From NCBI RefSeq assembly GCF_030814655.1, contig NZ_JAUSVK010000001.1, positions 3,789,001 through 3,853,000 on the forward strand: a stretch of 64,000 bases of DNA, read 5' to 3'. Each line of letters starts with the position of its first letter. Position 1 is the first letter of the stretch. Origin of the DNA: Labrys monachus. Lineage in GTDB: Bacteria > Pseudomonadota > Alphaproteobacteria > Rhizobiales > Labraceae. The notes under the pieces were generated by a model. It was not told where the DNA came from, searched no databases, and was given only the letters and a program-made list of their open reading frames with translations. Below are positions 1 through 64,000 of this stretch, one piece after another. The position numbers were made by a program, and so were the translations under genes.

Positions 1-141
1 TCCATCGAAGCCTGCCACCTGCTTCACCGCCGAAATCAAAACGGCCCGTACCGCCGAGATGGCTTCCGAGCCCATGGAGCCCAGCACGGTTGCCGCGCCA
101 GGCGTCACCGTCGGCGGCGCCAGAGTGAAGCCATCCTCCAT
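1..141 (-). other. Open reading frame running off the left edge, unidentified
   Basis: An ATG at 141 opens a minus-strand frame of 47 codons that continues past the window edge without a stop. The translation is rich in Ala, Val, Gly and Thr and matches no family I recognise. It overlaps the 3' end of the neighbouring adaptor-like frame in another register, so one of the two is probably not expressed as read. This may be the start of a short gene or the far side of a deletion junction. Confidence 0.25.
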
Positions 142-362
142 ATGGTGCCGCGCGTTACGGGAACGGTCGCGTCATGCACGATCGGCGCGGTATGCAGGCG
201 TCGCCATGCGAAACCGCCGGCCGCCAGCAAAAGCAGCGTGAGCGCGCCGAGCATCCAGATGCGAGGATTGCGCCGCTTGTCGCGGCGCCCCGCATCGGCG
301 GCGCGCTTGGGGCTGTCGGCGGCATCGCGATACGCGGCATGGCCTCTGATCTGATCGTCCAT
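105..362 (-). pseudogene. Truncated N-terminus resembling an RND efflux periplasmic adaptor (HlyD/MFP type)
   Basis: The 85-aa frame begins with a charged cytoplasmic stretch. One hydrophobic segment follows (about residues 37-52, with a LTLLLLAAGG core), and then a short periplasmic part ending in VPVTRGTI. This is the usual start of inner-membrane-anchored adaptor subunits, where the VTRGTI strand leads into the barrel-sandwich hybrid domain. Here the match stops immediately after that strand and the frame ends in an Arg-rich tail, so the lipoyl, hairpin and barrel parts are missing. It is best read as a 5' remnant. A frameshift joining it to the frame that runs off the left edge is possible, but that frame does not look like an adaptor either. 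Confidence 0.4.
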
Positions 363-545
363 CGCCCGGACTGCGAAACGGCAGGGTAACCTACCGCATT
401 CGGGAACGGCGAGATTGATCCGGATCTGGCCGACATCGAAGCATCATGAAACCGTCATCCTGGATGCGGGCCCTGTCGATTATCCTGGCGGCGGGGAGCA
501 GAATGCCCTGCTCGCAGAGAAAGTCAGACGGTTCTTCAGGGCGAC

Positions 546-1274
546 ATGAAGCGGGATTATCGGCGCTGGTACAGTCCGCGCCTGCATCGGGACATGGAAC
601 TCCTGATCTTCGGCCATGCCGGAGCGAAGGTGCTCATGTTCCCGACGCGGGAGGGGCGCTTCTGGGAATATGAGAAGCTCGACATCGTCACGAGCCTCGC
701 CGGCAAGGTCGGCGCCGGGCATTTGCAGCTCTATTGCATCGAGGGACTGGCGCAGGAGACCTTCTATGCTTCCGGCCGCCATCCGGCCGACCGCATCCGC
801 CGGCACGCCGCCTTCGAGGACTATATCCTCAACGAGGTGCTGCCGCTGATGGCCCAGACCAACCCCCACGATTGCACGATGGCGATGGGCTGCAGCCTCG
901 GTGCATTCCAGGCCGCCAGCCTCGTCTTCCGGCATCCGCATCTGTTCCGCAAGCTCGTCGCCTTTTCCGGCCGCTACGATCTGACGACGCAGGTGGAATG
1001 CTTCGGCGACCTGTTCGACGGCTATTACAGCGACGACGTCTATTTCCACACCCCGACGCATTTCCTGCCCGGCCTCGACTGCGCATGGCGGCTGAGCGAG
1101 TTGCGCCGGCTCGACATCGTCTTCGTCATCGGAAAGGCCGACCCTTTCCTCGACAACAACCGCCATCTCAGCCGTCTCCTCGATGAGAAGGGCATCCGCC
1201 ATCAGCTGCATTTCTGGGACGGACGCGCCCATCGCGCCGGAGCATGGCGAAGAATGGCCACCTTGTATGTCTGA
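546..1274 (+). CDS. Esterase-like alpha/beta hydrolase (COG4947 type)
   Basis: A 242-aa cytoplasmic protein of the putative-esterase group. The nucleophile elbow is G-C-S-L-G near residue 118, inside MAMGCSLGAFQAA. An acid-region segment (IGKADPFLDNN) follows near residue 200, and a C-terminal DGRAH near residue 228 supplies the probable catalytic His. The N-terminus (RDYRRWYSPRLHRDMELLIFG) is typical of this family, in which the substrate is generally unknown. The start is the ATG at 546, because upstream in-frame sequence is not conserved-looking. No signal peptide is visible. It stands alone: a degraded peroxiredoxin lies downstream on the opposite strand and abuts its stop codon. Confidence 0.8.
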   Translation: MKRDYRRWYSPRLHRDMELLIFGHAGAKVLMFPTREGRFWEYEKLDIVTSLAGKVGAGHLQLYCIEGLAQETFYASGRHPADRIRRHAAFEDYILNEVLPLMAQTNPHDCTMAMGCSLGAFQAASLVFRHPHLFRKLVAFSGRYDLTTQVECFGDLFDGYYSDDVYFHTPTHFLPGLDCAWRLSELRRLDIVFVIGKADPFLDNNRHLSRLLDEKGIRHQLHFWDGRAHRAGAWRRMATLYV

Positions 1275-1275
1275 A

Positions 1276-1445
1276 ATTGAGGCCGAAGGCGGCACCGACC
1301 TTGCCTTTCGTGTCAGACATGATCGGGAAATCCAGCTTGTTCTCGCTGATGGACCCGCAGCCGCTGGTCGCCACCCGCAGCGTGTGCGCTCCATGTCGCA
1401 GTGGGGCACCACACGCCGCGGTCAAAACCGACGATCAGCGATCCC
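1276..1445 (-). pseudogene. Degraded peroxiredoxin-like (AhpC/TSA) remnant
   Basis: Two minus-strand pieces in different frames resemble a peroxiredoxin. The upstream piece has SLIVGFDRGVWCP, like the strand and loop that carry the peroxidatic Cys (RGVWCPYC in intact proteins). After a register change, HCDME follows in a second frame. The later piece reads SISENKLDFPIMSDTKGK and then VGAAFGLNF, typical of the segment after the active site. The intervening part is too short, and neither a start nor a C-terminus is intact, so this is a frameshifted and internally deleted relic. It fills the gap between the esterase and the propeller gene. Confidence 0.5.
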
Positions 1446-1553
1446 TTTGACACAAATTGCCTCCATCGGGAGGATGGCGAGCAAATCGCCCGCCGCCGGG
1501 ACAAGCCGCACGGATCCCAAGCCGATCCGTGCGGCCTCCTCCGCTCGCCGGCG

Positions 1554-3056
1554 TTACCTGGCCAGCAGGCGCAGCAGAACGATGTTCTTGCTGTGGTCCT
1601 TGTCTTCGGTGCTGCCGGCGACGACGATCAGTTTGGAGCCGTCGATCACCAGGCCGCTGGCCACGTCGTCGCCGGCGCCCAGCGAGATGCCGAACACGCC
1701 GTCCGGCGTACCGTCATTGTTGCCGTCCGCGCCGAAGCTCTTGTCCAGTTGGCCGCTGGCCAGATAACGGGCAACAGCGATATTCTTGCTGCCACCGTCG
1801 GTGTGGTAGCCGGCGACGACGATCTTGCCGTCGGGCTGGAGGCCCAGCGAAGTGGCGGCATCGTCGCCCTTGCCGAGATCGAGGCTGACGAAACCGTCCG
1901 GCGTGCCGTCATTGCCGCCATCCGCGCCGAAGGTGGTGTCCAGTCTGCCGTTGTGCAGGAAGCGGGCGAGCACGAAGTTCGAACTGCCATCCTTGCCGAC
2001 AGCGGTGCCGGCGATCACGACGCGGCCCTTCCCGTCCAGCGCCACGGCGCGGGCCACCTCATTGCCGTCGCCCAGCGATTCGCTGACCACGCCGTCCGGC
2101 GTGCCGTCACTGCCGCCATCCGCGCCGAAGCTCTTGTCCAGCTTGCCGTCCTTGTCGAAGCGCGCGACGATGATGTTGTCGCTGCCCTTTTCCTTGTGCG
2201 AGCCGGCCACGACGATCTTGCCGTCACCGTCGATGACCATGCCATTGGCCACATCGTCGCCGGCGCCGAGGTCGAGGCTGACGAAACCGTCCGGCGTGCC
2301 GTCACTGCCGCCATCGGCACCGAAGCTCTTGTCCGGGGTGCCGTTCTTGTTGAAGCGCTCCACGACGATGTTGGAGCTGTCGCCCTTCACCGTGTCGCCC
2401 GCCACGACGATCTTGCCATCGGGTTCCAGCGCGACGCTGCGGGCGATGTCGTCGCCCTCGCCCAGCGAGACGTTGACGACGCCGTCGGGCGCGCCATCGG
2501 CATTGCCGTCGGCGCCGAAGCTCTTGTCGAGGCTGCCATTCTTGTCGAAGCGCGCCACGAAGATGTTCTTGCTCTTGCCGTCCTGGTGATAGCCCGCCAC
2601 GACGATCTTGCTGTCGGGCTGCACAGCGACGGCCGTCGCCACGTCGTCGCCTTCGCCCAGCGAGACGTCCACCACCCCGTCCGGCGTGCCGTCGGCGTTG
2701 CCATCCGCCCCGAAACTCTTGTCGAGCGTGCCGTCGCGATCGTAGCGCGCCACGACGAAATCGAGCGAGCCCTTGGCGAAATGGCTGCCGACGATCACGA
2801 GCTTGTCGCCCGGCGCGCGGGCCACGGCGTTGGCGACGTCATCGCCGCTTCCCAGCGAGGTGGAAACCACGCCGTCGGGCGTGCCGTCGCCATTGCCGTC
2901 GGCGCCGAAGGTCTTGTCCAGCGAGCCGGCCCCCGCGGCAAAGGCAGCCGGCGTGGCAGCCGCCAGCACCAATGTGGAAATACCCGCCAGAAGATATTTG
3001 CGTGCATGCCTGCGCGCGCAGAACGAAATATTCACAGTCTTATCCCCCAAACGCAT
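1554..3056 (-). CDS. Secreted seven-repeat delta-60 (beta-propeller) protein
   Basis: A 500-aa protein with a signal peptide (basic CARRHARKYLLAG, a hydrophobic core, then TPAAFA-A). Seven tandem repeats of about 65 residues make up nearly the whole mature chain. Each has the pattern LDKSFGADG..DGTPDG, a glycine/acid turn (LG.GDD), a strand containing KIVVAG, and a strand such as NIVVARF. This matches the delta-60 repeat family (TIGR02608), and seven repeats fit one closed seven-bladed propeller. Every repeat carries a loop of alternating Asp residues (DGN.DGTPDG) resembling dockerin or thrombospondin type 3 calcium loops. The ATG at 3056 is chosen because it gives a normal-length signal peptide. 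It probably acts in the periplasm or outside the cell; the ligand is unknown. There is no operon partner. Confidence 0.75.
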   Translation of the reverse strand: MRLGDKTVNISFCARRHARKYLLAGISTLVLAAATPAAFAAGAGSLDKTFGADGNGDGTPDGVVSTSLGSGDDVANAVARAPGDKLVIVGSHFAKGSLDFVVARYDRDGTLDKSFGADGNADGTPDGVVDVSLGEGDDVATAVAVQPDSKIVVAGYHQDGKSKNIFVARFDKNGSLDKSFGADGNADGAPDGVVNVSLGEGDDIARSVALEPDGKIVVAGDTVKGDSSNIVVERFNKNGTPDKSFGADGGSDGTPDGFVSLDLGAGDDVANGMVIDGDGKIVVAGSHKEKGSDNIIVARFDKDGKLDKSFGADGGSDGTPDGVVSESLGDGNEVARAVALDGKGRVVIAGTAVGKDGSSNFVLARFLHNGRLDTTFGADGGNDGTPDGFVSLDLGKGDDAATSLGLQPDGKIVVAGYHTDGGSKNIAVARYLASGQLDKSFGADGNNDGTPDGVFGISLGAGDDVASGLVIDGSKLIVVAGSTEDKDHSKNIVLLRLLAR

Positions 3057-3086
3057 GTCGTGAAGGGCGCGAATACCCTTCGCCAT

Positions 3087-3804
3087 GCGGCCGGCAACTT
3101 ATTTTAGGATATGACAGCAACGCTACAGCAAAATATCCTGTTGCCGTGACTAAAATATACGTCCGTATACGCGACACAAAGACAGTCGTGGGCATAAACG
3201 ACTGTAAGCCAGCGCTCTGCCTCCAGTGTGCGACTCCTTCATCCAGTAAATCCGGCCGTCTTTCCCTCGACGCGGAAGCGTCGTGCCCGCCGCCTTCCGG
3301 ACAGAAGGCGCCCCGCCACAAGCTGCCATGCGCATTCGGGAACGTCAGGGATGACGATATTCCAGCCGAACCACGGCCCGTCCGCCATCCACCCTCAAAA
3401 TTGTCTTTTCTTGCAATAGAGGCGGCACAGTAGAGGGCTGTTTCTACAGAGTACTCCCGCAGGGTGGAAGGGACATCTTGCTCCAAGTCATATCTGTCGA
3501 AGCGGAAAACGTAATACCTATCGCGGCTTCCCGGTCGTCGATGGTTCGAACTTACCGTTCCACCAATGTTCGGGGGTATTTTCGATTCCCCATCGAGCAA
3601 TGGCCCTATGATGTGTATAATGAATACATTTCCTGTCAAATCAACATGTTACCACGGTTTTTTCCTAAATATTCCGGAGGCTTCGGCGGGCATGGATCGA
3701 TATGGTATTGGAAAATACGGCCGGGAGCTTGTCTTCCAGACAGAGCACACTTAAATCTTACTTCTGTCTTCCAAAGGCATGTAAATTTACGCACAACTAG
3801 CACC
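3087..3804. other. Intergenic region without a supportable gene
   Basis: About 720 bases separate the propeller gene from the XRE regulator, which are divergently transcribed. Both strands have open frames (for example 3040-3639 minus, and an in-frame extension from 3478 leading into the XRE gene), but neither encodes a recognisable domain. Base composition is more AT-rich than the surroundings between about 3590 and 3800. The region probably holds the promoters of both flanking genes; I see no clear terminator or operator. Confidence 0.5.
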
Positions 3805-4407
3805 ATGAACGATTTGGCCATCGGTGAAAAGATCAGGACCTGGCGCAAGTCGAACGGCATCAAGCAAAACGTGATGGCCGGCGCGCTCGGCGTTTCGCAA
3901 GCCACCGTGTCGCGGTGGGAATGCGGCCTCGACATCCCCTCGATCGAGATATCCCACCGGATAACCGACCTCATCGCGACCCAGATCCGCGACGAGCTCG
4001 CCATCAAGAGCCGCTTCATCGAGAGACTGTCGTCGGTCCAGGCGATATTCGACCTGGACGGGATTTGCCTCGAGGCGACATCGCAGGGATGCGCCCAGGC
4101 ATGGCCGCTGTTTTCGAGGCTCGCCGGGCGCTTCCTCGAGCCCCGGATGATCGGCGAGACCCGCATCGCGATCGATGATGCCGATACCAGAAAGGGGATC
4201 ATCAAGGGTGATATCGCGATGATCGTCGGCGTCAGCACCCGGCATCTCGATTCGGAGATCGATTCGGCGTTCAAGCACCGCTGGATCTCGCGTTTCTGGT
4301 TTCATGGCTATCGCGTGCTGGCCACCCTGGCCTACGAACCCTGCGATGAGGCTACCCCGGTCGGGATCGAGGAGATCTTCCGTCTGGACGACGTCTGCAA
4401 ACGCTGA
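3805..4407 (+). CDS. XRE-family transcriptional regulator with unknown C-terminal domain
   Basis: A 200-aa protein. Residues 3-60 form an XRE/Cro helix-turn-helix: IGEKIRTWRKSNGIKQ, then MAGALGVSQATVSRWE as recognition helix, then a basic stretch. The remaining 140 residues have no family I can name; PAS-like or sensor roles are guesses. The open frame extends upstream to 3478, but the ATG at 3805 is chosen because the HTH begins there as in other family members and the extension looks non-coding. No partner gene lies downstream in the same direction, so it probably acts on itself or on distant genes. Confidence 0.75.
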   Translation: MNDLAIGEKIRTWRKSNGIKQNVMAGALGVSQATVSRWECGLDIPSIEISHRITDLIATQIRDELAIKSRFIERLSSVQAIFDLDGICLEATSQGCAQAWPLFSRLAGRFLEPRMIGETRIAIDDADTRKGIIKGDIAMIVGVSTRHLDSEIDSAFKHRWISRFWFHGYRVLATLAYEPCDEATPVGIEEIFRLDDVCKR

Positions 4408-4448
4408 CGCGCTTCGAGTTCGCAGCCGTCGACCAGGCCTGCGCGATA

Positions 4449-4666
4449 TCAGCGGCGGAGCGCACGCTCGTGATAGGCGACGCCTTCGTTGGTCATGGTG
4501 ACGGACCGCGTCGTCCGTTCGGCGAGCTTGGTGCCGAGATGCGTCTCGAGATCCTGCAGGAGCTTGCCGACCGAGGACCTGGCAGGTTCATCGAGTCCGC
4601 CGCCTTGGCGAACGAGCCTGCCTCGGCGACGCGAACGAAGGTACGTATGGCGAGAATCCGATCCAA
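4449..4666 (-). pseudogene. Frameshifted, truncated LysR-family regulator (N-terminal part only)
   Basis: Starting at a TTG at 4666, the frame reads LDRILAIRTFVRVAEAGSF followed by AKAADSMNLP, the LysR winged-HTH signature. After NLP the frame is lost by an apparent one-base change. In the next register the text continues as RSSVGKLLQDLETHLGTKL and then AERTTRSVTMTNEG, and a stop follows at 4449, soon after the wHTH domain. The effector-binding domain is absent. It lies just downstream of an intact LysR gene in the same direction and shares its general pattern (ERTTR motif), which suggests an old tandem copy. Confidence 0.7.
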
Positions 4667-4798
4667 CGGAGGGCCTGCTTCACTTGGGAAGGCAGGGCAT
4701 CCTGCCTGAGGCGAAAGACGGCAGCTATGCACGTTCTTGCCCCGTAATGCCTATTTTGCGCCTCGATAGAGGGCTGTCGTAGAAAGGGGTTCATCTTT

Positions 4799-5692
4799 CT
4801 AGATCAGAGGGGCCCGAAATACCTCCGCCAGCCAGTCAATGAAGACACGGATCCGCGAGGACAGATGGCGGCTCTGCGGATAGAGCACGGACACCGGCAT
4901 CGGCGGGGGCGGAAAGGCCTCGAGGACCGGAACGAGCTGTCCGGCTGCGATCTGATGCGCCACGCGATAGCGCGGGACCTGTATCAGCCCCAATCCGGCG
5001 ACGCCCGCGGCGGTGTAGATTTCGGCGCCTCGGACGACGACGTCGTGGGGCAGCGGGATCTCCCATTCCCGACCGTCCCTCCCGAACTCCATCGGATAGG
5101 GCAGCCCGGTCGCGGAGGCGGTGTAGGCGACCATCCGATGGCCATCGAGATCGTCCGGCGCCGAGGGGACGCCGTGGCGATCGAGATAAGCGGGGCTCGC
5201 CGCGGTGATCTGCTCGAACATGGTGAGGCGGCGGCCGATCAGAGAGGAGTCGGAGAGATCGCCCGCACGGACGACGCAATCGACGCCCTCGGTGACGAGG
5301 TCGACCATGCGGTCGCCCTCGCTGAGGCTCAACGAGATCCCGGGATAACGGGCCATGAACCCGGGCAGCGCGGGCAGCACGAAGAACCGCGCGATGGTTC
5401 CCTGCATGTCCACCCGAAGCGGCCCCCTGGGCTCGGCATTCCCGAATATGCTCTCCACCTCGTCGAGGTCCGCGAGGAGCCGAATGCAGCGTTGGTGGTA
5501 GAGCGAGCCGTCGAGCGTCGGCCGCACGTTCCGGGTTGTCCGTTCGAGCAGCCGGACGCCGAGATCCGCCTCCAGGCGCTGGATCGCATGGGTGGCGGTC
5601 GGGCGCGGAATCTGGAGATCCCGCGCGGCCTGAGCGAAGCTCCCGCGCTCGACGATCCTGACGAAGAGCCGCATGACGTCGATGCGATCCAT
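4799..5692 (-). CDS. LysR-family transcriptional regulator
   Basis: A 297-aa protein of normal LysR length. The N-terminal winged HTH covers residues 1-60 (MDRIDVMRLFVRIVERGSFA, then the recognition helix near RPTATHAIQRLE and LLERTTRNV). A periplasmic-binding-protein-like effector domain follows from about residue 90 (GPLRVDMQGTIARFFVLPAL). It is divergent from the tautomerase and SDR genes across a 180-bp gap, the usual arrangement for a LysR regulator that controls its neighbour and itself. The inducer cannot be told from the sequence. Confidence 0.9.
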   Translation of the reverse strand: MDRIDVMRLFVRIVERGSFAQAARDLQIPRPTATHAIQRLEADLGVRLLERTTRNVRPTLDGSLYHQRCIRLLADLDEVESIFGNAEPRGPLRVDMQGTIARFFVLPALPGFMARYPGISLSLSEGDRMVDLVTEGVDCVVRAGDLSDSSLIGRRLTMFEQITAASPAYLDRHGVPSAPDDLDGHRMVAYTASATGLPYPMEFGRDGREWEIPLPHDVVVRGAEIYTAAGVAGLGLIQVPRYRVAHQIAAGQLVPVLEAFPPPPMPVSVLYPQSRHLSSRIRVFIDWLAEVFRAPLI

Positions 5693-5871
5693 TATCGTCC
5701 CTTAGCGGATTGTTATGTTTTTGGAAACGGTGATGTTAAGATCGACCTTCTATCCCTGAGTTTCAAAACGGCTACCTTTCTCCTTGAAGCGCGTTCCGAG
5801 CGCCGATGGCCAGCCTGCGGAGCGCCGGAGCGTCCGGTCGCCGCTTCCATCAACCAGCAGGAGTGAAGATC

Positions 5872-6084
5872 ATGCCGTTTGCCAATTTCAAGGTTCCCGA
5901 GGCCGCGCTGAGCCGCGCCCAGAAAGAGGAGATCGTCCACCGGACCACGGCAATGCTGGTCGAGTATTTCTCCGAGGCCGCTCGCCCGCACACCATGGTT
6001 CTGATCGAGGAGATCAAGGACGGCGGCTATGCCCGCGCCGACGAGGTGTTCGTGATCCCCACGGACTATCGCGCGAAGGATTGA
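5872..6084 (+). CDS. 4-oxalocrotonate tautomerase-family protein
   Basis: A 70-aa protein. After removal of the initiator Met, the N-terminus is Pro (MPFANFKVPEAALS), the catalytic base of the tautomerase superfamily. The body (QKEEIVHRTTAML, TMVLIEEIKDGGY) follows the beta-alpha-beta pattern of these small oligomeric enzymes, which isomerise enol/keto acids. The ATG at 5872 is chosen over an upstream in-frame ATG because it places Pro at position 1. A purine-rich sequence (caggagtgaag) lies just upstream. It is 69 bp ahead of an SDR gene on the same strand, so they are probably co-transcribed under the divergent LysR regulator. Confidence 0.85.
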   Translation: MPFANFKVPEAALSRAQKEEIVHRTTAMLVEYFSEAARPHTMVLIEEIKDGGYARADEVFVIPTDYRAKD

Positions 6085-6153
6085 AGCCGGCTGCAGACAG
6101 CCGACTTGACGCGCCCATCGGCGGCGCAACACCACAGTAAAGGAAAAACGACA

Positions 6154-6894
6154 ATGACCACATCCACGAACAGGGTCGCGATCGTCACCGGCGCGTCTCG
6201 CGGCATCGGCGCCGCCCTCGCCCGGCGGCTGGCGAGCGATGGCCTCTCGGTCGTCGTCAACTATGCCGGCAGCGCTGATGCGGCCGCCAGGCTGGTCGAC
6301 GAGATCGAAAAGGCGGGCGGGAGAGCCATATCCTGCCAGGCCGACGTCAGTGACCCGCTGGCGGTAAAGCGCCTGTTCGATTCCGCCGAAGCGGCCTATG
6401 GCGGGGTCGACGTGCTGGTGAACAACGCCGGCATCATGAAGCTGGGCCCCCTCGCCCAGTTCGATGACGCGAGCTTCGACCAGAGCATCGCGATCAACCT
6501 CAAGGGTACGTTCAACGGGCTCCGCGAGGCGGCGAAACGGTTGCGCGACGGCGGCCGTATCGTGAACTTCTCCACGAGCGTCGTGGGTTTGTACCAGCCG
6601 ACCTACGGCGTCTATGCGGCCACCAAGGCCGCGGTCGAAGCCCTGACGCATATCCTCGCCAAAGAGTTGGGATCCCGGGGGATCACCGTCAACGCGGTCG
6701 CGCCCGGGCCTGTCGCCACCGAACTCTTCCTGGAGGGCAAGGACCAGGCCGTGCTCGATCGCATCAGGCAGATGAACCCGCTCGGTCGCCTCGGCGAGGT
6801 CGACGACATCGCGCGTGTCGTTTCGGTGCTGGTCGGGCCGGACAGCGGCTGGATCAACGGCCAGATCATACGCGCCAATGGTGGCGTGATCTGA
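6154..6894 (+). CDS. SDR-family NAD(P)-dependent oxidoreductase
   Basis: A 246-aa classical short-chain dehydrogenase. It has the cofactor motif TGASRGIG near residues 12-19, NNAG near residue 90, and an active site with Ser in NFSTSVVG and the YGVYAATK segment, in which Tyr and Lys are spaced YxxxK. The C-terminal GRLGEVDDIARVVSVL and INGQIIRANGG segments are typical of 3-oxoacyl-ACP-reductase-like members. The start at 6154 follows an aaaggaaaaacgaca Shine-Dalgarno region. The substrate is unknown; pairing with a tautomerase suggests processing of a small carbonyl compound. Confidence 0.9.
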   Translation: MTTSTNRVAIVTGASRGIGAALARRLASDGLSVVVNYAGSADAAARLVDEIEKAGGRAISCQADVSDPLAVKRLFDSAEAAYGGVDVLVNNAGIMKLGPLAQFDDASFDQSIAINLKGTFNGLREAAKRLRDGGRIVNFSTSVVGLYQPTYGVYAATKAAVEALTHILAKELGSRGITVNAVAPGPVATELFLEGKDQAVLDRIRQMNPLGRLGEVDDIARVVSVLVGPDSGWINGQIIRANGGVI

Positions 6895-6941
6895 GCGGCA
6901 CAATCGTGAAGCAGACAGCCGTCGCCATGATGAGTCTCCCT

Positions 6942-7310
6942 TCAGCATTCGGACGTGGTTGAGCGGGGGTCTGGAGGGTCAGCCGGCTTCGCGGTCCGGC
7001 GCTGGCCCAGAAGGGTCAGGCCGAACAGGACGAGATCGGCGAGCGTGAGGCCGAAGCCGGCGCTGATGGCGAGCCTGCCCGTCCAGGCGCCGAAGGCATT
7101 GGCAGCGTTCAGTGAGATGAGGTTCATCGCGCACATCAGGCTCCGCGCTTCCGGCGCGAAGCCGGTCAGGCGCACCTGAATGGTCGAGATCGCCACCATC
7201 ATCGCCGCGCCGACGCCGAACAGGCCCGGCAACAGCAGCCAGATGTTGGTGCCACCCGCGGCGAGGGCCACCGTCACGACCAGCGCGCACCGCACCGAAC
7301 CGAGCCCCCG
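6942..7310 (-). pseudogene. 3' remnant of an MFS transporter
   Basis: The minus-strand frame encodes only the last third of a major facilitator protein. It has three to four hydrophobic helices (CALVVTVALAAGG, IWLLLPGLFGVGAAMMVAI, LADLVLFGLTLLG) and the family-like stretch TIQVRLTGFAPEARSLMCAM. The N-terminal helices and the MFS signature loop are missing. It ends head-to-head against a second MFS 3' remnant on the plus strand, with almost no spacer. Confidence 0.6.
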
Positions 7311-7312
7311 GC

Positions 7313-7606
7313 TTGGCCATCTTTCTTCTGGCTCTCTGGGGCTTGGCCTCGGGCCTCGCCGCTCCCGCCAACACCGCCGTTCAGGCGAGCCGGGCCGGCT
7401 CGGACGCCGGCTTCATATTGGCGTCCTCGGAATCGATGAACAACGGCGCACTGCTCGTGCTGGCGCCGATCGTCGCGAGTTGGGTCGGACGGGGCGACAC
7501 CGTCAGCACGGCCATCCTGCTCGGCGCCTGTACGCTAGCAGGGCTCGGCATCAATCTCATCGATCGGCAGTCCCGACCGAAAGCCCTCCCCTGCGAGGCG
7601 GGTTAG
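7313..7606 (+). pseudogene. 3' remnant of a second MFS transporter
   Basis: The plus-strand frame begins abruptly with hydrophobic sequence (AIFLLALWGLASGLAAPAN) and continues with SESMNNGALLVLAPIVASWV and TAILLGACTLAGLGI, as in the last helices of DHA1-type MFS exporters. There is no proper start or N-terminal half. Its 5' edge abuts the 5' edge of the minus-strand MFS remnant. This is the pattern expected if one deletion removed the start halves of two divergent transporter genes. Confidence 0.6.
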
Positions 7607-7684
7607 GCGATGATCGCTTCGTGTGCCGTGCGGGCCTTTCAGAACGGCGATGCGAACCCGCTATTCGATCCCCGCGCTTGACCG

Positions 7685-7728
7685 CGTAGGACACTTGCCC
7701 TAGACATCTCTAGGATAAACGTCCTACG
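7685..7728. promoter_or_regulatory. Nested palindrome upstream of TetR gene, probable operator
   Basis: Two inverted repeats share one centre: the outer pair CGTAGGAC/GTCCTACG (7685-7692 and 7721-7728) and the inner pair CCTAGA/TCTAGG (7699-7704 and 7709-7714). The site ends 49 bp before the TetR start codon, a normal position for an autoregulatory operator. Binding by that regulator is inferred. Confidence 0.6.
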
Positions 7729-7776
7729 GCGCGTTTCACGGCTCTGTCCCCCGCGCCACGATCGTGGAGGCCGGAT

Positions 7777-8376
7777 ATGGGCGCGAACGAAACACGCCAA
7801 CAGATCGTGGATGTCGCCGATCGGCTCTTTTATGAGCACGGGTTCGAAGCGACCTCCTTTGCCGACATCGCCAAGGATGTCGGGCTGTCGCGTGGCAATT
7901 TCTATTACCATTTCAAGACAAAAGACGAGATTCTCGACGCCGTGATCGCGCAACGGGCTGCAAACACCCGCGCCATGCTGGACGTGTGGGATCAAGACGC
8001 GGAGTCTCCGGCTGACCGTATCCGCAGCTTCGTCCACATGCTCATCGCCAACCAGACGAGTATCATGGCGCATGGTTGTCCGGTCGGCACGCTCTGCAAC
8101 GAATTGGCGAAGCTCGATCATGCGGCCAAGGATGATGCCGCCGGTCTGTTTTCCCTGTTCCGCGACTGGCTCGCCCAGCAATTCGCCGCGCTCGGGCGCG
8201 AAGCGGATGCCGATGCGCTGGCCCTCCACATCCTGATGCGCAGCCAGGGCGTCGCGGCGCTCGCCACCGCTTTCCACGACGAGGATTTCATCCGCCGCGA
8301 GGTGGAGGACATGGAGGCATGGCTGCATGCCGAATGCCCGGCCGCCTCAATACCCCATTCCCGCCAACCCGCCTGA
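7777..8376 (+). CDS. TetR/AcrR-family transcriptional regulator
   Basis: A 199-aa protein of normal family length. The N-terminal HTH (QQIVDVADRLFYEHGFEATS, then FADIAKDVGLSRGNFYYHFK) is a textbook TetR DNA-binding domain, and the C-terminal ligand domain is divergent as usual. A strong nested palindrome sits just upstream and is the likely operator for self-repression. The gene is followed after 10 bp by a YciI-family gene, so the two form an operon. Confidence 0.9.
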   Translation: MGANETRQQIVDVADRLFYEHGFEATSFADIAKDVGLSRGNFYYHFKTKDEILDAVIAQRAANTRAMLDVWDQDAESPADRIRSFVHMLIANQTSIMAHGCPVGTLCNELAKLDHAAKDDAAGLFSLFRDWLAQQFAALGREADADALALHILMRSQGVAALATAFHDEDFIRREVEDMEAWLHAECPAASIPHSRQPA

Positions 8377-8386
8377 TGGAGCAGCC

Positions 8387-8671
8387 ATGTTTGTCATCAC
8401 CCTTCGTTTCACCGACAAGATCAAGGCTCCGCAATTCATGGACGGGCACAATGCTTGGATCAAACGCGGCTTCGACGACGGCGTGTTCCTCCTGGTCGGC
8501 AGCCTTCAGCCAAATGCCGGCGGCGTGATCCTTGCGCATGATGCCTCGCCTGAGGAGATCGAGGCTCGGGTGCAGGATGATCCCTTCGTCGCCGGGGGCG
8601 TGGTCAGCGCCGAGATCCTCGCCATCGCGCCGAGCCGCGCCGATGAACGGCTCGCCTTCCTGAAAGCCTGA
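8387..8671 (+). CDS. YciI-family protein
   Basis: A 94-aa protein with the YciI-like ferredoxin-fold pattern. The first strand is MFVITLRFTDK, a central His lies in FMDGHNAWIKRGFDDG, and GSLQPNAGGVILAHDAS and VQDDPFVAGGVV follow. The conserved His in H..W and the DPF segment are hallmarks of the family, whose members are small cytoplasmic proteins with few known reactions. The start at 8387 is chosen because the family begins at MF(V/I) and the upstream extension overlaps the TetR gene. It is co-transcribed with that regulator and may be its target. Confidence 0.85.
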   Translation: MFVITLRFTDKIKAPQFMDGHNAWIKRGFDDGVFLLVGSLQPNAGGVILAHDASPEEIEARVQDDPFVAGGVVSAEILAIAPSRADERLAFLKA

Positions 8672-9013
8672 GTCACGAGCGCGACCGTTCCTGGCCCGGA
8701 CGGCCGCCTGCGCGGCGCCGCCCGAATTTTCGCTTATCACGACACCGCATGGGTTTTCCGGTCGATGACGATCGCCGCCTGTTCGGGAAGCTATGCCTCG
8801 AAGGATGGTACTTGGCCACGGACAGCGTCTGGATCAGCGTCGCGAGCGGGATGCGGTCTTTCAACAGAGCACTCTGCTGATCAATCAACTCCCGACCGCT
8901 ATGCGCTCGTCGCCGCATTGCGCCTGCGATCCCGCTCAGCGCTCGGCGATCGAACGCGGCTGGAACGGCCCAGCCCTGTTGACTTGCGCCGGTCCAGCAT
9001 TCCATGTCCTCCT
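8672..9013. other. Intergenic region with no recognised gene
   Basis: About 340 bases lie between the convergent YciI and glutathione S-transferase genes. Open frames exist on both strands, but their translations are Arg/Ser-rich and match nothing I know. No clear terminator hairpin with a T-tract was found. Confidence 0.4.
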
Positions 9014-9631
9014 TCAGGCCACCGGAGGAATCTCCGCCTCCCGTGCCAAGGCAGATCGGACGGACGCCCGCGCGCCGATCCGTTGCATGTAGCGCGCTGT
9101 CGCCGGCCAACGGTCGAGGTCGATCGAAAAGCCTTTCATCCAGCCGAGCACGGTGAAGAGATCGGCGTCGGCGACCGTGAAGCCGTCCCCCGCCAGATAA
9201 TCCCGAGATGCGAGGTTTACCTCGATGAAGGCGAGGCGCCGGAACAGCCGATCCCGGAAGATTGCCTGCACATCCTCCGGCAAGGCTCGATTGAATAGCG
9301 GGCTCGATCCGGCATGGACCTCGCTGGTGATGAAGTTGAGCCATTCCTGGAGCCGGACCCGTGCCAGCGTACCGGCGGCCGAAGCCAATCCCGCTTCCGG
9401 CTTCAGGTCGGCCAGATACTGAACGATGGCCGGCCCTTCGGTAAGGACCTCGCCGGTCTCGAGTTCGAGCGCCGCGACATAGCCCTTCGGATTGATGGCG
9501 AGGAAGTCCTCTCCCGCGGATGTGCGTTTCGTCCGATTGTTCACGCGGACGAGTTCGTAGGGCAATCCGAGCTCCTGAAGCACGATGTGCGGCGAGAGCG
9601 AACAGGTGTCGGGGGCGAAATAGAGCTTCAT
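9014..9631 (-). CDS. Glutathione S-transferase (beta-class-like)
   Basis: A 205-aa protein. The N-terminal thioredoxin-like domain begins MKLYFAPDTCSLSPHIVL, with the Cys-10 and Ser/Pro pattern of bacterial beta-class GSTs, and has the glutathione-binding EGPAIVQYLAD segment near residue 66. The all-helical C-terminal domain ends with a typical DADLFTVLGWMKGF stretch. The open frame runs far upstream, but the ATG at 9631 gives the normal family start. It conjugates glutathione to electrophiles in the cytoplasm. It is divergent from a LysR regulator 103 bp away, which probably controls it. Confidence 0.9.
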   Translation of the reverse strand: MKLYFAPDTCSLSPHIVLQELGLPYELVRVNNRTKRTSAGEDFLAINPKGYVAALELETGEVLTEGPAIVQYLADLKPEAGLASAAGTLARVRLQEWLNFITSEVHAGSSPLFNRALPEDVQAIFRDRLFRRLAFIEVNLASRDYLAGDGFTVADADLFTVLGWMKGFSIDLDRWPATARYMQRIGARASVRSALAREAEIPPVA

Positions 9632-9734
9632 CGTTGGGGCCTCGCTGAGGGGGGTAGATCGCCACCCCACATTGGCAGGTCTCGTGATATAATAAAAATT
9701 ACTCCCATATTTTCTTGGTATAAGCTCGCCTACT

Positions 9735-10613
9735 ATGAACCTGACCCAACTCCAGAGCCTGATCGCCGTCGCCGATGCCGGCAGCTTCACCGCAGCCGCG
9801 GACAAGCTTGGCGTCACCCAATCGGGAATGAGCCAGGCCCTGGCGGCGCTCGAAGAGAGCCTGGGAGTGAAACTGCTTGTCCGCCAGCCGCGGGGTGTCG
9901 AGTTGACCGCGTTCGGAGAGCGTGCGCTCGACCATGCGCGTACGGCGCTCTCGCATCTGGAGGCGATCGAAAGGGAGGCGATGGCACTGATCGGCGAGGA
10001 GACCGGCGCCATCCGTCTGGCGGGGTTCCCGAGCGTCTTCGCCACTGTCCTTCCGCCCTTGCTTCGGCGTTTTCGCACGCTCCATCCGGGCATCGGCCTC
10101 GTGCCGCTCGAAACCGACGACATAGAAGTGGAGGCTTGGCTCGCGGCGGGATCGATCGACCTCGGCGTCGTTCTCAACCCGTCTTCGGCCAGAAAAGCCG
10201 TTCCACTCGGACGGGATGCCTGGGTTCCGATCCTGCCGGCGGCGCATCCCCTGTCACGGCGTAATTCGGTCTCGTTGGCCGAACTGGCAGCCGCGCCCTT
10301 CGTTCTCGCCACCGGCGGGTGCCATACGAACGCCCGCTCGCTTGCCGACGCGGCTGGATTGACGCTCCAGAACGTTGAGATCGAGGTGCGCGACTGGGCG
10401 AGCGCGATTGCCCTGGTTCGGGAAGGTGCGGGTGTCAGTCTCGTGCCGGAATCCACTTTGCCGGAACAGCACCGCGGCTTGCGGGTTTCGAAGCTCGCTT
10501 CACCGTTGCATCGCGAGTTCGGGCTCGTCGCTTCGCCGGTGCGGCCGCTCTCCCGGGCCGGTCGCCTGTTCGTCGAGGTGGCACGTCGCTCGACTGTGCC
10601 GGACTTGGCATAG
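9735..10613 (+). CDS. LysR-family transcriptional regulator
   Basis: A 292-aa protein. The N-terminal wHTH reads MNLTQLQSLIAVADAGSFTA, then GVTQSGMSQALAALEESLG; the effector domain starts near residue 90 (GAIRLAGFPSVFATVLPPLL). It is divergent from the GST gene, and the AT-rich intergenic stretch (9690-9725) probably contains both promoters and the LysR site. Its 3' end converges with the MFS gene, leaving about 40 bp between stops. Confidence 0.9.
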   Translation: MNLTQLQSLIAVADAGSFTAAADKLGVTQSGMSQALAALEESLGVKLLVRQPRGVELTAFGERALDHARTALSHLEAIEREAMALIGEETGAIRLAGFPSVFATVLPPLLRRFRTLHPGIGLVPLETDDIEVEAWLAAGSIDLGVVLNPSSARKAVPLGRDAWVPILPAAHPLSRRNSVSLAELAAAPFVLATGGCHTNARSLADAAGLTLQNVEIEVRDWASAIALVREGAGVSLVPESTLPEQHRGLRVSKLASPLHREFGLVASPVRPLSRAGRLFVEVARRSTVPDLA

Positions 10614-10652
10614 CGCAAGACGCGCGGGCGAACCGGCTGCCGGTCTCCACCC

Positions 10653-12170
10653 TCATGCTGCACCATCGACATCTCCCCTCCTCCCGAAGGTGAAGAAGCT
10701 GAGTGTGGCGAGCCCCCAGACACCGATGGCGCCGTAGAGCATCACATCTCCGAAACCGCCGGCGAGTGCAGCAGGACCGAGCGCCTTCGACGCTCCCTGG
10801 GCAGCCTGATCGAGGGCGGCGACATTTCCGGCCGCGATCTGTTTGGCGACGTGCCGAAGCTGCGTGGCGTCGAACGATCCTGACGCCGCACTCAGGCGCT
10901 TCAGAACGCCGTCGACCAAAACAAAGCCCATCAGCGCAATGTTGATGGCGAGCGAGATCATCCGGGCACTCATGTCGATACCGGAGGCCATGCCGGCTCT
11001 GTCGCTCGACACCGATCCGGTCGTGGTGTTGGTGACCGGCGTGTTGGTCGCCCCGAGGCCGATCCCGGCCAACAGCGCGCCGATCAACGTCGTCGGCAAG
11101 GCCGCCGGACCACCGCCTGCTCCGATCTTCATGATGAAAAAGCCGAGACCGATCGCGAACAGTCCCGCCGGAATGACGGTGCCGGCGCCAAGGCGCAGCG
11201 AAAGGCGTTCGGCAAAGGGCGGGACGACCAGCGTCGGCAGGGTATAGGCGAGAAGTGCAAGGCCTACGGTCAGCCCGTCGAGACCGAGCCCCGCCTGAAA
11301 CCAGATCGGCAGATAGATCATGAACGGCCAGAAGCTGAAATTCATGCCCATCGAGCCGAAAAGAGCCCCGGAAAAGGGCCGGATTCGGAACACCGAGAAA
11401 TCAAACATCGGGTGCGGCGTGATCTGCTCGACAATGACGAAGGCGATGAGGCTGAGGGCGGCTGTAGCGACGATCGCCAGCGCGATCGGGCTGGTGAAAC
11501 CGAGTTCGCTGCCCTGAGTAATGACGTAGGCGAGGCAAAAGACGGCCAGTGACAGGGTCGCGATGCCGCCGAGATCCAGGTGCCGAGCGGCTGGATCCTT
11601 CGATTCCCGAACACCGCGCCAAGCCAGGATGACGGTCAGCACAGCGATGAAACCGTGGGTCAGAAACACCCAGGCCCAACCCATCAGGGCGGCGATCCCG
11701 CTGCCGATCACCGGACCGAAGCCGAGACCGAACCCGGTAACGATGCCCCACCAGCCGAAAGCCCGGGCTCGATCGGCCGCCGTGCTGAACTGATGCGAGA
11801 GCACTGCGATCCCACAAATCAGCATGGCGCCGCCGCCCGCGCCCTGGAGCGCGCGCCCGGCGATGAGGATCATCATGGTGGGGGCAAGGCCGCACAGGAC
11901 GGACGTGCCGCCGAACGCAACGATGGCGACGATGAGAAGACGCTTGCGCCCGAAGCGATCCGCCAGTGTGCCGGCAGCCATGAGGACCGTCGCCACGGCG
12001 ATGGTGTAGGCGTTCATCGTCCACTGGAGCTCTTGAAAATCGGCGTGAAGGACTGTCTCCAGCGTCGGCAGGATCGCCGGAACGCTTGATATTTCGAAGC
12101 CGAACATCAGAGCCGACAAGCAGATGGCGGCCAAGGCAAGGTTACCTTGCCGCGAGGAAGCAAAGGACAT
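10653..12170 (-). CDS. MFS transporter, DHA2-type drug exporter
   Basis: A 505-aa integral membrane protein with about fourteen hydrophobic segments. The family motif A loop appears as AGTLADRFGRKR near residue 70, followed by RALQGAGGGAMLICG (motif C region). Length and helix count fit the DHA2 (14-TMS) drug:H+ antiporters. The ATG at 12170 is chosen because upstream in-frame sequence is not membrane-like. It is divergent from a LysR gene 180 bp away, the likely regulator. The substrate is unknown. Confidence 0.9.
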   Translation of the reverse strand: MSFASSRQGNLALAAICLSALMFGFEISSVPAILPTLETVLHADFQELQWTMNAYTIAVATVLMAAGTLADRFGRKRLLIVAIVAFGGTSVLCGLAPTMMILIAGRALQGAGGGAMLICGIAVLSHQFSTAADRARAFGWWGIVTGFGLGFGPVIGSGIAALMGWAWVFLTHGFIAVLTVILAWRGVRESKDPAARHLDLGGIATLSLAVFCLAYVITQGSELGFTSPIALAIVATAALSLIAFVIVEQITPHPMFDFSVFRIRPFSGALFGSMGMNFSFWPFMIYLPIWFQAGLGLDGLTVGLALLAYTLPTLVVPPFAERLSLRLGAGTVIPAGLFAIGLGFFIMKIGAGGGPAALPTTLIGALLAGIGLGATNTPVTNTTTGSVSSDRAGMASGIDMSARMISLAINIALMGFVLVDGVLKRLSAASGSFDATQLRHVAKQIAAGNVAALDQAAQGASKALGPAALAGGFGDVMLYGAIGVWGLATLSFFTFGRRGDVDGAA

Positions 12171-12350
12171 GATCAGGCCTTTCAGCGCCGAGGTTACTCG
12201 GCGTCCCGCGCGCGGCCGTTCACCCCCAACGGCTGAAGCCGGGGTGGCACGGCAGTCTTGCGAGCGACTGTTGTTGATGGACCTGATCGTAGGCGAAACT
12301 TGACGATATAAGAATGATATGGCTGAGTATTTCAGAGACAACAAATCTGG

Positions 12351-13220
12351 ATGATCAAAATGGCATCCCTCGATGTCGAGTCGGTCCAGGCTTTCGTGGC
12401 CATCGCCGACCTTCAGAGTTTCACGCGAGCGTCGGAAGCCCTCGGCACCACGCAGGGGGCGATCAGCGTCAAGCTGCGACGCCTGGAAGAGCGGATCGGC
12501 CAGCGGCTGATCGAACGCACGCCGCGCCACGTCCGGCTTTCCGCACATGGCGTCGTCTTTCTCGACCGGGCTCGCGATTTTCTTGCCGCGCACGAAGCCG
12601 CGCTGTCGGCGCTCGCTTCCACGACCCCGCGCCGCTTCGGGCTCGGCATCGCCGCGCATGTGGCCGGACCGGAACTTCCGACCCTTCTGGCGCAACTCAA
12701 CGCGCATGATCCGGGCCTGCGCATCGAGGTCCGCCTGGAAAATTCGCGCACGCTGCTCGACGCCTTCGATCGCGGAGAGCTGGATGCCTGTATCATTCGA
12801 CGCGAAGACGACCGGCGCGACGGCGAGGTTCTCGGCCCGGAACATTTCGGATGGTTCGCCGCGCCGAATTTCGAGCATCGGCAGGGCGAACCGCTGCGGT
12901 TGGCGGCCCTGTCGCCCTCCTGCGGCGTGCGCGATATCGCGACCCGCGCCCTCGACGAGGCAGGCATCGCCTGGACGGAAGTGTTCCTGGGTGGTGGCTC
13001 GTCGGCCGTCGCGGCAGCCGTCTCCGCCGGATTCGCCATGGCCGTCTTTTCCTGTCGACTTGCCCCGCCTGGCACCGTCGAAGTCGGCGAGCGTTTCAGG
13101 CTACCGCGTCTGCCCTCGTCCGAGATCGTGCTGCACTCGACGCTCACCGATCCCAAATCGCGTGCCGCATTGCGCACGCTCGCCGCCGCCTTTCGGGAGC
13201 ATCGCGCGATGGCCGGATAG
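12351..13220 (+). CDS. LysR-family transcriptional regulator
   Basis: A 289-aa protein. Its wHTH covers SLDVESVQAFVAIADLQSFT and TTQGAISVKLRRLEERIG, with LIERTPRHVRLS as the wing. The effector domain follows from residue 95. An ATG three codons in (12360) is an equally possible start. It is divergent from the MFS exporter, whose expression it probably controls. Confidence 0.88.
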   Translation: MIKMASLDVESVQAFVAIADLQSFTRASEALGTTQGAISVKLRRLEERIGQRLIERTPRHVRLSAHGVVFLDRARDFLAAHEAALSALASTTPRRFGLGIAAHVAGPELPTLLAQLNAHDPGLRIEVRLENSRTLLDAFDRGELDACIIRREDDRRDGEVLGPEHFGWFAAPNFEHRQGEPLRLAALSPSCGVRDIATRALDEAGIAWTEVFLGGGSSAVAAAVSAGFAMAVFSCRLAPPGTVEVGERFRLPRLPSSEIVLHSTLTDPKSRAALRTLAAAFREHRAMAG

Positions 13221-13586
13221 AGGGCGCGCGGCAGACACCCGTAGCCGGCTGCCATTTTCGGACAGCCTTGCCGGCTTCCCTCGGCCATGTCGGCCTCCAT
13301 TCGATGTCACCATCCGATCGAGGACGAGGAGGCGTTCGACCGAAGCAATCGAGCGGCGGTCAGGCCCTACACGGTCTGTTGCGGGCCGGGCTTGACCTTG
13401 ACCGCATCTCGGCGGCGGCCAGCGTTACCGAAGCTCGTCCAGAGGGGAAGATCGAAGGCAGACGCGATAAGAGGTCCACCAAACGGCACGCCTATGCCGT
13501 TGTCGGATTCCCTATGCTCGCAAGCTCAGGCGCTGCGAATTCATCTCAATGACCCTTGCCGTTGACCGCTGCGTATCGGTGGCTTT
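13221..13586. other. Intergenic region with no recognised gene
   Basis: About 365 bases lie between two convergent regulator genes. A plus-strand frame (13287-13565) and a minus-strand frame (13101-13313) are open, but their translations show no domain. I see no T-tract terminator. This may be decayed coding sequence. Confidence 0.4.
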
Positions 13587-14162
13587 TCAATCTATAAGCG
13601 ACAAGGCCGTCTCGAGCGCATGCTCGATAGCCCGATCGGAATCGTCACCATCGGGCATGGCGCGTGCGATTCCGATTGCACCAACCATCATGGCGACAAT
13701 GCTCCAGGCACGTCGCTCACGATCCGCCTCAGCGCCACCAAGTACCGTCGACACCTTCCGGATGAGTTCCGTCATCTTGAGCTGATAGGTCTCCCGAACC
13801 GCGGGACTGGCTCGTGCCACGTCGGCGCTCAAAGTTGGCATAACGCAGCCGATGGCGGGATTCTCGCGGTGATAGGCGCTGATGTACTCATGGAGCCACT
13901 GTCTGAGAAGCGCACGCCGCTCAGCCACGCTCCCCATAGAATCGATGAAGGACTTTCCCAGACAAGCCTCGATGACGCCCTCCAGGAGCGCCTCCTTGTT
14001 CGGGAAATTCGAGTAGAACGCGCCCGACGTCACGCCAGCGGCAGCCGCAAGACCGTCAACACCGATCCCATTAAATCCATTGACCCTGAGTGCCCGCGCT
14101 CCAGCTTGCAGGATTGCTTCCCTGGCCTTCGCTTTTTGGCCTGGCGGATATCTCATTCCCAA
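13587..14162 (-). CDS. TetR-family transcriptional regulator
   Basis: A 191-aa protein. The HTH spans AREAILQAGARALRVNGFNG, then VDGLAAAAGVTSGAFYSNFPNK. The C-terminal part (YHRENPAIGCVMPTLSADVA) resembles the TetR_C_16-like group that often controls oxidoreductases. It is divergent from an alpha/beta hydrolase. Overlapping palindromes in the 121-bp spacer are the likely operators for both genes. Confidence 0.9.
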   Translation of the reverse strand: MGMRYPPGQKAKAREAILQAGARALRVNGFNGIGVDGLAAAAGVTSGAFYSNFPNKEALLEGVIEACLGKSFIDSMGSVAERRALLRQWLHEYISAYHRENPAIGCVMPTLSADVARASPAVRETYQLKMTELIRKVSTVLGGAEADRERRAWSIVAMMVGAIGIARAMPDGDDSDRAIEHALETALSLID

Positions 14163-14206
14163 TCTCCGGATCGGCCGCTATCGACCTTGAATTATAAAAT
14201 CACGTT

Positions 14207-14224
14207 CGTTATATAACGATCGTT
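14207..14224. promoter_or_regulatory. Overlapping palindromes between TetR and hydrolase genes
   Basis: Two perfect palindromes overlap: cgttatataacg (14207-14218) and aacgatcgtt (14215-14224). The site is in the AT-rich divergent promoter region, 45 bp upstream of the TetR start and 59 bp upstream of the hydrolase start. A role as a TetR operator is inferred from position and symmetry. Confidence 0.55.
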
Positions 14225-14283
14225 ATTCAATTCCGCCAGTGCTCGATAGCCGATCGCGCGGTTCAATCGAAAGGAACGAAGTG

Positions 14284-15111
14284 ATGAGTTTTGAAAATGC
14301 GCCAACCAAAGCGATCGATGTGGACGGCACGTCCTTCGTGTATCGAGAAATCGGCGAGAAGAGCGACGTGCCGGTCATCTTCCTTCATCACCTGACCGCG
14401 GTGCTCGACGATTGGGACCCCAGAGTGGTCGATGGCGTCGCGGCTGAGCACCAGGTCATCATATTCGACAACCGGGGCGTGGGCGGGTCTGGCGGCGCGA
14501 CGCCTACCTCGGTCGAGGAGATGGCCCGCGATGCGGTAGCCTTCATCCGTGCACTTGGACTGAGCAAGGTTGATCTACTGGGTTTCTCGCTCGGCGGGTT
14601 TGTCGCTCAGGTCATCGCGCAGGAGCAGCCTGACCTCATTCGTAAGGTCATCATCGCCGGTTCGGGTCCTGCCGGCGGTGAAGGCCTCTCGAATATGGGC
14701 GCCGTTCTGCAGGACGCCCTTGCCAAGGCTGGCGCCTCGGGCAAACACCCCAAGCACTTTCTGTTCTTCTCTCAAACCGACAATGGTCAAGTCGCAGCCA
14801 GTGCCTTTCTCGCTCGCCTGAACGAACGCGAGGGCGATCGCGATGCTGCCATCAGCAATGAGACCATTGGCGCGCAGCTCACCGCCATTCATGCCTGGGG
14901 ACAGGGAGATCCGTCCAAGCTGAGCGAGATTCATCATCCCGTTCTCGTTGCCAACGGCGACGATGACGTGATGGCGCCGACGATCAATTCGTTCGAACTG
15001 GCGCGTAGACTCCCGAATGCGCAGCTCAGCATTTTTCCGGACGCCAGCCACGGCGGTATTTTCCAGTACCACCCCGTGTTCGTTCAGCAGGCTCTCGACT
15101 TCCTTCGCTGA
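14284..15111 (+). CDS. Alpha/beta fold hydrolase
   Basis: A 275-aa cytoplasmic hydrolase. The oxyanion strand is VIFLHHLTA, the nucleophile Ser-102 lies in LLGFSLGGFVAQ, the acid is in VANGDDDVM, and the catalytic His is in DASHGGIFQY near the C-terminus. FDNRGVGGSGG is the usual cap-side motif. The start at 14284 has a purine-rich upstream region (gaaaggaacgaagtg). It is divergently paired with a TetR regulator and followed in the same direction by a DUF302 gene. Confidence 0.88.
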   Translation: MSFENAPTKAIDVDGTSFVYREIGEKSDVPVIFLHHLTAVLDDWDPRVVDGVAAEHQVIIFDNRGVGGSGGATPTSVEEMARDAVAFIRALGLSKVDLLGFSLGGFVAQVIAQEQPDLIRKVIIAGSGPAGGEGLSNMGAVLQDALAKAGASGKHPKHFLFFSQTDNGQVAASAFLARLNEREGDRDAAISNETIGAQLTAIHAWGQGDPSKLSEIHHPVLVANGDDDVMAPTINSFELARRLPNAQLSIFPDASHGGIFQYHPVFVQQALDFLR

Positions 15112-15318
15112 TGGCTCCGGCCGAGGCGGCAGGTCTATCCGCCTCCTCAGTCGATCGCCGGCAAGCCTCCATCGCGAGACCGCCCTTCGATCAGTTCCGA
15201 GAAGACGACGTCCCGGCCTCGCAAGTTCGCCACCGCCTCCGCGATGACCTGACGCACGACGCTGAATTCATCCGGCCAATCCCGCTTCCGTCCGACAGTT
15301 TCCAAGAGGAGCCAAACC

Positions 15319-15810
15319 ATGCCTACCGTTGAAGTGACATCCAAGCTGATTACCATCGAACACATCAGAATAAGCTCCAAGCGTTCCTTCGCCGACGTTC
15401 GGGCCTCCATCGAGGCCGACCTTCCCAAGCTTGATCCAAATATCAGGGTCATGCTCAGTCGCGGCGATCAGGACAGCATCAAGGAATATGAAGATCACGG
15501 TCCCAAGCTCTTCATGTTTCTGGATCGCGATCATGGTGAACTCCTGGCGATCGCCGGGCAGAAGCGCAACGCGGTCCAATACGAGATCGGAAACCCGATC
15601 ACGGCCTCAACGATGACCCGACATAGTCTGGGCGCTGCGCTCTATGCTCCGCTCCGCGTTGCGCTCTTTGAAACCGAAGGCGGAGAAGTCGTGTTCGAAT
15701 ACGACAAACCTTCCACCTTCTTCGGTCAATTTGGAGACGAGCGCGTTACCGAGGTCGGCCGCTACCTCGATCGAGAACTGGAAGCCGCACTCGTCAAAGC
15801 GGCTGGCTGA
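15319..15810 (+). CDS. DUF302-domain protein
   Basis: A 163-aa protein. The N-terminus (VEVTSKLITIEHIRISSKRS) and the segment PKLFMFLDRDHGELLAIAGQ, followed by KRNAVQYEIGNP and TMTRH, fit the DUF302 fold, a small alpha/beta domain that may bind small ligands. The C-terminal AALYAPLRVALFETEGG and FGQFGDERV segments continue this pattern. It has no signal peptide. It lies 207 bp after the hydrolase and might share its promoter; the enzymatic role is unknown. Confidence 0.75.
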   Translation: MPTVEVTSKLITIEHIRISSKRSFADVRASIEADLPKLDPNIRVMLSRGDQDSIKEYEDHGPKLFMFLDRDHGELLAIAGQKRNAVQYEIGNPITASTMTRHSLGAALYAPLRVALFETEGGEVVFEYDKPSTFFGQFGDERVTEVGRYLDRELEAALVKAAG

Positions 15811-15877
15811 CTGCAGCGGGCGCGCTCTTCATGCCTGGAGCGCGCCTGGTTGCCGCATCGCCCGCTTGATGCGCCCA

Positions 15878-16807
15878 CTATTGCTGCTGGCTCCTGGCCT
15901 CGCTTGGCGCGTAACCGAAATGGGCCTTGAACGCACGGCTGAACGCCGCGTCCGAAGCGTAACCACTGCGATAGGCCGCTTCCGTAACTTTCAGTCCACC
16001 GCTGCGGAGCAGGTCGGCGGCTATCGTCAGACGCCATCGCGACAGATAGCGTAGAGGCGGCTCGCCGACGGCAGCGGTGAACCGTTCGGCAAAAATGGAG
16101 CGGGACATTCTCGCGACCTCGGCGAGCGACTGTACCGTCCACCGCCGGAAGGGATCGGCGTGCATGGCGCTCAGGACGCGTCCGATCCGTTCCTCACCTA
16201 ACCCTCCGAGCCAGCCCATGCGGTTGGCCTCGCTCGCTGCCCAACTGCGCAGGGTTCGAATGACCAGGAGGTCGATAAGGCGGGAGATCATGAGGGAGGA
16301 GCCCGGGTTCGGCTGCTGCGCCTCGGCAACCAGGAAACGCGATATCGCTGCGAGCCAGGGCGGCGCACCACCATCGCCCCGAGGTATATGGATCAAGGGC
16401 GGAAGCGCGGACATGACCGCGGGAAGCGGGCTTCCCTCGAAGCTGAAAAATCCTCCGACCAATTGCGTAACCGGCCCCCCTCCCCCGTGCCGCAACACCA
16501 GCTCGTCCCGATCGAAATGGTCCGCCGCGACGACGCCGATATTTTCAGCCGGAGAGCTCAAGGCATCGGCGATCACATGGCCCTTTCCCAACGGCAACAA
16601 GACAAGATCGCCCTCGTCAACCCGAGTTGGGCTCTCGCCGACTGGCGTTACCCAGGCCTCTCCTGTCTCGATGAAATGAAAGTGGGAGGGTCCGGGCTGA
16701 AATTGGAGCCCCCACGGCTCACCGAGAAACGCCGTGTAGACCATTTCGCCGCGTAGACGGATCAGCGTCAGCACCTCGGACAGCACGTCGTTTCGCGCTG
16801 CGGACAT
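15878..16807 (-). CDS. AraC-family regulator with cupin sensor domain (copy 1)
   Basis: A 309-aa protein. The N-terminal cupin domain (GPSHFHFIETGEAWVTPVGE, EGDLVLLPLGKGHVI) senses a ligand. The C-terminal AraC domain has two HTHs (WTVQSLAEVARMSRSIFAER, then VTEAAYRSGYASDAAFSRAF). The start at 16807 is chosen by comparison with the similar regulator at 18007-18969; upstream in-frame ATGs at 16825 and 16930 exist. It is divergent from an alpha/beta hydrolase and probably controls it. Confidence 0.85.
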   Translation of the reverse strand: MSAARNDVLSEVLTLIRLRGEMVYTAFLGEPWGLQFQPGPSHFHFIETGEAWVTPVGESPTRVDEGDLVLLPLGKGHVIADALSSPAENIGVVAADHFDRDELVLRHGGGGPVTQLVGGFFSFEGSPLPAVMSALPPLIHIPRGDGGAPPWLAAISRFLVAEAQQPNPGSSLMISRLIDLLVIRTLRSWAASEANRMGWLGGLGEERIGRVLSAMHADPFRRWTVQSLAEVARMSRSIFAERFTAAVGEPPLRYLSRWRLTIAADLLRSGGLKVTEAAYRSGYASDAAFSRAFKAHFGYAPSEARSQQQ

Positions 16808-16944
16808 TCCAAAATCTCGCGTCATTCCGGACGATCCATCATATATTCCGGAGATCACGGCATGTCCCGATCTCCTCATTTCGACTAGTTTTTGTTCATC
16901 GGATTTCTCCGAAATTACCATAAAAAACACGAAGGAACAATGAA

Positions 16945-17724
16945 ATGACCTCCGAAAGCTCTGTATCGAACTCGGCCTCGTACATCTCCAACGTGGCTGC
17001 AGAAAAGCCGCCCATCATCCTCGTTCATGGCGCCTTTGCGAGCGGTCTCGTTTGGGGGCATGTCGCAGCCAAGCTCCAGGCCGCCGGCCACGAGGTCCTA
17101 ACGATCGATCTGCCGGGCCGGCCGGCAAATCCGATGGCCCCTGACAAGGTCAGCCTCGATATGTATCGCGATACGGTGCTCGGCGCTCTGAGCAACACCA
17201 GTCGTCCCGCGATCGTGGTCGGCCACAGCTTCGCCGGCATCGTCATCGCTGCTGTCGCCGAGCAGGCACCGGAGAAGGTCAAGACACTGGTCTTCGTCGC
17301 CGCCTACCTGCCCCATGATGGCGCTTCGCTCCTGTCGTTGGCCCAGCAGGATCACGACGCCAAGATCGGCCCGCACTTGCAGATCGACAAGGAGAAGGGC
17401 ATCGCGGTCGTCGAATATTCGGCGCGCGCCGAACTCTTCGCCAATGACGGTCCGGCGCCTCTGAAGGCGAAGCTCCCGGACCTCATCCTTGATGAGCCCG
17501 TGGCGCCATTGGTGACTCCCGTGCATGTCACCGATACTCGCTTCGGCCAGGTCGACAAGGTCTACGTCCACACCAGCGTCGATCAGGTCATCAGCCCTGC
17601 CTTCCAGGCCAAGATGGTCGGCAGCACGCCGGTGCGGAATTCGGTCACCCTCCTGACCGGCCACCTCCCGTTCCTCACCGATCCCGACGGCCTCGCCAAG
17701 GCGATCGAGGGCGCGGCCGAATAA
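16945..17724 (+). CDS. Alpha/beta hydrolase (EstC-like)
   Basis: A 259-aa protein. Its oxyanion motif is IILVHGAFASG, nucleophile Ser-95 lies in VVGHSFAGIVI, and the probable catalytic His is in LLTGHLPFLTD near the C-terminus. The family includes esterases and hydroxynitrile-lyase-like folds that act on small esters or carbonyls. No signal peptide is visible, although the first 20 residues are Ser-rich and poorly conserved. It is divergent from AraC copy 1. A hairpin lies about 40 bp past the stop. Confidence 0.85.
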   Translation: MTSESSVSNSASYISNVAAEKPPIILVHGAFASGLVWGHVAAKLQAAGHEVLTIDLPGRPANPMAPDKVSLDMYRDTVLGALSNTSRPAIVVGHSFAGIVIAAVAEQAPEKVKTLVFVAAYLPHDGASLLSLAQQDHDAKIGPHLQIDKEKGIAVVEYSARAELFANDGPAPLKAKLPDLILDEPVAPLVTPVHVTDTRFGQVDKVYVHTSVDQVISPAFQAKMVGSTPVRNSVTLLTGHLPFLTDPDGLAKAIEGAAE

Positions 17725-17764
17725 AACGCAAACGGGCCTCTTTTGCCTCCCTGCCCTTGCCAAC

Positions 17765-17786
17765 CCCGGCGTCTCGTGACGCCGGG
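17765..17786 (+). terminator. Hairpin downstream of hydrolase gene
   Basis: A perfect 9-bp stem (CCCGGCGTC/GACGCCGGG) with a 4-base loop lies 40 bp after the hydrolase stop. No T-tract follows, so it may be a Rho-associated or mRNA-stabilising structure and not a classical terminator. Confidence 0.4.
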
Positions 17787-18006
17787 ATTACGGCCTTCAA
17801 TCATCTCCTCCCGACACTATTGGCTGGATATGCCGAAGGCGAGGCAGCCAGCGCGTGCTGTTCGATTCCGGCGAGGATGCGCAGGCCAAAACCGAGTTCG
17901 CGGCACTGCCCCACCGCCGGTGATGCTTTGGGATCGCCCGGAACGACCAACAACCATCGGCTGCCATCATGACGGCAAGCCGGCATGAACGTCAGCTTGG
18001 TCGAGA

Positions 18007-18969
18007 TCAGTCGGCGGCTACCGCTTCCAGAACGTCCGCCTGCCTTCGGCCGCCGTCGGAGCGGTGAACTGCCCGGTAACGACCGGGCGACAGGCCGTGA
18101 TGTCGAAGGAACACCTTCGAAAATGCGGCCGTGGTCTCGTAGCCGACACGGGTCGCAATTCGTGCAATGCCGTCGTCGCTTGATTCGAGTAGAAACGCAG
18201 CCTCCTCCATCCGCCGGGCGAGCAGATAGCGGTACATGGATTGGCCGACGAGCTTGGTGAAGCGGGCCGAAAAGGCCGAGCGACCCAGCCCCACGCGTTG
18301 CCCGAGGTCATCAAGGGTCCAGGGCCGATCCGGTCGTTCATGGATCAACTGAAGCGCCGGTCCGATGTGAGGGTCCGCCATCGCCCCAAGCCACCCGCCT
18401 TCTCCGGGACCGAGTGACTTGATCCAGCTTCGCAACACCTCGACGAAGAGCACTTCCGTCAGTCGCGAAAGCGCGACGCCTTGGCCGGGACGCTCACGCG
18501 CCGACTCGGTCACCATGCGTCGCAGAATCGCCTCGAGCCATTCGCCGTCCTCCGTCGGCTTCAGGAGAAGCAAAGGCGGAAGTAATTCCAACACGCTACC
18601 GCGCGAGGGCCGCGCCACAGTGAACTTGCCGCAGATCATCGTCGAGTACGGCTCCGCGTCGCCGCCGTGATGGACGACGCCAAGATGCGCGGGCGATCGA
18701 TCGAGGTCGAGAACCGAGAATGGCTTCGTCCGACGATCCGAATAAAACTCATGGGGCTCGCCGCGTGAGATGACGACAAAGTCGCCCGCGGTCATATGGA
18801 GTTCTCGTCCCTGTTCGAGTGCGAGGGTCGCCGAGCCGCGACTGAGATAGTGGAACAGGGCGTACGGGCGTTGTGGCAACGCCAGACGCCAGGGATCGCC
18901 GAGCTCGAAGTGGAAGAGCAGAGTCCCGCCGAGGCGAACACGATCGATGACTTCGGCGAGAATGTCCAT
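18007..18969 (-). CDS. AraC-family regulator with cupin sensor domain (copy 2)
   Basis: A 320-aa protein with the same plan as the regulator at 15878-16807: a cupin-like N-terminus (LAEVIDRVRLGGTLLFHFEL, MTAGDFVVISRGEPHEFY) and a C-terminal AraC pair of HTHs (WTLDDLGQRVGLGRSAFSAR, then RIATRVGYETTAAFSKVF). The start at 18969 aligns with its paralogue. It is divergent from a secreted alpha/beta hydrolase 213 bp away, its likely target. Confidence 0.87.
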   Translation of the reverse strand: MDILAEVIDRVRLGGTLLFHFELGDPWRLALPQRPYALFHYLSRGSATLALEQGRELHMTAGDFVVISRGEPHEFYSDRRTKPFSVLDLDRSPAHLGVVHHGGDAEPYSTMICGKFTVARPSRGSVLELLPPLLLLKPTEDGEWLEAILRRMVTESARERPGQGVALSRLTEVLFVEVLRSWIKSLGPGEGGWLGAMADPHIGPALQLIHERPDRPWTLDDLGQRVGLGRSAFSARFTKLVGQSMYRYLLARRMEEAAFLLESSDDGIARIATRVGYETTAAFSKVFLRHHGLSPGRYRAVHRSDGGRRQADVLEAVAAD

Positions 18970-19182
18970 AGCGGTAATGCTAACCCCGCGGACGATCGGA
19001 CACAATACTTGGACGATTGAACTCTACCGTCCAGGAAATTTTCATATTAGGTCCTGCCGAGCGCGCGGATGCATCGTGCGGTCATCCCTTTTCGAAGCAG
19101 CAGATGAAAGAACGGCGACCTTGCTGAAGCGCCTGCCCATCGCCCGCCCCCGCGCCGTCCTTCATCCCAACAGGAGCTATCA

Positions 19183-19953
19183 ATGCGAAATCTTCTCCTT
19201 TCCACCGCCGCCGTCCTCATGGCCGGAGCGGCATTTGCCGCTCCCGCCCAGTCGGCTGAGCTGCCCAAGGGGGCGGCTCGCAATGTTGTGCTGGTCCATG
19301 GCGCTTTCGTCGACCAGACGAGTTGGAAGCCCGTCGCCGACATCCTGACGAAGAAGGGCTACAACGTCACGCTCGTCGAAAATCCCCTCACCTCCCTTGC
19401 CGCGGACGTCGATGCCACCAAGCAGGCGCTGGCGAAGCAGAACGGCAAGACCGTCCTCGTCGGCCACTCCTGGGGCGGCGTGGTCATCACGCAAGCCGGT
19501 GACGATCCCAAGGTCTCGGCACTCGTCTACGTCTCCGCATTCGCGCCTGACGTGGGACAATCCCTGGCGACCCTCGCCAAGAGCGGCCCGGCAACCGAAG
19601 GCAGCGCGGCGATTCACCCTGACGACAAAGGCAACCTCTACATCGATCCCAAGGTGTTTCCTTCGGCGGTCGCAGCCGACCTTCCCCCGCAGATCGCCGA
19701 ATCCCTGGCAAACCATCAGCTTCCGTTGAACCACACGGCGTTCGAGGCACCGGTCGATACGGCCGCTTGGCACGACAAGCCGACGTTCTACGTGATCAGC
19801 ACCAAGGACAAGGTGATCGCACCCGAGGCCCAGAAGTTTTTCGCCGCCGAGATGAAGGCCCGGACGACGGAAGTCGCCGGCAGCCATGCGTCGCTCGTCG
19901 TTCATGCGAAAGAAGTCGCCGCGGTGATTGAAAGGGCCTCGCTCGCAAAGTGA
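19183..19953 (+). CDS. Secreted alpha/beta hydrolase
   Basis: A 256-aa protein with a clear Sec signal peptide (MRNLLLSTAAVLMAGAAFA, cleavage near AFA-APA). Mature motifs are VVLVHGAFVD (oxyanion), nucleophile Ser-96 in VLVGHSWGGVVI, and a C-terminal His in GSHASLVVHAKE. It belongs to the same broad subfamily as the hydrolase at 16945 but is exported to the periplasm. It is divergent from AraC copy 2 and followed by a strong hairpin. Confidence 0.88.
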   Translation: MRNLLLSTAAVLMAGAAFAAPAQSAELPKGAARNVVLVHGAFVDQTSWKPVADILTKKGYNVTLVENPLTSLAADVDATKQALAKQNGKTVLVGHSWGGVVITQAGDDPKVSALVYVSAFAPDVGQSLATLAKSGPATEGSAAIHPDDKGNLYIDPKVFPSAVAADLPPQIAESLANHQLPLNHTAFEAPVDTAAWHDKPTFYVISTKDKVIAPEAQKFFAAEMKARTTEVAGSHASLVVHAKEVAAVIERASLAK

Positions 19954-19959
19954 CCTACC

Positions 19960-19985
19960 GCTCCCGGCACTTTCGTGCCGGGAGC
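19960..19985 (+). terminator. Strong hairpin after secreted hydrolase
   Basis: A perfect 11-bp stem (GCTCCCGGCAC/GTGCCGGGAGC) with loop TTTC starts 7 bp after the stop. There is no downstream T-tract, but the position and strength suggest transcript termination or 3'-end protection. Confidence 0.55.
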
Positions 19986-19989
19986 GCCT

Positions 19990-20434
19990 ACGCCTGCTCA
20001 AAGGAATACTGAACGCATCGGACAGCGAACAGTGCGGACCCAGCCAAGACCGCAGAAGCGGCAGCGACGTCCTTGAGGATGGTCTCGGCAGCTGCGCCAC
20101 ACCGGTTCCCGCCATTCGATTATTTCATGCCGAGCATCCGGAGGATGACATGACCGAACTCGATATCACGAGCCAGGACGCCCGCCCTGTTTCAGCACCG
20201 CGAGATGTGCGTCAGCCACGTCCAGACCGTCCTGGAAGCATAACCGACGGCTGCATGATCCCTGGCGCGTTCCGACACGATCGGACGCCCTTTAATCCAT
20301 GAGAGTTGTTGCGGAGGACAAAATGACAATAGAGAAAATGGAGGTCTATCCAAATTGCACCCGCAATCGAGCATTGCCTCTGCAAACCGGCCGGGAGGTG
20401 CCGCGCTCGGATTCGATGTGGCGTACAGCAGACA
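19990..20434. other. Region without a supportable gene
   Basis: Short open frames occur on both strands, but no domain is recognisable. Together with the aldo/keto reductase remnant next to it, this stretch looks like decaying sequence. Confidence 0.4.
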
Positions 20435-20581
20435 TCACACCGCCACGCCCTGCACGGCTGCGGCGAGGGGAGTAAGCGCCTGCATGGCGTCTTCACCGGG
20501 GCGAAGCGCAGCCACAGCCAGATTCTCTTCAAGACGCTTGCGTTTGCGTGTGCCCGGAATGGGCACGCAAGCCACCCGCAT
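20435..20581 (-). pseudogene. Aldo/keto reductase C-terminal remnant
   Basis: The minus-strand frame reads VACVPIPGTRKRKRLEEN followed by LAVAALRPGEDAMQAL, matching the conserved C-terminal NADPH-binding segment of aldo/keto reductases (PIPGT.....LEEN). The sequence before it does not continue the family, so the barrel is missing and only about 45 codons remain. Confidence 0.55.
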
Positions 20582-20808
20582 ATCGGCCGCGCCTATGCCG
20601 CACCGCTCTATCGCATCGCGCTGACTGCTTTTCTGCCGCTTCTCTACGGAGCACCCATGCCATCGGCTGACGATCCGAAAGCCTTCCGCACCTATATCGC
20701 CGATCACATGGACTTCATGGGGCCGCAGAAAAATGCCGAGGAAGCCCTCCTCACTGCGACGCGGCCACCGGCCGAACACGGCGCGCGTCGTCCCGGCCGA
20801 CCAGCGCC

Positions 20809-20979
20809 CTAGTCGTTTGACTCGGCATCCGGCTCCGCAATCAGCTCTCCGGCCAGTTCCGATAGCCAAGGCGAGACGTCGTCGATCCGCACCGCATTGG
20901 CGTGGACTACGTAATAATCTCCGACGGTCCGACACGTCTCCACTACAAAACAGGTTGCCAGATCAAGGCCGACACTCAC
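20809..20979 (-). CDS. Small hypothetical protein
   Basis: A frame of about 56 codons from a GTG at 20979 reads VSVGLDLATCFVVETCRTVG and then DYYVVHANAVRIDD, ending in an acidic tail. The regular alternation and acidic C-terminus look protein-like, but there is no strong start. The frame extends further upstream, so it may be the 3' end of a lost gene. Confidence 0.25.
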   Translation of the reverse strand: MSVGLDLATCFVVETCRTVGDYYVVHANAVRIDDVSPWLSELAGELIAEPDAESND

Positions 20980-21309
20980 GATCGCATCGAGGATTGAGCG
21001 AGCAAACCATGCCTTTTCTCGCCGGCCGGTTTGACGCTTGAGCTTTTAGCCCATCGAAGCATCTTGGGGTCGACTGGCCTGACGGACAGATCGGTCGCGC
21101 GACTGAAAGGTGGCGCCTCGAGCGCTTGAATTGCGATCACCGGACTGGGATCGTTAGGTCCGGCAGGCAGCCGATCTGCCGAGTTCTGGCTGTCGCGTTC
21201 GGCTTCGGCTCGGCGGCTTGACGCAGGCTGCGATACTGGGCGGCGGCAACCGCCCATCGCATCATTCGACGCTCGACGGCCACAGGGGACTCTCGCTTCA
21301 ATTGCCCCT
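20980..21309. other. Intergenic region before the FGE-like gene 3' end
   Basis: About 330 bases without a recognisable product. The minus-strand frame 20976-21257 is open but low in family-like features. No repeat or clear terminator was seen. Confidence 0.4.
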
Positions 21310-22227
21310 CTAGTCGCCAGGAACGGACCTCAGGAGAAGACGAAAGCCGAGGTGCTCATTGCGGTCGGACGGCGGGTACCCGTACCGCATGGTGGTCCGA
21401 CAGGCGAGGCGCCCGGGGTTGCCCCAGCTGCTGCCACGATCGACCCGCCACGAGCCGCTCTTGGGAGGCGAGAAGTCTCTCTGGATGGTACGCGGGAAGC
21501 CCGCCTCGTCCCACCAGTCCTCGCACCAATTGAAGACGTTCCCCGCCATGTCGAGCGCGCCGTAAGGCGACACTCCCGTCGGAAAGCTCCCCACGGGTGA
21601 GGTGTAAGGGAATCCGTCGTTATGATCCAAATCACGACCACCAAAGGCCGCCATGTGCTCGTCTAGCGTCTTCCCATTGCCCATCATGATTTTATCCCCC
21701 GGACACGAGGCGTCCAAGTAGTTCGCCTTCGTAGGGTCCCAGGCGTTCCCCCACGGGTACTTCCGGCCATCGGTGCCTCGTGCCGCCTTCTCCCATTCGG
21801 CTTCGCTCGGCAACACGAGCCCGGCCCATGCGCAATAGGCCTTCGCGTCATCCCACGAGACCATGATCACCGGGTGTGGATCCCTGTCCCCAACCAGCTC
21901 GTCGTCGAAGTAGGCCTTCTCGGGCTCGGCTCTGCCTGTCGCGGTACAAAACACGCTGAATTGCCCACGCGTCACGTCATTGCGGCCAATCCAATACGAA
22001 CGCTCGACGGGGTGGATGTGCTTCGGCTTCTCCCAGTCGGGCGCATCCGAATCGTCCGCTCCCATGACGAAGTCGCCCGCCGGCACCGCGACCATCTCCA
22101 TGTCGGAGCCGTCCGGTAACCGGAACAGGTAGAGTGGCGCCTGCCTCCCATTCGCCGCAGGCACGTCTCGGTCCGCGAGCCGGAGACCCCCGGGCAGCTT
22201 CAGTGAGAACGGTTCCCAACTAGGCAT
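21310..22227 (-). CDS. Formylglycine-generating-enzyme (SUMF1/FGE) domain protein
   Basis: A 305-aa protein. It has the SUMF1 start (MVAVPAGDFVMGADDSDAPD), the ARGTDGRKYPWGN segment, the DMAGNVFNWCEDW motif, and the C-terminal GSSWGNPGRLACRTTMRYG and LGFRLL block. FGE-family members are copper-dependent oxidases of Cys or are non-catalytic C-type-lectin-like modules. Whether the two Cys needed for catalysis are present is uncertain; one Cys sits in LACR at the expected place. The start at 22227 is chosen at MPSWEP. No sulfatase gene is nearby, so the partner is unknown. Confidence 0.85.
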   Translation of the reverse strand: MPSWEPFSLKLPGGLRLADRDVPAANGRQAPLYLFRLPDGSDMEMVAVPAGDFVMGADDSDAPDWEKPKHIHPVERSYWIGRNDVTRGQFSVFCTATGRAEPEKAYFDDELVGDRDPHPVIMVSWDDAKAYCAWAGLVLPSEAEWEKAARGTDGRKYPWGNAWDPTKANYLDASCPGDKIMMGNGKTLDEHMAAFGGRDLDHNDGFPYTSPVGSFPTGVSPYGALDMAGNVFNWCEDWWDEAGFPRTIQRDFSPPKSGSWRVDRGSSWGNPGRLACRTTMRYGYPPSDRNEHLGFRLLLRSVPGD

Positions 22228-22370
22228 GACATCTTCCTTGATCTTCTTGGCTTTCCGTCGCCGCGCTTCAGATTCTCTAGGCAGAGCGGATACTATCATG
22301 TACTCAGTTCACATAGTCGAATCGATTGATTCAATACCAATATATATTAAGTACCGTTTCAGCGCTCTTT

Positions 22371-22830
22371 ATGGCGTCGTGTCAGCAACTCCCGACCGGC
22401 GATGCCGTAAGCGCCTTGCCACGCGACAAGCCCATCTCCGACGCCGCCACGCGCCTCTTTCGCGAGCACGGCTTCGACCGTGAACGGTGGACGAGATCGC
22501 GGATGCGGCAGATGTCGGACGGATGACCGTGTTCAATCATTTCCCCCGCAAAGAGGACATGTTCTTCGATCGCAACGAGGAGGGGATGGAGCTGCTGCGC
22601 GAAGCCTTGCGGGAGCGGGATCACCGCGTCGCTCCGATCGAGGCGCTGCGTCTGCTTGCTCATCGGTTGGTTTCCGAACAGAGCCGCTTTGTTGAATTCT
22701 CTGCGACGACTCAGAGCTTCAAAGAGACAATCGAGCCCAGCGAGACCCTTAACAGGCTGCGTAGCTGGCATGCAGGGTGGTGCGCCCGTCAATGGCAGAG
22801 AGTTGGCTCGGTTTGTTTGGACAGCTTAGC
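22371..22830 (+). pseudogene. TetR-family regulator broken by a frameshift and an IS
   Basis: The first frame gives the start of a TetR HTH (ISDAATRLFREHGFDR). At about 22482 an apparent extra A shifts the register, after which DEIADAADVGRMTVFNHF and PRKEDMFFDRN complete the HTH in the next frame and the ligand domain begins. The C-terminal part is cut off by the IS3-family element. Without the extra base the text would read through as a normal TetR protein. Confidence 0.7.
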
Positions 22831-22859
22831 CCTGCCGGATAAGTGGATTTCAGCCCGTA

Positions 22860-23690
22860 TTATGCCGCGGCCGGGATTGGGGTTGGCTGGCTGAAGTAGG
22901 CCTGATCGGGTGTCTTCCGGTCAAGGCTCGAATGGGGTCTGCGGGTATTGTAGAAAATCAAATATCGGCCGATCGAGGCGCGGGCCTGGGACACCGTGTC
23001 GTAGGCGTGGAGATAGACTTCCTCGTATTTCACCGACCTCCAAATTCTCTCGACGAAGACATTGTCGCGCCAGGCGCCCCTGCCATCCATGCTGATCTTG
23101 ATGTCGTTCTTGATCAGCAAGCCGGTGAAGGCCTCGCTGGTGAACTGGCTGCCTTGATCGGTATTGAAGATTTCCGGCTTGCCATAACGCACCAGAGCCT
23201 CCTCGACCGCCTCGATACAGAAGTCCGCCTCCATGCTGATCGAGAGCCGCCAGGACAGCACGCGGCGGCTGAACCAATCCACCACGGCTGCCAGATAGAC
23301 AAAGCCACGCCGCATCGGGATGTAGGTGATGTCCATCGCCCAGACCTGATTGGGCTTGGTCACCGGCAGTTCGCGCAGGAGATAGGGATAGATCTTGTGT
23401 CCCGGCGCTGGTTTCGAGGTGTTCGGTCGCCGGTAGATTGCCTCTATCCCCATGCGCTTCATCAGCGTGGCGACGTGCAACCGTCCGGCTTGGTGCCCAT
23501 CGGCAGCCAAAAGACCTTGCAGCATGCGAGAACCGGCGAAGGGATGCTCAAGGTGCAGCTCGTCGATCTGCCGCATCAGGGTAAGGTCGGCGGGCGGCAC
23601 AGGACGGGGCAGATAGTAGACGCTGCTTCGCGCCAGTCCCAAAGCCTTGGCTTGGCGAGTGATCGGAAGTTCATGCGTGCGGTCGATCAT
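22860..23690 (-). CDS. IS3-family transposase OrfB (DDE integrase)
   Basis: A 276-aa protein with an N-terminal HTH_21-like part (TRQAKALGLARSSVYY) and an rve integrase core. The catalytic triad is visible: Asp in QVWAMDITYIP, Asp in IFNTDQGSQFTS, and Glu in NVFVERIWRSVKYEE. The C-terminus with YNTRRPHSSLDRKTP is diagnostic of the family. The start ATG overlaps the OrfA stop (ATGA), so translation is coupled, or a fusion arises by frameshifting as in many IS3 elements. Confidence 0.92.
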   Translation of the reverse strand: MIDRTHELPITRQAKALGLARSSVYYLPRPVPPADLTLMRQIDELHLEHPFAGSRMLQGLLAADGHQAGRLHVATLMKRMGIEAIYRRPNTSKPAPGHKIYPYLLRELPVTKPNQVWAMDITYIPMRRGFVYLAAVVDWFSRRVLSWRLSISMEADFCIEAVEEALVRYGKPEIFNTDQGSQFTSEAFTGLLIKNDIKISMDGRGAWRDNVFVERIWRSVKYEEVYLHAYDTVSQARASIGRYLIFYNTRRPHSSLDRKTPDQAYFSQPTPIPAAA

Positions 23691-24019
23691 TTTCTTGCGC
23701 TCAGAAGGCCGGCCTTGGTGAGCGCTCCTTCTAAAAAATCATTCTCAAGCGTCAGCTCCCCGATCTTGGCATGGAGGGTTTTGACATCAACCGCGGACGA
23801 AGCTGGCACGGCCGTGCCACCCGCACCGAATACCCCGGTTGCCCCTTCAAGAAGCTGTGTCTTCCACTGACTGATCTGGTTGGTGTGGACATCAAACTGC
23901 TGAGCTAACTCATTCAGCGTCTTCTCGCCCTTGATCGCCGCCAAGGCTACTTTCGCCTTGAAAGCCGGGCCATGGTTCCGGCGTGCTCGTCTCGTCATCG
24001 TCGCTCCTGTCCTTGGCAT
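23687..24019 (-). CDS. IS3-family transposase OrfA
   Basis: A 110-aa protein. The HTH_Tnp_1 domain (HGPAFKAKVALAAIKGEKTL, NELAQQFDVHTNQISQWK) binds the element's ends, and a coiled-coil-like helix (VKTLHAKIGELTLENDFLEG) mediates oligomerisation. An ATG at 23998 (MTRRARR) is an alternative start. Confidence 0.9.
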   Translation of the reverse strand: MPRTGATMTRRARRNHGPAFKAKVALAAIKGEKTLNELAQQFDVHTNQISQWKTQLLEGATGVFGAGGTAVPASSAVDVKTLHAKIGELTLENDFLEGALTKAGLLSARK

Positions 24020-24084
24020 CCTATGCCAGGTTCAGGGCCAAATTCCACTTATCGGTCCTGTCCGTTTTTCCCGAGCCAGCTCTC

Positions 24085-24366
24085 AGAGCGGCGGTTGGTG
24101 GTATTCTGCGCTACATGCGGCGTGACCTTGATCTTGCGCAGGTCCGCAACAAAACCAGCCACGTCATAGGCCTTGTCGGCAGCGACCGTGATGCGATGAC
24201 GGACGTTGCGGCGCCCGAGCATGCTCAGGGCGGCTTCCCGCTCGGCGGTTCCGGTCGCAAGGGTGAGTTCGGTGTCGACGATCAGGCCGTGGCGGTTCTC
24301 CATCAGCACATGCCCCATATGGCACAGCCTGGCCGCCGCCCCACGGCCCTTCTTGAGCAAGATCCC
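24085..24366 (-). pseudogene. IS5-family transposase fragment
   Basis: The minus-strand frame encodes an internal piece of an IS5-type DDE transposase: LCHMGHVLMENRHGLIVDTE, LTLATGTAEREAALSML, VAADKAYDVAGFVADLR and VTPHVAQNTTNRRS. Start and C-terminus are missing. One end is cut near the IS3 element and the other is fused in frame to a truncated VOC gene. Confidence 0.75.
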
Positions 24367-24747
24367 GCCGCGTCGGCATCTCGAAGGCGAAATGACAAAG
24401 GCCCGCCGCACTCGCCGGAGCAGGCGTCCCGCCAGGGGCCCGCCCCAGTTCGAGAAGGCTGGTCCGCCGATGCCGAGGACGGCATCTTGCTCGGTCCGGC
24501 TCAAGATCTCCAGGCCGATGACCTGTTGGAAGAACAGAATCATTCCTTCCAGATTGCTCACCCGCAATCCCGCACGGTCGATGTACATCGGCCGTCTATG
24601 TGCGGGGAGACGATCCGGTCTGCCCGACTGTGCTTTGCCCGTTCCGCAAGCCCCGATCAGAACTCCCGCGCCCCCCGCGCACATGGCGCCTGCTGTTGCT
24701 GCCAGCAACGTCCGGCGGTTCGTCCTGCTTCTGCCTGTCGCCGGCAT
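24367..24747 (-). pseudogene. 5' part of a VOC/glyoxalase-fold gene with Tat-like leader
   Basis: From ATG 24747 the frame starts with a twin-arginine-like leader (RTNRRTLLAATAGAMCAGG). A VOC first module follows (YIDRAGLRVSNLEGMILFFQ and QVIGLEILSRTE), then the sequence degenerates and runs in frame into the IS5 transposase piece. The second half of the glyoxalase fold is absent. It sits 30 bp behind the L,D-transpeptidase gene in the same direction. Confidence 0.55.
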
Positions 24748-24777
24748 CGTCGCTCTCCCTCTCGTGTTCGGCCGGCT

Positions 24778-25449
24778 TCAGCTCGTTGCAGGGCTGGAGG
24801 GCAGGACGACGACTTTCGCGCCGACGGGGACGCGCCTGTAGAGATCCATGATGTCCTGATTGAGCAGTCGGATGCAGCCCGACGAGACCATCGTGCCGAT
24901 GGTCCACGGCTCCACCGTGCCATGAAGCCGGTAATAGGTGTCCTGGCCATCGCGATAGAGATAGAGCGCGCGCGGCCCGAGCGGATTGCCGGCACCACCG
25001 GGAAGGCCGCCCTTCACGGCGCCGTATCTCTCAGGATCACGCTTGATCATGTCGGGGGTCGGACGCCAGCCCGGCCATTCGGCCTTGCGGGCAATCGTCG
25101 CCTCGCCGCGGAAATTGAACGCTTCCTGCTTGCCGACGCCCACGCCGTATCGAAGAGCACGGCCGTTTTCCAGCACCAGATAGGCGTAGCGGGCCGCTGG
25201 ATCGACGACGATCGTGCCCGGCCGCTCATTCGTCCGATAAGCGACCTCGCGGCGCAGAAACTCAGGCCTGACCTTCTTCAGATCGATCGCGGGCAGAGGA
25301 AACGGCTCCGTATCGACCGCCGCATACATGGATACGTAGGATGAATTGATGGTCGGCTCAGCCAAGCTGGGAGCTGCCTGATCGCGCATGGCGCAGCCGG
25401 CCAACACAAAGGGAAATGCGGCAACAAAGCCGCGTCTGCTGATACTCAT
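24778..25449 (-). CDS. L,D-transpeptidase (YkuD domain), probable lipoprotein
   Basis: A 223-aa exported protein. The leader SRRGFVAAFPFVLAGCAM contains a lipobox (LAGC), so it is likely lipid-anchored; the RR suggests possible Tat export. The YkuD catalytic block is complete: YYRLHGTVEPWTIGTMVSSG, then CIRLLNQDIMDLY, with the Cys nucleophile and upstream His. Such enzymes form 3-3 peptidoglycan cross-links or attach proteins to the wall. The ATG at 25449 is chosen as the start of the leader. It is divergent from a LysR gene. Confidence 0.9.
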   Translation of the reverse strand: MSISRRGFVAAFPFVLAGCAMRDQAAPSLAEPTINSSYVSMYAAVDTEPFPLPAIDLKKVRPEFLRREVAYRTNERPGTIVVDPAARYAYLVLENGRALRYGVGVGKQEAFNFRGEATIARKAEWPGWRPTPDMIKRDPERYGAVKGGLPGGAGNPLGPRALYLYRDGQDTYYRLHGTVEPWTIGTMVSSGCIRLLNQDIMDLYRRVPVGAKVVVLPSSPATS

Positions 25450-25666
25450 GCTTTGTTGGCACCTCGTGAGAGAAAAAATCCCTGTAATAAGAAACAGATG
25501 GCGCGAAGTGCGTCTATACATCATGGTGTAATTGACCTCATAACTGATGGTTATGATGGATCCGCGCTATGGGGTGCGCGCCGGCGCAGAATACCGTTCT
25601 TCCGGTTGAGGACGGGATGCCGCGGACGCTGTGCGCCCGCATGTTGGAGCATCGAGGGTATCGCCC

Positions 25667-26623
25667 ATGGATATTGCCGCCGCACTGAGAGCTTTCGTCC
25701 GGACCGTCGAGCGCGGCTCCGTGACCGCCGCCGCACGCGATCTCGCGATCTCCCAGCCTGGTGTCACGAAGCATCTTCGTAATCTCGAACGCCATGTCGG
25801 CGCACGTCTGCTCGAGCGCTCGGCACGAATCGTACGGCCGACACCCCAAGGTCAGGCCCTTTATGACGCGAGCCGGGAGGCGCTGGCCGCGATCGAGGCG
25901 GCGCTCGAAGGTGTTCGACGCGACATGGGCGCGGTGGAAGGCAATTTGCGCATCCACGCTCCGTCATGTCTCGGGGCGAAACATCTCCATGGCATCGTGA
26001 TGGCCTTCCAGCGGCGCTATCCCGATGTCACCGCAGATCTCGTTCTCGACAATCGCGACGTCGATCTCGTCTACGAGAATTTCGATCTTGCGATCAAATA
26101 TGGCCGGCCGGTTGATCAAGATCTCATCATCCGCCGGCTTGGCTCAGTCCGACGCATTCTCGTCGCCTCGCCGGAATTTTTGCATCGGTTCGGCCCGATC
26201 GACGCCGTGGAACGTCTGTCGGAGGTCGGCATCATTACGAGCGCCGCCCTGCTCGCCTCGCGTGATGTCCTCCCGCTCCGTCATAGCAGCGGCGAGCTGG
26301 TCGACGTTCCGGTTCGCGCCATTCTGCGCACCAACAACGCCAACGTCATCGCTGCGACACTGATAGACGGCCACGCCGCCGGTCCGGTCCAGCAGCTTCT
26401 CGTCAACGACGAACTCACGCAGGGGCGTCTCGTGCACATCCTGCCCGACTATGAGGTCAAGCCGACCGAAGCCTTTCTTGCCTATCCTTCCGTCCGTTTC
26501 ATGCGGCCGGTCGTACGTGCGTTCACCGACTTCGCTGTTCCGGCGCTTCGTTCGGTTGAAGGCATCGTGAGCACAGGTGAAGGTCGGTCGGTCGAAGAGC
26601 ACCCGCAGATGTCCATGTCATGA
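25667..26623 (+). CDS. LysR-family transcriptional regulator
   Basis: A 318-aa protein. The wHTH (MDIAAALRAFVRTVERGSVT, AISQPGVTKHLRNLERHVG) and LLERSARIVRPT wing are typical. The effector domain (GNLRIHAPSCLGAKHLHGIV) resembles the CrgA-like subgroup. The start at 25667 is at the family's normal position. It is divergent from the L,D-transpeptidase, with an AT-rich spacer of about 215 bp. Confidence 0.9.
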   Translation: MDIAAALRAFVRTVERGSVTAAARDLAISQPGVTKHLRNLERHVGARLLERSARIVRPTPQGQALYDASREALAAIEAALEGVRRDMGAVEGNLRIHAPSCLGAKHLHGIVMAFQRRYPDVTADLVLDNRDVDLVYENFDLAIKYGRPVDQDLIIRRLGSVRRILVASPEFLHRFGPIDAVERLSEVGIITSAALLASRDVLPLRHSSGELVDVPVRAILRTNNANVIAATLIDGHAAGPVQQLLVNDELTQGRLVHILPDYEVKPTEAFLAYPSVRFMRPVVRAFTDFAVPALRSVEGIVSTGEGRSVEEHPQMSMS

Positions 26624-26760
26624 AGCGAACAAACATCACACGAATGATAAGCCAAAATCTTAAATAAATGCCGAGGCGCTCGGGCGTGAAACCGGACAGG
26701 CAGTAACTGATCCGACAAGGCTTATCACCGAATTCTTTACACACGAAAGGCGCTGCTGCA

Positions 26761-27507
26761 GTGGACATTCCACGGATCTTCAACATCACCGAAAGCGCTC
26801 ATCGGATCCATAACCCGTTCACACCCGAAAAGCTCGCCACCCTTGGCGCGGCGTTGCGCCTAGAACCGGGGACGCGTGTGCTGGACCTCGGCAGTGGTTC
26901 GGGCGAGATGCTGTGCACTTGGGCACGCGACCACGGGATCAGCGGCACTGGAATTGACATGAGTCAGTTGTTCACCGAGCAGGCGAAACTCCGCGCAGAA
27001 GAACTCGGTGTCGCTGATCGAGTCGAGTTCATCCACGGCGACGCTGCTGGCTTCGTCGCCGACGAAAAGGTCGGTGTGGCAGCTTGTCTGGGTGCCACGT
27101 GGATCGGTGGGGGCGCCGTTGGCACAATTGAGCTTCTGTCGCAGAGCCTCCGCAGCGGAGGGGCCATCCTCATCGGCGAGCCGTACTGGCTGCAGTTACC
27201 GCCGACGGAAGATGTTGCCAAGAGATGCCTTGCCGGTGCGATCTCCGACTTTCTCATGCTTCCAGAGCTTCTCGCGTCTTTCGGCGACCTCGACTACGAC
27301 GTTGTGGAAATGGTTCTGGCGGATCAAGACGGCTGGGACAGGTACGAGGCAGCCAAGTGGCTCACCATGCGCCGATGGCTCGAAGCGAATCCCGATGACG
27401 ATTTCGCCAAGGATGTTCGAGCCAAGCTGACCTCGGAACCCAAGCGCTACGCCGCGTACACGCGCAAATACCTGGGTTGGGGCGTGTTCGCGCTGATGGC
27501 ACGGTGA
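26761..27507 (+). CDS. Class I SAM-dependent methyltransferase
   Basis: A 248-aa protein starting at GTG 26761. Motif I is VLDLGSGSGEMLCTWA, motif II region GTGIDMSQLF, and motif III region VEFIHGDAAGFVADEKVG. The C-terminal half is family-specific and suggests a small-molecule acceptor. The codons and base composition are slightly lower in GC than neighbouring genes. It stands alone, followed by a long hairpin. Confidence 0.85.
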   Translation: MDIPRIFNITESAHRIHNPFTPEKLATLGAALRLEPGTRVLDLGSGSGEMLCTWARDHGISGTGIDMSQLFTEQAKLRAEELGVADRVEFIHGDAAGFVADEKVGVAACLGATWIGGGAVGTIELLSQSLRSGGAILIGEPYWLQLPPTEDVAKRCLAGAISDFLMLPELLASFGDLDYDVVEMVLADQDGWDRYEAAKWLTMRRWLEANPDDDFAKDVRAKLTSEPKRYAAYTRKYLGWGVFALMAR

Positions 27508-28029
27508 TGTAAGGCAGTTGACACGTCCGGCGGATTGTCAAGGGCACGTGCCGTGCAACAGATGTTGCGGTGCTCGAAAGGCCGCAAGCCTTCGAGCACC
27601 GCCTATTTCACCTCCGTCAAACCACCTCGTCCCATCGCCGTTCTCGCAAAGCGCAGCTTTGCGGCGGAGTTGAGTATCCACTTTGTCGACAAGGCCCGTG
27701 CCGAACGCTTTCGGCGATAATTTTATTGTGGATCAATGACTTACGTAGTACCGCAGCGTAGTTTCGGATACTGCCGGAGGGGTGAAAATCATTCCCACTC
27801 GATTATTTCCTGTCGACACATCGCGTTGATTTCATTAATTAAAATAATTTCCTCAGACTTCTATACCGTCATGCACACCGTCAGAAAACGCCGCTCTTGA
27901 AAGCATTGGGTTTTTTGACCAGATCTCTGAGAAGCACCTTCCGCCATCTATCGCCAAGCCCGGCTAGGAAGCCCGCGCAAGACCCACTCAAATCGACCCC
28001 GCCGATTCCCCGCCCGAATACGCCGAGGT
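27508..28029. other. Intergenic region flanking the IS630 element
   Basis: About 520 bases with no supportable gene. The stretch 27720-27900 is noticeably AT-rich compared with its surroundings. It holds the hairpin at 27568-27601 and is otherwise featureless. Confidence 0.45.
27568..27601 (+). terminator. Hairpin after methyltransferase gene
   Basis: Arms CGGTGCTCGAA (27568-27578) and TTCGAGCACCG (27591-27601) form a perfect 11-bp stem, extended by inner GG/CC pairs. No T-tract follows, so the terminator call is tentative. Confidence 0.45.
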
Positions 28030-29091
28030 TAGAGCGAAATTGTTCAGACTGTAGAATATCCAGCATTAGAGAAGTAATTTCTGCATTCGGACGGGGAGAA
28101 GCGCGGGAGAGTTTTGGCGATTTCGTCCCAGAGATCGTGGATGGATCGGGTTGCAGCCGCGCGCAGGAGAGCTTTGAGCTTTGCGAAGAGGTTCTCGATC
28201 GGATTGAGATCGGGGGAGTAGGCGGGCAAGTAAAGCAGTTCCGCCCCTGCGGCCTCGATGGCTTGGCGCACACCCGGGACTTTGTGGCTGCTCAGATTGT
28301 CCATGATGACGATATCGCCGTAATTGAGGGTGGGAACGAGGATCTGCGCGACATAGGCCTTGAAGCAATCGCCGTTGACTGGGCCGTCGAGCACGCAGGG
28401 AGCTGTCAATCCCCCGCTGCGCAGAGCGCCAATGAAGGTCGTGGTTTTCCAATGGCCATGCGGCACGTAGTCGATCAGGCGCTGTCCGCGCTTGCACCTG
28501 CCGTAGTGGCGCGCCATCGCGGTCGAGGCCCAGGTCTCGTCAATGAAGACCAGACGCGAGGGCCTCAGCCAGATTTGGTTGCTGTGCCATTTGCGGCGAG
28601 CGGCCGCGACATCGGGGCGTTTTTGCTCGCTGGCGTGGATCGTCTTTTTTTATATGTCAGCCCAAGCCGCTTGAGCATATGCCACATCGGGGCATGGCTG
28701 ATGCTGACCCCCAATTCTTCCTCCGCCCAGGCCCGCAGATCCGCGACACGCGCATCCGGATCAGCCGCGACCTTGGCCCGCAGAACCTCTTCATGCTTGG
28801 CAAGCTTGAGCGGAACATGATTGCGCTGGGGGCGGGCACTGACCTCCCCCGTCGCGCGCCGCCGCGCGGCCGCCTTGTAGATGTAGGACACACTCACCCT
28901 GAAGATTGGTGCGATTGTGCTCGCCGACATCCCGCTATCCAGCGCCCCAAGCACACGATCTCGCAAATCCTGCGAATAGGCTTCACCACGCTTCGTCATG
29001 CTTCATCTCCGGAATAGCCCGGAAACCTATGAATCACACTAAGCCATCCAGTGGAATCCCTTCCGATTCCACTCAGACAAATTCCGCTCTA
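28030..29091 (-). mobile_element. IS630-family insertion sequence
   Basis: The terminal inverted repeats are visible: left TAGAGCGAAATTGTTCAG and right (reverse complement) TAGAGCGGAATTTGTCTGAG. Both begin with TA, which fits TA target-site duplication at 28030-28031 and 29090-29091. The element is about 1.06 kb and carries one transposase in two frames. Confidence 0.85.
28044..28999 (-). CDS. IS630-family transposase, made by probable -1 frameshift
   Basis: The first frame (28999 to 28565) carries the N-terminal HTHs (YSQDLRDRVLGALDSGMSAS, FRVSVSYIYKAAARRRATGE). The second frame carries the DDE catalytic domain: Asp in LVFIDETWAST, Asp in IVIMDNLSSHK, and Glu in SPDLNPIENLFAKLKALL. The frames join at a run of seven A on the coding strand (28645-28651), a classic slippery site. 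Reading through in the -1 frame gives an uninterrupted KKKTIHASEQKRPDV linker. A simple inactivating frameshift cannot be excluded. Confidence 0.85.
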
Positions 29092-29172
29092 GTGGCGACC
29101 TGTGAAACTATACCGTCACGGCCGCCCCACCGCCACATGAGCCGCGCGCGCTGCCCTCTTCGAAACAACCCG

Positions 29173-29931
29173 CTAACCAGACGCTTGCAACCGCTCGCGA
29201 TGACGGGCCAGCCTCCGCCGATGTTCGTCGTTAAGCGAGATCGGCGAGCACCAGCGCAATTCGCTCCGTGCAGCTTCGCTCAGGGCTGGCGAGAGTTCTG
29301 GTTTGCCCTCGTCGTCGAAGGTTACAAGCGCGCGGTCGAAGGCGGCATCCCATAGGGCCGACAGAAGGAGTCCATTGTGCACATCAAGCCGCTCGGCATC
29401 ACTTTCGCAGTCCGCCCATGGGACGATGTGCGAGGCGCGTAGAAGGGCCGCATCGGAGATACCAGTAAGGGGGCAGCGTCCCTGCCAGTAATCCATCAGG
29501 CGCGCCCGAAATATGTCCTGGCCGATCCTCTGCACTACAAGCCGTTCGGCCTCGGTTGATCGGGGCAGATCTGAGACGCAACGCTCAAACTCCCGTAGCG
29601 GTGCATCGGGCAGGCTGACACTTAATTCATATACGCGACGTAGCACCGCGTAGAGTGCTCCGAGAGCCTCGAAAAAATAACGAGCGTGGCCGGGACCGGG
29701 AACGTCGGCGGCGGGTAAACCCAGTTCTTGGATGACGCCAAAATGGTCGAGGGCCAGAAACCACGGCCCTGACGGTGTTGTAGCAGCTACAAAAATTGAG
29801 CCCCTAGCGGTGGTCGAGCCGAAAGCCGCCCAACCCGCTTCTTCCCCGAGAACGCGACGGAAGCCATTCTGCGACGCGACCTTCTGACACTCCTCGCGGA
29901 CAACGAACGATTGAGGCGATTCGATTGTCAT
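29173..29931 (-). CDS. HNH endonuclease
   Basis: A 252-aa protein. The C-terminal HNH_2-type domain is clear: CPLTGISDAALLRASHIVPW, then the NGLLLSALWDAAFD segment with the conserved Asn and Asp. The N-terminal 150 residues are an unassigned alpha/beta region (FVAATTPSGPWFLALDHFGV). The start at 29931 is chosen because AAGGAGG lies 10 bases upstream and the open frame above it overlaps the ATPase gene. It is the last gene of the five-gene defence cluster, 23 bp after the ATPase, and is a candidate nuclease effector. Confidence 0.88.
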   Translation of the reverse strand: MTIESPQSFVVREECQKVASQNGFRRVLGEEAGWAAFGSTTARGSIFVAATTPSGPWFLALDHFGVIQELGLPAADVPGPGHARYFFEALGALYAVLRRVYELSVSLPDAPLREFERCVSDLPRSTEAERLVVQRIGQDIFRARLMDYWQGRCPLTGISDAALLRASHIVPWADCESDAERLDVHNGLLLSALWDAAFDRALVTFDDEGKPELSPALSEAARSELRWCSPISLNDEHRRRLARHRERLQASG

Positions 29932-29954
29932 AGTTTCGTCGCCTCCTTTGAGAA

Positions 29955-31925
29955 TCAGATGTCCATTCCAAACAGACGCATCTCCGCCGGCGTCGAGCTC
30001 ATTCGAAGTCTTATATGATTGTCGCCCTGTAGCTCGGGCGGGGGAGCGGTAGTGGTCGTAACGATGTACTGGAAGCATGGTGTTTCCACCTCTTTCTCCC
30101 ATTGATGCACAAGGCTGAAGAGGCGGGCGTAGAGCTGCCCATCCAAGTCCGCCTCACGCGGACTGTCGTGAATGAGGAAGGCTGGCAGGTCGGCTTTCTC
30201 CTCAATAGCCATGTGCAAAGCGGCAAGATCGAAGGCCACAATCTTGAGGGAGTCCAAGGCGGCGGTTGATACCTCACCTCGTCCCGAGAATTCGGCATCA
30301 ACTTTCAAGCCGTGGCCATCCAGCTTGATGGTGCCTTCCACTCCGTCGGGGAGCCAGGCGGCCATGATCCCTTGGTATCTCTCCTCAAGCGTCCTGATGG
30401 CTGCCCGCGCCCGCGAGCGCCCCGACTCCAACTGTGCGCGAACTGCTTCCAGCGCCGCAGTCCCCGGGGGGGTTGGTTTAGCGGCTGCTTCGGCTGCGCG
30501 CAGCGACCGCGCATCATCGAGTATTCGCCTCGATCGATAGATGCGGTCTTGGACCTCCTTCGCAGCCACCTGCGCGGCGCGGCTAGCGGTGTCAGCGGCT
30601 TTGGCCTCCGCCTCAAGTGCTTGCCGCCGAGGACCGAGCTGCTGAATCTGGGCTTCGACGCCTTTGGCCGCCTGTTCTGCACCGTTCGCCTCTGCGTCCA
30701 GCTCGGCGGCCCTCTTCTGCTTCTCAGCAATTGCGACCTTCAGCGCAGACAGGTCACATGCTTCGAGCGAAATGCCGCACCCCTTCGCCTTAACCTCATC
30801 TATGCTGACTCTACAGACGGGGCAGACCCGGATCCGTCCCTGAGTGATATCGATCTCGCCCAAAGTCGCTTCGGAACGGTAACGCCCGGCTTCGTCTCGC
30901 TTGAAGCGCGCCTCGTTTTCGAACTGCTGTTGTTTCGCAACGAATACTCCGCGCTCCTCATTGAGTGCGTTCAGACGCCCGAAGATCGAACTGACGTCAG
31001 GCGGCTTCGGCAGATCGGTTCGCATGGCGTCCGCCAATGCCCTCTCTGCCAACGAGACCAAGCCTTTCTGGTCAATGGTATCGTCGAAACCAACTTCATC
31101 GCCCACGCCCAATGCTAGCCTCACGGCTTTCAGACCATCGGCATACCGCTGCTGCTGATAAGCTTGGCGTCGCCGTTCATCCTCGACAGCAGCCACGAGG
31201 TCTCGCTCGCGGCCGGCCGCAGCGCGCTCTTCCGCGTCGAGAGCGCGCAAAGCGAGGCGCACCATCGTCAGCTTAGCTGTTTCGCCCAGCACTTGTGCGC
31301 GTGAACGGGTTTGCGTCTGTGATGACCGCCACGCCAGAATGTCGGCAAGACGGCACTCCTGATCGCGCGTCAACCAAGCACGAAGGACATCCCAGACTTG
31401 GTCATGGCTGACCTCAGGTGGCGTGACTCCTGCGATCGTCGGGAAAAAGGTGTCGATCAAGACAGGGTCGATGAATGTTTGATCCCCGTCGAGACGGCCG
31501 CGCGCGATAGCCTCCTCTATGGACTCTGCTCGAATGGCGAACTCCCCGCCCAGAAATCCTAACGGGCGGACAATTACCCAGCATGCGCCATCGATTAGAA
31601 CTTCCGCCGCTATCACGCCGTTCGGCAGCCTTGCCATGATCCGAGATCGCTGGGGATCGGTCGCATAGGCGGGCTCCCCCAGACAAGCTCGAAGCAAACG
31701 GCAGAAGGTTGTCTTGCCGCTGCCATGGGCCAAGGCGCGGTTGCCGCTGCTCGACATATCTGGCGTCCAGATGATGTTGAGGCCGGGTTTCAACGACACG
31801 TCGCGGATGATGGTCTGTGGGTCCTTGAAGACGGCTAGCCGACGAAACCAAAGCCGAGGCCCGACGCGGCCTTCCGGCGCCATCGGCGGGTGCATCGTTG
31901 GGGCAAACAGGTCAGGCTGCGCCAT
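29955..31925 (-). CDS. SMC/Rad50-like ATPase with zinc hook
   Basis: A 656-aa protein. Walker A is in ALAHGSGKTTFCRLLRACLG (near residue 70). A long coiled coil follows, interrupted by a zinc-hook-like CPVCRVSIDEVKAKGC near residue 370. A second coiled coil leads to the C-terminal ATPase half with FLIHDSPREAD, resembling the Walker B/D-loop of DUF2326-type proteins. This is the architecture of DNA-end-sensing ATPases in defence. The ATG at 31925 overlaps the methyltransferase stop by 14 bases; upstream in-frame ATGs at 31949 and 31964 are possible. It probably partners with the HNH nuclease downstream. Confidence 0.85.
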   Translation of the reverse strand: MAQPDLFAPTMHPPMAPEGRVGPRLWFRRLAVFKDPQTIIRDVSLKPGLNIIWTPDMSSSGNRALAHGSGKTTFCRLLRACLGEPAYATDPQRSRIMARLPNGVIAAEVLIDGACWVIVRPLGFLGGEFAIRAESIEEAIARGRLDGDQTFIDPVLIDTFFPTIAGVTPPEVSHDQVWDVLRAWLTRDQECRLADILAWRSSQTQTRSRAQVLGETAKLTMVRLALRALDAEERAAAGRERDLVAAVEDERRRQAYQQQRYADGLKAVRLALGVGDEVGFDDTIDQKGLVSLAERALADAMRTDLPKPPDVSSIFGRLNALNEERGVFVAKQQQFENEARFKRDEAGRYRSEATLGEIDITQGRIRVCPVCRVSIDEVKAKGCGISLEACDLSALKVAIAEKQKRAAELDAEANGAEQAAKGVEAQIQQLGPRRQALEAEAKAADTASRAAQVAAKEVQDRIYRSRRILDDARSLRAAEAAAKPTPPGTAALEAVRAQLESGRSRARAAIRTLEERYQGIMAAWLPDGVEGTIKLDGHGLKVDAEFSGRGEVSTAALDSLKIVAFDLAALHMAIEEKADLPAFLIHDSPREADLDGQLYARLFSLVHQWEKEVETPCFQYIVTTTTAPPPELQGDNHIRLRMSSTPAEMRLFGMDI

Positions 31926-34900
31926 GCCCAAACCTCGCCCAGACCACATTGTCCTCCTGCGCAACAGCCGCGGTTAGGCTGCTGACGTCGAGGCTTCGAA
32001 TTGCGCGAATTACAAAGGCGGCGCGCTGAGCATCGGCGGAAACGGCTTGTAGCCCCGCCGAATTAAAATGCTGCCCCCGTGCCCATGCTCCATCGGCACG
32101 TTCCTCCAATTGGCCCGAGGTAAGCAGCGTCTCGAACATCGATCGCCATGCTGCATTGATAGCTGGGCTCAGCCGTATTGCGCCTTGTGCGGGCTGCGCC
32201 TCGGCGCCAGCGAGCCTTATCCACTGACTCCGGTCGCTGGTCGTTAGCAGAGGCGTAAGCAGTGCTGGCTCTGCAAGACTGGCAATGACGAAACGCGCGC
32301 GTGAGCCGTCGTCCGCCTGATCCATCTGCCAGAGCGCGTATTGCGCCGCGTAGCGGAGACGGTCTCGGGCCTGGACGCTTGCCCCCCACGTCCATGCACC
32401 GTCTGGCAGACCATCAAGTGGCGGCAGTTCAATGGAGACAGGAAGCGTGTCGGCCGACCGGTCTACCTCCGTCCGTTTCCACGCTTCTAATACCAGTCGT
32501 TCGGTGCGGTACTCACCGAACAGGCGGATCTCCTTTTCCTTCAGCACACGAAAGGTTTCAGACGGATAGTCAGCGCCTTTGACCTTAGTGGGATCGAGGA
32601 CGTATCGCTGCTCCTCCTCGGTCAGTCCGAATTTTCTGGCAAATAAGACATCGAGCTCGGCGCGCAATTGGGCACGTCGCCCTTCATTCCAAGCGAAGGG
32701 TGGGCCGGAATACCCTAAGTCCTCTGCCCATGGCTTCATCATGTGGCTCGTAAAAGTCAATTCCAGAACCCTTGGACGAATGAAGTCGAGGTCATGGGCG
32801 GAAAAGGTGGATGGAGTCAGCGCTGCGAACTGTTTCAGATAGCTGTAAGTCAGATGCGTTCCGCCTACGGAGAGCCGGGCGATGAAATCAAATGGCAGCG
32901 ACAGCCACATCGCCAAATGCGCCGCCGCCAGATCAGCGTCTCCATTCAAAAAGAAGATCGGCATAGTGTGTCCGACCCCGACCTTCGGAAACACGCTCGC
33001 AATTACCGTCCTCTCATCTGTCGAACGGCAGATATCCCGCCATCCTATGAGCCAGCGTGGCTGTTTGGCGTCGATCAAGAGTTCGGCAAGGGCCGGTGCA
33101 TCCTTCGGTCCGTCAGCCATCAAGGTAAGATCAGCCGGCGTCAGCGGCGTTTCCCGCTGCATCTCCGCACTGCTGACGAGCATCTTTGGATCAAGAAGGA
33201 AGCGTTCGGGCGACGCTTTCAATGCCCCACGCCAATCGTGCGCACGGCCGAGAAGCCGGAAGATGTCAGCCTCTCGAGCCGGACGGTTCTCAAGGGCGGG
33301 GATAGCCCCGGCAAGCCAGGTGACAAGCGCTTTGAGTGCGGCGGAGCGGGCGTTTTCTTGCTTATCCGCATCCGCCTTGCGGCGCTCCTCTCCACCTTCG
33401 CCCCGCGTCATTCTGACGGCGCTCTTCAGCGCCGATGGCACGCGGGCGGCTCGTAAAATGACCTCTTCCTCGGGCACCCAGTAACGCGGTGACGGCTCAA
33501 AGGCCGGGTTCTGCTTTTCGGCAAGAGTGCAATCGCGGGCACCTTCCTCGTCGTCGTTCGAATCCGCGCCATACGTCGCCCAGCGATGATCGAAGTGGTG
33601 GATCATCTTGGCTTGATAGAGGGGTACACGGCGCTCAACGCCTGTTACGACCTGTCGCACCCAGTTCGTTCCCTCGCGCTGCCATCCCTCGGCTTCCAGT
33701 TGGGTCGGCGTGCGGAAGAAACTGGAATCGCCGGACATGTGGAACATCGTCTGGAATGAGATGCCCCAGGGGTTGATGTCGCCTCCTTCGTCCTGAGCCC
33801 GCTCCTCGATCAGCACTGGGGCGTTCGAGTATATTTTTGCAATCAGATCAGCGTCTGAGCGTGTCCGAAAGACGGGGGCGGTTTTGGTATTCGGATTGAT
33901 GGCGGCGATCTCTAACGGTGACAAATCAAAATGTCTTCTGCCGTCCGAGAACTCCTCGATAGTGCGAGAGAAGAAGCTGAAAGCCACTCTCATTGGCCCC
34001 GTTCCAGTCGCGGCCAATGTAAGTAGAGCAAACTTGAACCGGGCGTGCCCGATCCGGTCGAAGAAGCCGAGTCCTGTCTGAAAATCATGCATGCTTACTA
34101 GGCGTCGTTGATCCACCAGCGATGCAAAGAACGGCGCGGTTGTAATATCCGTGGCGATACCGCTGGGCACGATGATTCCCGCCCGTCCGCGCGCTCCAGC
34201 CAACCGCGAGAACAACTCAGCGAAAAGGGCATAGGTGTTGACATCGCCGCGGCCGGTGAGTGGATAGCGGCCCGATGACCGCGCAAATTCGCTGGCCGCT
34301 TCCGCCGCGCGCTTAGCGAAAACGAAATCGCGCCACAGGCGGCCATCGGCGCTGTCAGGATCGGCCTTTTCCAAGTTGTCGATCAGCTTCTGGCGTTCCG
34401 CTTTGTTGGCTGCACTGGCAATCGCTGGTGAGCGCGTCGCGAAGAACTCCTGCTCCTGCAGCTTAATGCGCTCCCAAGGCGGATTGCCGATGACGACGTC
34501 GAAGCCGCCATCGCGCTCCATGATCTCAGGGAATTCGATGAACCAGTGGAAGGCACTGACTTTCTCGGACGTCAGGCTGGCGCCATGGCGCAGATGTTCG
34601 GCGGGTGCCTGACCGCCCGCCGCTTGCCACACGTGTTCAGTGAGCGGCATGACATCCGCCCCCGTGGTACTGACCGCTTTAGGCGTGAAGAACGCCGCCA
34701 TGTAGAAATTGGCGGAGATGTACAGATCGCTTGCCGTCTTCAAGCGCTGCCAATCGTCCGACGCCCGTATGGCTTCGAAGTCGCGCGCCTTCGCCTCGAC
34801 GCTCGCCAGATCGTTTTGCGCCATCTCTTTCAGCTTATGATCCCGATCGGCCAGGATTTCGGGTGGCGACCAGTTGCTGAACAGTTGCGGATGTCCCTTT

Positions 34901-36756
34901 GCCCGATCCCGCTGTTCTTTGTTGAGGCGAGCATAGCGGCGGGAGAGTTCCTTGTTGTCCCCGGTCAACGGCTTGTAGGCCTCGTCAGGCAATCCTTCGC
35001 GGAGCATCGCGCGGTCGAAAACTCCGATCAGGCTGTCGCCACAACGAATCTGCGCATCGAAGAAAGCGAGCGGCCGACCCGGCTCCAGCGCTTCGATCCA
35101 GAGCGCCACCTTGGTCAACTCGACCGCCATGGGGTTGCGGTCCACGCCATAAAGGCAGCGACACGCAACTTCCCGTAACGCATGACGGAAATCAGCAGCC
35201 GAAGGAATACCACCGGCGCGGTGGCGGGCGACACGGGTGGCGATGCGTCGGGCTGCTGCGAGCAGGAAATGCCCCGATCCGCATGCGGGGTCTATGACGG
35301 CGAGCTGCAGGAGCGCTTCGGCCGGATCGGCAGCCCGGGCTTCCCGATCGTCCAGCACCGGATTGAGCGTGGTGTCCAGCAGGAGCTGCACCAAACTGTC
35401 GGGCGTATAATAAGAGCCGGTAGTCTTGCGCTGGTTACCCTTCTGCTCGGCGACTTCCGAGGCGAAAATCAGCGTCTTGCCATCACTGCCGAGCTGCGGC
35501 TGCAGTTCGAGCAGAGACTCATAGACGGAACCCAACTCCTCGGTCTCCATCGCGCGCCAGTTCACAGGGACCATGCCGGCTTTGTCGGAGAGCCAGGACA
35601 GGCGATAGAGCGCTTCCATGAAGGCACGATTGCGCAAGCGGGCATTTTCGAGATGCGGCAATTCCTCGGAGCCGAATAGTCCACCAAGAGCCGGGAGCCC
35701 GAGCGATTCCTGTCCGCGAGCGAGGCCTCGGAAGACGACCTTGATGCCCTCGTAGCGGTCGTGGTGCTTGTCCCACGTGGTCGCCCGAGCGCATTGCGCA
35801 CGTAGCGCGTTGAGGCTGTAGCCTTCGGCGTAGAGCTTGCGCACCTCGGGCTTCGCCGTATCAGGGTGAAGCAGATTCCGGTCCTCGGCCACCATCAGGA
35901 AGATGAGGCGATAGACGAGGCGTAGAAGCTCATTGAACCATTCGGTCAGGTTCATCTCGCCGGATTTCAGGCGGGTGGCGAGGTCCGGGTTGACCTCTAG
36001 GAAACCGGAGCCGAGCGCCTTCAACGCAATTTCGACCTGCGCCGCGAGCCGGTCGCGAGCTGCCTCGCCTTCGCGCGTGCCGGCCTCACGCCAGCGCTCC
36101 AGCGCGCAATCGGTGACGGGCGCGTCGGCCGCGCCGAAACGAGTGCGGTGGATCAGCGACCACAGGACGGCGAAGGACGCCGCGTCCTCATTGGTGAAGA
36201 TCTGGGCCAAATCGGCTTCAATATAGGCCGGGCGGGTCAACGAGGCGTTGTCACGCAGCAGGCGGATCACGGTCCCATTCGTAACCAAGCCCCACAACGC
36301 GTGCTCGCCGTCGTTGAGGTAGTCTTGAAGCGCGAAAGCGGGGGACCGCGAACGATCGGTCGAAAGTGTCGAGCTCCGCCTATCGAGCTTTTCCTCAGAA
36401 GGCGGCACGACGACAACGGGCACACGCCCGCCGGCGAGAAACGAGATCACGCCCTCGGCCGGGGCAAGATCGTCGAAACCGAAGGTCTCCGCAAGGAAGC
36501 CGCGCACGAAACGACGCGTCCCTTCGACAGAAGGCTGGGCCAGCTTCGCAAAAGCGTCGAAATGGGATTGGCCGACGCGGAAGGCGGTCGAGATCTCCTC
36601 GCGGATCGTCAGACCCTTGCGGATACGATAATCCGCTTCAGTCTGCTCGAGCGCTTGCCTTCGGTCGATGCTCGCGACCATGGCAGGTGCGATCAGGTTA
36701 CCCTCGAGCATGAGCGAGGGCCAGGCCGACATATCAGTGACGGGCTTGCGCGCCAT
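31912..36756 (-). CDS. Large class I N6-adenine DNA methyltransferase (DrmMI/PglX/Eco57I-like)
   Basis: A 1614-aa protein. The SAM-binding motif I is AVIDPACGSGHFLLAAARR near residue 480, and the catalytic motif IV is NPPWERIKLQEQEF near residue 757, as in Eco57I, PglX (BREX) and DrmMI (DISARM). Long N- and C-terminal regions (target recognition and specificity) flank the core. No nuclease motif is obvious at the N-terminus, although VPVVVVPPSEEK and nearby residues deserve checking. It starts 3 bp after the SNF2 helicase stop, in an operon with it. It probably modifies host DNA to mark self. Confidence 0.88.
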   Translation of the reverse strand: MARKPVTDMSAWPSLMLEGNLIAPAMVASIDRRQALEQTEADYRIRKGLTIREEISTAFRVGQSHFDAFAKLAQPSVEGTRRFVRGFLAETFGFDDLAPAEGVISFLAGGRVPVVVVPPSEEKLDRRSSTLSTDRSRSPAFALQDYLNDGEHALWGLVTNGTVIRLLRDNASLTRPAYIEADLAQIFTNEDAASFAVLWSLIHRTRFGAADAPVTDCALERWREAGTREGEAARDRLAAQVEIALKALGSGFLEVNPDLATRLKSGEMNLTEWFNELLRLVYRLIFLMVAEDRNLLHPDTAKPEVRKLYAEGYSLNALRAQCARATTWDKHHDRYEGIKVVFRGLARGQESLGLPALGGLFGSEELPHLENARLRNRAFMEALYRLSWLSDKAGMVPVNWRAMETEELGSVYESLLELQPQLGSDGKTLIFASEVAEQKGNQRKTTGSYYTPDSLVQLLLDTTLNPVLDDREARAADPAEALLQLAVIDPACGSGHFLLAAARRIATRVARHRAGGIPSAADFRHALREVACRCLYGVDRNPMAVELTKVALWIEALEPGRPLAFFDAQIRCGDSLIGVFDRAMLREGLPDEAYKPLTGDNKELSRRYARLNKEQRDRAKGHPQLFSNWSPPEILADRDHKLKEMAQNDLASVEAKARDFEAIRASDDWQRLKTASDLYISANFYMAAFFTPKAVSTTGADVMPLTEHVWQAAGGQAPAEHLRHGASLTSEKVSAFHWFIEFPEIMERDGGFDVVIGNPPWERIKLQEQEFFATRSPAIASAANKAERQKLIDNLEKADPDSADGRLWRDFVFAKRAAEAASEFARSSGRYPLTGRGDVNTYALFAELFSRLAGARGRAGIIVPSGIATDITTAPFFASLVDQRRLVSMHDFQTGLGFFDRIGHARFKFALLTLAATGTGPMRVAFSFFSRTIEEFSDGRRHFDLSPLEIAAINPNTKTAPVFRTRSDADLIAKIYSNAPVLIEERAQDEGGDINPWGISFQTMFHMSGDSSFFRTPTQLEAEGWQREGTNWVRQVVTGVERRVPLYQAKMIHHFDHRWATYGADSNDDEEGARDCTLAEKQNPAFEPSPRYWVPEEEVILRAARVPSALKSAVRMTRGEGGEERRKADADKQENARSAALKALVTWLAGAIPALENRPAREADIFRLLGRAHDWRGALKASPERFLLDPKMLVSSAEMQRETPLTPADLTLMADGPKDAPALAELLIDAKQPRWLIGWRDICRSTDERTVIASVFPKVGVGHTMPIFFLNGDADLAAAHLAMWLSLPFDFIARLSVGGTHLTYSYLKQFAALTPSTFSAHDLDFIRPRVLELTFTSHMMKPWAEDLGYSGPPFAWNEGRRAQLRAELDVLFARKFGLTEEEQRYVLDPTKVKGADYPSETFRVLKEKEIRLFGEYRTERLVLEAWKRTEVDRSADTLPVSIELPPLDGLPDGAWTWGASVQARDRLRYAAQYALWQMDQADDGSRARFVIASLAEPALLTPLLTTSDRSQWIRLAGAEAQPAQGAIRLSPAINAAWRSMFETLLTSGQLEERADGAWARGQHFNSAGLQAVSADAQRAAFVIRAIRSLDVSSLTAAVAQEDNVVWARFGHGAA

Positions 36757-36759
36757 GGC

Positions 36760-39525
36760 TCAAACCTCCGCCGGCATCAGCGCGAACAGGCCAATCACGT
36801 CCGGCGGCAGCACGGCCTCTACCGAGACGCGCGATGCCGAACCCGAGGCGGTGCGAAGCCGCGCATGGTCCGCCATGAGTTCTTGCGCCCGCGAGCGTAC
36901 GAAATGGTCGATCGGCCCTACAAGCAAGCCGGGCAGTTCCTCCTGGGCCTTCGCGACGAATCTGTCGCGCGCGACAGCCGCTAGGTCAGCCGTGGCAGGT
37001 GCGTTCAATAGCTCTCGCGCTGCCTCGCCAGCCGCCACGATGCGATCGCCCTGGATCGCCACGAGTGCCGCTTCTTCTGCCAACAGCAGCCGCTCCTTGC
37101 GAGCATGGACGATCAGCTTGAAACGGACGCGCAGCAGAGCGACGCGGGTAATTTGCTGTACGGCGGCGGTTGGCCAGGCGCCCACGCGGCCGATGCCGAG
37201 GCCAGACAGGGATTCTGGATCAAGCGACGCCTCGACAAGCGCTTCGGCGAGCGTGGCCGTCAGCGGATGGGTCCGGGTCAACAGCGCCGTGCCAGAGGGC
37301 GCGGGTTCGGTTGTCGCCAGACGTACGGTTCCGACCAGATTGTGCCCGGCAAGACGTTCACGAAGGCCGACATCCAGGGCATCGACATGGGCCAGGAGCA
37401 AGGTTTTTCGTGTTTCCAGCGGCACGCCGAAGCGCGCCATAGCTCCGTCGACGAACAGCCGCGCATCCGCGGGGGAGCCTAACAGCGTGCGGGCTCTTTC
37501 CCATTCCGGTGCGACCTCCTGGGGCTTCATCGCGTTTTGGGCGAAGCGCGCGCGCGACTTCCGTTCGTTCTCAGCCGCATCGCGCCATCGCGCCTCCATG
37601 ACTTTGCTGCCGTCGTCGAGGCGCAGATCGAGCGTCATCTGGCGGGGCACCCCGCGGCGCAACATCATCGACGCCATTAGCGCATCCGTCACCGGTCCGC
37701 GCTCATCAGGGAGCGGAACGGTCACGCCCGTAGCCTCACGAATCTCTTCGGCTTTGCGAAGGATAACTTCGAGCACGGCGCCGTCGATCGCACTGTCCGG
37801 CGAAAACATCATGACCGATCGGACAAGCTCTGCCGGTTGACCGAAGCGATTGACCCGTCCCTCGCGTTGCTGATGTCGGGTCGGATTCCACGACAGGTCA
37901 TAGTGGACGACGGTATCGAAGAGCTGTTGCAGGTTGATTCCTTCGGACAGGCAGTCGGTGGCGACGAGAATGCGCTGAACCTGCTTTTCCTCATCCGCCG
38001 GCGCCATGTCGGCCACGCGGTCTCGGCGTTCGTCGGGCGTAAGAACGCCCGTTACGGCTTCGACGATCACCTTTGGGAAGGCCTTGCGCAGGCCATCGCG
38101 GACATGTTCAGCCGTCGCCAGATAGCGACAGAAGACGACGGGATTGGCTCCCTTCTTGATGAGGGGCGTCAGCGCATCGACCAAAGCGATCAGCTTCGAG
38201 TCGGGTTTGCCGACCAGTTCCTCGGCGCGCTTTATCAGGGCGAGAAGCTCCGGATCAACGTCGAAGGCTGTACCCGGTTCGACGTCGACCGCGTCCTCGT
38301 CGTCGCTGTCCTCGTCATAGATTTGCGGCTCGAGGCGATCGCTCTCGCTCGACATACGGTTCCGCAGCGCGCTCTTGGCCGCAGCCGGCGAAGAGCCGAC
38401 ACAACGCATCAGAGCCAACGTGCCCCAGAAGGCCAACCGTCGCTCCCGCTGTCCGGATACTGCTCGGGAAACGATGCCAAGACAGTAGTCGAGCGCGGTT
38501 TCCTGGAATTCGAGGTGGGCCGGAGAAAGGCGATAGGGAAATTCAGTTGTCTCATGTTTCGGGAAGGCGCGCTCTTCGTCCCAATCGCCTGAGACGAGAT
38601 CGATCCGGCGCCGCTGTACGAAGTGTCGTGCCAGACGCTCCCGGTAGCGAGCGTCCTCAAAGTTCATAGATGTGAATGATGGCTCGACTAGAGAGAGAAG
38701 GCGCGCGAACGCTTCTTCATCCCCAGAATGCGGAGTCGCGGTTAGAAGAATCATCCGCCGATCCGGATTTCGGGCCAACCCCGACAGAAGCTCAAAGCGC
38801 TGTTGCCGACCCTTATGCGTGCCTACGCAGGCATGCGCCTCATCGACGATAACGAAATCCGGGCACGCGCGTGCAAAGTTCTCCCGGCGCTTCTCTGCCT
38901 TGATGTAGTCGAGGCTGACGACCGTGAAGGGATAAGCATCGAACACGGTCTGAGCGAGCGGCAGCGTGCGTTCCAGCCGGCTCGCCGTACCTGACGTGAC
39001 TGCGACAGCTTCGATGCCGAATCGTGCTTTCAGTTCTCCCACCCATTGTTCGACGAGATGCGGCGGGCAGAGCACCGAGAACGCGTCCACCTCGCCCCGA
39101 TCCATCAGCTCACGAAGGATCAGGCCAGCCTCGATCGTCTTACCGATACCAACATCGTCCGCGATGAGCAGACGTGGCACCGGCAGGCGTAGAGCCATCA
39201 GCAAGGGGACAAGCTGGTACGTCCGAGGCTCGAAGGCGAGCTGCGCGGCGGACCGAAAAGGACCCGCACCACGGCGCAGCGTTAGACGCATTGCATCCGC
39301 GAGAAGGGCGGCCTTCGCTTGAACCGTTGTGGCGGCGTCAGCAGGCAGATCAAATCGCGCAGGCTCGACCGGGAGGATCTCAAGTGCCGGATCGAGGATA
39401 ACCGCGTCGTTCTCGCCGCCCGAGAGAGGGCGGAGGACCAGAATGCCATCTTGAGGAGACGGCTGCGCGACCCACTCACGCCCGCGGGCGCGAACCAGAT
39501 CTCCGGGGGCAAAGTTCACGGTCAT
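36760..39525 (-). CDS. SNF2-type helicase/translocase (DrmD-like)
   Basis: A 921-aa SF2 protein. Helicase motif I is LIADDVGIGKTIEAGL near residue 130, motif II is FVIVDEAHACVG, motif III is ILLTATPHSGDEE, and motif VI is RHQQREGRVNRFGQPAEL. Between the RecA lobes lies an acidic insertion (YDEDSDDEDAVDVEPG). SNF2 helicases directly followed by a PglX/DrmMI methyltransferase are typical of class 1 DISARM. The ATG at 39525 is used; a TTG at 39540 is an alternative, overlapping the preceding gene. Confidence 0.88.
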   Translation of the reverse strand: MTVNFAPGDLVRARGREWVAQPSPQDGILVLRPLSGGENDAVILDPALEILPVEPARFDLPADAATTVQAKAALLADAMRLTLRRGAGPFRSAAQLAFEPRTYQLVPLLMALRLPVPRLLIADDVGIGKTIEAGLILRELMDRGEVDAFSVLCPPHLVEQWVGELKARFGIEAVAVTSGTASRLERTLPLAQTVFDAYPFTVVSLDYIKAEKRRENFARACPDFVIVDEAHACVGTHKGRQQRFELLSGLARNPDRRMILLTATPHSGDEEAFARLLSLVEPSFTSMNFEDARYRERLARHFVQRRRIDLVSGDWDEERAFPKHETTEFPYRLSPAHLEFQETALDYCLGIVSRAVSGQRERRLAFWGTLALMRCVGSSPAAAKSALRNRMSSESDRLEPQIYDEDSDDEDAVDVEPGTAFDVDPELLALIKRAEELVGKPDSKLIALVDALTPLIKKGANPVVFCRYLATAEHVRDGLRKAFPKVIVEAVTGVLTPDERRDRVADMAPADEEKQVQRILVATDCLSEGINLQQLFDTVVHYDLSWNPTRHQQREGRVNRFGQPAELVRSVMMFSPDSAIDGAVLEVILRKAEEIREATGVTVPLPDERGPVTDALMASMMLRRGVPRQMTLDLRLDDGSKVMEARWRDAAENERKSRARFAQNAMKPQEVAPEWERARTLLGSPADARLFVDGAMARFGVPLETRKTLLLAHVDALDVGLRERLAGHNLVGTVRLATTEPAPSGTALLTRTHPLTATLAEALVEASLDPESLSGLGIGRVGAWPTAAVQQITRVALLRVRFKLIVHARKERLLLAEEAALVAIQGDRIVAAGEAARELLNAPATADLAAVARDRFVAKAQEELPGLLVGPIDHFVRSRAQELMADHARLRTASGSASRVSVEAVLPPDVIGLFALMPAEV

Positions 39526-39529
39526 CTGA

Positions 39530-42500
39530 TCATGCCCCAAACATCGAAATCATTGCGTGGGGCACGCCCGCTGTGACCGTCTCCGGCAGCTCGAATAGTG
39601 TCCAGCCCTTGGTTTCCGCCGCCTCGCGCGTTGCCTTGGTGAGAGGTGTGAGGCAAGCAGCGACGAAATGACTGCGCCAGACGAAGCTCATCTCCTGATT
39701 GGAAAAGCTGACAGTGGAGGCGTCGGGAGCCGGAAGCCCTGTTTCCTTGAAGGCGCCTGTCCATCCACCACCGCCCTCAGCCGAATGGCCCGGCGAGGCC
39801 GCGAGCACCACCTCGCCTCGCGCCAGATCGATCAGCATCTGCTTTGCTTCATCGCTCGTTCGGTCGATCAGCTCGTGATCAGGCTGGTTGAAGTAGGAGA
39901 GCAGGCAACGATAGCACCCGCGAACACAGGCCTCCCCGTCGTGACTGGCAAGCAGCTTGGCATCGCCGGCTGCGATCGCTTCATCGACCTTCTCAAAGTG
40001 CATAAGGATGAGCGCCTCTCGGGCGACTTTGCCGAAGGCCTGCGGATCCTCGATTAGACGGCTCAACACGCCTGCGCCACCCTCTGCGGCTTCGTAGGCC
40101 AGGACAGCACGGCGGTTGTCGCGGGCGGGCAGTGGCTCGCCAAGGATCTCGCCCTCTTCCAGTTGGAAGACGACGGCAATCCCCCTCATAAGGGCATGCT
40201 GGACCGTCGGGATGGTCTTTGGCGCATAGGCCGTGGGTTCGTTGAAACGGAAGAGAAGCGCGTTCTTGTGGTCGCGGACAATGGGGACGATCCGAACCGG
40301 CCTCACAACATCTGGTGGCACATCGACATCTGGATCTTCGTCTTCGGACTTCGACCAGTAGCCGCTACGTGGGTCGATATAAAAACCGAACTTGGTCTGT
40401 TGTGCCCGGCGTTTCAGCCCTTTGTTGATCCGACTGATCTCGGCGCTGTTGGCATATTGCAGCTTGAGGATCGAGGTATCCTCACAACGAAAATCCGCCT
40501 CGGTGATCTGGACCCGGCCGTTGCGCTTTGGCCAGGAGAAGACGGTCTGAATCTCGAAGCCCTGCCGCACGCGCTCTTCGTCATTTGCCGTGATCCGCTC
40601 GGTAGGCGCGGCTTCCACATTGTCGATCCGGAGCGTCCTCTGCACCGGCATCTCGCCCGCCATCGGGGCATTGCAGGCGTGGCAGCGCTCGACCTCGCCA
40701 TCATGACAGCCGCCGCAGTTCGAGCAGATGAAGATATCTCGAGTGGCGAGCTCCGACCCGTCACCCGTTCGGACTTCCGGCGGCAGCTTCGCCTTCATGA
40801 CTCTGTAAGCGCGGCCTTCGTGATAGATCAGGCTGCGCGGCCCGAACTCGGAGATTGCCAAGAAGCGGGCACGCTGGAGGAACGAGCCACTTTTTCCATC
40901 TCCAGGGATGAAGGCATAGAGCGGCAGCCGAGGAAAATTGTACCCCGGCAGGAAGCCCTCGGTCGCGAGATAGCGGTAGGAGTAAAAGTCCGAGCCGTTC
41001 GTGGCCTTGCCCTGCTCCAGGATCGTGATCTGGTCGCTCGCCTGCATTTGCGCAGCCTTGATTCGACGACGGTCTGCGCCCGAGAGACCCGTAATCTCGG
41101 AGCGGGCATTGGCCTCCATCAGCTGCGTTCGTGCTGAGTTATACAGTTCCCGCCAGCGACCGAAGGCGCGATCGAATTCCTGCGGTGCACGCTCGGCGAC
41201 CGCGGAGACGAAGTCATCTGGCTCACTCATCCAGACCGGTTTGCGACCAGCCACCGAGCCGAGAATCTGATCGAGAACACGCTTCATAGGGAAATGCGCC
41301 GCCATCACCAACTCAGGCCGGTCGATGACGTCGTGGATCCCTTGCTTCAGCGGAGAGCCTGGCTGCGCTAATTCTAGAATGTCAGGGATGTCAGGGGACA
41401 GGGCGAGCTTCGCTTCGGCAAGCCAGACGGCATGTAGATGCGAGCGCACGAGCTCTTCATTGGTGATGTCGAGCGCCGGGGGACGAACGACACCAGCCAC
41501 CATCTCATTGCGCCGTTCGAAGAAATACTGGTCGTGGGGTGATTGAGCCGCGCAATAGGTCACAATGACGGCGGCCTGCCCGGAGCGGCCGGCACGTCCG
41601 GCGCGTTGCGCATAATTCGCCGGCGTAGGCGGTACGTTTCTCAGATAGACGGCATTAAGCGCAGAGATGTCGACACCAAGCTCCATGGTTGGCGAACAGA
41701 ATAAGGCGGGCAGAAACTGCTCCGACTCTCCTGCCGCTTTGAGATCGGGGGCATTCTTCGTGAGGTTCTCCCGGTCTTCCTTCTCAAATCGGAAGCGCCA
41801 CTCGCGCCATTCGCGCTGTTTTTGGGAAACCTGGGCTGTATGTTCGCGGCCTTCGAGTCCCCAATAGCTGCTATGGCCTGCCTTCAGATGGACAGCAATC
41901 TCATTGTAGAGATCGTGAAAATAGCGGTTGCCCTGCGCCGCCCCTGTCCTGATGGCTTCCCCAGGAACGATCCGAACCGCTGACGGTGACAGACGCCAAC
42001 CTTGCAGGTCGGCCTCGATGTCGACGCGCGACACCAACCCCTCGCGAGCCAGAAGTTCCATCAGGCCCGTCATGACTGTCAGGTAGTCTGTTTTGCTGAG
42101 CTTGGTCCCAATGACGCTTTTTCGATTGATGAGACGTCCGATACGGGAATTATGCCCAGCGCGGACGATCGTCTGTTCTTCCCGTAACCCAACCCGGTCC
42201 TTGCCCGGAGCTTGCAGAAATAGGGTCGTGCGGCTTCTCGGCGTCTCCTTCGCGTCGATGGCCCAGGGGACGCGCAGGAGATTTCGGGACTTTTGAGCGA
42301 CGGCGTCGAGGACGGTCAGATCGAGCGCCTCCGTCCCAACCGCCAAGCCGTCGAGCATGGCGCCGAGGAGCAGCTTCAGCATCGCCTTGCGTACGGGCGT
42401 ATCGAGCGTCCCGAAATCCGGCAAGATAGCCGTGAGGCGGTCTCTATCTTCCGCGATGTCATCGAGCCCAACGAACGCAACGTCGATAAGCTTGAGGACG

Positions 42501-44704
42501 GAGAGGCTAGGGTTGGTGTAACGCCATCCCCGACGCAGGTCTGTCCAGAGCCGATGGGCGAGAACCTTCGCGAGAGAGCGCTGGGCGTCCTCGCGAACTA
42601 CAGCGCCCGCCTCAGGATCCAACATCCAATGGACCCGCGCGACCTTATTGCCCGCCGTAAATCCGAGCGCCTTCACGACCCGCAGACCGAATTCGTCCTC
42701 GGCTAGGCCATCGTCGCCAGCGTCCAGCACCGCTCGCAGGATCGCACCACGCAATAGGCTGACGAACAAATAGTCGTTGAAGTGGCCAGCCTGGAGGGCG
42801 GCGTCCTGCCGGTTGTCCGTGAAACCTAGGAGTTTGCGTTTCTCTTTGGGAACGCCGCTGTTGTTCCCGTTCATCCATTCCAGGGCGGTCGAAACGAGGA
42901 GCGTCGTTGCCGAGCTGCGGCCCTCACCCGACAACCCGGTGAGCTTGGTGCGTTCGCGCATGTTGGGATGCGGCTGGTCGAGACAGCACGGGCAGAAACC
43001 AAATTTGCCCGGTATGAACCAAAAGCTTTTACCCGCCGAATCGCAGCGCCCATCTGGGGCCACCGTGATCATCTGGGGCATCCTGCGTTTCCTGTTCGCT
43101 CGGAGTCGCTCGACGCCGTTGCGCTCCTCGCGCCAGTCCTCGGGGTACGCTTCGACCTCGCCTGTAAAGACGTACTCAGGATCGCCGTCGCCCGTAGTGG
43201 TCAGGTAGCCCGCCGTTTCACCCTCTTGATCGTCGAGCGGCGCATCATCGATGCCCCTGGGCAGAAACAGGGTGCCTTTGGCATCCTCCGTCTTCGTAAT
43301 GACGTGGACCTCATGTCCGCATTCCCGACAGAAGCGGGTGGGATAGAGGCGATGGCCCGGGGCACTTGGATCTTCGAGTTGACCTTCGAACAACACATTC
43401 CTGGGTTGGCCAGTCAGTGTAGTGAAAATCTCGCCAGCGCCCGAGATGAATCGATGGAGCTTGAACGCCAGGAATGCGCCGGTTCCCGAGCCGCCACGCT
43501 CAGTTTCCGGGAGGCTGACGCGCGTCAGGAATGCCTCGAGCCCGCTTCGGCAGGTTTCGACGTCGACGCCACTATCTTTTGAAAGCAGCGCTACTGCCTT
43601 TTCAAAAGGGATCGGCTTCTTGCGCTTGAGCTCCTGTGCGTCGTCCAGGCCAATCGCCAGTTCGGTCCAAACCGCCAGCGGGTGTTCTTTCAGAACCTCA
43701 TCTGTCAGCTCCGCTGGAAGTACGGATGTCAGGACAGGCGCAAGCTTCCGCCGCACATCGTCGAGCTTCAGCCGATCATCCGTCGCCCGTCGAAGCGACT
43801 CGTCTATGACGGATTCCGGCCCGATGGGGGTCCCGAAAAGGCGCGACGCAACATTCGCCACGGCCTCAGCGCGATTGATATCGGATCCTTCGCTTGCCAT
43901 GGTGGCAGAGGTTCCGATGCAGATAGGTGCCTTGTCTGGTGTGCATCGGTTGCGAAGACGACGAACGAGGATCGCGACATCGGCGCCCTGGCGGCCGCGA
44001 TAGGTGTGCAGTTCGTCAAGAACGATGAAATTCAGCCCGTTCGCATTCTCTATAACCTTGGTATCGAGCTGGTCCTGCCGCGTCAGCAGAAGTTCGGCCA
44101 TCATGAAGTTAGTCAGCAGAATGTCCGGCGGGGCGTCTGCAATTCGTTGCCGATCTTCCTGGCTTTCCTGGCCGGTGTAGCGACGCACAACCGGCTTAAG
44201 CTCGGTCGGCAGGCCAGACTGCGCAATGAATTTCTCGATCTCGTTGATCTGGCTGTTGGCCAGTGCATTCATCGGATAAACGAAGATGGCACTGGTTCTG
44301 CGCGGCCTCCCGGCCTTGCGGGCGCGAACGATCGCGTCGACTACGGGTACGAAAAAGCAAAGCGACTTGCCCGAGCCTGTCCCCGTCGTAACCACGTAAC
44401 TCTGACCCGCCTGCGCCTTGGCGATGGACTGGGCTTGATGGCGATGGAACCGCAGGGGCTCTGACCCGAACCGGAATATTCTGCCCGTCGCTTCATCAAG
44501 ATCGCCCGAGTTGACCAGGTCATCGACGGTTGGACCCTCGAGAAACTTCGGGTTGAGAGACAGCATAGCATCCGGCCAGAAACGCCCGGCATCATACTGG
44601 CGATCAACCTCAGACTTCAGGTCATCAGATCGAATGGTACTGAAAGACCGCGAGAACCTGGCGTAAGAATCGACGAGGCGGTGATCGAATTCAAACGCCC
44701 GCAT
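39530..44704 (-). CDS. Giant DEAD-box helicase with DUF1998 domain (DruE-like or DrmA-DrmB fusion-like)
   Basis: A 1724-aa protein. Motif I is VVTTGTGSGKSLCFFVP (Lys-113). Motif II is FIVLDELHTYRG near residue 228, a SAT motif (IGTSATMAS) lies near 264, and motif VI is YAQRAGRAGRSGQ near 1035. A Cys cluster (ICSNCGGCHDGEVERCHACN, about residues 1325-1345) and the C-terminal DUF1998/MZB-like block (AYEAAEGGAGVLSRLIED, VRGCYRCLLSYFNQPDHE) follow. This order fits DruE of Druantia, and equally a fusion of DISARM DrmA (helicase) with DrmB (DUF1998). It is the first gene of the five-gene cluster and overlaps or touches the SNF2 gene. Confidence 0.87.
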   Translation of the reverse strand: MRAFEFDHRLVDSYARFSRSFSTIRSDDLKSEVDRQYDAGRFWPDAMLSLNPKFLEGPTVDDLVNSGDLDEATGRIFRFGSEPLRFHRHQAQSIAKAQAGQSYVVTTGTGSGKSLCFFVPVVDAIVRARKAGRPRRTSAIFVYPMNALANSQINEIEKFIAQSGLPTELKPVVRRYTGQESQEDRQRIADAPPDILLTNFMMAELLLTRQDQLDTKVIENANGLNFIVLDELHTYRGRQGADVAILVRRLRNRCTPDKAPICIGTSATMASEGSDINRAEAVANVASRLFGTPIGPESVIDESLRRATDDRLKLDDVRRKLAPVLTSVLPAELTDEVLKEHPLAVWTELAIGLDDAQELKRKKPIPFEKAVALLSKDSGVDVETCRSGLEAFLTRVSLPETERGGSGTGAFLAFKLHRFISGAGEIFTTLTGQPRNVLFEGQLEDPSAPGHRLYPTRFCRECGHEVHVITKTEDAKGTLFLPRGIDDAPLDDQEGETAGYLTTTGDGDPEYVFTGEVEAYPEDWREERNGVERLRANRKRRMPQMITVAPDGRCDSAGKSFWFIPGKFGFCPCCLDQPHPNMRERTKLTGLSGEGRSSATTLLVSTALEWMNGNNSGVPKEKRKLLGFTDNRQDAALQAGHFNDYLFVSLLRGAILRAVLDAGDDGLAEDEFGLRVVKALGFTAGNKVARVHWMLDPEAGAVVREDAQRSLAKVLAHRLWTDLRRGWRYTNPSLSVLKLIDVAFVGLDDIAEDRDRLTAILPDFGTLDTPVRKAMLKLLLGAMLDGLAVGTEALDLTVLDAVAQKSRNLLRVPWAIDAKETPRSRTTLFLQAPGKDRVGLREEQTIVRAGHNSRIGRLINRKSVIGTKLSKTDYLTVMTGLMELLAREGLVSRVDIEADLQGWRLSPSAVRIVPGEAIRTGAAQGNRYFHDLYNEIAVHLKAGHSSYWGLEGREHTAQVSQKQREWREWRFRFEKEDRENLTKNAPDLKAAGESEQFLPALFCSPTMELGVDISALNAVYLRNVPPTPANYAQRAGRAGRSGQAAVIVTYCAAQSPHDQYFFERRNEMVAGVVRPPALDITNEELVRSHLHAVWLAEAKLALSPDIPDILELAQPGSPLKQGIHDVIDRPELVMAAHFPMKRVLDQILGSVAGRKPVWMSEPDDFVSAVAERAPQEFDRAFGRWRELYNSARTQLMEANARSEITGLSGADRRRIKAAQMQASDQITILEQGKATNGSDFYSYRYLATEGFLPGYNFPRLPLYAFIPGDGKSGSFLQRARFLAISEFGPRSLIYHEGRAYRVMKAKLPPEVRTGDGSELATRDIFICSNCGGCHDGEVERCHACNAPMAGEMPVQRTLRIDNVEAAPTERITANDEERVRQGFEIQTVFSWPKRNGRVQITEADFRCEDTSILKLQYANSAEISRINKGLKRRAQQTKFGFYIDPRSGYWSKSEDEDPDVDVPPDVVRPVRIVPIVRDHKNALLFRFNEPTAYAPKTIPTVQHALMRGIAVVFQLEEGEILGEPLPARDNRRAVLAYEAAEGGAGVLSRLIEDPQAFGKVAREALILMHFEKVDEAIAAGDAKLLASHDGEACVRGCYRCLLSYFNQPDHELIDRTSDEAKQMLIDLARGEVVLAASPGHSAEGGGGWTGAFKETGLPAPDASTVSFSNQEMSFVWRSHFVAACLTPLTKATREAAETKGWTLFELPETVTAGVPHAMISMFGA

Positions 44705-44852
44705 TGCCGCCCCCTGTCATCGTTTTTCGGTAATTCGCGTTCTCTAGCAATGCGCTACCGTTGCCCCACTGCACGTCCATCTTCAAGGAGTTGGCGAAGT
44801 TTCTGATCTTTATCTGTACAATATCCACACTTCCCCCCCCATTTTTCTTTCG

Positions 44853-45869
44853 TTATTTACAGGCGCTATTGGCGCGCTCAGCTATGTCGGCACAGCTCGT
44901 CATGAGAGCCTCGAAAGCCTCGGCGTCTTCCAGAAGAAGTCCGTCGTCGACCATGCGGGCGTAGTCCTCTTCCAGCGCCTTTAGACCATCGCCCACGGGC
45001 ACAAGCCGCAGACCGCCGTTGACGGCCGCGGCGTAATCGACGGGTGTCCGATCGGACGCCTTCTCGGCGAAGAACATGGTCTTGTGGCGCGCCACTGCGT
45101 TCGCCAGGTCGCGATCAGCGAAGGCGGACGCCGCAAAACCAGCTTCGTCCAACCGCGCGACATCGTGCCAGTGACGAGCAAAGCGATCGCCGCGCAGCCG
45201 CTCCTGCAGGCAGAAGACATGGATGGCCGTCGCCTTCTCCCAGAAGGTTCGCTCCGCATGCATCACACGCGGACGAGCCGTGGGAAAGGTCACGCCTTCG
45301 ATCAGACCAGACGCGTCGCAGGCGATGTCGCGCAAGCTCGCGGGCTCGCCCGTCGAACGCGCTCCAAATTCGAGCATCACGCTCGGCGCCACATAGCCCG
45401 AGCCGACCGTCGCGGCCTCGTAGTCGATGAACAACTTCTCGCCTTCGACGCGGATGGTGGCCGTCAAAGCTTCAGCAGCGAGCGCCTCTGCGATGATCGG
45501 CTGAACGCTTCCTTCAACCCACTCGGGCAGGCGCTTGCGCACCTCGCTGGACCAGCGTTTTTCCTCGCTACGAGTCTTCGGCAACGCTTCACCGTTTTCG
45601 CCCACCAGGTCGGGTGCAATCGCCCGAATGTCGTAGGTCAGGTCGACGTCCTCGGAAAACCGCCGGATGACCTGATAGGCTTTGGACAGCGACGTGCCGC
45701 CCTTGAACACCAGATGTTCGCCGAGCACCGAGCCGTAAAGGGTGGCGAGCGCCCAGACCACCCACACGTCCTTCTCCAGAAGGTGCGCCGGCCGGCCAGA
45801 TCGATCGGCCGCGACGCCGAGCGCCTCGCGCCGATCTTCGACCGAGAGGCGGAGAAAGGGATCAGCCAT
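44853..45869 (-). CDS. AbiEii-type nucleotidyltransferase toxin
   Basis: A 338-aa protein with the AbiEii/AbiGii nucleotidyltransferase core: LVFKGGTSLSKAY (GGTS, residues 57-60) followed by EDVDLTYD with Asp-74 and Asp-76 as metal ligands. In type IV toxin-antitoxin systems such enzymes block growth by modifying RNA with nucleotides. The C-terminal half (ERTFWEKATAIHVFCLQE and HWHDVARL) is typical of the family. It overlaps the antitoxin gene by 8 bases and is transcribed after it, as expected for AbiE. Confidence 0.9.
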   Translation of the reverse strand: MADPFLRLSVEDRREALGVAADRSGRPAHLLEKDVWVVWALATLYGSVLGEHLVFKGGTSLSKAYQVIRRFSEDVDLTYDIRAIAPDLVGENGEALPKTRSEEKRWSSEVRKRLPEWVEGSVQPIIAEALAAEALTATIRVEGEKLFIDYEAATVGSGYVAPSVMLEFGARSTGEPASLRDIACDASGLIEGVTFPTARPRVMHAERTFWEKATAIHVFCLQERLRGDRFARHWHDVARLDEAGFAASAFADRDLANAVARHKTMFFAEKASDRTPVDYAAAVNGGLRLVPVGDGLKALEEDYARMVDDGLLLEDAEAFEALMTSCADIAERANSACK

Positions 45870-46455
45870 GTGCGGCCTTGCCCACGCTGCGCGCCAGCCA
45901 GGTCGGAAGCTGCGGCGCTACCGCAACCAGCTCGCTGAAGGCGCCCGGCGGGAGTTTCCGTTTCAAGGTCCGGAGGGCGGCCTCGGCCCTCTCCGGCCCA
46001 AGCCAAGCCAAGGCTCGCACCGCCTCGCCAGCAGGCCGATGCGCCATGGCGAGCTGCCAACGAGGCGCGTGGCGAAGCTCGACGACCTGCTTGCCGAGGT
46101 TCATCTTCCTGGTGCGGCCGGAGGTCAGATAGACCGACCGGACCGGCACTTGGGTCGTAAGGCCCAAGGTATTGGCCGCAGCGGCGCCACTCGGGACGAT
46201 GGTCTCCCCGCGCTGGCTGGCAAGCGCCTCGACAGCCTGTTCCACAGAGGGAGCTCGCGTGCCGAACCGGCTCGTGATTGGGAGGAGATAGACGCCGCGG
46301 CCCGCCCGGATCAGATGGCCCCTCTCGCTCAGGCGCGACAGTGCCTGGTCCACCGCGGCGCGGTTGCCGAGGTGGAGCAAGCTTTTAGCCGCGACTGGCG
46401 TGCCCTCTGGCAGCCCTTTCGCGTGCGTTAGAATCTGTTCGGTCAAGCGTTGCAT
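45862..46455 (-). CDS. AbiEi-like antitoxin / autoregulator (DUF6088-type)
   Basis: A 197-aa protein. The N-terminal winged helix (AVDQALSRLSERGHLIRAGR, GVYLLPI) is the DNA-binding part of AbiEi-type antitoxins, and the rest (RGETIVPSGAAAANTLGLTT, VYLTSGRTRKM) is the conserved antitoxin domain. The ATG at 46455 is chosen because AGGAG stands 7 bases before it; upstream ATGs at 46461 and 46485 overlap the operator. A palindrome directly upstream is the likely autoregulatory site. Confidence 0.88.
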   Translation of the reverse strand: MQRLTEQILTHAKGLPEGTPVAAKSLLHLGNRAAVDQALSRLSERGHLIRAGRGVYLLPITSRFGTRAPSVEQAVEALASQRGETIVPSGAAAANTLGLTTQVPVRSVYLTSGRTRKMNLGKQVVELRHAPRWQLAMAHRPAGEAVRALAWLGPERAEAALRTLKRKLPPGAFSELVAVAPQLPTWLARSVGKAAHG

Positions 46456-46466
46456 GGCCATTCTCC

Positions 46467-46494
46467 TGTCAGAAACATATACCATTTTCTGACA
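46467..46494 (-). promoter_or_regulatory. Palindromic operator of the AbiE operon
   Basis: TGTCAGAAA and TTTCTGACA form a perfect inverted repeat separated by 10 bases. On the minus strand it overlaps a plausible promoter (TTGAAA, 17 bases, TATGTT) and ends 11 bases before the AbiEi start. AbiEi proteins are known to repress their own operon by binding inverted repeats. Confidence 0.75.
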
Positions 46495-46601
46495 CTTTTC
46501 AAGGAGAGCGGCTTAGGAGGTCGATAAGGAGTCGATAAGGAGCTGGCTGCTCGAAAACGCAGGACTTCGGGTGATTTTTGCGATGCCGGCCGCGCGCTCG
46601 G

Positions 46602-47204
46602 CTACTTCAGGAACGGAGCCGCGATCTCCAAGAGTCTCGCGCGCTCCAAGCGACGCTCATTCAGCATCGCTTCCGCCAGCGCGACCACAAGATCCATCGG
46701 AAGTCTTCCGGAGAGCTGATGGCCAGCCGCCATGAAGGCCCGATCGTCATCCGCCGGCCAGGTCTTGTCCGCCCCCTCGCGATCCTCGTCAAAGAATTTG
46801 ATCTTATCGAGCGCGGCATTATTGCCTATAGCCAGGTGGATGAAGGTCTTCTCGCCTATCACGACGCCCGCGGCGTTCGTCAGACGCCGTGCCATGTATA
46901 GATTGTACTCGACGGCATAGGCGGCGCAGGCCACCACGCGTCGCTGCTGGGGATCGCCCACGGGCATGCGATTGCGCGCGCGCCCCTGCGAACCATCGCC
47001 GTCGACGAACTCGATGAATTCGGGAATAAGGCCGACCATCAGGGCAGCGCAGGCATGACCCGCCTCATGGAGGCAGATCGCTTCGTCAGACGGCGTCTCG
47101 AAATCGACCAGGTGCGGTATCCGACTCAAGACAACCTCTCCCCCACTCTGCTGTTCACGTCGCCCGAAAGGCGCTCGCAACCACCCAACCAGTGCCTTGA
47201 TCAA
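46602..47204 (-). CDS. Putative zinc metallopeptidase (HEAGH motif)
   Basis: A 200-aa protein with HEAGHACAAL at residues 46-55; His-46, Glu-47 and His-50 form an M41/FtsH-like zinc site. A third ligand may be an acidic residue further on (for example in AYAVEYNLYMARRL). There is no membrane segment and no ATPase domain, so it is not FtsH. The start is a TTG at 47204, overlapping the preceding stop as TTGA, which couples it to the nuclease-like gene. It might process a partner protein as a defence effector or switch; this is inference. Confidence 0.65.
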   Translation of the reverse strand: MIKALVGWLRAPFGRREQQSGGEVVLSRIPHLVDFETPSDEAICLHEAGHACAALMVGLIPEFIEFVDGDGSQGRARNRMPVGDPQQRRVVACAAYAVEYNLYMARRLTNAAGVVIGEKTFIHLAIGNNAALDKIKFFDEDREGADKTWPADDDRAFMAAGHQLSGRLPMDLVVALAEAMLNERRLERARLLEIAAPFLK

Positions 47205-48277
47205 TCAACCGGCTCCGCCAAACCGCCATCGACAGGAGCCGACGCCTGAACCCGTCCCAACAAGAGCGGCAGCTTACTGTTCTTGAAATCCCAATCGGAA
47301 AGCGGCGCGAACCAGTCTGGCGCCGCCTCGCCATGGAGCTGGATGACCTGGTCACCATCGACGGTCTGTGCGGCATAGTACCGGCTGAAAATACGGCTGG
47401 CCGAGCCGATGCCATCCCAGCCCTGATCGGAGGGCTCTTGCGGTGTCGCGACGAACTCGACACCCGCGAACTCGACACCGTCGGTGACCGCGAGCGGGCC
47501 GTCGGTGGACCACTCGCCGTAAAGGAACAGGACCTCCGCGAGCTTGCGATCCCTGGGATCAGTCAGCTCGACGTCGCCGCTATAGAGTTTCGCAGAGCCG
47601 ATGATGAAGTTGGCCAGTCCCTCCGGACTCAACGAGCGCGGCATATTGGCGGCTGCCCCCAGCACAAGTCGCAGCGGCGTCTTCGTCATGATCATCACCT
47701 CGCCGAGCTTTCCAAACTCGTTGGCGACAACCGCGTCCATCATCGTGACGCGGAGGCCGCCGTTCGGACGGCGAAAGCGGTCTGGCGAAATGACCGTCCA
47801 GATGTTCCAGAGCGACCAGAATATCGCCAGCTTCAACGGCGTGCCAACCATGTCGGCATATGCCTGGAGCGAGCCCAGATACGCGGCGGACATCTGCGTC
47901 TTCTGCTTGAAGGGCTCCTTGCCTCGGACGTTCTTGACCTCGACCAGCCACTGCTCGCCATCGTCGAGCACTACCCGGAAATCCGGCGCGCGGCTGGTGT
48001 CGGCGGCATGGACGCGACCAACATCCTCGGTCTTCAGCAATCGAAAGCGGCCCAGGCTGAGGACCGTCGCCTCAAATAGGCGCTCGGTTCGCGAGCCATG
48101 AATCAGCGTCGGGTCTGCCAACGCCTCCTTCAGCTTTGGCGTTGCGTCGGCGATGAAGCGCTCAACCAATGACGGATCGTTTAGTGCGATAGCGTGTTCG
48201 CGCGCAAAATCGGCGACCGACGCGAGCAGGTCGAAGGCTTTGGTCTTTGGTCGCTCTGGTGGTGCCTGGTCGCTCAT
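47201..48277 (-). CDS. PD-(D/E)XK-type nuclease-like protein
   Basis: A 358-aa protein. The motif APDFRVVLDDGEQ followed by LVEVKNVRGK gives Asp-99, Glu-113 and Lys-115, the D...ExK core of restriction-endonuclease-like folds; an upstream Glu in RLFEATVLSL may complete it. The C-terminal 200 residues are unassigned. The start at 48277 (MSDQAPPERP) is chosen over an upstream ATG. It lies 7 bp after the preceding gene and overlaps the next by 4 bases. Confidence 0.7.
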   Translation of the reverse strand: MSDQAPPERPKTKAFDLLASVADFAREHAIALNDPSLVERFIADATPKLKEALADPTLIHGSRTERLFEATVLSLGRFRLLKTEDVGRVHAADTSRAPDFRVVLDDGEQWLVEVKNVRGKEPFKQKTQMSAAYLGSLQAYADMVGTPLKLAIFWSLWNIWTVISPDRFRRPNGGLRVTMMDAVVANEFGKLGEVMIMTKTPLRLVLGAAANMPRSLSPEGLANFIIGSAKLYSGDVELTDPRDRKLAEVLFLYGEWSTDGPLAVTDGVEFAGVEFVATPQEPSDQGWDGIGSASRIFSRYYAAQTVDGDQVIQLHGEAAPDWFAPLSDWDFKNSKLPLLLGRVQASAPVDGGLAEPVD

Positions 48278-48284
48278 GGCCCCA

Positions 48285-49064
48285 TTACCCCGGCAGCGGT
48301 TCGACATCGGGCGGGTTCATATAAGCTCGGAAGCCCGCCAGATCGTCATCGCTTGGATTTTCCGCCTCGGGGATGAACCGAATGGTCTCGGCAATGTCGC
48401 GACGCGTGACGTAGCTGATGATCGCGCCACCATTGCTAAGCTCATACTCCATCGAGCCGCACCAGCGGTTGGGACGGGCAAGACCCGGCGCGAACGCGAT
48501 GGGCTTCTTGTTTCCCTTCTTGCTCACCTCGTGCTTGGCGAGCGCGACCCGGATGAATTCGAGCGTGGTGAAGCCCATCTCCGTCCGCCGCAAGTCGCGG
48601 CGCATCTGCTCAACAAGTTCGGGCCGCTCCTGGGCATCACGCAATTGCTGCGCGCGCAGCTCGCGATCGTAGTGACGATATCCCAGGTCTCGTTCGAGGT
48701 GGGCAGCCTTGAGATCGATCCCCGAATTCTCGGCGAGCTTGATGACGTCTTCGCAGCGCTGACGCCACGTCCGCAGCAACTCGTAGGCCGCGTAGATCCA
48801 CATGGGCGAGAGCGCGCCCAACAACGCGATCTTCCCACGCGGAGGCTCGTCATCGAACTGATGGCGCATGACCTCCTGCTCCAGGGCGTTCAGCGTATTA
48901 TCGACGAGGCAAAGCTGGCTCGCCTGCATGGCTAGGTAAGGGTTCTCGGCGAAGCCGGCCAAGCCCGTAAGCGCTTCGTAGAGGTCACCCATGCCGATCT
49001 CAGCGATATCGCGATAGCGGGGCTGATCGTCCCGCTCTTCGTCAAACTCGTCGGCGTCCGTCAT
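48285..49064 (-). CDS. Hypothetical helical protein
   Basis: A 259-aa protein that I do not recognise. The middle is rich in long helices (CLVDNTLNALEQEVMRHQFD, MWIYAAYELLRTWRQRCEDV), and the N-terminus is acidic. It has no signal peptide or obvious catalytic motif. It overlaps the preceding gene by ATGA and precedes the nuclease-like gene by 7 bp, so it is surely part of the same operon. Confidence 0.7.
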   Translation of the reverse strand: MTDADEFDEERDDQPRYRDIAEIGMGDLYEALTGLAGFAENPYLAMQASQLCLVDNTLNALEQEVMRHQFDDEPPRGKIALLGALSPMWIYAAYELLRTWRQRCEDVIKLAENSGIDLKAAHLERDLGYRHYDRELRAQQLRDAQERPELVEQMRRDLRRTEMGFTTLEFIRVALAKHEVSKKGNKKPIAFAPGLARPNRWCGSMEYELSNGGAIISYVTRRDIAETIRFIPEAENPSDDDLAGFRAYMNPPDVEPLPG

Positions 49065-49714
49065 GTGATTTCCCCGCCCTTTGGCTCGACCCTATATGGC
49101 GGGTCGATCACCGCCATCGGCAGAGGGTCGGCCAAGCCCCAGAAACGCGTTGTTGCCCGGATGTAGCGCACGAGGTCGCCCGTCCGGATTCTGAGGTGTT
49201 CGCTCGGAGTCGGCGGCCCCGCCAAGAGATCGTAATAGTCGTTGGCGGCATCGTCCCACAGCGCCGGTGCGATCGTCTTCAGCTTTTCGCACGACGAACC
49301 TTCGCCATGACGAACGACGTTGGCGACCATGAACATCTCGGTCAGATCGGCTCCCAACTCGCCCTGCCCGACGTCTATCCCAGCTTGCTCGGCGCAGAGC
49401 GCCAGGAAATCTTGGAAACCGCGCGACTTGGGCATGTCCGTCGCGCCATCGAGATGGACAGCTCGTGCCCAAATACTCAATTGACGCTCGAAGATAGCAG
49501 CGAGGGTCAGCGTGAACGCCTTCGCCGCCTCATTGGCGGTGTAGTTGTCGACCTGGGCCGCAGCGCGATCGAGAAATTGGTCCATCGTCGCCGCCTCGCC
49601 GCCTTCGAGCGACGAATGGACCGGCAGCGCGTCCATTGCGGGCTGGATCACCCGCTCAAACAGTCGCGCAAGGTTGGCCTGGAAGATGCGCGGCAACTGA
49701 TTGTTGATTTGCAA
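49061..49714 (-). CDS. Hypothetical helical protein, first of the overlapping cluster
   Basis: A 217-aa protein that I do not recognise. It is mostly helical, with a conserved-looking EMFMVANVVRHGEGSSCEKL segment around residue 130 that resembles the RH-containing patch of some HEPN-like proteins, but the R-x4-H motif itself is not present. It ends with a DPPYRVEP tail. Its stop overlaps the start of the next gene (ATGA). It may act as a sensor or scaffold. Confidence 0.68.
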   Translation of the reverse strand: MQINNQLPRIFQANLARLFERVIQPAMDALPVHSSLEGGEAATMDQFLDRAAAQVDNYTANEAAKAFTLTLAAIFERQLSIWARAVHLDGATDMPKSRGFQDFLALCAEQAGIDVGQGELGADLTEMFMVANVVRHGEGSSCEKLKTIAPALWDDAANDYYDLLAGPPTPSEHLRIRTGDLVRYIRATTRFWGLADPLPMAVIDPPYRVEPKGGEIT

Positions 49715-49776
49715 TTTTCGCCCCTGTTGCCCTCAATTCGTTCTGTCGCGTCGATCAGCGACTTAGCCCTGCGATC

Positions 49777-50388
49777 TCAACCAGTAGCCGGCACAGGCTG
49801 CACATCCCTGACTTCGCCGCGGCTCCCTACCAAGGCGATCTCGATACCAGCCAAGGCGCAACGCGGCGCCAATCGTTCGGCCAGACGCAGGGTGCCTTCC
49901 GTGAAAGGGACGACGGCCACCTGCCGTCCCTGCGACGGTGTCGCCATCAACATGCCGACCGTCTCGCACAACCCCTTGTAGAGCCGAGAAACTTGGCCCG
50001 AATGCCTCGTGTTGATGATCCCGCCTTTGCATTCGGCGGAGATGACCTGGTTGCCGACCTCTGCGACCACATCACCCAGCCCCGATTTTGGATTGACGGT
50101 GATCTCCTGGCCCGCAGCGTTCCGGTACGTACCGCCATAACTGGTGGTGCCGACGCTTGAGATCTTGATGAAGTCGCGCCGAAGCAGCCAGGCTGCGAAG
50201 TCGAATTGCTTGCCGTGCTCTCCATCGGGGTGAACACGGACGTGTTGGGTATCCTGCGTCCGCAACAGGTGCATGGCATAGGCGACCATGACCGCGCCTT
50301 CGTAGAGATGGTGTTCGTGTTCGCCGTCGGATTTGCCGATGCGGTTTGGCGGCGGCGACAGCGCCGTAACGAGATCCTCGAAATCCAT
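49777..50388 (-). CDS. Putative ExK nuclease-like protein
   Basis: A 203-aa protein. GLGDVVAEVGNQVISAECKG gives Asp-106, Glu-119 and Lys-121 in a D...ExK arrangement typical of the PD-(D/E)XK fold. HPDGEHGKQFDFAAWL before it could supply another acidic residue. There is no helicase or methyltransferase next to it. It begins the minus-strand island, divergent from the DUF932 gene, with 62 bp before the next gene. Confidence 0.6.
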   Translation of the reverse strand: MDFEDLVTALSPPPNRIGKSDGEHEHHLYEGAVMVAYAMHLLRTQDTQHVRVHPDGEHGKQFDFAAWLLRRDFIKISSVGTTSYGGTYRNAAGQEITVNPKSGLGDVVAEVGNQVISAECKGGIINTRHSGQVSRLYKGLCETVGMLMATPSQGRQVAVVPFTEGTLRLAERLAPRCALAGIEIALVGSRGEVRDVQPVPATG

Positions 50389-50615
50389 AACAATCCTCCC
50401 CGGCCTTTAGAGTAGCTGATGGGCCGAGAGTAATCGTCCTTCATCACGGAATGGCTCAAGCTACTCGTAGCAGATTGAGCCCCCGTTCGTCCGCACTCTT
50501 TCTTCGCGCAGAACATCCGAAACCTTGGGACTGCCAGGAGGGGAAAGCCTTCCCCTGCGCCCGAGCCTTGCGTCTCGGTCGACCCCTTCTGCGGGAGGCC
50601 CCGCAACGCCCCTTT

Positions 50616-50700
50616 GAGAGGAAGAGGACGGACCGGCTTTGCCGTGACGGGTTGAGGGCTGGAGAAGAGGTCTCCGGCGCCCGTCATGGAGATTGGTCCC
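50616..50700 (+). promoter_or_regulatory. Conserved hairpin leader A (DUF932 gene)
   Basis: A purine box (GAGAGGAAGAGGACGG) is followed by GACGGG (50646-50651), which can pair with CCCGTC (50680-50685). Inside is GGAGA/TCTCC (50661-50665 and 50671-50675). TGGAG follows as a ribosome binding site and then the ATG at 50701. Related leaders precede three other genes in this region. Confidence 0.7.
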
Positions 50701-51897
50701 ATGACCCAGGTTTCAGTTCTCGACGCGCGTCGCGACACCAGCGGCGGCTACAAAGTGGATGTCGGCCGCGGCGAGCGGATCGGCCGCGTCTCGTCGGAAT
50801 GGTTTTCCCGGCCCGCGGACGAGCGCTATCTGTCGCTGTCCGAACTGGCAGTTTCCGTTCGCGACCGCGCCGAACGCAGCCGGACCCGCGTGGTGGAGAG
50901 CGCGCTTATCCATGTCGAGGCGAACCGCAGCGACCCGGAACGACTGGCGTTGATCCTGCCAGGCACGGACACGCCCATCGCCCCGACCCATTGGAGCTTC
51001 GGCCAACTGGCCAGCCTGGTCGGCGCGCCGGCAGCCTATCTGCGCCAGCTTCCCGCACCGCTCGCCGCGATCAACCTGCAATATGGTCTGACGTCCAATC
51101 GTGCGGAGCAGATCAAGACGCTCGAAACCGATAACGGCCGGGTGGAGCTTCGCGCCGTCACCGGCCCGGATTACGGCCGCATCTTCGACCACGAACTGGT
51201 CGAGGCGGTGCAACGCATCGCCGGCAACGGCACGGGCGACACCCGCTGGAAGGTTCCGGGCGTGCTCGATTGGTCGACCGGCATCTACAATCCGCGGGTC
51301 GACATCACCAAGGATACCACGACGCTCTACGCCTCCGATCGCGACGTCTTCCTGTTCCTGGTCGACGACCTGAATCCGATCGAGGCCGGCCGACTGCCGG
51401 ACGGATCGCCCGATCTCTATTTCCGGGGCTTCTACTGCTGGAATTCCGAGGTTGGCGCCAAGACGCTGGGCATGGCGAGCTTCTATCTTCGCGCGGTCTG
51501 CCAGAATCGAAACCTCTGGGGCGTGGAGGATTTCGAGGAGATCACCATCCGCCACAGCAAATATGCCGCCAACCGTTTCGCCCATGAGGCGGCGCCAGCG
51601 CTGGCGAACTTCGCCAATTCCTCACCCTTGCCTTTCGTCAACGGTATCAAGGCGGCGCGCGAGCGGATCGTGGCGCGCACCGACGAAGACCGCACCGACT
51701 TCTTGCGCCGACGCGGTTTCTCCAAGGCCGAGACCGGCAAGATTATCGACACGGTCCTGGCAGAGGAAGGCCGTCCGCCCGAAAGCATCTTCGATTTCGT
51801 GCAGGGCATCACCGCCGTCGCGCGCGACAAGCCGCATCAGGACGCCCGCCTCGACATGGAGGCCAAGGCCAAGAAGCTGCTCGATCGAGCCGCCTGA
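50701..51897 (+). CDS. DUF932-domain protein
   Basis: A 398-aa protein of the phage/plasmid-like DUF932 family. It has the GQLASLVGAPAAYLRQLPAP segment, the LRAVTGPDYGRIFDHELVEA motif, and the FFRGFYCWNSEVG-like block (FRGFYCWNSEVGAKTLG) with FYLRAVCQNRNLWG. Its function is unknown, but it is common in large conjugative elements next to ParB and ArdB genes. The ATG at 50701 follows a TGGAG site inside a conserved hairpin leader, and a GC-rich hairpin follows the stop. Confidence 0.87.
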   Translation: MTQVSVLDARRDTSGGYKVDVGRGERIGRVSSEWFSRPADERYLSLSELAVSVRDRAERSRTRVVESALIHVEANRSDPERLALILPGTDTPIAPTHWSFGQLASLVGAPAAYLRQLPAPLAAINLQYGLTSNRAEQIKTLETDNGRVELRAVTGPDYGRIFDHELVEAVQRIAGNGTGDTRWKVPGVLDWSTGIYNPRVDITKDTTTLYASDRDVFLFLVDDLNPIEAGRLPDGSPDLYFRGFYCWNSEVGAKTLGMASFYLRAVCQNRNLWGVEDFEEITIRHSKYAANRFAHEAAPALANFANSSPLPFVNGIKAARERIVARTDEDRTDFLRRRGFSKAETGKIIDTVLAEEGRPPESIFDFVQGITAVARDKPHQDARLDMEAKAKKLLDRAA

Positions 51898-51904
51898 CAT
51901 CCGC

Positions 51905-51940
51905 AAAGCCGGAGATGCGGATTTCCGTGTCTCCGGCTTT
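51905..51940 (+). terminator. Hairpin after DUF932 gene
   Basis: Arms AAAGCCGGAGA (51905-51915) and TCTCCGGCTTT (51930-51940) form a perfect 11-bp stem whose 3' arm ends in TTT. It lies 8 bp after the stop and probably terminates or attenuates transcription before the ParB gene. Confidence 0.6.
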
Positions 51941-51986
51941 GCGCTTCCGCGTGTCCCAAATCCCGTTCCGTGGCGCTGCCCCCTTT

Positions 51987-52070
51987 TAGAGGAAGAGGCG
52001 GCGCTTCGCTTCGTGACGGGTTGGAGGTTGAGAGAGAGTCTCTCGGCCGCCCGTCGTGGAGTATCCCGAC
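51987..52070 (+). promoter_or_regulatory. Conserved hairpin leader B (ParB-like gene)
   Basis: TAGAGGAAGAGGCGG, then GACGGG (52015-52020) pairing with CCCGTC (52050-52055), and an inner GAGAGA/TCTCTC stem (52030-52035 and 52039-52044). Compared with leader A, the inner pairs differ but still pair. TGGAG then ATG (52071) follow. Confidence 0.72.
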
Positions 52071-54206
52071 ATGGCAACCGCCGTTCAGAAGATCGCGTCC
52101 CTTGGCGAGCGTCGCGACATCCCCTTCAACAAGCTCATCCTGAGCCAGGCCAACGTCCGCAAGACCAAGGCCGGCGTCTCGATCCCGGAACTGGCCGAGG
52201 ATATCGGCCACCGCGGCCTTCTTCAGAACCTCAACGTCCGCCCTGTGCTCGATGGCGAGGGTGTGGAAACCGGCATCTTCGAGGTCCCGGCCGGCGGTCG
52301 CCGGTTCCGGGCGCTCGAACTACTGGTCAAGGTCAAGCGACTGGCCAAGACCGCGCCGGTCCCCTGCAACGTCCGCGACGCTGGCTCCGCGATCCCCGCC
52401 GAGGAAGACAGCCTCGCCGAGAACGTCCACCGCGAGGCGCTGCATCCCCTCGATCAGTTCAAAGCCTTCCAGGCCCTGATCGAACGCGGCATGGGCGAGG
52501 AGGATATCGCCGCCCGCTTCTACGTCACCCCGGCCGTGGTCCGTCAGCGGCTGCGCCTCGCTTCGGTCGCCCCGGCGCTGCTCGACGTCTATGCCGAGGA
52601 CGGCATAGCGCTCGACCAACTCATGGCCTTCACCGTGTCGCACGACCATGCGCGGCAGATGGAGGTGTGGGAGACGATCCAGCGATCCTACAGCCGCCAG
52701 CCCTACGAAATCCGCCGCATGTTGACCGAGGGTGCGGTGCGCGCTTCCGATCGCCGTGCGCAGTTCGTCGGGGTCGAGGCGTATGAGGCAGCCGGCGGCG
52801 CAACGCTGCGCGACCTGTTCCAGGCCGACGACGGCGGATGGCTGCAGGACCCGGCTCTTCTCGACACCCTCGCCACCGCGAAGCTCGGCGCCGCCGCCGA
52901 GGAAATCGCGGCCGAGGGCTGGCGCTGGATCGATGCCGCGCTGGACTTCCCCTATGGCCACACCACTGGTCTGCGCAGGATCTCGTGCGAACGCCCCGAA
53001 CTCTCCGCCGACGAACAGGCCGCCTACGAGGCCCTGACCGAGGAGCTGGACCGGCTCTACGCCGAGCATGAAGATGGCGAGGACCTGCCGGAGGCAGTCG
53101 ATCTACGGCTCGAGGAGATCGAGACGGCGATCGCCGCCTTCCAGAACCGGCCTACCCTCTACGATCGGGCCGAGATCGTGCGCGCTGGCGCCTTTGTCAG
53201 CATCGACAGCTCGGGCCGGCTGACCGTCGAGCGCGGCTATGTCCGTCCCGAAGACGAGGCGCCGATCGAGCCCCGGACCGATGGCGACGGCGAAGCCGAA
53301 GGAACGACGACGACCTCGGAACCTATGCGAGCGGTCATCACCATCGGCGGCAAGCCCGAACCGGAGGATGACGAGGACGATGTCGTCAAGCCGTTGCCCG
53401 AACGCCTGGTCAGCGAGCTGACGGCCCACCGCACCCTCGCGCTGCGGGATGCGCTGGCCGGCAACCCGCACGTCGCCATCACGGCGCTGCTGCACAAGCT
53501 GGTGCTCGACACCTTCCACCGCACCTCGTCTTCCGGAGGGTGCCTGGAGGTGTCCGTCCGTCACGTCTTCTTCTCCGTCCAGGCCGCCGACCTGAAGGAC
53601 AGCACGTCCGCCAAATCGGTTGCAGAACGGCAAGAAGGCTGGGAGGCCGACATTCCGCAGGACGAGGATGCCTTGTGGAACTGGCTGGTCGATCTCGACG
53701 ATGCCAGCCGGACGGCCCTGCTGGCGCATTGCGTCTCTTACGGCGTCAACGCCCTTTCCGAAAAGGTCGACCGCTACGGCGGCTCCGGCATCTCGCAGCA
53801 TGGGCTGGAGCGCCGGCTGAAGCAGGCCGATCGGATCGCGCGCGCTGTCGGTCTCGACATGGCGGAAGCGGGATGGCGCCCGACCGTCGATAATTATCTC
53901 AGCCGGGTGACCAAGCCGCGCATCCTCGAAGCGGTGCGTGAGGCCAAGGGCGACGCGTCGGCGCAGCTCATCGACCATCTGAAGAAGGGCGACATGGCCA
54001 AGGAGGCCGAGCGGCTGTTGACCGACACCGGCTGGCTGCCCGAACCGCTTCGGCTCGCTGATCTTGCAGACGATCCCGCAACGGGCGCTGAGAGCGACGG
54101 AGAAGACGATGGGGCGGAACTGCCCGACTTCCTGAGCACCGACGAGGAATCGGAACCGCTGGCCGACGGCGAAGACGACGAGCGTCACCTCGTTGCTGCC
54201 GAATGA
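52071..54206 (+). CDS. ParB-like nuclease-fold/partition-type protein
   Basis: A 711-aa protein. The N-terminal ParB domain has IPFNKLILSQANVRKTKAGV, the GGRRFRALELL box, and SLAENVHREALHPLDQFKAF, followed by an HTH (DIAARFYVTPAVVRQRLRLA). Well beyond ParB length, it carries a long C-terminal region with an acidic linker (KPEPEDDEDDVVKPLPE) and a helical domain that probably binds partners. Such long ParB-like proteins are typical of alphaproteobacterial ICEs and plasmids and may regulate the element as well as segregate it. It is preceded by leader B. Confidence 0.88.
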   Translation: MATAVQKIASLGERRDIPFNKLILSQANVRKTKAGVSIPELAEDIGHRGLLQNLNVRPVLDGEGVETGIFEVPAGGRRFRALELLVKVKRLAKTAPVPCNVRDAGSAIPAEEDSLAENVHREALHPLDQFKAFQALIERGMGEEDIAARFYVTPAVVRQRLRLASVAPALLDVYAEDGIALDQLMAFTVSHDHARQMEVWETIQRSYSRQPYEIRRMLTEGAVRASDRRAQFVGVEAYEAAGGATLRDLFQADDGGWLQDPALLDTLATAKLGAAAEEIAAEGWRWIDAALDFPYGHTTGLRRISCERPELSADEQAAYEALTEELDRLYAEHEDGEDLPEAVDLRLEEIETAIAAFQNRPTLYDRAEIVRAGAFVSIDSSGRLTVERGYVRPEDEAPIEPRTDGDGEAEGTTTTSEPMRAVITIGGKPEPEDDEDDVVKPLPERLVSELTAHRTLALRDALAGNPHVAITALLHKLVLDTFHRTSSSGGCLEVSVRHVFFSVQAADLKDSTSAKSVAERQEGWEADIPQDEDALWNWLVDLDDASRTALLAHCVSYGVNALSEKVDRYGGSGISQHGLERRLKQADRIARAVGLDMAEAGWRPTVDNYLSRVTKPRILEAVREAKGDASAQLIDHLKKGDMAKEAERLLTDTGWLPEPLRLADLADDPATGAESDGEDDGAELPDFLSTDEESEPLADGEDDERHLVAAE

Positions 54207-54213
54207 GCGACTC

Positions 54214-54237
54214 GCGGGGCGGCTTCGGCCGCTCCGC
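54214..54237 (+). terminator. UUCG-capped hairpin after ParB-like gene
   Basis: GCGGGGCGGC and GCCGCTCCGC pair (one G-T wobble) around a stable TTCG loop, 7 bp after the stop and 30 bp before the next start. No T-tract follows. It may attenuate or stabilise the transcript. Confidence 0.5.
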
Positions 54238-54267
54238 ACCTTCCCCCAAATCGAAGGAGTTCTTCGC

Positions 54268-54489
54268 ATGGTGCATTCCAGCCCCGCGCCCGTCCGGCGC
54301 GTCGTCTTCCAGTACCTCGTGCCGGTCCATGTCGAGGTCGAGGACGACCTCGTTGTCCGCGTGACCGTCATCGACGAGACGCCTGTCCGCGACCCTGACG
54401 TGGTCGAGGGCGATCCCGAGTACCTGGCTCAAGCCGTTGCGGCCGCCGACGACGGCCAAGACGGGCCATCCTGGCAATTCGGCTACTAG
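54268..54489 (+). CDS. Small hypothetical protein
   Basis: A 73-aa protein that I do not recognise. The core VVFQYLVPVHVEVEDDLVVR followed by VTVIDETPV is strongly beta-like, with an acidic C-terminus. The ATG at 54268 is 10 bases after AAGGAG. A good rho-independent terminator follows, so it ends a transcript unit. The same kind of small gene often follows parB in related elements, by inference. Confidence 0.65.
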   Translation: MVHSSPAPVRRVVFQYLVPVHVEVEDDLVVRVTVIDETPVRDPDVVEGDPEYLAQAVAAADDGQDGPSWQFGY

Positions 54490-54518
54490 CCCCTCCCAAC
54501 CACGATCCCGACCCATCC

Positions 54519-54545
54519 GAGCCCGGCCCAGCGCCGGGCTCTTTT
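54519..54545 (+). terminator. Rho-independent terminator
   Basis: Stem GAGCCCGGC/GCCGGGCTC (54519-54527 and 54533-54541) with loop CCAGC, followed by TTTT. It separates the small gene at 54268 from the gene at 54563. Confidence 0.8.
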
Positions 54546-54562
54546 CGTTTCAGGAGCCCGAT

Positions 54563-54964
54563 ATGCCCGCCTATCTCACCCGGTTTTCCTGCCTGCTCGA
54601 TGTCGGCTCGGTCGCCAATGTCGCGCGGGCCTTCGACATCTATACCGCGCTGATGGCCGAGAACGCTCGCGAGGACCCGCCTGCCGAGCCATTCCTGCTC
54701 TCGCTGACGCCCGAGCATGGCGCGACGCGCCTCTGGCTTCGCGACCCCGGCACCGCCGATCCGCAGTTGCTGATCACCTTCGTCACGCGCTGCGCCGAGG
54801 CCTTCGCGCTCACCGGCACCTGGGGGTTTCAGTGGGCCGGCGTCGCCTCGGAACCTGTCGTCGACGGCTTCTCCGGCGGCGCCCATCTGCTCGATCTATC
54901 CACCGGCCGCACGATCGAGTGGATGAGCACAGGCCGCTGGTTGGCCGAAGGAGGTGTGCGATGA
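54563..54964 (+). CDS. Hypothetical protein
   Basis: A 133-aa protein that I do not recognise. It is a soluble alpha/beta chain (LLSLTPEHGATRLWLRDPGT, FVTRCAEAFALTGTWGFQWA). The ATG at 54563 is preceded by CAGGAG. Its stop overlaps the next start as ATGA, so it is co-transcribed and translationally coupled with the DUF6117 gene. Confidence 0.7.
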   Translation: MPAYLTRFSCLLDVGSVANVARAFDIYTALMAENAREDPPAEPFLLSLTPEHGATRLWLRDPGTADPQLLITFVTRCAEAFALTGTWGFQWAGVASEPVVDGFSGGAHLLDLSTGRTIEWMSTGRWLAEGGVR

Positions 54965-55194
54965 TCCCGGACCACGCCCGCGCCAACTTCCAGACCCTGC
55001 TGCGCGCCGCGGAAAGCGGCGATCTGGCGCTGATGGAATGCACGGACGCCGCGACCGGCGAGCCGCGCTACGTCATCTGTGCGGTCGGCCGTGACGGTGA
55101 CGACTATATGTTCACGCCGTTCGGCCACTTGGCGGACGGAAATCCCTATGACGCGTACCTTCCGCCCAACACGGGCGGCGAAATGGCTGCCTAA
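54961..55194 (+). CDS. DUF6117-family protein
   Basis: A 77-aa protein. MIPDHARANFQTLLRAAESG, DLALMECTDAATGEPRYVIC and GDDYMFTPFGHLADGNPYDA fit the small DUF6117 family found on mobile elements in alphaproteobacteria. Its function is unknown. The start overlaps the upstream stop (ATGA). Confidence 0.75.
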   Translation: MIPDHARANFQTLLRAAESGDLALMECTDAATGEPRYVICAVGRDGDDYMFTPFGHLADGNPYDAYLPPNTGGEMAA

Positions 55195-55197
55195 ATT

Positions 55198-55560
55198 CTA
55201 CCAGACAGCCACTTCCCACTGACCGTTGACGCGAGCAAAACCGACCGGCCGGTTCTGGGGTGTGGCGTTTGCCCTGGTCGTGTCCATCGTGAGCTGCGTC
55301 ATACAGGTCACGCCGGGTCCGACACCGCCCGGCGAACAATCGCCAAGCTTGAGCGTCGCATTGGCCAGCGACGTCCCCGTGAAGAGGCGATGGCGGCGGA
55401 CGGCTGCGATAGCCTCTTCTTCCGTCGGCTGCGCCACGCCCGCGATCGCGGCGGCCGATGCACCGCAGGGCGCGATCAACGGACGGAGCGCGAATCCCGC
55501 CCCGAAGCCCACAGCGAGGCATCCTGCGGCCACCATGCCGATCACACTTCCCTTCATCAC
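55198..55560 (-). CDS. Hypothetical exported or membrane-anchored protein
   Basis: A 120-aa protein with an N-terminal hydrophobic segment (VIGMVAAGCLAVGFGAGFAL) that acts as a signal peptide or anchor. Two Cys pairs (PCGAS, GDCSPGG.GPGVTC) could form disulfides. The rest (VGFARVNGQWEVAVW) is beta-like. It runs against its neighbours, with its own promoter region at 55561-55700. An ATG one codon later (55557) is an equally possible start. Confidence 0.6.
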   Translation of the reverse strand: MMKGSVIGMVAAGCLAVGFGAGFALRPLIAPCGASAAAIAGVAQPTEEEAIAAVRRHRLFTGTSLANATLKLGDCSPGGVGPGVTCMTQLTMDTTRANATPQNRPVGFARVNGQWEVAVW

Positions 55561-55710
55561 CGTCTCCCTCCGGGGCCTCGCTCGGTCGGGCGTACATGCG
55601 TCCCCGATCGCCGAGGGCGCGGTTCGCCATGTGCTGGATGAAGATGAAGGAGTGTAGCGCCGCGCGGTCCACCTCGGAAGGCCGCGCGATCAGCCGGTCA
55701 TGCCGCGCGC

Positions 55711-55804
55711 CAGAGTGAGAGGGCGGCCGGGACGGGTTCGAGCCGGTCCGGTCGAGAGAGAGCGCCGTCCGGGTCTTCCGATCCCGCTCTTTGGAGAAAT
55801 CCCC
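55711..55804 (+). promoter_or_regulatory. Conserved leader C (ArdB-like gene)
   Basis: CAGAGTGAGAGGGCGG, then GGGACGGGTT, then GAGAGAGAGCGC. GGACGG (55730-55735) can pair with CCGTCC (55765-55770). TTTGGAG precedes the ATG at 55805. Primary sequence is closest to leader D. Confidence 0.68.
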
Positions 55805-56242
55805 ATGCCCGACACTACAAACAGCACTGACGCTTCCTCGGCGCGCGCCGTCGCCCTCGTACCGGAGGCCCGCCGGATGGACTTCCTGCCGCTGCTCTTC
55901 GGTCGCCAGCATGTCCTGGTGGCGGAGATGATCGTCTATCACCTGATGGAGCGCCTGAGCCCGCTCGACTATCGTGGCGGCCTTTGGGACTTCTATGAGC
56001 GCGACGGCAGGCCGCTATACCTCGCGCCGACCTCGAAGCCCCGCTTTCAGATCGTCTGCGACACCAACGGCTATGAGGGCGAGGTAACGGCCGACGCCGC
56101 CGGCATCATCGCGACGCTGTTCGCCTTCTCCCATCTCTCCTTCAAGTACCCGGTCGACGCGATGTCGGAAGGATATGGCCGCCTCTACGACTACGCCGCA
56201 GACCATCCGGAATCCGCCGAGATCTTCCAGGCGATCGACTGA
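55805..56242 (+). CDS. ArdB/KlcA-family antirestriction protein
   Basis: A 145-aa protein. RRMDFLPLLFGRQHVLVAEM, the YRGGLWDFYE motif, and TADAAGIIATLFAFSHLSFK are the ArdB/KlcA signatures. ArdB proteins protect incoming DNA from type I restriction by an indirect mechanism. The ATG at 55805 lies behind leader C, and a strong terminator follows. On an element that also carries a defence island, it probably shields the element in new hosts. Confidence 0.88.
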   Translation: MPDTTNSTDASSARAVALVPEARRMDFLPLLFGRQHVLVAEMIVYHLMERLSPLDYRGGLWDFYERDGRPLYLAPTSKPRFQIVCDTNGYEGEVTADAAGIIATLFAFSHLSFKYPVDAMSEGYGRLYDYAADHPESAEIFQAID

Positions 56243-56259
56243 AACTTGCCCCCTCCCTC

Positions 56260-56291
56260 AGCGCCCGGCCTCACGGTCGGGCGCTTTTTTT
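56260..56291 (+). terminator. Rho-independent terminator after ArdB-like gene
   Basis: Stem AGCGCCCGGCC/GGTCGGGCGCT with loop TCAC, followed by a run of T (56285-56291). It separates the ArdB gene from leader D. Confidence 0.85.
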
Positions 56292-56303
56292 ATGTCGGCG
56301 GAT

Positions 56304-56396
56304 CAGAGGAAGAGGACGGCCGGGACGGGTTGAGTCCGGGCGGTCGAGAGAGAGCGCTGCCGGGCTTGTCCCTTCCGCTCTCCCGAGGTTCCTCCC
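56304..56396 (+). promoter_or_regulatory. Conserved leader D (strawberry-notch gene)
   Basis: CAGAGGAAGAGGACGG, CGGGACGGGTTGAG and GAGAGAGAGCGC are shared with leader C. Possible stems are GGGAC/GTCCC and GGCGG/CTGCC around the GA-repeat loop. CCCGAGG precedes the ATG at 56397. Confidence 0.7.
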
Positions 56397-59300
56397 ATGA
56401 ACATTCTGTCTCCCGTGGCCCTTCCGGCCGCGCCCGTCACCCGTGCGCCCCCGATCCTCGCCGTCGCGCACCAGCTTGTCGATCATCTCGAACGCGGCCA
56501 GCGCATCGACGCCGCGATCCTCCGTGCAGCGATGGAAGCAACCTTCGGCGCATCCGACACCAGCGGCGCCTGGGACTGGAAGGCGGCCTATGAGGCATGC
56601 GAGGTCGCGACAATCCTCTTCCTGCGCAAATACGGAAAGGCGCTTTTCCGCAAGGCCGCATCTCCGGCTGCTCGACATTCCGCTCTTGCGAAGATCGCCG
56701 GCCTCCTGCCGACGCATACGCGGCGCTCGGAAGAATCGCAGGCGCTCCAGCAATTCTCGACGCCGGCGCCGCTCGGCCTCGCCGCCGTGGCGGCCGCCGC
56801 CATTGCTGCTGGCGACATCGTGCTGGAGCCGTCGGCCGGCACCGGCCTGCTCGCCATCCTGGCCGAGATATCCGGCGGAACGCTCCTCATCAACGAGCTG
56901 GCCGAGACTCGCGCCGACCTACTAGCTGCGCTGTTTCCGGCCGTTGCCGTCACGCGCTTCGACGCCGCCCAGATCGACGATCATCTCGCGCCGGGCGCCA
57001 CCCCGTCAGTGGTGCTGATGAACCCGCCATTCTCCGTCATGGCAAACGTCTCCGGCCGCGTGGCCGACGCCGCCTATCGCCATGTCGCTTCAGCACTGGC
57101 CCGGCTCGCCGATGGCGGGCGGCTGGTGGCGATCACCGGCGCCAACTTCAGCCCCGACCACCCGGCTTGGGCAGCGGCCTTCGTCCGGCTTCAGGAGCGT
57201 GGCCGCGTCGTCTTCACCGCGGCCGTGGACGGCTCGGTCTACGCCAAGCACGGCACGACCATCGACACGCGGCTGACGGTCATCGACAAGCTGCCGGCCG
57301 ACGATCGGGCGGCGTTTCCCCCTTCGCCCGGCATCGCGCCCGACATCGAAACGCTGCTCGGCTGGATCGAGACGCAGGTTCCGCCGCGTCCGACTACCAC
57401 CCTCCCGCCAGTGACAACGTCGGCGTCTACCGCGACGCCCCGCACCGTTCGCGGATACCTCTCGCGTACCGCTGCTATACGTCCCGCCACGCCAGCGTCT
57501 ATCGAGCCCGAAGGCGTCGAACTTGCCTATGAGACCCTGGACTGGACGCCCGCCGAAGACGGCCGGATCACCGACGCGATTTATGAAGAATACGGATTGC
57601 AGGCGATCCGTATTCCCTGTGCGCAGGCCCATCCCACCAAACTGGTCCAATCTGTGGCGATGGCCTCGGTCGCGCCGCCCAAGCCGAGCTACCGGCCCCG
57701 GCTGACCGCCAACATCGTCACCGACGGGCTTCTCTCGGATGCCCAGCTCGAAACCATCATCTACGCCGGTGAGGCGCACTCCGACTTCCTCGCGGGATCA
57801 TGGACGCTCGATGAGACCTTTGACGTCGTCTCGGCCGCGCCAGACGATGCACCGAACGCCGTGCGCTTCCGCAGGGGCTTCATGCTTGGCGACGGCACCG
57901 GCGCCGGCAAGGGGCGCCAGTCAGCGGGTATCATCCTAGACAACTGGATGCAGGGTCGCCGCAAGGCGGTGTGGATCTCCAAATCCGACAAGCTGCTGGA
58001 GGACGCGCAGCGCGACTGGTCGGCGCTCGGCATGGAGCGCCTGCTGGTCACGCCGCTGTCGCGCTTCCCGCAGGGCAAGGACATCACGCTCTCGGAAGCC
58101 GTCCTATTCACCACCTACGCCACGCTACGGTCCGACGACCGCGGTGAGAAGCTTTCCCGCGTCAAGCAGATCGTCGAATGGTTGGGCTCCGATTTCGATG
58201 GAGTGATCATCTTCGACGAGAGCCACGCCATGCAGAACGCCGCAGGCGGCAAGGGGGAGCGCGGCGACGTCGCCGCCTCGCAGCAGGGCCGTGCGGGCCT
58301 TCGGCTCCAGCACGCCCTGCCGAACGCGCGCGTCGTCTATGTCTCGGCGACCGGCGCGACCACCGTCCACAATCTCGCCTACGCCCAGCGCCTCGGTCTC
58401 TGGGGTGGCGAGGATTTCCCGTTCTCGACCCGCGCCGAGTTCGTCGAAGCGATCGAGGATGGCGGCGTGGCCGCGATGGAAGTTTTGGCCCGCGATCTGC
58501 GCTCGCTCGGCCTCTATACCGCCCGGTCGCTCTCCTATGATGGCGTCGAGTACGAGTTGCTCGAACACCGGCTTAAACCAGAGCAGACCCGCATCTATGA
58601 CGCCTATGCCGGGGCCTTCGCTGTCATCCATAACAATCTCGACGCGGCGATGCAGGCCGCCAACATCACTGGTGACGGCGGCACGTTGAACCGGCAGGCC
58701 AAGTCCGCGGCCCGCTCAGCCTTCGAGAGCGCCAAGCAGCGGTTCTTCGGCCATCTGCTGACCTCGATGAAGACGCCGACCCTGATCCGCTCGATCGAGC
58801 AGGACCTGCTCGACGGCCATGCCGCCGTGATCCAGATCGTGTCGACCGGCGAAGCCCTGATGGAGCGCCGTCTCGCGGAGATCCCCACCGAGGAATGGAA
58901 TGACGTCCGGGTGGACATCACCCCGCGCGAGTACGTTCTGGATTATCTCGCCCATTCCTTCCCGGTGCAGCTCTATGAGCCGTTCACCGACAGCGCGGGC
59001 AATCTCTCGTCGCGGCCGGTGTTTCGCGATGGCCAGCCGGTCGAGAGCCGCGATGCCGTTGCCCGACGTGACCGTTTGATCGAGAGGCTCGCTTCGCTGC
59101 CGCCAGTCCCCGGCGCGCTCGATCAGATCGTCCAGCGCTTCGGCACGGATGTCGTGGCCGAGGTGACGGGACGTTCGCGGCGCATCGTCCGCAAGTCGGG
59201 TGCCGACTCAATGACCAGCCCCGGCGGCATCGACCGCCTCGCCGTGGAGAACCGCGCCGCCTCGGCCAATCTGGCCGAAACGCAAGCCTTCATGGACGAC

Positions 59301-60743
59301 CAGAAGCGCATTCTGATCTTCTCCGACGCCGGCGGCACCGGGCGCAGCTATCACGCCGATCTGTCGGCGCGGAACCAGCGGCTGCGCGTCCACTATCTAC
59401 TGGAGCCGGGCTGGAAGGCCGACGCCGCCATCCAGGGCCTGGGTCGCACCAATCGGACCAACCAGGCGCAGCCGCCGCTGTTCCGTCCGATCTCGACGGA
59501 CGTGAAGGCCGAGAAGCGCTTCCTCTCGACGATCGCCCGCCGCCTCGACACGCTGGGCGCGATCACGCGCGGCCAGCGCCAGACCGGCGGCCAGGGGCTG
59601 TTCCGGCCCGAGGACAATCTCGAAAGCCACTATGCTCGCGACGCGCTGCGGCAGCTCTATCTGTTGCTGGTGCGCGGCAAGGTCGATGGGTGCTCACTCC
59701 AGATGTTCGAGGACGCCACCGGCCTGTCACTGACGGATTCCACCGGCATCAAAGATGAATTGCCGCCCATCACGACCTTCCTCAACCGCCTGCTGGCCCT
59801 GACCATCGAACTCCAAGGCGTACTGTTCACGGCGTTCGAGCGGCTGCTGAACGCCAAAATCGAGGGCGCCATCGCCTCCGGCAGCTATGACGTCGGGCTG
59901 GAGACACTCCAGGCCGAGAGCTTCATCGTCACCGATCGCCGAACCATCCACGTTCATCCTGGCACCGGGGCGGAGGCTCGGCTGCTGACCATCACCCAGC
60001 GCCAGCGCAACCGTCCCGTGACGCTGGCCGAGGCGTTCGAGCATCTCAATGACCCGGGCGCGAGGCTGCTGATCAACGAGCGCTCGGGCCGTGCCGCAGT
60101 GCAGATCCCGACCACCAGCATCATGCTGGACGATGGCGAGATCGAACGGCGGGTCCGGCTGATCCGGCCGATGGAGGCGCACAACATCCCGATCAAGATG
60201 ATGGGCGAGACCCATTGGGTGCAGGCGGAGCGGATCGCCTTCACTGCGGCATGGAATGCCGAAGCGGCCGAGGTGCCGGAGTATGCCGATAGCACCATCC
60301 ATGTCGTCAGTGGGCTCTTGCTGCCGATCTGGAAGCGGCTGCCGAACGAGTCGACGCGGGTTTATCGACTCCAGACCGATGACGGTGAGCGCATCGTCGG
60401 CCGCCGCGTCTCCCCGGCATGGGTGGCTGGCGCGCTCGCGACCGGCATGTCGGCCCTGACGCCCGACGACGCCTTCATGGCGCTGATGGACGGCAAGACC
60501 ATCCTCGATCTTGCCGAGGGTCTTCAGCTTCGCCGCGTCCGGGTCATGGGCGCCAACCGCATCGAACTGTCGGGCTTCACCGACGCCATGCGCGATCGCC
60601 TGCGCGCCTACGGCCTGTTCCACGAGATCATCTCGTGGAAGCTGCGGATGTTCGTGCCGACCGATGCGACCGGCGCTCCTATCCTGGCCAAGGTGCTGGA
60701 GCGCTACCCGGTCGAGCGCATCGGCGAACGGGAGGCAGCGTGA
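56397..60743 (+). CDS. Methyltransferase-strawberry notch helicase fusion
   Basis: A 1448-aa protein. The N-terminal class I methyltransferase has VLEPSAGTGLLAILAE (motif I, near residue 145) and NPPFSVMANV (motif IV, near 208), a DNA adenine-methylase-like pair. The strawberry-notch helicase core follows: GDGTGAGKGRQSAG near 498, IIFDESHAMQNA near 606, and a C-lobe with SDAGGTGRSYHADLSARNQR and IQGLGRTNRTNQ near 1012. Such giants are conserved in large ICEs and plasmids and probably protect or remodel the transferring DNA; this role is inferred. Leader D precedes it, and its stop overlaps the next start (TGATG). Confidence 0.9.
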   Translation: MNILSPVALPAAPVTRAPPILAVAHQLVDHLERGQRIDAAILRAAMEATFGASDTSGAWDWKAAYEACEVATILFLRKYGKALFRKAASPAARHSALAKIAGLLPTHTRRSEESQALQQFSTPAPLGLAAVAAAAIAAGDIVLEPSAGTGLLAILAEISGGTLLINELAETRADLLAALFPAVAVTRFDAAQIDDHLAPGATPSVVLMNPPFSVMANVSGRVADAAYRHVASALARLADGGRLVAITGANFSPDHPAWAAAFVRLQERGRVVFTAAVDGSVYAKHGTTIDTRLTVIDKLPADDRAAFPPSPGIAPDIETLLGWIETQVPPRPTTTLPPVTTSASTATPRTVRGYLSRTAAIRPATPASIEPEGVELAYETLDWTPAEDGRITDAIYEEYGLQAIRIPCAQAHPTKLVQSVAMASVAPPKPSYRPRLTANIVTDGLLSDAQLETIIYAGEAHSDFLAGSWTLDETFDVVSAAPDDAPNAVRFRRGFMLGDGTGAGKGRQSAGIILDNWMQGRRKAVWISKSDKLLEDAQRDWSALGMERLLVTPLSRFPQGKDITLSEAVLFTTYATLRSDDRGEKLSRVKQIVEWLGSDFDGVIIFDESHAMQNAAGGKGERGDVAASQQGRAGLRLQHALPNARVVYVSATGATTVHNLAYAQRLGLWGGEDFPFSTRAEFVEAIEDGGVAAMEVLARDLRSLGLYTARSLSYDGVEYELLEHRLKPEQTRIYDAYAGAFAVIHNNLDAAMQAANITGDGGTLNRQAKSAARSAFESAKQRFFGHLLTSMKTPTLIRSIEQDLLDGHAAVIQIVSTGEALMERRLAEIPTEEWNDVRVDITPREYVLDYLAHSFPVQLYEPFTDSAGNLSSRPVFRDGQPVESRDAVARRDRLIERLASLPPVPGALDQIVQRFGTDVVAEVTGRSRRIVRKSGADSMTSPGGIDRLAVENRAASANLAETQAFMDDQKRILIFSDAGGTGRSYHADLSARNQRLRVHYLLEPGWKADAAIQGLGRTNRTNQAQPPLFRPISTDVKAEKRFLSTIARRLDTLGAITRGQRQTGGQGLFRPEDNLESHYARDALRQLYLLLVRGKVDGCSLQMFEDATGLSLTDSTGIKDELPPITTFLNRLLALTIELQGVLFTAFERLLNAKIEGAIASGSYDVGLETLQAESFIVTDRRTIHVHPGTGAEARLLTITQRQRNRPVTLAEAFEHLNDPGARLLINERSGRAAVQIPTTSIMLDDGEIERRVRLIRPMEAHNIPIKMMGETHWVQAERIAFTAAWNAEAAEVPEYADSTIHVVSGLLLPIWKRLPNESTRVYRLQTDDGERIVGRRVSPAWVAGALATGMSALTPDDAFMALMDGKTILDLAEGLQLRRVRVMGANRIELSGFTDAMRDRLRAYGLFHEIISWKLRMFVPTDATGAPILAKVLERYPVERIGEREAA

Positions 60744-61789
60744 TGGCACGGCAGGACGCCTCCGAACTGGCGATCCGTCTCGGCCGACAGGCCGAGGCGG
60801 TGTGCCGTCATTATCTCTCGGCCGGGCATCGCGAAGGCCGCTATTGGCTGGTCGGCGATGTCCGCAACACGCCGGGCCGCTCGATGTTCGTGCGGCTGAA
60901 GAGCGGCGAGGTCGGCAAGGGCGCCGCCGGAAAATGGACCGACGCCGCCACCGGCGAGCATGGCGATCTCCTCGACCTCATCCGCGAGAGGTGCGGCCTG
61001 GTCGACTTCAAGGACGTCGCCGATGAGGCTCGAACCTTTTTGTCGATGACGCATCCCGAACCGGACCGTCCGCATAGTGGCGAGCGTAAATCACCGGCGC
61101 CAATCGGATCACCGGAAGCGTCACGCCGGCTCTTCGCCATGGCGCAGCCGATTTCGGGCACGCTCGTAAAGACGTATCTGCGGACACGCGGCATTACGGA
61201 TTTGCACGGAACCGGAAGCCTGCGCTTCCACCCTCGCTGCTATTACCGACCTGACGAGCACTCTCCGAGCGAGACCTGGCCGGCGATGATCGCATCGGTC
61301 ACCGATCTCGCCGGACATCAGACCGGCGCGCACCGCACCTGGCTCGCTCCCGACGGCTCGGACAAGGCCCCGATCGACACGCCGAGACGGGCGATGGGCG
61401 ACCTCCTGGGGCATGCCGTTCGCTTCGGCGTGGCTGGCGAAGTGATGGCGGCCGGCGAAGGCATCGAGACGATGTTGTCGCTCAGAATGGCTTTGCCCAA
61501 CATGCCGATGGCGGCGGCGCTCTCGGCGGCACATCTCTCGGCCATCCTGTTCCCCGACAGCTTGCGCCGGCTTTACATCGCCCGCGACAACGATCCGGCC
61601 GGCGACGGTGCGATGACGACGTTGATCGAACGGGCGAACGCCGCCGGGATCGAGGCGGTGGTGGTGTCGCCAAGACTGGGCGACTTCAACGAGGATCTCC
61701 GGCTGGCGGGACTGGACAGCCTCCGGGCAACGGCCCGGGTGCAGATCGCGCCCCAGGACGTCGCACGCTTCATGGCGCTGGCGGCATAG
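60743..61789 (+). CDS. Toprim-domain protein (DUF7146-type, primase-like)
   Basis: A 348-aa protein. The N-terminal part (RYWLVGDVRNTPGRSMFVRL, GKWTDAATGEHGDLLDLIRE) is the plasmid primase-like/DUF7146 segment. The C-terminal Toprim domain has MAAGEGIETMLSLRMA (acidic Glu) and LYIARDNDPAGDGAM (DxD). These proteins are thought to act in element replication or DNA handling. The ATG at 60743 overlaps the helicase stop by one base, so the two are coupled. Confidence 0.85.
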   Translation: MARQDASELAIRLGRQAEAVCRHYLSAGHREGRYWLVGDVRNTPGRSMFVRLKSGEVGKGAAGKWTDAATGEHGDLLDLIRERCGLVDFKDVADEARTFLSMTHPEPDRPHSGERKSPAPIGSPEASRRLFAMAQPISGTLVKTYLRTRGITDLHGTGSLRFHPRCYYRPDEHSPSETWPAMIASVTDLAGHQTGAHRTWLAPDGSDKAPIDTPRRAMGDLLGHAVRFGVAGEVMAAGEGIETMLSLRMALPNMPMAAALSAAHLSAILFPDSLRRLYIARDNDPAGDGAMTTLIERANAAGIEAVVVSPRLGDFNEDLRLAGLDSLRATARVQIAPQDVARFMALAA

Positions 61790-62102
61790 GCCGCAAGGAG
61801 AAGGCTGGCGGCGGGAGCGCCGTCGTCGGCATCGCTCGGATGATCCCCAGGTCGGAGAGAACCGCGCCCCGGCCTTCGAGAGGGCGATCGGCCAGCAAAC
61901 GGGCCGGACCAGCAATGTCTGCGGCGGACTATTTTCCGGCGCGGCCGAGAGCCGCTTTCCATCGCGAAACAAAATAGCGCGCCTTCGCCATCCTCCGCTG
62001 TGCTCCGGCCCTCCGCTTCGCTGCGGATGCAGGTCCGGCCCGCCCGCCGGCTTTCGTCGCCATGAAGGCCGCGAGGGTCGCGGTCGACCGACGGAGCATC
62101 CC
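61790..62102 (+). other. Leader region of the DUF2493 gene
   Basis: About 310 bases without a supportable gene. Close to the start codon is the hairpin CCGCGA/TCGCGG (62069-62083, loop GGG), followed by CGGAG and the ATG at 62103. This resembles the placement in leaders A-D, but the GACGGGTT and GAGAGAG boxes are missing. Confidence 0.5.
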
Positions 62103-63038
62103 ATGAGCGAGCACGACGACTACGAACCGCACCACGCCTCTTCCCCCACCGACCATGTCCTCAGCGAACTCCAGCTTTACGGCTACCGTCCCTTCACGGA
62201 TGAACCCGATCCCCGGCCGCTTCCGGAGGGCGACCATGTCGCCGGCGCCATCGCCGATATCTTCGACGCCCTGATCGTCACCCTGGAAGACACCCGCCTC
62301 GAGCCCGACCTCGACGATCTCCTCTGGTCGACCGTTAACGTCTTCCACCGGGCCACCGACCGGATCGAGCGCGAGCTGGACGACAACGAGCAGGCGCAGC
62401 GTCGCGGCCAGCGCGAACAGGACGGCAGCGAAGTGAAAGCTGTCGAGCTGGAGCGCCTGACCGCTGAAGGGCAGACCATGATCGAGCGCCGCAACGCCTT
62501 CGAGCTGATGCGCGACCAGGCCGCCGAACACTATGAGCGCCACACCGGATCGAACTGGCGTCCGCGCAGCGGATCGATGGTCAACCATCGCAACCTCACC
62601 TCGGCGATGATCGACAGCCGGGACTTCCTCGCCGCCAAGAAGCGCGCCGACAATCAGGTGCTGCTGCCCGCCGGTCCGAAGATCGCCTTTACCGGCGGGC
62701 TCGACTTCAACGATCACCACCTGATCTGGACCAAGCTCGATCAGGTCCACGCAAAACATCCCGACATGGTGCTGCTGCACGGCAAGTCGCCGAAGGGCGC
62801 CGAGAAGATCGCGGCGAAATGGGCCGACGCCCGCACGGTGCCGCAGGTCGGTTTCGCTCCCGACTGGACGAAACACGCCAAGGCCGCGCCATTCAAGCGC
62901 AACGATCAGATGCTCGACGTCCTGCCGATCGGGGTCATCGTCTTCCCCGGCACCGGCATCCAGGACAACCTCGCCGACAAGGCAAGGAAGCTCGGCATCC
63001 CGCTGTTCGATTTCCGCCCGAAGAGAGGTGGCGCGTAA
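62103..63038 (+). CDS. DUF2493-domain protein
   Basis: A 311-aa protein. The first half is helical and acidic. The C-terminal DUF2493 domain reads PKIAFTGGLDFNDHHLIWTK, MVLLHGKSPKGAEKIAAKWA and IPLFDFRPKR, a Rossmann-like fold related to SLOG/DprA-type nucleotide-binding domains. It is common on alphaproteobacterial plasmids and ICEs; the function is unknown. The stop converges with the flavin reductase gene, leaving 10 bp. Confidence 0.87.
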   Translation: MSEHDDYEPHHASSPTDHVLSELQLYGYRPFTDEPDPRPLPEGDHVAGAIADIFDALIVTLEDTRLEPDLDDLLWSTVNVFHRATDRIERELDDNEQAQRRGQREQDGSEVKAVELERLTAEGQTMIERRNAFELMRDQAAEHYERHTGSNWRPRSGSMVNHRNLTSAMIDSRDFLAAKKRADNQVLLPAGPKIAFTGGLDFNDHHLIWTKLDQVHAKHPDMVLLHGKSPKGAEKIAAKWADARTVPQVGFAPDWTKHAKAAPFKRNDQMLDVLPIGVIVFPGTGIQDNLADKARKLGIPLFDFRPKRGGA

Positions 63039-63048
63039 GCGCCGCCTC

Positions 63049-63609
63049 TCACAGCATCTCGGGTCGGAACAGCGATCTGCGGCTGATGATCTTGCCGGAC
63101 ACCACGAACACGCCATCGCCGGTGTAGTGCAGCGTCTCGGGATGCTTTGGCGATGCGGCCACATGCGCCTTCACCACCTCGAAGATGAAGAAATTATACT
63201 TCTCGACCAGTGCGTCGTTGTGAAGGCGGCATTCGAAGCTGGCATGGCATTCGCCGATCAACGGCGCATCGACCTTGCTCGCGTCTTCCGCCGTGAGATT
63301 GAATTTAGCGAACTTGTCGATTTCGCCCCCCGACGTGTTGCCGATCCCGACCACGGTATCGGTCAGCGATGTCGTCGGTAGGTTGATCACGCACTCCCGG
63401 CTCTCGCGGATCATCCGGTGGCTGTGATTGCCGCCGGAGATCATTAGGCCGACCAGAGACGGCGAAAACTCCAGGATCGTGTGCCAGCCGAGCGTCATGA
63501 TGTTCGTCGCGCCCTGCCACTTCGACGACACCAGCACGATCGGGCCGGGCTCCAGATAGCGCCGCACCTGGCTCACCGGGAAATCGCTCTTCTTAGGCAG
63601 CTTCGGCAT
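63049..63609 (-). CDS. Flavin reductase-family protein
   Basis: A 186-aa protein. PIVLVSSKWQGATNIMTLGW, PSLVGLMISGGNHSHRMIRE, and ECVINLPTTSLTDTV form the FMN-binding split-barrel fold of the flavin reductase-like family, which reduces FMN/FAD or binds flavin. The ATG at 63609 is preferred because AAGAGG stands 6 bases upstream; an ATG at 63615 directly abuts it. It is unusual cargo among maintenance genes and is transcribed against them. Confidence 0.87.
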   Translation of the reverse strand: MPKLPKKSDFPVSQVRRYLEPGPIVLVSSKWQGATNIMTLGWHTILEFSPSLVGLMISGGNHSHRMIRESRECVINLPTTSLTDTVVGIGNTSGGEIDKFAKFNLTAEDASKVDAPLIGECHASFECRLHNDALVEKYNFFIFEVVKAHVAASPKHPETLHYTGDGVFVVSGKIISRRSLFRPEML

Positions 63610-63896
63610 GGGCATCCTCTTCGGCTGTTGCGCTTCGCATGACCATACCCGGCCATGTCGGCAGCATCACGACCGACAGCATCGCGGCGATGCTTTGGCG
63701 CGAAAGCACTGAGTGGGCGTTTCCATCATGGCCCCGGTCATGGCGGAAAACCATCTCCCGCTTCCAATGCGCTAATCCTTGGTCCAGCCGCTGGCCTGAC
63801 GCCATCAACCCGTAAAGGGTCGGACTACGCAAAGCGTGCCGCCGCTCCGGCTTTGCCTGCGCGGTGATTGCGGCCATCGGCCGGACACATCGGGCG
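63610..63896. other. Intergenic region
   Basis: About 290 bases between the flavin reductase start and the next leader. A minus-strand frame (63593-63877, 94 codons) overlaps the reductase start and shows no known domain. It is probably promoter region for both sides. Confidence 0.4.
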
Positions 63897-63935
63897 CCTG
63901 TCGCGCGGGAGATGGTCTCCCGCCTCCAAGACAGG
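63897..63935 (+). promoter_or_regulatory. Nested hairpin leader before the right-edge gene
   Basis: Outer arms CCTGTC/GACAGG (63897-63902 and 63930-63935) and inner arms GCGGGAGA/TCTCCCGC (63905-63912 and 63916-63923). The 3' outer arm overlaps the AGGAG ribosome binding site of the gene at 63946. The layout resembles leaders A and B, with different sequence. Confidence 0.6.
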
Positions 63936-63945
63936 AGCCGGTCAC

Positions 63946-64000
63946 ATGTCCCTCAATCAAGCTCACGCCTACGCCTTCAGCCTCGCCACCACCCTCATGG
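63946..64000 (+). CDS. Start of a gene cut by the right edge
   Basis: The ATG at 63946 is 10 bases after AGGAG. The 18 visible codons read MSLNQAHAYAFSLATTLM. The family cannot be told from this length. The preceding nested hairpin and same strand suggest another member of the element's maintenance module. Confidence 0.6.
   Translation, partial: MSLNQAHAYAFSLATTLM

Follow-up and report, generated by a model that had tools for sequence, protein, structure and literature searches.

Translational riboswitches that sequester the Shine-Dalgarno (SD) sequence consist of a folded domain followed by an SD hairpin and a mutually exclusive alternative helix. Folded elements of conjugative DNA include the Frpo/ssi single-strand promoters, which PMC11541004 describes on conjugative elements. 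Candidate structured RNAs, some of them alphaproteobacterial, are presented in PMC2864571 and include traJ-II, SAM/SAH, flg-Rhizobiales, Rhizobiales-1 and Rhizobiales-2.

The locus considered here lies in a 64,000-nucleotide stretch of the Labrys monachus genome (hereafter the window; G000:C1:3789001-3853000 of a 6.9-Mb single-contig genome). An earlier note on this DNA had drawn attention to a nested hairpin overlapping the ribosome binding site of the gene at the right edge. The arms are located exactly as claimed and the overlap with the SD stands, but the description was too narrow, as the hairpin is the last quarter, at the 3' end, of a leader of ~200 nt that contains a four-way junction and precedes a 55-aa open reading frame (ORF) (Table 1).

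The leader shares with translational riboswitches a folded domain, an SD hairpin and an exclusive alternative helix. The domain is conserved, covaries and lies in an mRNA leader, and the P0 and P6 pairings described below appear, from sequence comparison, to be mutually exclusive and to covary both. In contrast to such riboswitches, no metabolic gene lies downstream and no Rfam class is matched. With the Frpo/ssi promoters (PMC11541004) the locus has in common that an intergenic element of conjugative DNA is folded and conserved; it differs in that the wobble pairs outside P1 favour the coding strand over its complement and that promoter-like boxes were not found. A -35/-10 pair within the fold was not found: 0 sigma-70-like sites were detected in L003:1-1500, which spans the leader, although alphaproteobacterial promoters may differ.

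An Rfam 15 covariance scan of the whole window gave 0 matches at the gathering score, which applies also to those motifs of PMC2864571 that are in Rfam; Rhizobiales-1 has no Rfam number in Table 1 of that paper. A lax scan (E up to 10) of 63700-64000 returned only a chance sR4 match (E 9.2). No published description of the leader was found in the searchable text, outside of which lie most subscription papers and all supplements. The element looks like a cis-acting translational leader RNA, outside the Rfam families and apparently undescribed.

Within the window, the nearest counterparts are leaders A and B, the GACGGGUU leaders of DUF932-like and ParB-like genes, which have in common with this RNA a nested hairpin reaching the SD and the same mobile elements. 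RNAfold places the SD of leader A within a comparable nested stem; the arms are present in leader B, but its minimum-free-energy structure pairs part of them elsewhere. Leaders A and B differ in sharing no boxes with this RNA, in lacking the four-way junction and in being unmatched by the covariance model R1 described below; each element carries several copies of them, as against two copies of this RNA in the genome. The likeness in layout without shared boxes, as first noted, is borne out: none of leaders A-D is matched when R1 is run on the window, and the boxes of the GACGGGUU leaders (A-D), namely AGAGGAAGAGG, GACGGGTT and CCCGTC, are absent from 63750-63945.

Architecture of the leader

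R1 matches the window at 63769-63948 (184 bits, E 4e-43), and the upstream flank is conserved from the 5' box onwards. In the window copy, helices P1b, P2, P3 and P4 form a four-way junction with zero unpaired linker. P1b lies outside R1; two-sided changes affect 24 of its cells, compared with 4.4 in shuffles, and 56 of 97 sequences are without a standard pair at one of its positions. One pair of P2 varies on both sides in the held-out alignment of 12 homologues. Column pair 75-99 of P3 is GC in 72 sequences and CG in 25, and pair 83-95 is CG in 75 and UA in 20. An extra 5' helix, GCGCU/GGCGC, failed when tested (11/200) and was not retained. The antisense strand of the leader (window 63724-63899, minus) gives a weak R1 match of 24.7 bits, in keeping with the many inverted repeats of the leader.

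Table 1. Features of the leader and the downstream ORF (positions in the window).
Feature	Positions	Strand	Remarks
Whole conserved leader	63750..63945	+	5' box to base before start codon; R1 match and flank conservation
5' box ACCATCTCCCGC	63750..63761	+	exact reverse complement of 63905-63916 (P0)
P1, 5' strand	63782..63796	+	pairs with 63872-63886; closing stem of the domain
P1b, 5' strand GCCATCA	63801..63807	+	pairs with 63865-63871, one C.U mismatch
P2 hairpin ACCC/GGGT	63808..63820	+	97/97 paired, invariant in 97-locus alignment A4
P3 hairpin CGG..ACGC/GCGT.CCG	63821..63841	+	covarying pairs 75-99 and 83-95
P4 hairpin CCGC/GCGG, inner GGC/GCC	63842..63864	+	covariation, tree-based test
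P1b, 3' strand TGATTGC	63865..63871	+	pairs with 63801-63807
P1, 3' strand	63872..63886	+	pairs with 63782-63796
P5, 5' arm GGCGCCTGTC	63893..63902	+	extended form of the originally noted outer arm
P6, 5' arm GCGGGAGA	63905..63912	+	also target of the 5' box
P6, 3' arm TCTCCCGC	63916..63923	+	pairs with P6 5' arm
P5, 3' arm GACAGGAGCC	63930..63939	+	contains the SD, AGGAG 63933-63937
55-aa ORF, start	63946..64000	+	ATG at 63946; runs past the window; complete in L003:447-614

The nested hairpin comprises an outer stem, P5, and an inner stem, P6. The outer arms first noted, CCTGTC (63897-63902) and GACAGG (63930-63935), do overlap the SD, but the stem is longer than had been supposed: GGC (63893-63895) pairs with GCC (63937-63939) past one G.A mismatch, and therefore all of AGGAG, rather than part of it, lies inside the outer stem. 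The arms are GC-rich and the hairpin energy is ~-30 kcal/mol (computed at 37 C). The energy of the 72-nt stretch is ordinary (z -1.77), with 11 of 200 dinucleotide shuffles folding equally well. In the 75-nt tails of 97 sequences, GGAG has a mean pairing probability of 0.71, which exceeds 0.8 in just 5%.

The reality of the hairpin is settled by comparison between sequences, not by single-sequence energy. The earlier note had staked its proposal on conservation of the arms in relatives, and they are kept, with 91.5% of P5 cells and 98.6% of P6 cells paired in 97 homologues. One P5 column pair, 215-250, is paired in only 49 of the 97. Several held-out homologues have the outer arms CCATCG/CGATGG instead of CCTGTC/GACAGG.

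Distribution, gene context and covariation

An R1 search finds the leader twice in the Labrys monachus genome. The second copy (G000:C1:1206456-1206629; L004) aligns well, and with long identical stretches, in the ~170 bases upstream of the gene; its ORF, apparently frame-shifted, has just 38 codons from the ATG. DNA matches to the conserved block were found in 259 of 72,556 plasmid records (71 with at least 80% query coverage) and, counting short partial matches, in 41 of 297 genomes from the order to which Labrys belongs. A covariance search scoring few candidates per genome found the leader in at least 8 of 385 genomes of the class. A pattern taken from the middle of the conserved block recovered at least 120 loci, nearly all of which show the block and then a start codon.

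The window ends 55 bases into the small ORF, whose length is 53 to 57 codons in 127 of 139 copies, the others being truncated, longer or running on. The protein downstream of the leader is conserved. It belongs to no Pfam, NCBIfam or PHROGs family, and a profile search against solved structures gave nothing better than E 0.058. Its AlphaFold model (pLDDT 93) has one helix and three strands; Foldseek with this model found no match at E<=0.001 among solved structures.

Upstream lies a cluster of DUF932-like, ParB-like, Antirestrict (PF03230), strawberry-notch-type helicase, Toprim and YAcAr (DUF2493) genes, the first two with Pfam matches below the cut-offs. A Mesorhizobium plasmid has the Toprim, DUF2493 and small-ORF genes annotated in this order, as does a Sphingobium plasmid with one additional hypothetical gene between. 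A minus-strand ORF (63049-63615) separates the DUF2493 gene from the leader here, unlike in L037; the leader therefore probably has its own promoter or uses read-through.

Several genes of the cluster have structured leaders of their own. The simpler hairpin reported before the DUF2493 gene (62069-62083, CCGCGAGGGTCGCGG) is present in the sequence, but it ends 19 nt before the ATG, compared with 10 nt for the hairpin studied here; the earlier note had put the two at the same distance. The simpler hairpin is enclosed by a longer pairing that extends to the SD, and CTTTC/GAAGG could form a competing local hairpin. This DUF2493 (YAcAr) leader (window 62045-62102) is conserved in 44 loci. Leaders A and B (window 50584-50703 and 51965-52073) belong to a second conserved leader family, GACGGGTT..CCCGTC..GGAG, with no Rfam match in the window scan. 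This pattern has 48 matches in the loci examined, with up to three copies per 8-kb locus (L058, L104), and precedes different genes; leader A matches 49 plasmid records. Leader C (window 55700-56242) precedes an ArdB/KlcA-type antirestriction gene (PF03230, E 3e-36).

Homologues of the leader were assembled as follows. Fifteen loci were dropped as chance matches or as lacking an SD-ATG element (L015, L033, L034, L036, L089, L095, L101, L126, L132, L133, L139, L141, L150, L156 and L158), leaving 139 elements, 61 of them at <90% identity. Alignment A2 comprised 60 of these 61 (L014, in which an arm is deleted, was left out) and five rows with another arm. The 47-pair structure was written from 65 sequences, on which R1 was built. 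When R1 was run on 100 loci, the expected negatives L036, L089 and L101 were unmatched and three weak extra matches appeared; a stricter cut removed these three, and with 97 loci given, 97/97 were matched (alignment A4).

Across the 97 homologues, 92.6% of 4,472 cells of the 47 pairs are standard pairs, compared with just 39-42% when the structure is slid by 1-3 columns. Changes on both sides occur in 33 of the 47 pairs and in 407 cells, as opposed to 117.7 in shuffles (0 of 500 as good) and at most 80 in slid structures. The alignment was fitted to the structure, so it leans towards it. A tree-based null, in which the substitutions of each FastTree branch were redistributed and E was corrected for 54 pairs, placed 12 of the 54 pairs at E<0.05 on this structure-fitted alignment, in P1, P3, P4 and P6; that cut lets through just 3 of the 14,997 remaining column pairs. 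Taken singly, the P5 pairs lie above E<0.05 (best 0.28), and the signal of the P6 pairs 218-238 and 219-237 comes in part from arms whose register differs by one. On the initial MAFFT alignment the tree-based test had given a weak signal, with one pair at E<0.05 counting all column pairs, partly because the stems were out of register.

Wobble pairs bear on the strand that folds. Outside P1, and with pair 215-250 excluded, the coding strand has 92 G.U cells and 19 A.C cells, which favours the mRNA strand as the one that folds; inside P1 the balance is reversed, with 110 A.C and 48 G.U.

A held-out set was obtained by searching plasmids with the protein alone (279 records), and 12 homologues were taken from 40 listed, chosen by eye for diversity with Agrobacterium and Allorhizobium rows passed over. 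R1 matched just upstream of the protein in 12/12 (77 to 154 bits), and the match ended on the annotated start codon in 9/9 of those with a start annotated on that strand. In this set 91.7% of cells are paired, and two-sided changes occur in 28 of 47 pairs and in 79 cells, compared with 25.9 cells in shuffles (0/500 as good).

The alternative helix P0

The 5' box is complementary to 63905-63916, the stretch of P6 that comprises its 5' arm and loop. Across homologues, the upstream flank has the consensus box ACCA(T/C)CCCCGCT, and variants of the box are accompanied by matching variants of the arm: CCATTTCCCCGC with GCGGGGAATGG (L051), CACTCCCCGC with GCGGGGAGTG (L047), CCGTCCC with GGGACGG (L004), CCGA with TCGG (L156, L034, L169) and CCAAT with ATTGG (L173, L174). 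Box and arm do not match in L145 and L175. Many loci have a loose motif, GGCTCCTG..CG, at ~10-25 nt upstream of the box, which could be a promoter mark.

Exchanging partners between sequences lowers the complementarity. The local score of P0 is 23.4 with its own partner and 21.8 with swapped partners (0/200 swaps as good). In 96 sequences the duplex energy is -20.6 with the own partner, -18.8 with swapped ones (0/100 swaps as good) and -13.1 for control windows 100-150 nt upstream; in the held-out set it is -20.9 as against -18.4 (0/500 swaps as good).

P0 and P6 draw on shared bases and are therefore mutually exclusive alternatives. When either state is forced on the 96 sequences, P0 is lower than P5/P6 by a mean of 3.5 kcal/mol (sd 7.7), and in 48% of them the two lie at most 5 kcal/mol apart. 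The unforced fold of the window copy is the P0 form. In the nearest-neighbour model, a mean of 3.7 of 4 SD bases are paired in the forced P0 state and 3.0 in the P5/P6 state; since the SD is mostly paired in the modelled P0 state, release of the SD by P0 does not emerge from the model.

Proposed function and alternatives

The leader probably acts in cis as a switch of translation on conjugative elements, with P5/P6 as the expression platform for the 55-aa ORF. As the comparison of homologues shows, the closing helix P1 leads into the four-way junction of P2, P3 and P4, and the nested hairpin P5/P6 downstream buries AGGAG. Ribosomes would be kept off as long as P5/P6 is formed. If P0 takes the P6 arm, P6 would be lost and P5 weakened, and the SD would become reachable. 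The junction domain, inside the P0 loop, would be the likely sensor that chooses between P0 and P5/P6, answering perhaps to an element-encoded or host protein, a small molecule or an ion. We infer the direction of the switch, with P5/P6 closed and P0 open.

Control of translation without sensing is rather unlikely but deserves the most attention among the alternatives. The leader might be a site for an RNA-binding protein of the element or host, or a stabilising cap, with P0 part of a static pseudoknot. P0 and P5 might coexist in such a pseudoknot, which geometry would in principle allow, and in the model the SD stays paired in the P0 state. Several unrelated leaders with SD stems on these elements would also fit one common trans-acting regulator. 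The bases shared by P0 and P6 argue against a static arrangement, since these helices, at the least, cannot form together and both covary. Folding as single-stranded DNA during conjugation, as a Frpo/ssi-type promoter letting the recipient RNA polymerase read the entering strand, is very unlikely. Such promoters are known on conjugative elements (PMC11541004), and this locus is on such elements near antirestriction-type genes, Pfam Antirestrict following leader C. However, the excess of G.U over A.C outside P1 favours folding of the coding strand, no -35/-10-like pair was found in L003:1-1500, and conservation extends to the SD and start codon, the last stem being placed for translation.

It is extremely unlikely that the leader is an RNA thermometer in which heat melts the SD hairpin: an SD-burying hairpin is in the right place, but its computed stability and GC-rich arms speak against melting, and a large conserved junction domain would be superfluous. 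That the hairpin is due to chance, or its conservation to a hidden reading frame, has a probability close to nil. Shuffled sequences do fold nearly as well; this is countered by covariation in two sets (97 loci and the held-out 12), which refutes chance, and by gaps, judged by eye, that are not multiples of three between the window copy and its paralogue.

Beyond the switch itself, we tentatively suggest a broader reading, which is possible rather than probable: the leader may represent a new class of sensor RNA of conjugative elements, in which the junction picks the 5'-box helix or the SD hairpin and in this way sets when the 55-aa protein is made, perhaps as the element arrives in a new host. 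Along with the GACGGGUU and DUF2493 leaders, it may be part of an element-wide translational control by several unrelated leader RNAs.

This RNA is widespread and strongly conserved in Alphaproteobacteria, where conjugative plasmids and integrated elements carry it, and, where tested, is linked to one small uncharacterised protein. If the switch is real, it would provide a handle on how conjugative elements control when their genes are expressed, and a defined RNA with which to screen for ligands or protein partners.
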